Origin: a virus
IMG/VR virus record: IMGVR_UViG_3300010885_034560
Location: 1 to 21,633 of that record
Direction: 5' to 3' (one strand)
DNA: 21,633 nt
A program made the translations under genes and the position numbers. Shown here one piece after another: positions 1 through 21,633 of this stretch. The notes under the pieces are model-generated. The model saw only the letters and a program-made list of their open reading frames with translations. It searched no databases and was not told where the DNA came from. Within the stretch, counting starts at the first letter, position 1; each line of letters opens with the position of its first letter.

Positions 1-532
1 TAATTATGGTAAAAAATCCTGAATAATGGGCAATTTCATTAATCACTATTTCATCAATAATTTCATCCATTTCATTTTCGATTTCCCATCCAATATCTTC
101 TTTATCAACAATATCTTTAATTTCATGAGTTGAGCCATCAGTAATCAATGTTACTTCAGCTCCAGGTAATACCTTAACATCGAATTCGTATTGTGTAGTT
201 TCAGACTTATTAAGGTCAAGAGTAAATTTGAAGTCGTACCCTCCCGCAATATTAGGGTAATCATTTGTGTCGAAAGTTTTTTTACTTCTTTCAACTCCAA
301 CATTATACGCAGTTTCAATTCCCAAAAAATTTGTAAGAGATTCCATAATAGCAATATAACCTCTAAACTTAACTTTAATACCTAAAAACATAAGTAAGGA
401 CCCATCAATATGTGGGTCCTCACCTCGAGATATTTGTTTTTTGAACCAATTAGTAGATACTTTTGTTATAGTATCAAATTTAACAGATTCGATAAGTCTT
501 CTATGTTGTGATTCAGAAATAATATATTTCAT
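1..532 (-). CDS. Partial hypothetical protein with ES..RRLIE N-terminal peptide (C-terminus off the left edge)
   Basis: The frame is open from an ATG at 530-532 to the window edge, giving 177 residues without a stop. The N-terminus reads MKYIISESQHRRLIES, a basic/hydrophobic peptide ending in L-I-E. Similar N-termini occur on other genes here (starts at 4561, 7780, 11610, 14395, 20763), and I infer a virion-targeting peptide that may be cut after the Glu. The rest is mixed alpha/beta-looking, with an acidic stretch near residues 140-165; no catalytic motif is seen. An ATATTTAT box lies 5 nt upstream of the ATG. The family is not recognised. Confidence is high that it is coding and low on function. 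Confidence 0.8.
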   Translation of the reverse strand, partial: MKYIISESQHRRLIESVKFDTITKVSTNWFKKQISRGEDPHIDGSLLMFLGIKVKFRGYIAIMESLTNFLGIETAYNVGVERSKKTFDTNDYPNIAGGYDFKFTLDLNKSETTQYEFDVKVLPGAEVTLITDGSTHEIKDIVDKEDIGWEIENEMDEIIDEIVINEIAHYSGFFTII

Positions 533-537
533 AATTT

Positions 538-545
538 ATAAATAT
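538..545 (-). promoter_or_regulatory. ATATTTAT box, putative phage late promoter
   Basis: The box reads ATATTTAT on the minus strand, 5 nt upstream of the ATG at 532 and between that gene and the lysin. The same 8-mer recurs upstream of many genes in this window. If it is a -10-like element, the mRNA would be almost leaderless. Confidence 0.45.
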
Positions 546-546
546 A

Positions 547-1119
547 TCACTCAAATCTATTTTTCAAATCATACTTAGTAATAATCTCTTTTAATTTCAT
601 TTCGTATGTTCCATCCTCAGCATATCCAAGACTGTTTAAGATTTGGAAATACTCATTCTCAGAGTTTGCTCTGTTGGCGTATGTTGAACACCATAGGGCG
701 TAATCTAAAACACTGTCCTCCCAATTCGAATATGACGCATGATTGTTTTCCGTTCCTTTTGCTAAATTCAATCTACTTGTCGCCTCTTTCATTCCAAACA
801 AATTATGGTTCTCTTGGAATACAGCACTTTGAAAGTTACCTGTCTCAAGTATTGCCTGAGCCATAACAATATGAGGATACTTGAACCCAAGTTCTTTTAA
901 CTTTTCAACAAATTTATCTTCAGAAAACTTATTAACTTCTTCAACAAGTAAAACCTTCTCGTACTCTGTCATTGTTTGTACTATGTGAGTCTTGGTCCAC
1001 ATAAACGTAGCAATTGAGGATACAAGGGCCAAAGAGATAGTCATAACTCCAATCTTGGAGAAAAATTTAACTTTGTTAACTTTAACAAACTCTAATGACT
1101 GTTCATTCAATTTATACAT
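547..1119 (-). CDS. Membrane-anchored glucosaminidase-type peptidoglycan hydrolase (lysin)
   Basis: A 190-residue protein. Residues about 22-41 form one hydrophobic segment after a Lys-rich N-terminus, so it is likely a signal-anchor holding the enzyme in the inner membrane with the domain in the periplasm. Residues about 60-190 look like the glucosaminidase family (PF01832, GH73-like): AQAILETGNFQS with Glu92 as likely catalytic acid, then HNLFGMK, then SYSNWEDSVLDYA. The expected activity is cleavage of the GlcNAc-MurNAc backbone, either for lysis or as a virion/infection enzyme. The domain is compact, as in phage versions. It sits 11 nt downstream of the small gene 1131-1349 and probably shares its host-type promoter. 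Confidence 0.8.
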   Translation of the reverse strand: MYKLNEQSLEFVKVNKVKFFSKIGVMTISLALVSSIATFMWTKTHIVQTMTEYEKVLLVEEVNKFSEDKFVEKLKELGFKYPHIVMAQAILETGNFQSAVFQENHNLFGMKEATSRLNLAKGTENNHASYSNWEDSVLDYALWCSTYANRANSENEYFQILNSLGYAEDGTYEMKLKEIITKYDLKNRFE

Positions 1120-1130
1120 ATGCTTAAGTT

Positions 1131-1349
1131 TTATTGGTTAATTAATCTGTTGTATCTGTTTTCGTCAATCGCGATTCTCAGTCTATTCTCGGTTGCTCGG
1201 TAGAGGTCCCCTGATGGTCCACCAAGTTGTTTTTCATACATGGCCAAATAATTCTTAACCAACTTACGACAAGCAATATCCTGTAATGGGTGGGTACAAG
1301 AGTCAATTACACTTATTACCCATAATTTTGTTTCATACCATCCTTTCAT
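1131..1349 (-). CDS. Small hypothetical protein (72 aa)
   Basis: The protein is 72 residues and starts MKGWYETKLWVI. It has two cysteines (SCTH and IACRKL) and a basic/aromatic C-terminal half ending in NRYNRLINQ. No transmembrane segment or known motif is visible. A well-formed host-type promoter (1371-1402) lies 22 nt upstream, so this is the first gene of a unit that continues into the lysin. The family is not recognised. Promoter, codon structure and spacing support a real gene. Confidence 0.7.
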   Translation of the reverse strand: MKGWYETKLWVISVIDSCTHPLQDIACRKLVKNYLAMYEKQLGGPSGDLYRATENRLRIAIDENRYNRLINQ

Positions 1350-1370
1350 AGTCTTAATTATTTATTTCTA

Positions 1371-1402
1371 CAAATTTACAAAATCATTCTTATATAAACA
1401 AA
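1371..1402 (-). promoter_or_regulatory. Bacteroidota-type promoter for 1349 gene and lysin
   Basis: On the minus strand, TTTG (1399-1402), exactly 20 nt, then TAAATTTG (1371-1378). This matches the Bacteroidota -33 TTTG / -7 TAnnTTTG pattern. The -33 element overlaps the T-run of the upstream tRNA-unit terminator, so one unit ends where the next begins. Confidence 0.7.
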
Positions 1403-1427
1403 AAAAACCGAAGAAAACTTCGGTTTT
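1400..1427 (-). terminator. Intrinsic terminator of the tRNA unit
   Basis: A 10-bp perfect stem, 1404-1413 with 1418-1427, has a 4-nt loop and on the minus strand is followed by an uninterrupted T-run. It lies just downstream of the tRNA-like gene. Confidence 0.85.
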
Positions 1428-1433
1428 AGATAT

Positions 1434-1509
1434 TGAAGAAGGAGGGATTCGAACCACACGGCACAAGTGACATAATGTACTCTGCTCTAACCAACTGAGC
1501 TACTTCTTC
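1434..1509 (-). tRNA. Atypical or decayed tRNA with an irregular anticodon arm
   Basis: 76 nt with a perfect 7-bp acceptor stem (GAAGAAG with CTTCTTC, discriminator A), U8-A9, a perfect 4-bp D-stem (GCTC/GAGC) with loop AGTTGGTTA, and the canonical T-loop TTCGAAT. CCA is not encoded. Two parts are abnormal. The T-stem pairs only at its two loop-proximal base pairs and a G-U. No standard 5-bp stem with 7-nt loop can be drawn for the anticodon arm; it closes only if C at 1469 is bulged out, giving loop CATTATG with A at position 33 and UUA at 34-36. Identity therefore cannot be assigned. It lies 7 nt after the stop of the gene at 1517 and directly before a terminator, so it is co-transcribed. 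It is either a decayed tRNA or a tRNA-like RNA. Confidence 0.6.
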
Positions 1510-1516
1510 TTTTAAA

Positions 1517-1891
1517 TTACATTACTTCGGACATTGCCTCATCAGCAAATTCCATAATAACATTTGAATCAACATTATAAGTCGCATCATTGAAAGTTTC
1601 TCTTAACAAATCTTCATCAATGGTTGGTGTAATTATATTACCACTTACGTCAAATGTAACGACAGTTTCGTGGTCAAGTGAATTATACATTTCATCAAAG
1701 ATGAATTCATTAACTTTACTTGTATATTCAGCCAAGAATCTTTCAAGTTGTTCTCTTGTGAATACGATGTCGGCTTCCTCAACTACAATACCCGCATCGG
1801 ATTTAACATCATTTAATTGTGATTGGATTTCATTCAATTTCTCAATCAACTCACTGTTTTGGTTTTTGTTTTTTTTGTTCATAATATTCAT
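1517..1891 (-). CDS. Small acidic hypothetical protein upstream of the tRNA
   Basis: About 124 residues from the ATG at 1891, with a Lys/Asn-rich start, then a coiled-coil-like stretch (ELIEKLNEIQSQLNDVKSD), then an acidic domain ending in EFADEAMSEVM. The frame is open upstream to 1945, but that extension contains a complete host-type promoter (1915-1945), so translation should begin downstream of it. Methionines at 1906, 1891 and 1882 are all possible; I prefer 1891 because it leaves a leader of about 17 nt. It forms one transcript with the tRNA-like gene. The family is not recognised. Confidence 0.65.
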   Translation of the reverse strand: MNIMNKKNKNQNSELIEKLNEIQSQLNDVKSDAGIVVEEADIVFTREQLERFLAEYTSKVNEFIFDEMYNSLDHETVVTFDVSGNIITPTIDEDLLRETFNDATYNVDSNVIMEFADEAMSEVM

Positions 1892-1914
1892 TTTTGGTTT
1901 TTTCATTTCTTTTA

Positions 1915-1945
1915 CAAACATAAACTGAATTTTTTGTAATGACAA
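1915..1945 (-). promoter_or_regulatory. Bacteroidota-type promoter of the small gene/tRNA unit
   Basis: TTG (1943-1945), exactly 20 nt, then TATGTTTG (1915-1922) on the minus strand. It lies inside the upstream part of the open frame and so argues for a start at or below 1906. Confidence 0.65.
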
Positions 1946-1964
1946 CTTTTTTTAAAAAAAAAAT

Positions 1965-2312
1965 TTACCAATTAATACCAGGACCAAATTTCCTATCATC
2001 TATTATTTCATTAACATATAACTCGATATTTGGAATCCAAACACTTATTCTAGCCTCAATTTCATTTATTAAATTATCAAAATCATGTCTATTTGAGTTT
2101 TTGTGTATGGTAACTGAAACTACCGTAAAAACTGTCTTATCAATGTTATCAACAACTATATTCTCCACCGAACTGACTTCATCAAGTTCATCCATCTCAC
2201 CCATTCCCCACTCATCAGATTCTTCTTTCAAAGCGTTTAAAGTAGAATCGATTAGTCCTTGGATTATCGTTGTGAATGATTTTTTTTTGGTTTCATTAAT
2301 ATAGTGTTCCAT
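1965..2312 (-). CDS. Hypothetical protein (115 aa)
   Basis: The N-terminus MEHYINETKKKSFTTIIQGL leads into an amphipathic helix, an acidic segment (EESDEWGMGEMDELDE) and a C-terminal domain that looks like beta-strands ending in ISVWIPNIELYVNEIIDD. An ATATTTAT box lies 5 nt before the ATG. No catalytic motif is visible and I do not recognise the family. Given the box shared with likely virion genes and the phage context, a structural or virion-associated role is possible but only inferred. Confidence 0.7.
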   Translation of the reverse strand: MEHYINETKKKSFTTIIQGLIDSTLNALKEESDEWGMGEMDELDEVSSVENIVVDNIDKTVFTVVSVTIHKNSNRHDFDNLINEIEARISVWIPNIELYVNEIIDDRKFGPGINW

Positions 2313-2317
2313 TAATA

Positions 2318-2325
2318 ATAAATAT
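2318..2325 (-). promoter_or_regulatory. ATATTTAT box upstream of 2312 gene
   Basis: ATATTTAT on the minus strand, 5 nt before the ATG at 2312. It overlaps the stop codon of the HAD gene. Confidence 0.4.
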
Positions 2326-2897
2326 TAGTCATTAAGAAAAGATAGTACCATATCCTTAATACCAACCTGTTTAATACCCTCATTGTTCAAAGGTGTTAAA
2401 ACAAAGTTATCAAGTCCCCATTCGTGTTCATATTCCATTGAGTAACGTAGTCCAGTCTTCCCCATCTCCAAATCATCAATCGCCACCCAATGTGTAACTT
2501 CGGGATGGTTTGATAACCAATCTTGGATTTCCAAACTTCTTGTTCCTTCCAAATCCCAATTTCGGGTCCATGTAACTCTTGACCCATCAAGTAAAGTATC
2601 TGTAAAATCAATTGGTCGTTTGATGATACCCTGTTTTTCGTAGTAGTCACCCATTTCTTCAACATTAGCCCAACGTTTCCAATCAGAAGATACAACGATT
2701 TCAGCACCAGTCTGTTCCAAGATTTCATTCAATACCTTGATTGCCTTCTTGTCAAAGTTATCAAAGCGAGCATCAACAGGTAATGTCATTACATCTTGAC
2801 TCAATTTTCTTTTAGCCTTTGTTTGTTTTTTAAATCGTGACCCCCAGTTATTGGATAGACAGATAACTCCATCGTGGTCTAACATTATTACTCGCAT
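2325..2897 (-). CDS. HAD-superfamily phosphatase, RNA-repair (SAK-type) like
   Basis: A 190-residue protein. It shows three HAD motifs: LDHDGV at the N-terminus (Asp7 nucleophile, Asp9 acid/base), VVSSDWKRW near residue 70 (motif II Ser) and WVAIDDLE near residue 143 (acidic motif IV). This order and the SSDWK form resemble the small HAD domains linked to polynucleotide or RNA repair (HAD_SAK-like). The likely job is removal of a phosphate from a nucleic-acid end or nucleotide; the substrate is not determinable. I chose the ATG at 2897: the frame continues upstream to 2969, but that part overlaps the small gene 2899-3069, whose TAA ends 1 nt before this ATG. The two genes share the host-type promoter at 3078-3109. 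Confidence 0.7.
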   Translation of the reverse strand: MRVIMLDHDGVICLSNNWGSRFKKQTKAKRKLSQDVMTLPVDARFDNFDKKAIKVLNEILEQTGAEIVVSSDWKRWANVEEMGDYYEKQGIIKRPIDFTDTLLDGSRVTWTRNWDLEGTRSLEIQDWLSNHPEVTHWVAIDDLEMGKTGLRYSMEYEHEWGLDNFVLTPLNNEGIKQVGIKDMVLSFLND

Positions 2898-2898
2898 A

Positions 2899-3069
2899 TT
2901 ATTTCTTTTTGGAGAGTCTCTCTCGGTTGGTTTGTTTCTTTTCAGGTGGATGCTTATACTTAATCTCAACAGAGATTGGTCCGTTCTTGAACTTTGTTAA
3001 ATCATAAGTCCAAACGGTAACCGCATTGTCATCTTCATAAACTTGCTGATATTGTTCCTTCTTACTCAT
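2899..3069 (-). CDS. Small basic hypothetical protein (56 aa)
   Basis: A short gene from ATG 3067-3069 to TAA 2899-2901. It begins MSKKEQYQQVYEDDNAVTVW and ends in a strongly basic tail (RERLSKKK). Support comes from a near-perfect host-type promoter whose -7 box ends 9 nt upstream of the ATG, and from the 1-nt spacing to the HAD gene. The central part (TYDLTKFKNGPISVEIKYK) looks like a small beta structure. The family is not recognised. Confidence 0.65.
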   Translation of the reverse strand: MSKKEQYQQVYEDDNAVTVWTYDLTKFKNGPISVEIKYKHPPEKKQTNRERLSKKK

Positions 3070-3077
3070 AATGGGAA

Positions 3078-3109
3078 CAAAGATACGACATTATTCTTTA
3101 TCTTCCAAA
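3078..3109 (-). promoter_or_regulatory. Bacteroidota-type promoter for the small basic gene and HAD gene
   Basis: TTTG (3106-3109), exactly 20 nt, TATCTTTG (3078-3085) on the minus strand; both boxes match the consensus fully. It is embedded in the 3' end of the gene 3091-3507. Confidence 0.75.
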
Positions 3110-3507
3110 TTAATTAATGGGACAAAATCTTTTGAAGGGGTAAATTCGAAGTTATCTACAACAACAGGCATATCAATACTAAAAAATTTAAGGAATTTTT
3201 GAATGTCATTATCAATTTGAACACTAAACTCATACCATTGTTTATTAACAAGTTCTCTTCCTGTCATCTTTTGTTTATTACCAAAAGCACATAAGTAATA
3301 ATTAACCATACCTTCACCATTAACCAATTTAACCGAAACAAAAAGGTGGTCTTTCATTTCACCAATACTTATTAACTGAGCCACTTTATCAATATGGAAT
3401 TGATAGTAAGCCTTTACAGGTTTTTCACTGAAACTAACACGATGGTCGTAAACAAAAGTTTTACCTTTTATAAACTTGTTAATTTTATTGATTTCATTAT
3501 TCCCCAT
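3091..3507 (-). CDS. Hypothetical protein (about 138 aa)
   Basis: The protein starts MGNNEINKINKFIKGKTFVY; an in-frame ATG three codons earlier (3516) is possible. It is rich in predicted beta strands (KAYYQFHIDKVAQLIS, HLFVSVKLVNGEGMVNYYLC) and ends in a short acidic tail. No enzymatic motif is seen. Its start overlaps the 3' end of the HExxH gene by 11 nt, so the two are translationally linked and may act together, for instance as partner or inhibitor of the protease-like protein. That link is inference from position only. Confidence 0.7.
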   Translation of the reverse strand: MGNNEINKINKFIKGKTFVYDHRVSFSEKPVKAYYQFHIDKVAQLISIGEMKDHLFVSVKLVNGEGMVNYYLCAFGNKQKMTGRELVNKQWYEFSVQIDNDIQKFLKFFSIDMPVVVDNFEFTPSKDFVPLINLEDKE

Positions 3508-4561
3508 CTCTTTCAATAGTTAAAAGTCTCATGTATCTTTTCTTCAAAGTCTTGCCCGCATCATTTATTCTTTTTTCATATTTTTTGAATAATTCAAATA
3601 AATTTTTTGTTTTAAATACTTGGTCTTCCATAACTTTGATTTCATCTTTAAGTACATCAATTGCCAAAGACTTATATTGTTTTAGATAAAACTTATGTAA
3701 ATTCTTTATGTGAAAATCAACTGCGTCAGGAGACTTTTCTTCAGTTGTTTTTATTAATTCATCGTATAATTGCTCAGCTGAATAATTTTCCATCTCATCG
3801 GCAATTTTCCATTGTTTCGTCTCCTTGAATTCTTCAAATGACATTCTCTGCATTTTAGAATAAGCCTCTTGTGTATTAGCATTAATTTCCCAAGGTTCAG
3901 AATAATACATGTAATTTAAAAAATTTTCATACACTCTGAATATTTTTCTAGGTGTATTAACATTTACACTTCCAGCAAATGACTTTGGTAAATAAACCTT
4001 ACCAACACCCGTGGACTGCCATCTTTTATAAAATTCATACAAATGGTTTAATTCATGAGTTATAGTATCTAAAAAATCATTTAATAAATCGTCAATCATT
4101 GTTTCATCAAACTTTCTGATGTCAACGACAATATCAAAATCTAATTTACCATGAATAGTATAATCAATATTTTTTAATATTTTTTTAGGTAACTCAAATG
4201 ATGGTTCTTTCATATATGAATTATTCCCTTCAGTATCCTCAATGTCATAAGCCCCTCCCCCTGTTGAGAATGGTAAATCCCCTTCTAATGTTTTTTTAAG
4301 AGGTAAAAACTTAAACTCTATTTCAAGTTCTTCAACAGGAAAATCTAAAAATAGTTCAGTATCGTTTTTATAAACCTTTTTCAAATTTTGGAACCCAAGG
4401 TCTAAATCAATCGAATCTTGTTCCATTATGGAAATGGATTCGATAACATAAGGTTCAAGTAAAGTGTAAATATAATTAGTTAAATAAATTGCTGATTCGC
4501 TTACACCTTTCTCCTCAGTTAAGAAATGTTTAAAATTAGATTCGCGCACGATAACTCTCAT
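3497..4561 (-). CDS. HExxH zinc-metalloprotease-like protein with virion-targeting-type N-terminus
   Basis: A 354-residue protein. Residues 169-173 read HELNH inside THELNHLYEFYKRW, the HExxH zinc-binding/catalytic signature of zincin metalloproteases, with Glu170 the expected base. The third zinc ligand is not obvious; acidic candidates lie in EPWEINANTQEAYSK downstream, a position that suits a gluzincin-like Glu. The N-terminus MRVIVRESNFKHFLTE is the basic/hydrophobic peptide ending in L-T-E that recurs here, suggesting packaging in the virion and proteolytic trimming. The C-terminus is a Lys-rich coiled coil (residues about 280-350). An ATATTTAC box lies 5 nt upstream. It may be an injected peptidase acting on host proteins, or a structural zincin fold. 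Substrate unknown. Confidence 0.7.
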   Translation of the reverse strand: MRVIVRESNFKHFLTEEKGVSESAIYLTNYIYTLLEPYVIESISIMEQDSIDLDLGFQNLKKVYKNDTELFLDFPVEELEIEFKFLPLKKTLEGDLPFSTGGGAYDIEDTEGNNSYMKEPSFELPKKILKNIDYTIHGKLDFDIVVDIRKFDETMIDDLLNDFLDTITHELNHLYEFYKRWQSTGVGKVYLPKSFAGSVNVNTPRKIFRVYENFLNYMYYSEPWEINANTQEAYSKMQRMSFEEFKETKQWKIADEMENYSAEQLYDELIKTTEEKSPDAVDFHIKNLHKFYLKQYKSLAIDVLKDEIKVMEDQVFKTKNLFELFKKYEKRINDAGKTLKKRYMRLLTIERDGE

Positions 4562-4566
4562 AACAA

Positions 4567-4574
4567 ATAAATAC
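4567..4574 (-). promoter_or_regulatory. ATATTTAT-like box (one mismatch) upstream of the HExxH gene
   Basis: The minus strand reads GTATTTAT, 5 nt from the ATG at 4561. It is a 7/8 match to the recurrent box. Confidence 0.35.
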
Positions 4575-4595
4575 CTTAAAAAACTAAAATTTAAG

Positions 4596-4814
4596 TTACA
4601 AGAACTTTTCTTTAGTATCTTCTATTAATTTTTCAAGTGTTTTAATTTCAGATTCCATCGACATTTCATCCACGTTATCCATTTCATCTTCAAAATGTTT
4701 TTTCTGAAATAGACTAACTAAATTTTCACACGATGGTATTTGTCCTGCATGGGTCACAGATTTTATACATTTTTTAATCTTAATAAACTCAGATTCAACT
4801 TGGCTTAAATTCAT
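4596..4814 (-). CDS. Small helical hypothetical protein (72 aa)
   Basis: The protein starts MNLSQVESEFIKIKKCIKSV, with two cysteines about 13 residues apart (KKCIK and SCENL), then an acidic helix (DEMDNVDEMSMESEIKTLEK). It is predicted all-helical. An ATATTTAT box lies 17 nt upstream within the end of the next gene. The family is not recognised. Size, spacing and start context support a real gene. Confidence 0.65.
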   Translation of the reverse strand: MNLSQVESEFIKIKKCIKSVTHAGQIPSCENLVSLFQKKHFEDEMDNVDEMSMESEIKTLEKLIEDTKEKFL

Positions 4815-4819
4815 TTAAT

Positions 4820-5044
4820 TTATTTTTTTGTATAAATATAAAAATGTTCACCAATCTCCTTAGTATACCTTTCCATATATTTTCCTTCACAAGCCTTTTT
4901 TAATCTAGGAGTTAACTCATAGTGTTCTTCATCAGTAATTGTTGGTTGGATATAAATTTCATATTCAATTTTATATGGTAATTCCTTTACGGTAATCTTA
5001 GACCATTCAGGTAACACCTCTTTTAAGTTTTCTAGTATTGACAT
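4820..5044 (-). CDS. Small hypothetical protein (74 aa) downstream of the giant ncRNA
   Basis: The protein starts MSILENLKEVLPEWSKITVK and ends HFYIYTKK; it looks mixed alpha/beta and carries no motif I recognise. It is the first gene after the ncRNA terminator, with 23 nt between the end of the T-run and the ATG. It would therefore need its own promoter or terminator read-through; only a poor TTATTTAA box is visible there. It is followed by the 4814 gene 5 nt away. Confidence 0.65.
   Translation of the reverse strand: MSILENLKEVLPEWSKITVKELPYKIEYEIYIQPTITDEEHYELTPRLKKACEGKYMERYTKEIGEHFYIYTKK
4832..4839 (-). promoter_or_regulatory. ATATTTAT box upstream of 4814 gene
   Basis: An exact ATATTTAT on the minus strand, 17 nt upstream of the ATG, located in the last codons of the preceding gene. 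Confidence 0.4.
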
Positions 5045-5067
5045 ATTAGTAATTATCTACTTTAAAT

Positions 5068-5090
5068 AAAAAAACCCGTCGATTGACAGG
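5068..5090 (-). terminator. Intrinsic terminator at the 3' end of the giant ncRNA
   Basis: On the minus strand CCTGTC, loop AATC, GACGGG (6 bp including one G-U; 5075-5090) is followed by seven T (5068-5074). It fixes the direction and 3' end of the non-coding RNA. Confidence 0.8.
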
Positions 5091-5909
5091 TAAGATTAGA
5101 AAAGCCTGAGATTACAGCTTATGTTAAGAAACTTTGGAAGGATTATTTTTTCCCTTCGTATCCACCACCTTTTGGGTAGTATTTCTCAGTGACGGTCTTT
5201 TAGGTCTACCACTCCTTGAGGTTTGAATTACTCTATCAGTACTTAACTCTTTCCGAGGTTGCCACCCCAGTTCATCCTTGCGGGATTAAAGGTTTTTCGT
5301 AACAATACACATTGACTTGGGGTCTTTGTGTGCAATGAACGGCTCATTACTATGTAGTCACCTTTCACTCAAACCTGATGGACACTTTTCCTTTGTTATT
5401 TACATAATTTTAGGGTTGTGTTGTAGATGTGTCAGAGTAGTGGTCCAACATAAGCTCTGTCTCCTTTTGAGCGACAGAATACTAAACTACTCCGTGAAGT
5501 GTCCCCACCTCCATATTCCAAGATTACTTCATAAAGAGACCTTGGTAGGTCGTCCTTAGGGATAGTAGCGACACCACTCGTTCTCTATCTTACCTTTCGG
5601 TTTTAAGTCCTCTATCATATTGGGACCCGCAATAGTGTAACTGGATGGTCACATTTCTTACAGAGTTCCTATGGGTTATTCTTATTGTTCTTCCGAACTC
5701 AACCTGACAATCTACTTTGCCATGTCACCCTACCATTTTCCCTACGAAGTTATCCTCGGTACTTACGGTTTGGTGATATCCCACTTGTGTACTTGAGCTC
5801 CATCTCTGAAGCCGCAGTCCCCTCAACACAAGGGAGACCACTTTATCCTACTTTCGTAGTTTATTTAAGGACCATACACGGCCCATTATCGTTTATCAGA
5901 TTAAATGTC

Positions 5910-5940
5910 TCATAATCAACCCTAAGGTTTCATAATCAAC
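5910..5940 (-). repeat. Two direct copies of an 11-mer, 20-nt period, at the ncRNA 5' edge
   Basis: GTTGATTATGA on the minus strand occurs at 5930-5940 and again at 5910-5920, two helical turns apart. It may be a protein-binding site for ncRNA transcription or part of the RNA 5' end. Confidence 0.5.
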
Positions 5941-5979
5941 TACTGAATGGATAATCATTTTTTCAAAGAACGTATTGGT

Positions 5980-6183
5980 TTAGTCAATCAAACTAACCAT
6001 TCGTTGACAATTCTCCTTTGAGATTTGTCTTCCACCCTCAACACCATCAACAAAAACCATTTTCTGAGTAATTTTTTTTACAGTTCCGAACAAAAGTCCT
6101 GTTTGACCGTTTTTGTTTCCGATGAACATAACTTTTGCACCTTCTGTAATTTCTTTACCTGTAACGTCTTTTGTTGTTGTCAT
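5980..6183 (-). CDS. Small SH3/KOW-like hypothetical protein (67 aa)
   Basis: The protein starts MTTTKDVTGKEITEGAKVMF and continues with IGNKNGQTGLLFGTVKKIT and MVFVDGVEGG. This pattern of short strands and glycine turns resembles small KOW/SH3-like barrels, but no family is certain. It has its own host-type promoter (6211-6242) and is the gene directly upstream of the giant ncRNA, with no terminator visible in between. The ncRNA could therefore be made by read-through and processing of this transcript. That it binds the RNA is a guess from position and fold only. Confidence 0.7.
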   Translation of the reverse strand: MTTTKDVTGKEITEGAKVMFIGNKNGQTGLLFGTVKKITQKMVFVDGVEGGRQISKENCQRMVSLID

Positions 6184-6210
6184 TGTGTTAGTGTTAGTGT
6201 TTTTGTTTTA

Positions 6211-6242
6211 CAAATTTACGACATTCATTTTTGTTTGTCAAG
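6211..6242 (-). promoter_or_regulatory. Bacteroidota-type promoter of the 6183 gene
   Basis: CTTG (6239-6242), exactly 20 nt, TAAATTTG (6211-6218) on the minus strand; the -33 core TTG is intact. The leader to the ATG is about 20-27 nt. Confidence 0.65.
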
Positions 6243-6344
6243 TTATTTGTGAACTTTTTTTTTCAATTTGACTACCGAGTATCTTTCATCACCTGTAAGT
6301 GTCAAATCTTTTACAAACTTACGGCAAATATTCTGTAGTATCAA
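6243..6344 (-). CDS. Possible 33-aa frame with TTG start, doubtful
   Basis: An open frame without ATG runs to TAA at 6243-6245 and contains a protein-like stretch (ICRKFVKDLTLTGDERYSVV, then a Lys-rich end). A TTG at 6342-6344 follows an ATATTTAT box (6345-6352) directly. It may be a tiny gene, the tail of a decayed gene, or chance. It fills most of the 200-nt space between the 6183 gene and the DUF192 gene. Confidence 0.25.
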   Translation of the reverse strand: MILQNICRKFVKDLTLTGDERYSVVKLKKKVHK

Positions 6345-6352
6345 ATAAATAT
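6345..6352 (-). promoter_or_regulatory. ATATTTAT box, minus orientation, in a divergent pair
   Basis: An exact ATATTTAT on the minus strand, 21 nt from a plus-strand copy at 6374-6381. It points toward the 6183 gene and the ncRNA. Confidence 0.35.
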
Positions 6353-6373
6353 CAATTTTTTTTCAAAAAAAAA

Positions 6374-6381
6374 ATATTTAT
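6374..6381 (+). promoter_or_regulatory. ATATTTAT box upstream of the DUF192 gene
   Basis: ATATTTAT on the plus strand, 4 nt before the ATG at 6386. It supports that start over any upstream extension of the frame. Confidence 0.45.
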
Positions 6382-6385
6382 AATT

Positions 6386-6733
6386 ATGAATATAAAAATT
6401 GGTGATAAAATCATACCTGTAAGAATTGCAAAATCTGCGGCGAATATTGAAAGAGGTATGATGGATAAAACATTTACCAATTTTGGTGGGATGTTTTTCA
6501 TACTTAAAAAAGATTACACATGTTTTTGGATGAAAAATTGTATAATCCCACTAGATATTATTTTTATAGATGAAAAATTTAGAATAATTGACATATTTGA
6601 AGATTGTCAACCTTGTGAAGAACATCAATGTGAACATTTCTGTTCAAGAGGTAAATACGTTTTAGAAGTTCCCGCAGGATTCTGTAGTAAAAATGAAATA
6701 GATTTAGGGTTAAAAATTAGACTTCTATATTAA
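6386..6733 (+). CDS. DUF192 family protein
   Basis: A 115-residue protein with the typical DUF192 layout: ERGMMDKTFTNFGGMFFIL, then CFWMKNCIIPLDIIFIDEKF, then a central segment and VLEVPAGFC near the end. DUF192 proteins are small beta-rich proteins of unknown biochemical role found in bacteria, archaea and phages. This copy has an unusual Cys/His cluster (CQPCEEHQCEHFC), a possible metal site. The frame is open upstream to 6299, but the ATG at 6386 fits the family N-terminus and the promoter-like box. It is convergent with the 7780 gene, the two 3' ends overlapping by 9 nt. Confidence 0.8.
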   Translation: MNIKIGDKIIPVRIAKSAANIERGMMDKTFTNFGGMFFILKKDYTCFWMKNCIIPLDIIFIDEKFRIIDIFEDCQPCEEHQCEHFCSRGKYVLEVPAGFCSKNEIDLGLKIRLLY

Positions 6734-7780
6734 AGAAACTGCCTTCATCAAGAAACCTAATGGGTCTTGTTTATCCTTATCACCAACTTCACTACTATTC
6801 GATGACGTTTGTGTTTCTGAATTTTCTGATGAATTAGAATCAATTTTAGAAAAGTCATCTTTCCAAGCTTCTTTACCTTCTTCAGTTTCTGCATATTTTT
6901 CGAATTCTTCACTAACTTTTTCTTCACCCATACTATTTGCAAGTTCTTCAGGTCCAACAAAATTACCCAAATTCATATAATCTAAAAAAGATGCCCAAGC
7001 CTTAGTTTTACCAATTAACATTGATAGTTGTGGGTTTCTCCACCATCCTAATTTTTTAAAAAACTTGGTAGCATTACCAAAGTTTTCAATACCAAAATCT
7101 CTGAAGTGTCTTCCGGCCTTATTATTTAATACCTTACCTAATTGTCCCGCTTCTTTAGCCGCAAGACCTTCAGCCTTACCAGCAATTTTCGCCCCAACCT
7201 TAACTTCTGCACTCGCTCCTTTAAATAAAGTAACCCATTGTTCAATTAATCTAAACAAACTACCAACCAATGGAATGTTCTTAGCCTTCTCCAACATACC
7301 TAATAATTTAGAACCCCAAGTTGGTGCTTCAGTAACTAATTTACCTAAAGCTCCACCCTCTTTAGTTGCAATACTTGCCATTTTAGTAGTATCCTTGGCT
7401 AAAGTGGCAGCTTTAAACGCTCCCATAGTACCTTTACCAACCTTTCCTAATAATAAAGGTTTAGCAATTAAATCACCAATATAAGGTACTGCAGATATTA
7501 ATGATAATAATCCAAAAAACTTATCACCCTGTTTGAAATAAGAGATTCCATTAATTAAATCAACGATACCAGTAGGGTCGAATATACCCACAATATCTCC
7601 AATTGTATTATACCATTTTGCCTCACTTAATATTTTTTTACTATTAGGAGTTAGATACAACATACATTCAAAAACAAACTCTTTCTCTTCTCGTGAAAGG
7701 GTTGGCCATAAACTTTTTAGTTCATTAACACTTTGTTCTCGTCTTAATTCAGATTCTGTAATAAATTTAACTTTTGTCAT
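6725..7780 (-). CDS. Glycine/alanine-rich membrane-active-looking protein with pre-toxin-like segment, probable virion protein
   Basis: A 351-residue protein. The N-terminus MTKVKFITESELRREQSVNE carries the F-I-T-E form of the recurrent targeting peptide. Residues about 55-115 (GDIVGIFDPTGIVDLI ... LISAVPYIGDLIAKPL) match the hydrophobic, Gly-rich pattern (FDPTG.VDL, then VPYIGD) that I know from pre-toxin regions of secreted polymorphic toxins. The middle is Ala/Gly/Lys-rich helices, and the end is an acidic, Ser/Asn-rich tail (NSSENSETQTSSNSSE). No toxin active site is seen. I infer an internal or ejected virion protein that contacts membranes. It overlaps the 8142 gene by 4 nt (ATGA) and shares its ATATTTAT box. 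Confidence 0.65.
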   Translation of the reverse strand: MTKVKFITESELRREQSVNELKSLWPTLSREEKEFVFECMLYLTPNSKKILSEAKWYNTIGDIVGIFDPTGIVDLINGISYFKQGDKFFGLLSLISAVPYIGDLIAKPLLLGKVGKGTMGAFKAATLAKDTTKMASIATKEGGALGKLVTEAPTWGSKLLGMLEKAKNIPLVGSLFRLIEQWVTLFKGASAEVKVGAKIAGKAEGLAAKEAGQLGKVLNNKAGRHFRDFGIENFGNATKFFKKLGWWRNPQLSMLIGKTKAWASFLDYMNLGNFVGPEELANSMGEEKVSEEFEKYAETEEGKEAWKDDFSKIDSNSSENSETQTSSNSSEVGDKDKQDPLGFLMKAVSLI

Positions 7781-8142
7781 TTTAAACTTAACAAATACTT
7801 TAATTTATTTATTTCACCCATTATTTCATCACGGATATTTAACAAATCAGAATCTCTCATTGAATCATATTTGTTACTTAAATCCATTAAAAAATCGTTA
7901 GTAATATTACAAAATTCCATTGGGTTTAATTCTTTTAAATCTGATAGTAACACACTAACTCCCCCTTGGAAATTTGGTCTTCCATGTTTACCCATACATA
8001 CTTCAACAAACTTATCAATCAAATCATCTAAACTATCGTAGATACCTCCAAAAGCACTGTGTCTTGCAAATGATTTTGTTTGCCAATGGAAAATACGAAA
8101 TTGATTCTGTATTGTCATTAATTCTATTATCTCTTGTTCCAT
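7777..8142 (-). CDS. FHWQT-motif helical protein, Dps/ferritin-like or DUF5856-like
   Basis: A 121-residue, all-helical-looking protein. IQNQFRIFHWQTKSFARHSA followed by YDSLDDLIDKFVEVCMGK resembles the first helix pair of Dps/ferritin-like folds (HWQ.KG ... LYD.L...D) and a phage/viral family I recall as DUF5856. The full set of ferroxidase residues is not visible, so iron handling is not claimed. It is the first gene of a two-gene unit with the glycine-rich 7780 gene (ATGA overlap), downstream of an ATATTTAT box and just after the operon terminator at 8176-8204. Confidence 0.6.
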   Translation of the reverse strand: MEQEIIELMTIQNQFRIFHWQTKSFARHSAFGGIYDSLDDLIDKFVEVCMGKHGRPNFQGGVSVLLSDLKELNPMEFCNITNDFLMDLSNKYDSMRDSDLLNIRDEIMGEINKLKYLLSLK

Positions 8143-8156
8143 AAATAAACTTTACT

Positions 8157-8164
8157 ATAAATAT
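8157..8164 (-). promoter_or_regulatory. ATATTTAT box upstream of 8142/7780 unit
   Basis: An exact ATATTTAT on the minus strand, 14 nt before the ATG and just downstream of the preceding operon's terminator, the place expected for a new promoter. Confidence 0.5.
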
Positions 8165-8175
8165 ACAGATAAATG

Positions 8176-8204
8176 AAAAACGGAGGTCATCGACCCCCGT
8201 TTTC
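8176..8204 (-). terminator. Intrinsic terminator overlapping the methyltransferase stop codon
   Basis: On the minus strand AAACGG pairs with CCGTTT and GGTC with GACC around a short loop, followed by a T-run. The final codons and the TGA of the methyltransferase lie inside the hairpin, so the stem is partly coding. Confidence 0.75.
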
Positions 8205-9044
8205 AAATTCTAATTTTTGTTGTTTCTTTTGGTCAACAAACCCTTGTATCCTTTCTCTTGCAATATTTACATAATTTTCAGATAATTCAATACCAATCCA
8301 TCGTCTATCTAAAATTTCCGCTGCCACACAACTTGTTCCACTACCATTGAATGGGTCTAATATAATATCATTCTTATATGAAAGAATTTTAATTGCCTTA
8401 GTTGGGATATCCATACTGAAAGTTGCTTTGGTCATTGGTCTTGAGTCATTCAAATACTTCCATTGTCCAAACACCAACTCCATAAAATCTTTCTTATCTT
8501 GTTCCTGATAAACAATCTTGGTCTTACCCTCTTCAGTTATAGTTGGTTCTCCTTTCCATTGTGGTTCACCCTTAACTTTCTTAATGTGGTGTTTTTTATA
8601 AGCAAGAACCATACATTCCTTTGGGTTATAGATATACGGACTCGACGGACTCATCCAACTACCCCACGCAGTTGTTTTACTTCTATGTGGACTATCCTCC
8701 TCCAAATCAACAACACCAAAGAACTTAAACCCAATCTCCTTCATAACCTGATAAACTTCAGATACAAAGAAAATCCTCCCACCCTTAGCTTGTCTATTAA
8801 TCTCATAAGGAATATTCAAAGCAATTCTTCCATCATCTTTTAAAACCTTGTAAGCTTCAGTCATCCACTTACGAGTAAACTCCAAATACTCACTAATTTC
8901 CATATCATCATTATGAACATCGTAAGCAATGTTTACCCCATACGGTGGTGATGTAACAATTAAATCTATCGACCCTTCAGGCATTCCATTCATCACCTCA
9001 GCACAATCCCCAGTAACTACTTGGTTAATATAATTCTCTATCAT
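8187..9044 (-). CDS. N6-adenine/N4-cytosine DNA methyltransferase (beta-type order)
   Basis: A 285-residue protein. Motif IV TSPPYGV (Ser32-Pro-Pro-Tyr35) comes first and the AdoMet-binding motif I DPFNGSGT (residues 230-237) near the C-terminus, followed by WIGIELSENYVNIA. This circular order and the TSPPY form place it in the N6_N4_Mtase family (PF01555), beta class; N4-cytosine is likely but N6-adenine cannot be excluded. No restriction endonuclease is nearby, so it is an orphan enzyme, probably protecting phage DNA from host restriction. It is the last gene of the 11610-8187 operon, overlapping DUF3310 by 4 nt, and its stop lies in the terminator. Confidence 0.85.
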   Translation of the reverse strand: MIENYINQVVTGDCAEVMNGMPEGSIDLIVTSPPYGVNIAYDVHNDDMEISEYLEFTRKWMTEAYKVLKDDGRIALNIPYEINRQAKGGRIFFVSEVYQVMKEIGFKFFGVVDLEEDSPHRSKTTAWGSWMSPSSPYIYNPKECMVLAYKKHHIKKVKGEPQWKGEPTITEEGKTKIVYQEQDKKDFMELVFGQWKYLNDSRPMTKATFSMDIPTKAIKILSYKNDIILDPFNGSGTSCVAAEILDRRWIGIELSENYVNIARERIQGFVDQKKQQKLEFENGGR

Positions 9045-9280
9045 TTATTTTCTAATGTTTTAATGTGATGTTGTAGATACCAAAGAGCCTTCTTTAAATC
9101 TTCCAACTCTTTCTCTTTGTGTTTTTTACCGGCTCGTGAGATATACTTAACAGTATTCCCTAAAGAAAAACCTAAGTCCCAAGCGTCAATAACTTTTATC
9201 GCTTCATACGGGTTTGAAACTCCCCCATAATGAGCGGGGTTATTAACCATTTCTTTTTCTGACATAATATCCTTTTCCAT
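9041..9280 (-). CDS. DUF3310 protein (nucleotide kinase-like, phage)
   Basis: A 79-residue protein with NPAHYGG, then IKVIDAWDLGFSLGNTVKYI, then SRAGKK and EDLKKALWYLQHHI. This is the DUF3310 signature found in many phages and often labelled nucleotide kinase-like without biochemical proof. An alternative start is the methionine five codons on (MSEKEMVNNPAHY). It overlaps the winged-helix-like gene upstream by 38 nt and the methyltransferase downstream by 4 nt, so expression is coupled. Confidence 0.8.
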   Translation of the reverse strand: MEKDIMSEKEMVNNPAHYGGVSNPYEAIKVIDAWDLGFSLGNTVKYISRAGKKHKEKELEDLKKALWYLQHHIKTLENK

Positions 9281-9440
9281 ATTTACTTTCTTCGATTAAT
9301 CCTTGTCCCATTAGTTCATCAATCTTATTCTGACTAATTTCTAATGGTAGTTTAAAGATATAATCAGAAATATAACTTATATGAATTGGACTTTCAAGTT
9401 TTGATAATAGTATTTCAGTTTTCGTTAAATTTTTTCTCAT
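9243..9440 (-). CDS. Small winged-helix-like protein (65 aa)
   Basis: The protein starts MRKNLTKTEILLSKLESPIH. The order helix, helix, helix (ISQNKIDELMGQGLIEES), then a basic beta wing (KYGKGYYVRK), resembles a minimal winged-helix DNA-binding domain. No family is certain. It overlaps the 53-aa gene upstream by 26 nt and DUF3310 downstream by 38 nt. It could be a small regulator, but no operator is identifiable. Confidence 0.6.
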   Translation of the reverse strand: MRKNLTKTEILLSKLESPIHISYISDYIFKLPLEISQNKIDELMGQGLIEESKYGKGYYVRKRNG

Positions 9441-9576
9441 ATATTTTGAATTTTTCTTTTACTTCCTGAGTTTCAAAAATAATACAATCCGCCTTTAAAA
9501 AATATCTAATGTTTTTTAAGTCCTGTTCAATTAACTCAATTTGTTTAGGACTGACTATTTTCTTATTAAATCCCAT
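9415..9576 (-). CDS. Small basic helical protein (53 aa)
   Basis: ATG at 9574-9576 to TGA at 9415-9417. It starts MGFNKKIVSPKQIELIEQDL and ends in a Lys-rich helix. It exactly fills the space between the stop of the 10318 gene (10 nt away) and the start of the 9440 gene, which it overlaps by 26 nt. This operon-like packing is the main support. The family is not recognised. Confidence 0.6.
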   Translation of the reverse strand: MGFNKKIVSPKQIELIEQDLKNIRYFLKADCIIFETQEVKEKFKIYEKKFNEN

Positions 9577-9586
9577 AATGGCAAAA

Positions 9587-10318
9587 TTAATTAATATTTT
9601 TCATAGATACAATTTTTCTACTCTGAATTAAATAACTTAGTACTTTTCTTTTGAAGATTGGTAACAAAGTTGTTTTCATATTAAAATCATTTGTGTAAGT
9701 TAATTCAAACACTGGTTTTGAATTATCAACATATAATTCTAAATCACCTCTATCTCCTTCATATATATGTTTTATATCCATATGAGATTCTAATAGATTA
9801 GTTTTGGTTTGTTTAACCGAATATTTCCATAAATTCACATGTTGATTTTTAATTGAATAGAAAAATCCATTCTCGTAATCTAAATCAAAATTATTCTCAT
9901 CCACTTTAATTGATATGGTCTCGTAAACTAAGTTCCAAACCGCCTTAATTATATTAAAATATTGAAGTAGTTTGGATGACGCTAGTTCAATTATTTTATT
10001 AAATTCTTTAAACTCGGAGTCTGATAAATTTGGTATGTCATTAAATTTAAGTTCAGATAGTAGAATTTCGTCGTCAGAGTTTTTAAATTTTTTATCTACT
10101 GTAATATATTTTAATTCATTACCTATTGATTGTATGTTTGCAAGATGTAATGATATCTCCGTCATTAATGGATATAATTCAAATTTATCAATCTTTTCAT
10201 CACAGTGTTTGATAAAATCCATTAACAAATAAAATTTGTGTTCATAGTCGATTGGTTCCGATATTATCCAATCTGTTTTTAATTTAAAATGACTTTTTTT
10301 CTTACTTGTAATTGTCAC
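9587..10318 (-). CDS. Hypothetical protein (243 aa), GTG start
   Basis: The start is GTG at 10316-10318, 2 nt after the TAG of the acidic LRR-like gene; no better start is nearby. The N-terminus is basic (TITSKKKSHFKLKTDWIISE). The body is helical with many aromatic and acidic residues, the C-terminal third looks beta-rich (DLELYVDNSKPVFELTYTND), and it ends in a basic helix (FKRKVLSYLIQSRKIVSMK). No motif or membrane segment is seen and the family is not recognised. Operon position suggests co-expression with the virion-type gene upstream. Confidence 0.7.
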   Translation of the reverse strand: MTITSKKKSHFKLKTDWIISEPIDYEHKFYLLMDFIKHCDEKIDKFELYPLMTEISLHLANIQSIGNELKYITVDKKFKNSDDEILLSELKFNDIPNLSDSEFKEFNKIIELASSKLLQYFNIIKAVWNLVYETISIKVDENNFDLDYENGFFYSIKNQHVNLWKYSVKQTKTNLLESHMDIKHIYEGDRGDLELYVDNSKPVFELTYTNDFNMKTTLLPIFKRKVLSYLIQSRKIVSMKNIN

Positions 10319-10320
10319 AG

Positions 10321-11610
10321 CTATTCAACTATTTCAAAAATATAGTAAGTATCTCCATCAAATTCAACACTATCTTCACTTCCATCATAATAATTTAAGA
10401 CAGACCCATAACTATCATTCCTAACAACTTGTTTTGCAATGTCTTTTTCATCAACAAAATTTGAAACCTCTAATCCATAATTTTTGATTAAGTCTATTGG
10501 GTCAGATACCAAATCATTCAATAGTTCTTCAACCTTGTCGTCAATTAAATGTTCAGGTACATCTTTATCACTATTTTTTAGGTCGTCTAATTCCTCGTTT
10601 AATTCATCATATTCTTCTTGACTTAATCCGTTAGAATCTTGGAGTAGTTCTTCAATCTCGTCAATTCTTTCCGCAACTTTCGGGTCAGAATATTCAAATT
10701 CATCCTCATCAAAAAAACTTTCTAAACTGTCTCTAACAGTATCATATTCACCGTCTCTGAAATAATCTTTTAACGATTCCTCATCAATATTATCACGGAT
10801 TAACCATTCAGAAACAGCATTTTCAACACCTCCAGCACCGTCAAATGAATCAAGTGTTGATTCTATCGCACCAATTTCAGTATCATATTCATCACCAACA
10901 TAATATATCGATTTACTTAACCCATCAGGTGTTGCAACTCTAAACCCACGAAGTCTATAATTCCGACCATCAGGAAGTAAATCATAAACGTCAATTCTAT
11001 TTTCAATTTCACTGATATCGTCATTTATACTATCTAACTCTCTCAAGTTTTCATCATCTTCAGTTTCGACTTCAATTTGTTCTCTTCTTTCTTTTTCAGC
11101 ATACAACTCTTCTAACCTTTGGGAGTCCCCTGGTTCTTTTTCTTCAAACTCAGTTAGGATTAGGTATTTGAAAAGAGCATTTGCACATTTACCCAAATCA
11201 TCTAAATTACCGTCCGTGTCCCAATCACCTCGTTGTCTAATCTCTTCCTGAGCTCTTAATCTCTTTTGAAACTCTAAATAGTCCAACCTTTTTTGTAGTG
11301 GTGTACTGTATTTTGAAATATATCCAGTGGCAGTAACCCCATCTAATGTTTTGATTTGAGTATTACTAACATCTAATCTACCTTTAATAGTAATTGTTCC
11401 TAAATCTTTAAGTGGGGTTCTATCCAAATTTAAATCACCGTCAATTACTATTTTTTTTCCTTTGTATTTTTTATAATTGTTAATTAATTTACCATCATAC
11501 GAAAAGAATCTTAGTAACTCACGATACTCTTCAGGAGTAATGTGAATTTCATTACTTTCATCATTTTCAGAAATTAACTCCTTGACTAAATTTAAAATTT
11601 TAATTCCCAT
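10321..11610 (-). CDS. Large acidic protein with LRR-like N-terminal part, probable virion protein
   Basis: A 429-residue protein. N-terminus MGIKILNLVKELISE, the L-I-S-E form of the recurrent targeting peptide. Residues about 50-100 read IDGDLNLDRTPLKDLGTITI, then GRLDVSNTQIKTLDGV, a short leucine-rich-repeat-like beta pattern. The remainder is very acidic with coiled-coil stretches (ERIDEIEELL; YDELNEELDDLKNSDKD). It ends with TAG, which would add only one sense codon before TGA if read through. Exact ATATTTAT box 6 nt upstream. First gene of the minus operon ending in the methyltransferase. Acidic packaged proteins are known as DNA or protein mimics, but no such role can be shown here. Confidence 0.75.
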   Translation of the reverse strand: MGIKILNLVKELISENDESNEIHITPEEYRELLRFFSYDGKLINNYKKYKGKKIVIDGDLNLDRTPLKDLGTITIKGRLDVSNTQIKTLDGVTATGYISKYSTPLQKRLDYLEFQKRLRAQEEIRQRGDWDTDGNLDDLGKCANALFKYLILTEFEEKEPGDSQRLEELYAEKERREQIEVETEDDENLRELDSINDDISEIENRIDVYDLLPDGRNYRLRGFRVATPDGLSKSIYYVGDEYDTEIGAIESTLDSFDGAGGVENAVSEWLIRDNIDEESLKDYFRDGEYDTVRDSLESFFDEDEFEYSDPKVAERIDEIEELLQDSNGLSQEEYDELNEELDDLKNSDKDVPEHLIDDKVEELLNDLVSDPIDLIKNYGLEVSNFVDEKDIAKQVVRNDSYGSVLNYYDGSEDSVEFDGDTYYIFEIVE

Positions 11611-11616
11611 ACCTTA

Positions 11617-11624
11617 ATAAATAT
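11617..11624 (-). promoter_or_regulatory. ATATTTAT box, minus member of a divergent pair
   Basis: An exact ATATTTAT on the minus strand, 6 nt before the ATG at 11610. A plus-strand copy lies at 11656-11663; together they form a divergent promoter region of 74 nt. Confidence 0.5.
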
Positions 11625-11655
11625 AACTTTATTTAAACTATTTTCTTTAAAAGGT

Positions 11656-11663
11656 ATATTTAT
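11656..11663 (+). promoter_or_regulatory. ATATTTAT box, plus member of a divergent pair
   Basis: An exact ATATTTAT on the plus strand, 21 nt before the ATG at 11685. Confidence 0.5.
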
Positions 11664-11684
11664 TAATATATAAAAAACAAACAT

Positions 11685-11825
11685 ATGGGATGCGGTTGTA
11701 AAAATAGAAATGGTCAAGATGAAAAAAATAACCAACCAAGAGTTGTTAAAAATTTAACGAACCAAACGATTCAAGAGTCCATTAAAAAAACTCTTGATTT
11801 ATACTATAAAAAAAATAAAAAGTAA
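11685..11825 (+). CDS. Small MGCGC protein (46 aa)
   Basis: ATG 11685 to TAA 11823-11825. The protein starts MGCGCKNRNGQDEKNNQP and continues with a Thr/Lys-rich helix (NQTIQESIKKTLDLYYKK). The GCGC start could bind metal or be modified. The IQESIKKTL stretch is similar in spirit to the ES..R peptides of its neighbours, but not at the N-terminus. It has an ATATTTAT box upstream and is followed 13 nt later by a second Gly/Cys micro-gene. The family is not recognised. Confidence 0.6.
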   Translation: MGCGCKNRNGQDEKNNQPRVVKNLTNQTIQESIKKTLDLYYKKNKK

Positions 11826-11838
11826 AAAAGTTAAAATT

Positions 11839-11889
11839 ATGAAAAACGGCGGCGGTAACAACGGTGGTGGATGTGGATGTGGTAAATAA
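11839..11889 (+). CDS. 16-residue Gly/Cys-rich micropeptide MKNGGGNNGGGCGCGK
   Basis: ATG 11839 to TAA 11887-11889. The sequence is almost entirely Gly, Asn and Cys and ends in CGCGK, echoing the GCGC start of the gene just upstream. A strong terminator follows 26 nt downstream, so the two micro-genes form one short transcript. Codon choice is GGC/GGT/TGT with normal A-rich spacing before the ATG. Translation is plausible but unproved. Confidence 0.45.
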   Translation: MKNGGGNNGGGCGCGK

Positions 11890-11915
11890 TTAACCATATT
11901 TCAATAACTAAATTT

Positions 11916-11940
11916 AAAAGGGAGAATTTCTCCCTTTTTT
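11916..11940 (+). terminator. Intrinsic terminator after the Gly/Cys micro-genes
   Basis: A 10-bp perfect stem, 11916-11925 with 11929-11938, has a 3-nt loop and is followed by more T on the plus strand. The next ATATTTAT box starts 2 nt later. Confidence 0.85.
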
Positions 11941-11941
11941 A

Positions 11942-11949
11942 ATATTTAT
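11942..11949 (+). promoter_or_regulatory. ATATTTAT box upstream of 11954 gene
   Basis: An exact ATATTTAT on the plus strand, 4 nt before the ATG and directly after a terminator. This terminator-box-ATG order is strong positional support for a promoter role. Confidence 0.55.
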
Positions 11950-11953
11950 ACAT

Positions 11954-13045
11954 ATGAAACTTTACGAATCAGAAAATAAACCAGAACTAACGAATAGACA
12001 GAAAAAAATTTTAAATATTTTAAAAAATGTTGAAGATGGTGAAATAGATTACGATTATCTAGGTCACGCAGTTGGGGGTGTCTTAAAATTCATAGATTTA
12101 TTGGATAAAGAAAATTTGATTAATTATTTGGACCCTATGAATGTGGTTTGGAGTGATTATGAAAATTATCTTTTATATAAAAAAGTCGAATCAGACTCAT
12201 CTTATATATGGGAAGTAATTAGTAATTTATCAGATATTACAAAAATTGGTGACATGCTCTATTTTGATACTGATGGAGAAGAACTTTCAGAATTATTCGA
12301 GACATATAGAGGAGATATTAGTCAAAATACCATTGAAGAAATTATTAATGGTGAACACGATATGAACCTTTGGGACACTACAGATGACGAATATAGAGAT
12401 GTATACCTTGAATTAACTCCTGAAAACAAAAAGTTAGTTGATGATAGGATTCGTAAGGACCTAATAATGGAAGAAACTTTAAGAGCCGCAACATCTTTAT
12501 TACAAGAAATTGCGGAAGAACAAGGTAGAGAAACTGTTATGTTAGATGACGAAATAATCACTCGTATTTTAGACGATGAAGATACTATGGTATTTTTGAT
12601 TAATAAAGAATTAGATGATGTTAGACATGATTTATATAGTATTCATTCAAGTTGTTATAGTGGTATTTTATCAGACGAATGGTATGATGATATTATGTCT
12701 GAATTAACCGGTGAGGTAATTGATAATAGTACGTTTGAAGAATACAAATACACAAAAAATATTCATAATAAAAATTCAGGAAGACATGAACCTAGGACAG
12801 TATATTCTAGACGATATCCAGCGAAAGAATGTGTATTTCATTTGGTGAGAGAATGGATTTATGAAAATAAAGAGAGTACATATAATGACGATAGTATTAG
12901 TTATCATGGTTCATATTTTCAATTAATGAAAAGTGCCATGGATAATGGTATGAGAAGTAAACTACGCACACCCAATTTAGACAGCTACCCTGACTATAAT
13001 CAAATGACTAAGTGTATAAATGGATTTATAGATGAGTATTTTTAA
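11954..13045 (+). CDS. Acidic hypothetical protein, tandem paralogue A
   Basis: A 363-residue protein, N-terminus MKLYESENKPELTNRQKKIL. It aligns by eye with the next gene along its length: NLINYLDP with NLETYVDP, SSYIWEVI with PDFIWDII, DLYSIHSSCYSGILSDEWYD with DLVRMYKNGYEDLLSKELED, GEVIDNS with GKVIDSK, and the ends GFIDEYF with EIFVDFY. The two therefore arose by duplication. It is acidic and mostly helical, without a catalytic motif. The short ES-containing start suggests the virion-targeting group. The downstream paralogue begins 1 nt after its stop. Confidence 0.75.
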   Translation: MKLYESENKPELTNRQKKILNILKNVEDGEIDYDYLGHAVGGVLKFIDLLDKENLINYLDPMNVVWSDYENYLLYKKVESDSSYIWEVISNLSDITKIGDMLYFDTDGEELSELFETYRGDISQNTIEEIINGEHDMNLWDTTDDEYRDVYLELTPENKKLVDDRIRKDLIMEETLRAATSLLQEIAEEQGRETVMLDDEIITRILDDEDTMVFLINKELDDVRHDLYSIHSSCYSGILSDEWYDDIMSELTGEVIDNSTFEEYKYTKNIHNKNSGRHEPRTVYSRRYPAKECVFHLVREWIYENKESTYNDDSISYHGSYFQLMKSAMDNGMRSKLRTPNLDSYPDYNQMTKCINGFIDEYF

Positions 13046-13046
13046 T

Positions 13047-14354
13047 ATGGAATTTAAAATTGGTGATACAATTTATATTAAAGGATTCAAAGATGAAAAC
13101 CCTGAATTCTACTGTTGGAAACATATGAAAGATTTGATAGGTTTCCCAACAAGAGTTTTTTTGATTAGAAATGATGAAGTATACGTGTCGCATCCAACTT
13201 TAGACGTTGTCCCTTTTAATGAAAATTGTGTTGATTATGAAGTCTTAGGTGATGTTAATTTAGGTTATCATCAAGATTTAAAAAAAGATTTTGAGACAAT
13301 TAAAAGATTCGGGGTGAAAAAAATACCTAAGGGAAAAATATCAAAATTTTTCAATAAAAAAGATATCAAAGAATCAATTGATTCTAAAATGAAAAAAAAT
13401 ATAGAAATAGTACAAAAAATTACAAACGATGAAGAACCTGAATCTTACATAGAAAAATTTTTTAATGGGATAGATAATTTTATATCTTGGATTAAAAAAA
13501 ATAATTTAGAAACATATGTCGACCCATTTAATAATAATATGTCCCAAGACATGAATAAGATTTTTTATATGATGTATGAAAATAATCCTGATTTTATTTG
13601 GGACATAATTGATACTGAGTTAATGGATGTACAAGAAGAAGATGAAAAATTTTATTTTACATTTGATTACGATAACATTCCTGACATATTTAACACAAAT
13701 GACGAAAATTTAAAAACTGAGTTAATCGATATATTAATGGGGGCACATGTAGTAAAAGCGCCTATGAATAATTCTATAAATATATTTGACTTACTAACTA
13801 ATAGTTCAAAAGAAATACTTAGAAAGTATATACTTTCAGAAGAAATAGATAATATCGATTACGAAAAAATTAACTCAAATAAAGAAGATTTAGTAGATAG
13901 GATTAATGATGATTTATTTTTAGAATTAGTAATCAATGAAGGGTTACCATCATTAAAAACAGATTTAGTTAGGATGTATAAAAACGGTTATGAAGATTTA
14001 TTATCTAAAGAACTAGAGGATAAAGTTTTTGGAAGTTTGATTGGTAAAGTAATCGATTCGAAAGATTCAGTAGTTAGGAGAAGTAGTTGGTCTCCAAACT
14101 CATCATATCGTTCATATATTGAAGCAAGTGACTGTATCTATAATTCAGTAGAAACATTATTAAATTATTTAAAGGACAAAACAGTTTCATCTTCAAAAAT
14201 GAGAAATATTTTTAGAAATTATTCCAGTATTTTAAAATTTTTAATATCTAATAATTTAATGGAAAAAATTGAACCTCCTAAACTTCCATACAGACCAAAT
14301 GAGTCTGAGTTATTAGAAAAATTTAATAACGAAATTTTTGTAGATTTCTACTAA
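13047..14354 (+). CDS. Hypothetical protein, tandem paralogue B with extra N-terminal domain
   Basis: 435 residues from the ATG at 13047; an in-frame ATG at 13032, overlapping the previous gene by 14 nt, is the alternative. I prefer 13047 because it leaves the 1-nt spacing seen elsewhere and begins MEFKIGDTIYIKGF. Residues about 1-105 form an extra domain absent from paralogue A, with a beta-rich, SH3/KOW-like start. Then KFFNKKDIKESIDSK, an internal copy of the ES-type peptide, precedes the region homologous to paralogue A (residues about 120-435). It looks as if the extra domain was fused in front of an ancestral start. Function unknown. Confidence 0.7.
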   Translation: MEFKIGDTIYIKGFKDENPEFYCWKHMKDLIGFPTRVFLIRNDEVYVSHPTLDVVPFNENCVDYEVLGDVNLGYHQDLKKDFETIKRFGVKKIPKGKISKFFNKKDIKESIDSKMKKNIEIVQKITNDEEPESYIEKFFNGIDNFISWIKKNNLETYVDPFNNNMSQDMNKIFYMMYENNPDFIWDIIDTELMDVQEEDEKFYFTFDYDNIPDIFNTNDENLKTELIDILMGAHVVKAPMNNSINIFDLLTNSSKEILRKYILSEEIDNIDYEKINSNKEDLVDRINDDLFLELVINEGLPSLKTDLVRMYKNGYEDLLSKELEDKVFGSLIGKVIDSKDSVVRRSSWSPNSSYRSYIEASDCIYNSVETLLNYLKDKTVSSSKMRNIFRNYSSILKFLISNNLMEKIEPPKLPYRPNESELLEKFNNEIFVDFY

Positions 14355-14357
14355 ATA

Positions 14358-14365
14358 ACATTTAT
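14358..14365 (+). promoter_or_regulatory. ACATTTAT box (one mismatch) upstream of 14395 gene
   Basis: A 7/8 match to ATATTTAT, 29 nt before the ATG; a second 7/8 match (TTATTTAT) lies at 14370-14377. Confidence 0.3.
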
Positions 14366-14394
14366 AGTATTATTTATTATTCATATCATTGGGT

Positions 14395-15021
14395 ATGGAT
14401 AGAAAAAAATTTATAAACTTATTATCTGAAGAAATCGTAAATACATTATCATCAGACTCCATTATTACAGTAGTAGATTTACAAAACTTTTTTGTAGTTA
14501 AGGGTAAGACCTCATCAGAAAAAGTAATTAATGTTAAAGACGTTTATACAAGTCTTTGTGGAAAATATAATGAATATAAAAACATAAATTTCAACACTAT
14601 TGATTTAATTGAGTATAGTAAAAAACCTTATCAGGATAAAGTTGTTGAAATTGAGATTAATTCTGAAGACACAATTAAATTAGATAATGATATTCTAATA
14701 TCAGATTTTCAATATAGTCATTCTAAAAATTTAGGTAAATCAATATACTATTACTGTAAGATGATTTTTGATATTTGTCAAACATATTTTAGAATGTCAA
14801 AAATTAAGTTTTGGTTTGAATACAACTCAGAGGAAAACTCATACACATTGGTTTCAATTAAAACAGATTCATATTATAATGACAATAAGTTGATGTCAAT
14901 AATATTAGATAACTTCGATTTTGATTTAACTAACTTCTATGAAAGAATATCTTTAATTGATAATTTAGATACCTATACTTGGACCTTAGAAAAGGAAAAT
15001 TTAATGTTAGAGGTAATTTAA
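14395..15021 (+). CDS. Hypothetical protein (208 aa) with L-L-S-E N-terminus
   Basis: The start is placed at the ATG 14395; a TTG two codons upstream would also be in frame. N-terminus MDRKKFINLLSEEIVNTLSS, the L-L-S-E version of the recurrent targeting peptide. The body alternates strands and helices with many Tyr/Asn/Asp and shows no active-site motif. The 3' end converges on the 15018 gene, and the two share the four bases TTAA, each using them for its TAA. Function unknown; a virion-associated protein is inferred. Confidence 0.7.
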   Translation: MDRKKFINLLSEEIVNTLSSDSIITVVDLQNFFVVKGKTSSEKVINVKDVYTSLCGKYNEYKNINFNTIDLIEYSKKPYQDKVVEIEINSEDTIKLDNDILISDFQYSHSKNLGKSIYYYCKMIFDICQTYFRMSKIKFWFEYNSEENSYTLVSIKTDSYYNDNKLMSIILDNFDFDLTNFYERISLIDNLDTYTWTLEKENLMLEVI

Positions 15022-15545
15022 ACTCTTTTGGAGTATCCTACAATCTGATAGAAATCTTTCTTACCTTCACAATACTCTTTAACTAACACTAATAGGTTTC
15101 TGAACATAAATGCGTCAGGTGTCTGTTTCTCACATTTTGAAAATAGTTCAATTAAAGCAGTTAGGACCTGTAAAGGATAATACCCTTTACCTTCCAACAT
15201 AATGTGGTCAATCCAAACTTTTGTTAAACATTGTAATTTGTAAGAATTTCTTTCCTCAATAGTTTTGAAAGGTTCACATTCATCATAAAGTTTAATCATA
15301 TCTTCAACATATAATTTTACTCTACCCTTATCGTATTGAGCCTTAGCAATTAAATCAACAATCCAATGAGTATGTGATGGAGTTCTTAGTCGTTTACCTT
15401 CCTCTTTACATTTAACTATAAAATCTAAATCGGGTCGAGCACCTCGAGTACCCTGATAAATTGCGATTGTGTAATTTTTATTTATTTCCCACTGATTGAG
15501 CGGTTCAAAATAAATTCCTTTCTTTGTAAAATTAAGAGACTTCAT
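15018..15545 (-). CDS. Hypothetical protein (175 aa), last gene of the redox/PcfJ operon
   Basis: The protein starts MKSLNFTKKGIYFEPLNQWE. The notable segment DFIVKCKEEGKRLRTPSHTHWIVDLI is basic and conserved-looking, with a THTH-like element (SHTHW), and the C-terminal half is helical. No nuclease or kinase motif can be assigned with confidence. It overlaps the thioredoxin gene by 14 nt, so it is coupled to it. The family is not recognised. Confidence 0.7.
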   Translation of the reverse strand: MKSLNFTKKGIYFEPLNQWEINKNYTIAIYQGTRGARPDLDFIVKCKEEGKRLRTPSHTHWIVDLIAKAQYDKGRVKLYVEDMIKLYDECEPFKTIEERNSYKLQCLTKVWIDHIMLEGKGYYPLQVLTALIELFSKCEKQTPDAFMFRNLLVLVKEYCEGKKDFYQIVGYSKRV

Positions 15546-15846
15546 TTAATATATGTTGTTCAGTCATCAAAGATATTTGATTTCCACTGATAAGCCCAAC
15601 ATTTGTATGAGTATTTTTTCCGTTTTTGAAAAATTTTATTACAGGAACACTCCTAACCAACATCGATTTTGAAAAGTCGACATCAGTCTCAACATCAAAT
15701 TCATAAACCGGGACCTTAGAATCAATTTTATTAAATTCTTCAGTTAATGCTTTACAGGGTCCACACCATGTGGCATAAAATTTAACAATAAATGATTCAT
15801 TATTATCAATTTTTTCAACTATTTCGCTAGATGTAATATTTTCCAT
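15532..15846 (-). CDS. Thioredoxin
   Basis: A 104-residue protein, full length for a thioredoxin. FYATWCGPC carries the redox pair Cys28/Cys31, and SVPVIKFF supplies the cis-proline (Pro68). The N-terminal Asp/Lys network is partly altered, as is common in phage versions. It should reduce disulfides in the host cytoplasm, with phage or host ribonucleotide reductase a likely client; none is in the window. It sits 1 nt after the glutaredoxin gene, and the pair suggests a dithiol supply for nucleotide metabolism during infection. Confidence 0.9.
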   Translation of the reverse strand: MENITSSEIVEKIDNNESFIVKFYATWCGPCKALTEEFNKIDSKVPVYEFDVETDVDFSKSMLVRSVPVIKFFKNGKNTHTNVGLISGNQISLMTEQHILNEVS

Positions 15847-15847
15847 A

Positions 15848-16120
15848 TTATAATATTCTTTCTTTTATCATATTAACAGCTTCATGTATATTCTTAAAAC
15901 TCTTATCGGGAATAAAAAATTCAGTATCTCTATAATCATCCCCACACAACATAAATGCTGGAACAAATTCACTTTCAGTCAACTTGACAAACAAATCATA
16001 TTCTTCTTTATGTTCATCAATATTTCTATCAACAAATTCTATCTTTTCGTTAACCAATAATTTCTTTAACTCAACACAATGTGGACATCCCTCCATTGTA
16101 TATAAAACAATACTTTTCAT
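15848..16120 (-). CDS. Glutaredoxin-like protein
   Basis: A 90-residue protein. LYTMEGCPHC gives a CPHC dithiol centre (Cys12/Cys15), and EFVPAF gives the TVP-like cis-proline (Pro54), followed by a short helix-rich C-terminus. This is the length and layout of phage glutaredoxin/NrdH-type proteins. It may be reduced by glutathione or by thioredoxin reductase; the sequence does not decide. The ATG overlaps the upstream gene's TGA (ATGA). Confidence 0.85.
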   Translation of the reverse strand: MKSIVLYTMEGCPHCVELKKLLVNEKIEFVDRNIDEHKEEYDLFVKLTESEFVPAFMLCGDDYRDTEFFIPDKSFKNIHEAVNMIKERIL

Positions 16121-16422
16121 TTTAATGATTTTAAAAATAATTTAGTCTGACCTAAAAATTTGGGTTCAAAAAATAGTTTCATCTTATAATTTTTGTCCAT
16201 GTCAGTAGATGATAAATATATAAAAAACGAATCTTTTATCTTAACAATTATATCTGAAACATATTCAATCTTCTGATTATTAATTGATTTTCTAAATATT
16301 AATTCTCCTTTACCTTCTATTTTATCAGGATTCAAATCATGATTACCACTAAACTCAATAGATGATAACAATCCAAATTTTTTTAAAAATTCATTTTCTA
16401 TTGTAAAATGTTTTTCAGTCAT
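16117..16422 (-). CDS. Hypothetical protein (101 aa)
   Basis: The protein starts MTEKHFTIENEFLKKFGLLS and is beta-rich in the centre (GKGELIFRKSINNQKIEYVS; DSFFIYLSS), ending in a basic helix (TKLFLKSLK). No motif is seen. It is translationally coupled on both sides, TAATG with the PcfJ-like gene and ATGA with glutaredoxin, so it is a genuine operon member. The family is not recognised. Confidence 0.65.
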   Translation of the reverse strand: MTEKHFTIENEFLKKFGLLSSIEFSGNHDLNPDKIEGKGELIFRKSINNQKIEYVSDIIVKIKDSFFIYLSSTDMDKNYKMKLFFEPKFLGQTKLFLKSLK

Positions 16423-18095
16423 TAAAAATCAAGATAATCACAGAATACATCATTGTGAATATTTTCCCACGATAAATACCCAGTTTTCTTGAACATAAAC
16501 TTGATTTCCTTACTTCCAGACCCTGTAACGAATTCTGCAGTAGGATTACCCCACGTCTTCATATTTACGGTTTTTAATCTAAGGTCCAAAATAAAAATCG
16601 CGGCGTCCCAACTATCATCCAAACTTTCGTTAAACCTTCCAAGTGTCTGAACTCGATTAAACATAACCAGTTTCATATCCTCATTAATGTTTATATTACC
16701 AATTAATGGAAGATACTCAATAGACGCTCTGTCACCATTCTCATTACGAAGTGATATAATTAACGAACCAGGTCTATCCTGATAAGTCCTCACACAATTT
16801 GATTGGTGAACCGACTCATTAACATATTCCTCACTTTTTTGTAATACAATAGGTGTAAATACTCTACCGTCTTTAAGTTCAATTGGTTTAGAAACTTTTT
16901 CAACAAATTCATTTGAATAGTGACGGTTGTATTTACCTTTGGTATAAAAATCAACCTTGTCTGACCAAATGGTATGTTCAGCATTAAATTCCTTTAAAGT
17001 TCTAGAATTCCATCTAATAGGTTCGTAATTAAATAATTTATCAAAAAATCTTATGTGGTCATAAAAAGTATGAACCGATAGATTTGTATTTGTTTTAGAT
17101 AAAAGATATGTTTGATAACAATTAATCAAATCCCTTTTTTTGAAATTATCTAAACATGATGGTGGTGAGAATGGTGTCTCATCTTTTTTTGCGTTGAAAA
17201 CAAGACACAATTCCTCATCAGGTCTTTGTAAAATAAAATCTTTACCAAATACCCTAATAAGTTCTTTAATACTTTTGAAACAAGGAGTTTGTACTTTATG
17301 TAATATTTTCTTAACCTTTTCTGAATTCACATTATGTAATTTCATAAAAGTATCGACAAACTTAAAACCATTTTTTACATAATCCTTTTTGGTTGGTTTT
17401 GGGAATATGCCATGGAACCCTCTCCAGTTATCTGATTTTTTAATACCTTGTTTATCTAAAAGACATCCAAATAAAGAAACAGGTAAATCCATATGTCCTG
17501 TGATTTTTTCAGCTCCAATTTTAGAAAGAAATACATTAACCCCATTAATTAATTCTTCACTGTAAGTTTTAGAATCTTCAGCACCATTCATAAATGAATA
17601 ATAGAAATCAGTTGTTAGTGTTATAGGAAATGAGTTTCTTCTAGCAACACTGCCTTTACCTTTACCTCTTTTTTTATGATATTCAGTATTTCTACCAACC
17701 GTAAAGATATTGGTTTTCTTATTAAATGAAATGTAGTTTAATTTAGTACTCTTACGATAAAATACTTCCCCAACCTTTCTATGTCTCCCACAATAGAATA
17801 CCTTTAAAGCAATTTTATTCTCATCCTCCTCAACTACAAAAGTACTTCTATATAATGTGACTTCACATAATGGATTACCATAGTTTTTCAAAAACTCTTC
17901 CTCACTACCATTAACAGATTTGTCAAAAGTATAAACATAATGTTTACCATCAAAATAATTTTTTTGTGCGAGATAGTCAGTCTTGAAACCAAATGGTTCT
18001 TCAAGGATATTATCGGCAATCTCCCCTACCGAATTGTAGGGGAGATAGTGACCGACATAGAATTTTTTATTTACTAACTTAAACAAATTTTCCAT
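16422..18095 (-). CDS. PcfJ-like protein
   Basis: A 557-residue protein. Residues about 429-449 read HQSNCVRTYQDRPGSLIISL, matching the core of the PcfJ family (H..C..TY..R...G...I..LR), and NRVQTLGRFN near 480-490 corresponds to the Q..G..N element. PcfJ-like proteins occur on conjugative plasmids and phages and their biochemical role is not settled. The N-terminal 400 residues are basic and not recognised (KKRGKGKGSVARR near residue 140 looks nucleic-acid binding). The gene starts within the stop of DUF932 (TAATG). An 11-bp perfect hairpin lies in codons 17-26. DUF932 and PcfJ genes are both typical of mobile DNA. Confidence 0.65.
   Translation of the reverse strand: MENLFKLVNKKFYVGHYLPYNSVGEIADNILEEPFGFKTDYLAQKNYFDGKHYVYTFDKSVNGSEEEFLKNYGNPLCEVTLYRSTFVVEEDENKIALKVFYCGRHRKVGEVFYRKSTKLNYISFNKKTNIFTVGRNTEYHKKRGKGKGSVARRNSFPITLTTDFYYSFMNGAEDSKTYSEELINGVNVFLSKIGAEKITGHMDLPVSLFGCLLDKQGIKKSDNWRGFHGIFPKPTKKDYVKNGFKFVDTFMKLHNVNSEKVKKILHKVQTPCFKSIKELIRVFGKDFILQRPDEELCLVFNAKKDETPFSPPSCLDNFKKRDLINCYQTYLLSKTNTNLSVHTFYDHIRFFDKLFNYEPIRWNSRTLKEFNAEHTIWSDKVDFYTKGKYNRHYSNEFVEKVSKPIELKDGRVFTPIVLQKSEEYVNESVHQSNCVRTYQDRPGSLIISLRNENGDRASIEYLPLIGNININEDMKLVMFNRVQTLGRFNESLDDSWDAAIFILDLRLKTVNMKTWGNPTAEFVTGSGSKEIKFMFKKTGYLSWENIHNDVFCDYLDF
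18019..18046 (-). repeat. Perfect 11-bp inverted repeat inside the PcfJ-like coding sequence
   Basis: 18019-18029 is the exact complement of 18036-18046, with a 6-nt loop. In the mRNA it forms a GC-rich stem beginning about 50 nt after the start codon. No T-run follows, so it is not a normal terminator. Confidence 0.75.
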
Positions 18096-18844
18096 TAGCA
18101 GTAGGTCTCAGCAAGTTCCCAAAGTTTAGTGTTAATCATATTATCCATTGTCAAGGATTGGATTCCCTTTACGGTGCGAACATTACGACCTTGTTGTTTG
18201 ATGAATCCTCCACGGATTAACTTCTCTTGAACAACATTAAAGGTATTCCAAAGATTATCTTCTCTGTCTCCGTCACGAAGTGGGTCGATGATTGTCTCCA
18301 AAGTTAAACTTGAGATGTCCTCGGTGTTCTTCCAACGGATACCAACCGCTTTAGATACGAAGTCAATCTTTCTGTCAGTATTCATGGTAACTTCCATCAT
18401 ACGGTCAACTGACTTTTGGATTTTTGGAACATTTAATACAAACTGTTCTGTAATCATCTCAACATCACTCATACTCAAATTCAAGTGACTTTGTTTCATA
18501 TCTCCAAAAGTAGATACAGGTACTGTCAATCCGTTAGAACAAACCAAACGGTATAAACCAGCTCCGATTTGTAATGTTGACCCACCGTTATGTGAGTTTG
18601 TAATCACAGCCTCTAATAATGAATCTCCTACTTGTGGTAGTTCAGAGTTACGAAGACGAACTTGGTGTTTACCATATGCGGTTTTACCGACTTGTTTTGC
18701 GGAAGTGACTTCCCACCCATTTTGCATGAATTTGTCAACAACATCAATCGTGGGGACCATAGTATAACGGTCTGACAATTTTGAAAGTTTCTCTGTTTGG
18801 AAAAGTGATGGAACTGTTTGTTTAAGTAATTGTAGGTCTTTCAT
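18095..18844 (-). CDS. DUF932 phage/plasmid-like protein
   Basis: A 249-residue protein. The series RYTMVPTIDVVDKFMQNGWE, VTSAKQVGKTAYGKHQVRLR, then IGAGLYRLVCSNGLTV and a helical C-terminal half is the pattern of the DUF932 (phage/plasmid-like, TIGR03299-type) family. Function in the family is not established; members are common in phages and plasmids. It is the first gene of the operon that continues into PcfJ-like, glutaredoxin and thioredoxin, behind a perfect host-type promoter. Early or middle expression is inferred from that promoter. Confidence 0.8.
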   Translation of the reverse strand: MKDLQLLKQTVPSLFQTEKLSKLSDRYTMVPTIDVVDKFMQNGWEVTSAKQVGKTAYGKHQVRLRNSELPQVGDSLLEAVITNSHNGGSTLQIGAGLYRLVCSNGLTVPVSTFGDMKQSHLNLSMSDVEMITEQFVLNVPKIQKSVDRMMEVTMNTDRKIDFVSKAVGIRWKNTEDISSLTLETIIDPLRDGDREDNLWNTFNVVQEKLIRGGFIKQQGRNVRTVKGIQSLTMDNMINTKLWELAETYC

Positions 18845-18869
18845 ATTATTTAGTGTTTAATTGTGAGTA

Positions 18870-18901
18870 CAAATATACACTAAAATTCTAATTCAACCAA
18901 A
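18870..18901 (-). promoter_or_regulatory. Bacteroidota-type promoter of the DUF932 operon
   Basis: TTTG (18898-18901), exactly 20 nt, TATATTTG (18870-18877) on the minus strand; both elements match fully. It overlaps the 3' end of the interrupted gene, leaving about 25 nt from -7 to the ATG. Confidence 0.75.
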
Positions 18902-19178
18902 TAGTTCCATAATTTGTTTTAATAACTGGAGTTTGTATTTCAATTTTTTTACCTTTCTTAACAACATCGTCATACATTCCAACAACAATGTCAATAAGCT
19001 GTTTTTGGGTGAGTTGTATTTCATCACCCTTTTCAGCGTTTTCCTAAACTGTTTCTTTTAGTTTTTTGTAAAAAGCGGCCTTATTCATTTCACCTATAAG
19101 GTCAATAAGGTCATTAGGATTTTTTTCAAAGAATCCCAATAGGTTGTTTAAATATATTTCAGCGTCAACATTATTCAT
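18888..19178 (-). pseudogene. Small protein gene interrupted by one in-frame TAG (codon 45 of 96)
   Basis: From ATG 19176-19178 the frame encodes MNNVDAEIYLNNLLGFFEKN and onward for 44 codons, meets TAG at 19044-19046, then continues in the same frame for 51 codons (ENAEKGDEIQLTQKQLIDIV, ending GTIWLN) to TAG at 18888-18890. Both halves have protein-like composition and read as one domain of about 95 residues; no ATG restarts just after the stop. Explanations are a nonsense mutation (recent, as no frameshift is present), suppression or read-through, or a sequencing error. A TATATTTG -7 box lies 18 nt before the ATG. Its family is not named here. Confidence 0.7.
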
Positions 19179-19196
19179 AATCTAAAATTTAAACAA

Positions 19197-19204
19197 CAAA
19201 TATA
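19197..19204 (-). promoter_or_regulatory. Partial host-type promoter (-7 only) for the interrupted gene
   Basis: TATATTTG on the minus strand, 18 nt upstream of the ATG. No TTG is found 20 nt further upstream, so it is weaker than the others. Confidence 0.35.
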
Positions 19205-19215
19205 ATATAAAAAAA

Positions 19216-20763
19216 TTAAATATCAGTTAAAAAATAGTACCCACCAGATTGGTCTTCCATTCTTCTCTTCAAGTTATCAGGAATTTGAACATTAGGATTA
19301 CTCTTTTCTAAATTAATAAATGATAAGTTATCTAAATCACCTAAACAACCTGGTAAAGATTGTAACTTAGGATTATTAGGTAACGCTAATAAATGTAAAT
19401 TTGTACAGTTACAAATTTCATCAGGTATTGTTTCAACAAAATTATCTAATAACAATGCGTGTAGATTAGTAAATCTACCAATACTACTTGGTACATTTAA
19501 TGTAATTGATTCTTTACCGTTATTTTCAATCAGTAAATGTTCAATTGTTTCAGGTAATGAACTAAATAATTCTTCAAATCCATATAATGCAACAAATTTA
19601 CCTGATTCATTACCCGGATATTTAATCTCAACTTTATTACTATTTCCTTTAACTAAATTCACCGCAAATTGAGGTTTGAAGTAATTTTTCAATTCCTGCA
19701 TAGGTCCATTTAACATTTGAACTAAATCAACTGGTCTATCCCTTCTGTTCATGAATTGTCCTGATTGGAAGTGGAATTGGTATCTTTCTTTTGGTAAACC
19801 TGTTTTTTTACCTCTTTCAGTTGATTCATTTGGTAAAACTACATAAAGTGGACCATCTTTAATATAGTGACTAAAGTAACTTCCGTCTACTTTAGATGTA
19901 CACCAGTTTGTCTCATCATATTCATCACTAATATCATAGAATCCTCCAAAATGACATGCCGCATTTTTATATTCAACCATTTCATTTGCATCTTGGGGTG
20001 TAGCGATTTTAACAACTGTCCAATTAGGACCTCTAAAATCAACAATAGACCCAGGGAATTTATATGGGTCTTCTTTCATCATCTCAATCTCTTTAGTACT
20101 CTTATCTTGTTTAGATAATTTGAAGCTCTCAACCGCAACAGATAATGTTTGTGGAGTATATTTGTTAATATCCTTTTCAGTTAATCTATTTTTAAATCTA
20201 TGGAACTTTAATAAATCATTTCCTAATTTATCAATATCCTCAATAAATAATCTACGATATTCTTTAACCGCCGCCTGATATTGTTTAGGGTCTTCCTTCA
20301 CATAGTCCTCAACATCCATTCTTGGCTCTTGGTAATTTTTTAACATCCACTGAGTATAAGCACCAACCTTAATCTTCTCCATATCCTCAAATGTGGCAGT
20401 TTCTTTGTCAAATCCCTGAGGTACTTTAGTGTCAGGGTCCCCAAAAATGATAGCTTTAAAAACATCAAACGGAATTTTTTTACCAGACGTAGCGTCGTAC
20501 TTACTTCTTTTTTGAGGATTACCTAAAATATCCAAAGCCTTTCTTAATTCTGCAAATTTAGCAGAATCTTTTTCAGGGTTTGATTCTAATTTTTCTCTAA
20601 TCGCATTTATTTTAGAATCGATAGCTTTTTGGGTTACTCCTTTTTTTAGACCAATCATTTGGTAATAGTCTTTCTGACCTTCAACTTCAACATTAGTGTC
20701 GTATAACATTCTAAAACGAGAAGTTTCTAAAATTAATGATTTTAATAAATTAGTAAATTTCAT
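19216..20763 (-). CDS. J-domain-like plus leucine-rich-repeat protein, probable virion protein
   Basis: A 515-residue protein. N-terminus MKFTNLLKSLILETSRF, the L-I-L-E targeting-type peptide. Residues 31-90 resemble a J-domain (DYYQMIGLKKGVTQKAI, then LGNPQKRSKYD), but the HPD tripeptide needed to stimulate Hsp70 is missing (SNPEKD occupies that loop). A middle module has Trp287-Cys-Thr-Ser290, YIKDGPLYVVL and RYQFHFQSGQFMNRRDRP. Residues about 402-500 are leucine-rich repeats (TNLHALLLDNFVETIPDEIC; TNLHLLALPNNPKLQSLP). This looks like a multi-domain interaction protein carried in the virion or acting on host proteins. An ATATTTAT box lies 20 nt upstream. Confidence 0.75.
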   Translation of the reverse strand: MKFTNLLKSLILETSRFRMLYDTNVEVEGQKDYYQMIGLKKGVTQKAIDSKINAIREKLESNPEKDSAKFAELRKALDILGNPQKRSKYDATSGKKIPFDVFKAIIFGDPDTKVPQGFDKETATFEDMEKIKVGAYTQWMLKNYQEPRMDVEDYVKEDPKQYQAAVKEYRRLFIEDIDKLGNDLLKFHRFKNRLTEKDINKYTPQTLSVAVESFKLSKQDKSTKEIEMMKEDPYKFPGSIVDFRGPNWTVVKIATPQDANEMVEYKNAACHFGGFYDISDEYDETNWCTSKVDGSYFSHYIKDGPLYVVLPNESTERGKKTGLPKERYQFHFQSGQFMNRRDRPVDLVQMLNGPMQELKNYFKPQFAVNLVKGNSNKVEIKYPGNESGKFVALYGFEELFSSLPETIEHLLIENNGKESITLNVPSSIGRFTNLHALLLDNFVETIPDEICNCTNLHLLALPNNPKLQSLPGCLGDLDNLSFINLEKSNPNVQIPDNLKRRMEDQSGGYYFLTDI

Positions 20764-20783
20764 TTTTTATAAAAGTTTATTAT

Positions 20784-20791
20784 ATAAATAT
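20784..20791 (-). promoter_or_regulatory. ATATTTAT box upstream of the J-like/LRR gene
   Basis: An exact ATATTTAT on the minus strand, 20 nt before the ATG at 20763 and 1 nt after the stop of the Dam-type gene. Confidence 0.45.
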
Positions 20792-20792
20792 A

Positions 20793-21632
20793 TCAATAAT
20801 TCATAATTAATAACTCAATTCCCATATTTTGTGTTTTACCTTTCTTTGCCGCCGCAGCCTTTGCAAATTCTTTTTTTTCCCATTTATATTGTTCTTCAGG
20901 AAACCAATCATGTAATAGTTCAAAATCATAATAAGATAATGAAAACTTTCCCTGAATATTTTTTAATGAATTAGCAAGTCTTTCATGGTCATTTCTATCA
21001 AAGTCATGGTTTGAATAATAGTTTTCAGTTTTCCAGTATGGGGGGTCAGCATAAAAGTAAGTTGTGGGACTATCAAATTCTTTAATGACATTTTCAAAAT
21101 CGCCCAATCTAAAATGACTAATATTATTAAAGTGTTCAACCCATTCAGGTTTTGATAACTTATCTCTAAATGTAAGATATTTTGATTTATATTTACCCTT
21201 CAAATCAATAAAAGATGATGTCTCAGGTTTGGACCCGCTAAATACTTGAGTCAGGACATAAGCATACTTTGCAGCAACATCATAATCAGGATAATTGATT
21301 GTGAAACCTTTAGAGAAGATTTCCTTTTGAAATGTGTTGAACTGTTCTTTATATACCGGTGGTGTAACCTCTTCCCCCTTTTGTTGACAAGGAATTCTAT
21401 TCACTGCGGATAACAGAACTTCAGGGTTCTGAAGACACATAAACAAATTGTAATTAAGCGGATTAAAGTCGTTATAAACAACTCGTTTAAGATTTGGGAA
21501 CTCTTTCAAATCCATATTAAAGAAACACCAAAACATTCCCCCGAATGTCTCAACATATGTTTCCATGTCTTTTGGGTAGAATGGAACAATCCACTTCCCG
21601 ATTTTTGATTTTCCACCTATGTAGGATAGCAT
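20793..21632 (-). CDS. D12-class (Dam-type) adenine-N6 DNA methyltransferase
   Basis: 279 residues from the ATG at 21630-21632, one base from the window edge, so an upstream extension cannot be excluded; MLSYIGGKSKIGKWI is nonetheless a normal family start. AdoMet motif: YIGGKSKIGKW with VETFGG (near residue 30). Catalytic motif IV: ADPPYW (Asp196-Pro-Pro-Tyr199). This is the MethyltransfD12/Dam family (PF02086), alpha order, which methylates adenine N6; the site (GATC or other) cannot be read from the sequence. No partner endonuclease is visible. Probable role: masking phage DNA or marking it for phage processes. It is a different class from the methyltransferase at 8187-9044. Confidence 0.85.
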   Translation of the reverse strand: MLSYIGGKSKIGKWIVPFYPKDMETYVETFGGMFWCFFNMDLKEFPNLKRVVYNDFNPLNYNLFMCLQNPEVLLSAVNRIPCQQKGEEVTPPVYKEQFNTFQKEIFSKGFTINYPDYDVAAKYAYVLTQVFSGSKPETSSFIDLKGKYKSKYLTFRDKLSKPEWVEHFNNISHFRLGDFENVIKEFDSPTTYFYADPPYWKTENYYSNHDFDRNDHERLANSLKNIQGKFSLSYYDFELLHDWFPEEQYKWEKKEFAKAAAAKKGKTQNMGIELLIMNY

Positions 21633-21633
21633 A

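Follow-up and report, generated by a model that had tools for sequence, protein, structure and literature searches.

The window analysed here is the entire 21,633-base record of a virus, a fragment of the genome of an uncultured phage. A small conserved gene on its minus strand carries TAG at codon 45, where the closest relatives carry a tyrosine codon one base away. We put the probability at roughly 55% that this TAG is a real and recent nonsense mutation, and consider an erroneous consensus base in the contig to be a serious rival. All likely readings are ordinary, and these sequences are best explained without any new way of reading the genetic code.

The interrupted gene and its homologues

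Translation of the gene gave an ATG start, 44 residues, the TAG, 51 further residues and a terminal TAG (Table 1). The initial annotation had described one in-frame TAG in an otherwise intact small gene, leaving the strand unstated, and had read the frame before and after it as one protein domain. The translation bore out the former, and the latter agrees with 74 IMG/VR loci that encode the whole protein across both sides of the TAG (43-86% identity). Because homology spans both sides in all of these loci, the open frame after the TAG is not due to chance. The idea that homologues might end at the same stop found no support, as codon 45 is open in 74 of 74.

Table 1. Positions of the interrupted gene, its parts and neighbours, and other features of the window.
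Feature	Position	Strand	Remarks
Small phage gene, unnamed family	18888..19178	-	96 codons plus terminal TAG; interrupted at codon 45 (translation, homologues)
In-frame TAG, codon 45	19044..19046	-	Sole homology-supported internal stop in the window
Codons 1-44	19047..19178	-	Sole product if translation ends at TAG; comprises helices 1-2 and the greater part of helix 3
Codons 46-96	18891..19043	-	Open, conserved; invariant N47, Q60, G91, L95, N96
Terminal stop of the small gene, TAG	18888..18890	-	Sequence
DUF932 protein gene, intact downstream neighbour	18095..18844	-	Pfam PF06067
TATATTTG, promoter-like, shortly before the interrupted gene	19197..19204	-	Pattern search
TATATTTG before the downstream DUF932 gene	18870..18877	-	Pattern search
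tRNA-like gene	1434-1509	-	Rfam tRNA, 43.6 bits; missed by ARAGORN
GOLLD RNA	5103-5494	-	Full-length match, 319.5 bits; stretch without a convincing gene
Genes with similar short leader	2-532, 3497-4561, 6725-7780, 10321-11610, 11954-13045, 19216-20763		
D12-type adenine methylase	20793-21632	-	

Aligning homologues at codon 45, as the initial annotation had suggested, gave TAC or TAT (Tyr) in each of the 34 closest homologues (69-86% identical), and the copies found via neighbouring DUF932 genes all have TAC or TAT as well. Distant homologues have TAT (Tyr), GAA/GAG (Glu), ATT/ATA (Ile) or ACT/ACG (Thr) at this position. By this codon usage, tyrosine is the residue in the neighbourhood of the phage, and its conservation loosens among more distant homologues. 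A single transversion separates TAG from either TAC or TAT.

Compared with L001, L002, L004 and L005, codons 1-44 showed dN of 0.03-0.09 and dS of 0.37-0.69, and codons 46-96 showed dN of 0.08-0.10 and dS of 0.61-0.80. On these values both halves look like a protein under purifying selection, and because synonymous changes dominate per site in both, the stop would either have arisen recently or be an artefact. We also considered whether selection is relaxed past the TAG and set this aside: too few changes underlie the slightly higher dN of codons 46-96, and unique residues are likewise too scarce to reveal relaxed constraint. When 4,265 ORFs of relatives were searched reciprocally against the window, 84 spanned the codon-45 TAG, and the other stops met in the resulting table, which was read by eye, fell at gene edges or in ORFs that are antisense or out of frame. 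The same table showed no supported frameshift in the window.

The motif TATATTTG sits 19-26 bases before the ATG of the small gene. Its occurrence across the window is mildly enriched (51 observed, 36 expected), and the copy upstream of the small gene is suggestive of a promoter. The DUF932 gene has its own TATATTTG, and for this reason the polarity caused by the stop may be limited. The motif resembles the Bacteroidota promoter -7 motif; because of this likeness the phage host is probably a member of Bacteroidota.

The DUF932 neighbour is 87-95% identical to the copies of close relatives, which are uninterrupted. Comparison of 18844-18891 in the window with L184, L185, L199 and other loci placed the small gene next to DUF932 in many relatives and about 1.3-1.4 kb from it in others; it was not seen beside DUF932 in L197, L198, L200, L204 and L205. 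The spot is thus one that takes insertions. In five relatives the DUF932 gene is 89% identical and has no small gene beside it; these contigs are fragments and do not support a claim of dispensability.

Elsewhere in the window, a similar short leader (MKYIISES.., MRVIVRES.., MTKVKFITES.., MKLYESE..) opens several otherwise different proteins and recalls the capsid-targeting leader of T4 internal proteins. The nearest relatives of the D12-type adenine methylase in the phage collection (52-56% identity) are found in uncultured huge phages of 630-735 kb.

Probable nonsense mutation or possible consensus error

The preferred reading is that a single-base substitution turned a tyrosine codon (TAC/TAT) at codon 45 into TAG. 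Host release factor 1 would be expected to end translation at this codon, and a fragment of 44 residues would remain. An AlphaFold model built from 35 sequences (mean pLDDT 74, pTM 0.57) shows four helices and a C-terminal hairpin, with codon 45 inside helix 3 (33-50), so that the fragment would break off before helix 3 is complete and miss helix 4 and the hairpin. All five invariant residues (N47, Q60, G91, L95 and N96) lie beyond the TAG. Internal restart was ruled out, since the first ATG, GTG or TTG after the TAG is codon 68, and no usable start would follow close behind the stop. The fragment is probably inactive. The small gene matched no Pfam or PHROGs family, and family, PDB sequence and fold searches of the small protein returned no function. 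Because the rest of the frame is undecayed, the nonsense event would have been recent.

Several findings argue for a nonsense change: all 74 homologues are open, and the 34 closest have TAC or TAT, one base from TAG; no other internal stop in the window has homology support; TAG terminates genes here, and no tRNA with a CTA anticodon was found in the window or the relatives (see below); and dN is low relative to dS in both halves. No second contig of the same phage was found, the nearest having about 80% DNA identity, and searches via the 557-aa and DUF932 neighbours yielded no same-species sequence over the site. There were no matches among isolated phages or GTDB genomes. A search for same-population contigs by the DNA pattern around the TAG gave two matches, both due to chance and in unrelated contigs.

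The serious rival, which we regard as quite possible though not as probable, is that the contig consensus is in error at this base, through a sequencing or assembly mistake or a minority strain picked at low coverage, and that the gene is intact. A single-base change in an otherwise perfect frame under purifying selection has the look of an error. The miscalled base would also match its neighbour (TTTTCC on the plus strand), a common error pattern. Moreover, no stop was found within conserved genes of the relatives in about 98,500 aligned, partly redundant codons from 74 loci; judged by this count, fixed nonsense changes are rare in this phage group, which makes an error in the consensus conceivable. 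Against such an error stands the rest of the contig, which has no supported frameshift and no second supported stop and is thus not generally error-ridden.

TAG usage and an improbable readthrough

The survey of stop usage took in 31 genes picked by hand from the window, about 6,500 codons in total, among which the codon-45 TAG is the only internal stop. The 30 complete genes end with TAA (21), TGA (six) or TAG (three). TAG ends two other window genes and the small gene itself, and it also ends the small gene in four of nine relatives checked (L001, L002, L005 and L008). If this terminal TAG were read as sense, the protein would gain 14 residues (the TAG and 13 codons), up to a TAA before the DUF932 gene. 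By this usage TAG is a working terminator here, and because it ends two other window genes, the small gene and the relatives' copies, reassignment or strong suppression is very unlikely. The initial annotation had stated that other genes stop normally and that the long ones contain no TAG, as we also found, and had called general reassignment unlikely; with TAG as the small gene's own terminator, the case is stronger than it claimed.

The relatives' loci, including 127 tRNA genes in tRNA-bearing stretches, contain no CTA anticodon detectable by ARAGORN, and none turned up in the window, which is part of the phage genome. Its sole tRNA-like gene lacks CTA and was ruled out as a suppressor. This gene has an odd anticodon loop and a mismatched T-stem and is followed by a terminator-like hairpin. 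The anticodon loop is likewise abnormal in its homologues in G003 (L084:5689-5764) and G020 (L151), and the G012 copy (L145:4309-4382) reads as tRNA-Phe (GAA). On these features, the gene may represent a degenerate tRNA or else a tRNA-like RNA that serves some other role.

A leaky amber, from which some full-length protein is made via near-cognate tRNA-Tyr or tRNA-Gln or via a suppressor tRNA encoded elsewhere by the phage or by its host, appears improbable to us. In its favour, the residue in relatives is Tyr, both Gln and Tyr are reported to be placed at UAG by near-cognate decoding in recoded E. coli (PMC6207430), and most of the phage genome lies outside the 21.6-kb record (relatives reach 240-322 kb). 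On the other side, there is no conserved readthrough element, since no relative keeps the stop (0/74); the small gene's own terminator is TAG; and no suppressor tRNA was found in relatives. Folding of the 120 bases that follow the TAG gave z -2.3, no greater stability than in relatives with a sense codon (z -1.9 to -6.0 for the corresponding bases); close relatives share the first hairpin. An RNA readthrough element was ruled out, as folds are equal or stronger where the codon is sense. By analogy, a basal trace of full-length Tyr-form protein is plausible and needs no special mechanism, because E. coli lacking RF1 is known to insert Gln and Tyr at UAG by near-cognate decoding (PMC6207430). 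Functional leakiness as such has no positive support. Of the three options given in the initial annotation, nonsense mutation and read error fit the data; the leaky amber is improbable, as no relative has a stop there, no suppressor tRNA was found and no RNA structure is specific to the TAG.

Even less probable, in our estimate, is that this phage alone among its relatives tolerates the amber, with readthrough by tRNA-Tyr or a suppressor sufficing and the gene suppressor-dependent or reduced in dosage. General TAG reassignment, known in crAss-like and Lak phages and mostly to Gln (PMC11210395), deserves almost no weight, as stop usage in these sequences already contradicts it: one internal TAG occurs in about 6,500 codons against many in recoded phages, and genes end in TAG. 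In addition, Tyr and not Gln is expected at this site, and neither the window nor the relatives' loci yielded a suppressor tRNA.

Significance and comparison with known systems

Taken alone, the case is of little import, since one-base stops are expected in single metagenomic contigs. For ranking such cases, recoding can be excluded fast by jointly weighing the codon in homologues, the stop that ends the gene itself, TAG usage elsewhere, suppressor tRNAs and a fold comparison. If the TAG is real in the phage population, this conserved small gene would be one that can be lost.

Programmed stop-codon readthrough occurs in Q-beta and related RNA phages, where, as here, a stop is followed by an open conserved frame. 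In contrast to that system, the stop described here is conserved in no homologue and interrupts a helix instead of marking a domain boundary.

Phages with code 15 (TAG to Gln), such as crAss-like phages and phAss-1 (PMC11210395, PMC9523058, PMC10607447), share the in-frame TAG in a phage gene, and the promoter-like motifs here, which suggest a Bacteroidota host, add a further likeness. In recoded phages TAG occurs in dozens of genes and is usually read as Gln, about half of these phages having a CUA tRNA (PMC10607447, PMC11210395), and 41 ORFs with in-frame TAG are given for phAss-1 (PMC10607447). Unlike these phages, the present one has a single such TAG at a Tyr site and uses TAG as a terminator. 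No suppressor tRNA came to light in the window or the relatives' loci, most of the phage genome lying outside the window.

The TAG base is known from one contig consensus, and the closest parallel to it is an amber mutation or young pseudogene, with which it shares the one in-frame stop, the open homologues and the otherwise undecayed frame, and from which we noted no difference.
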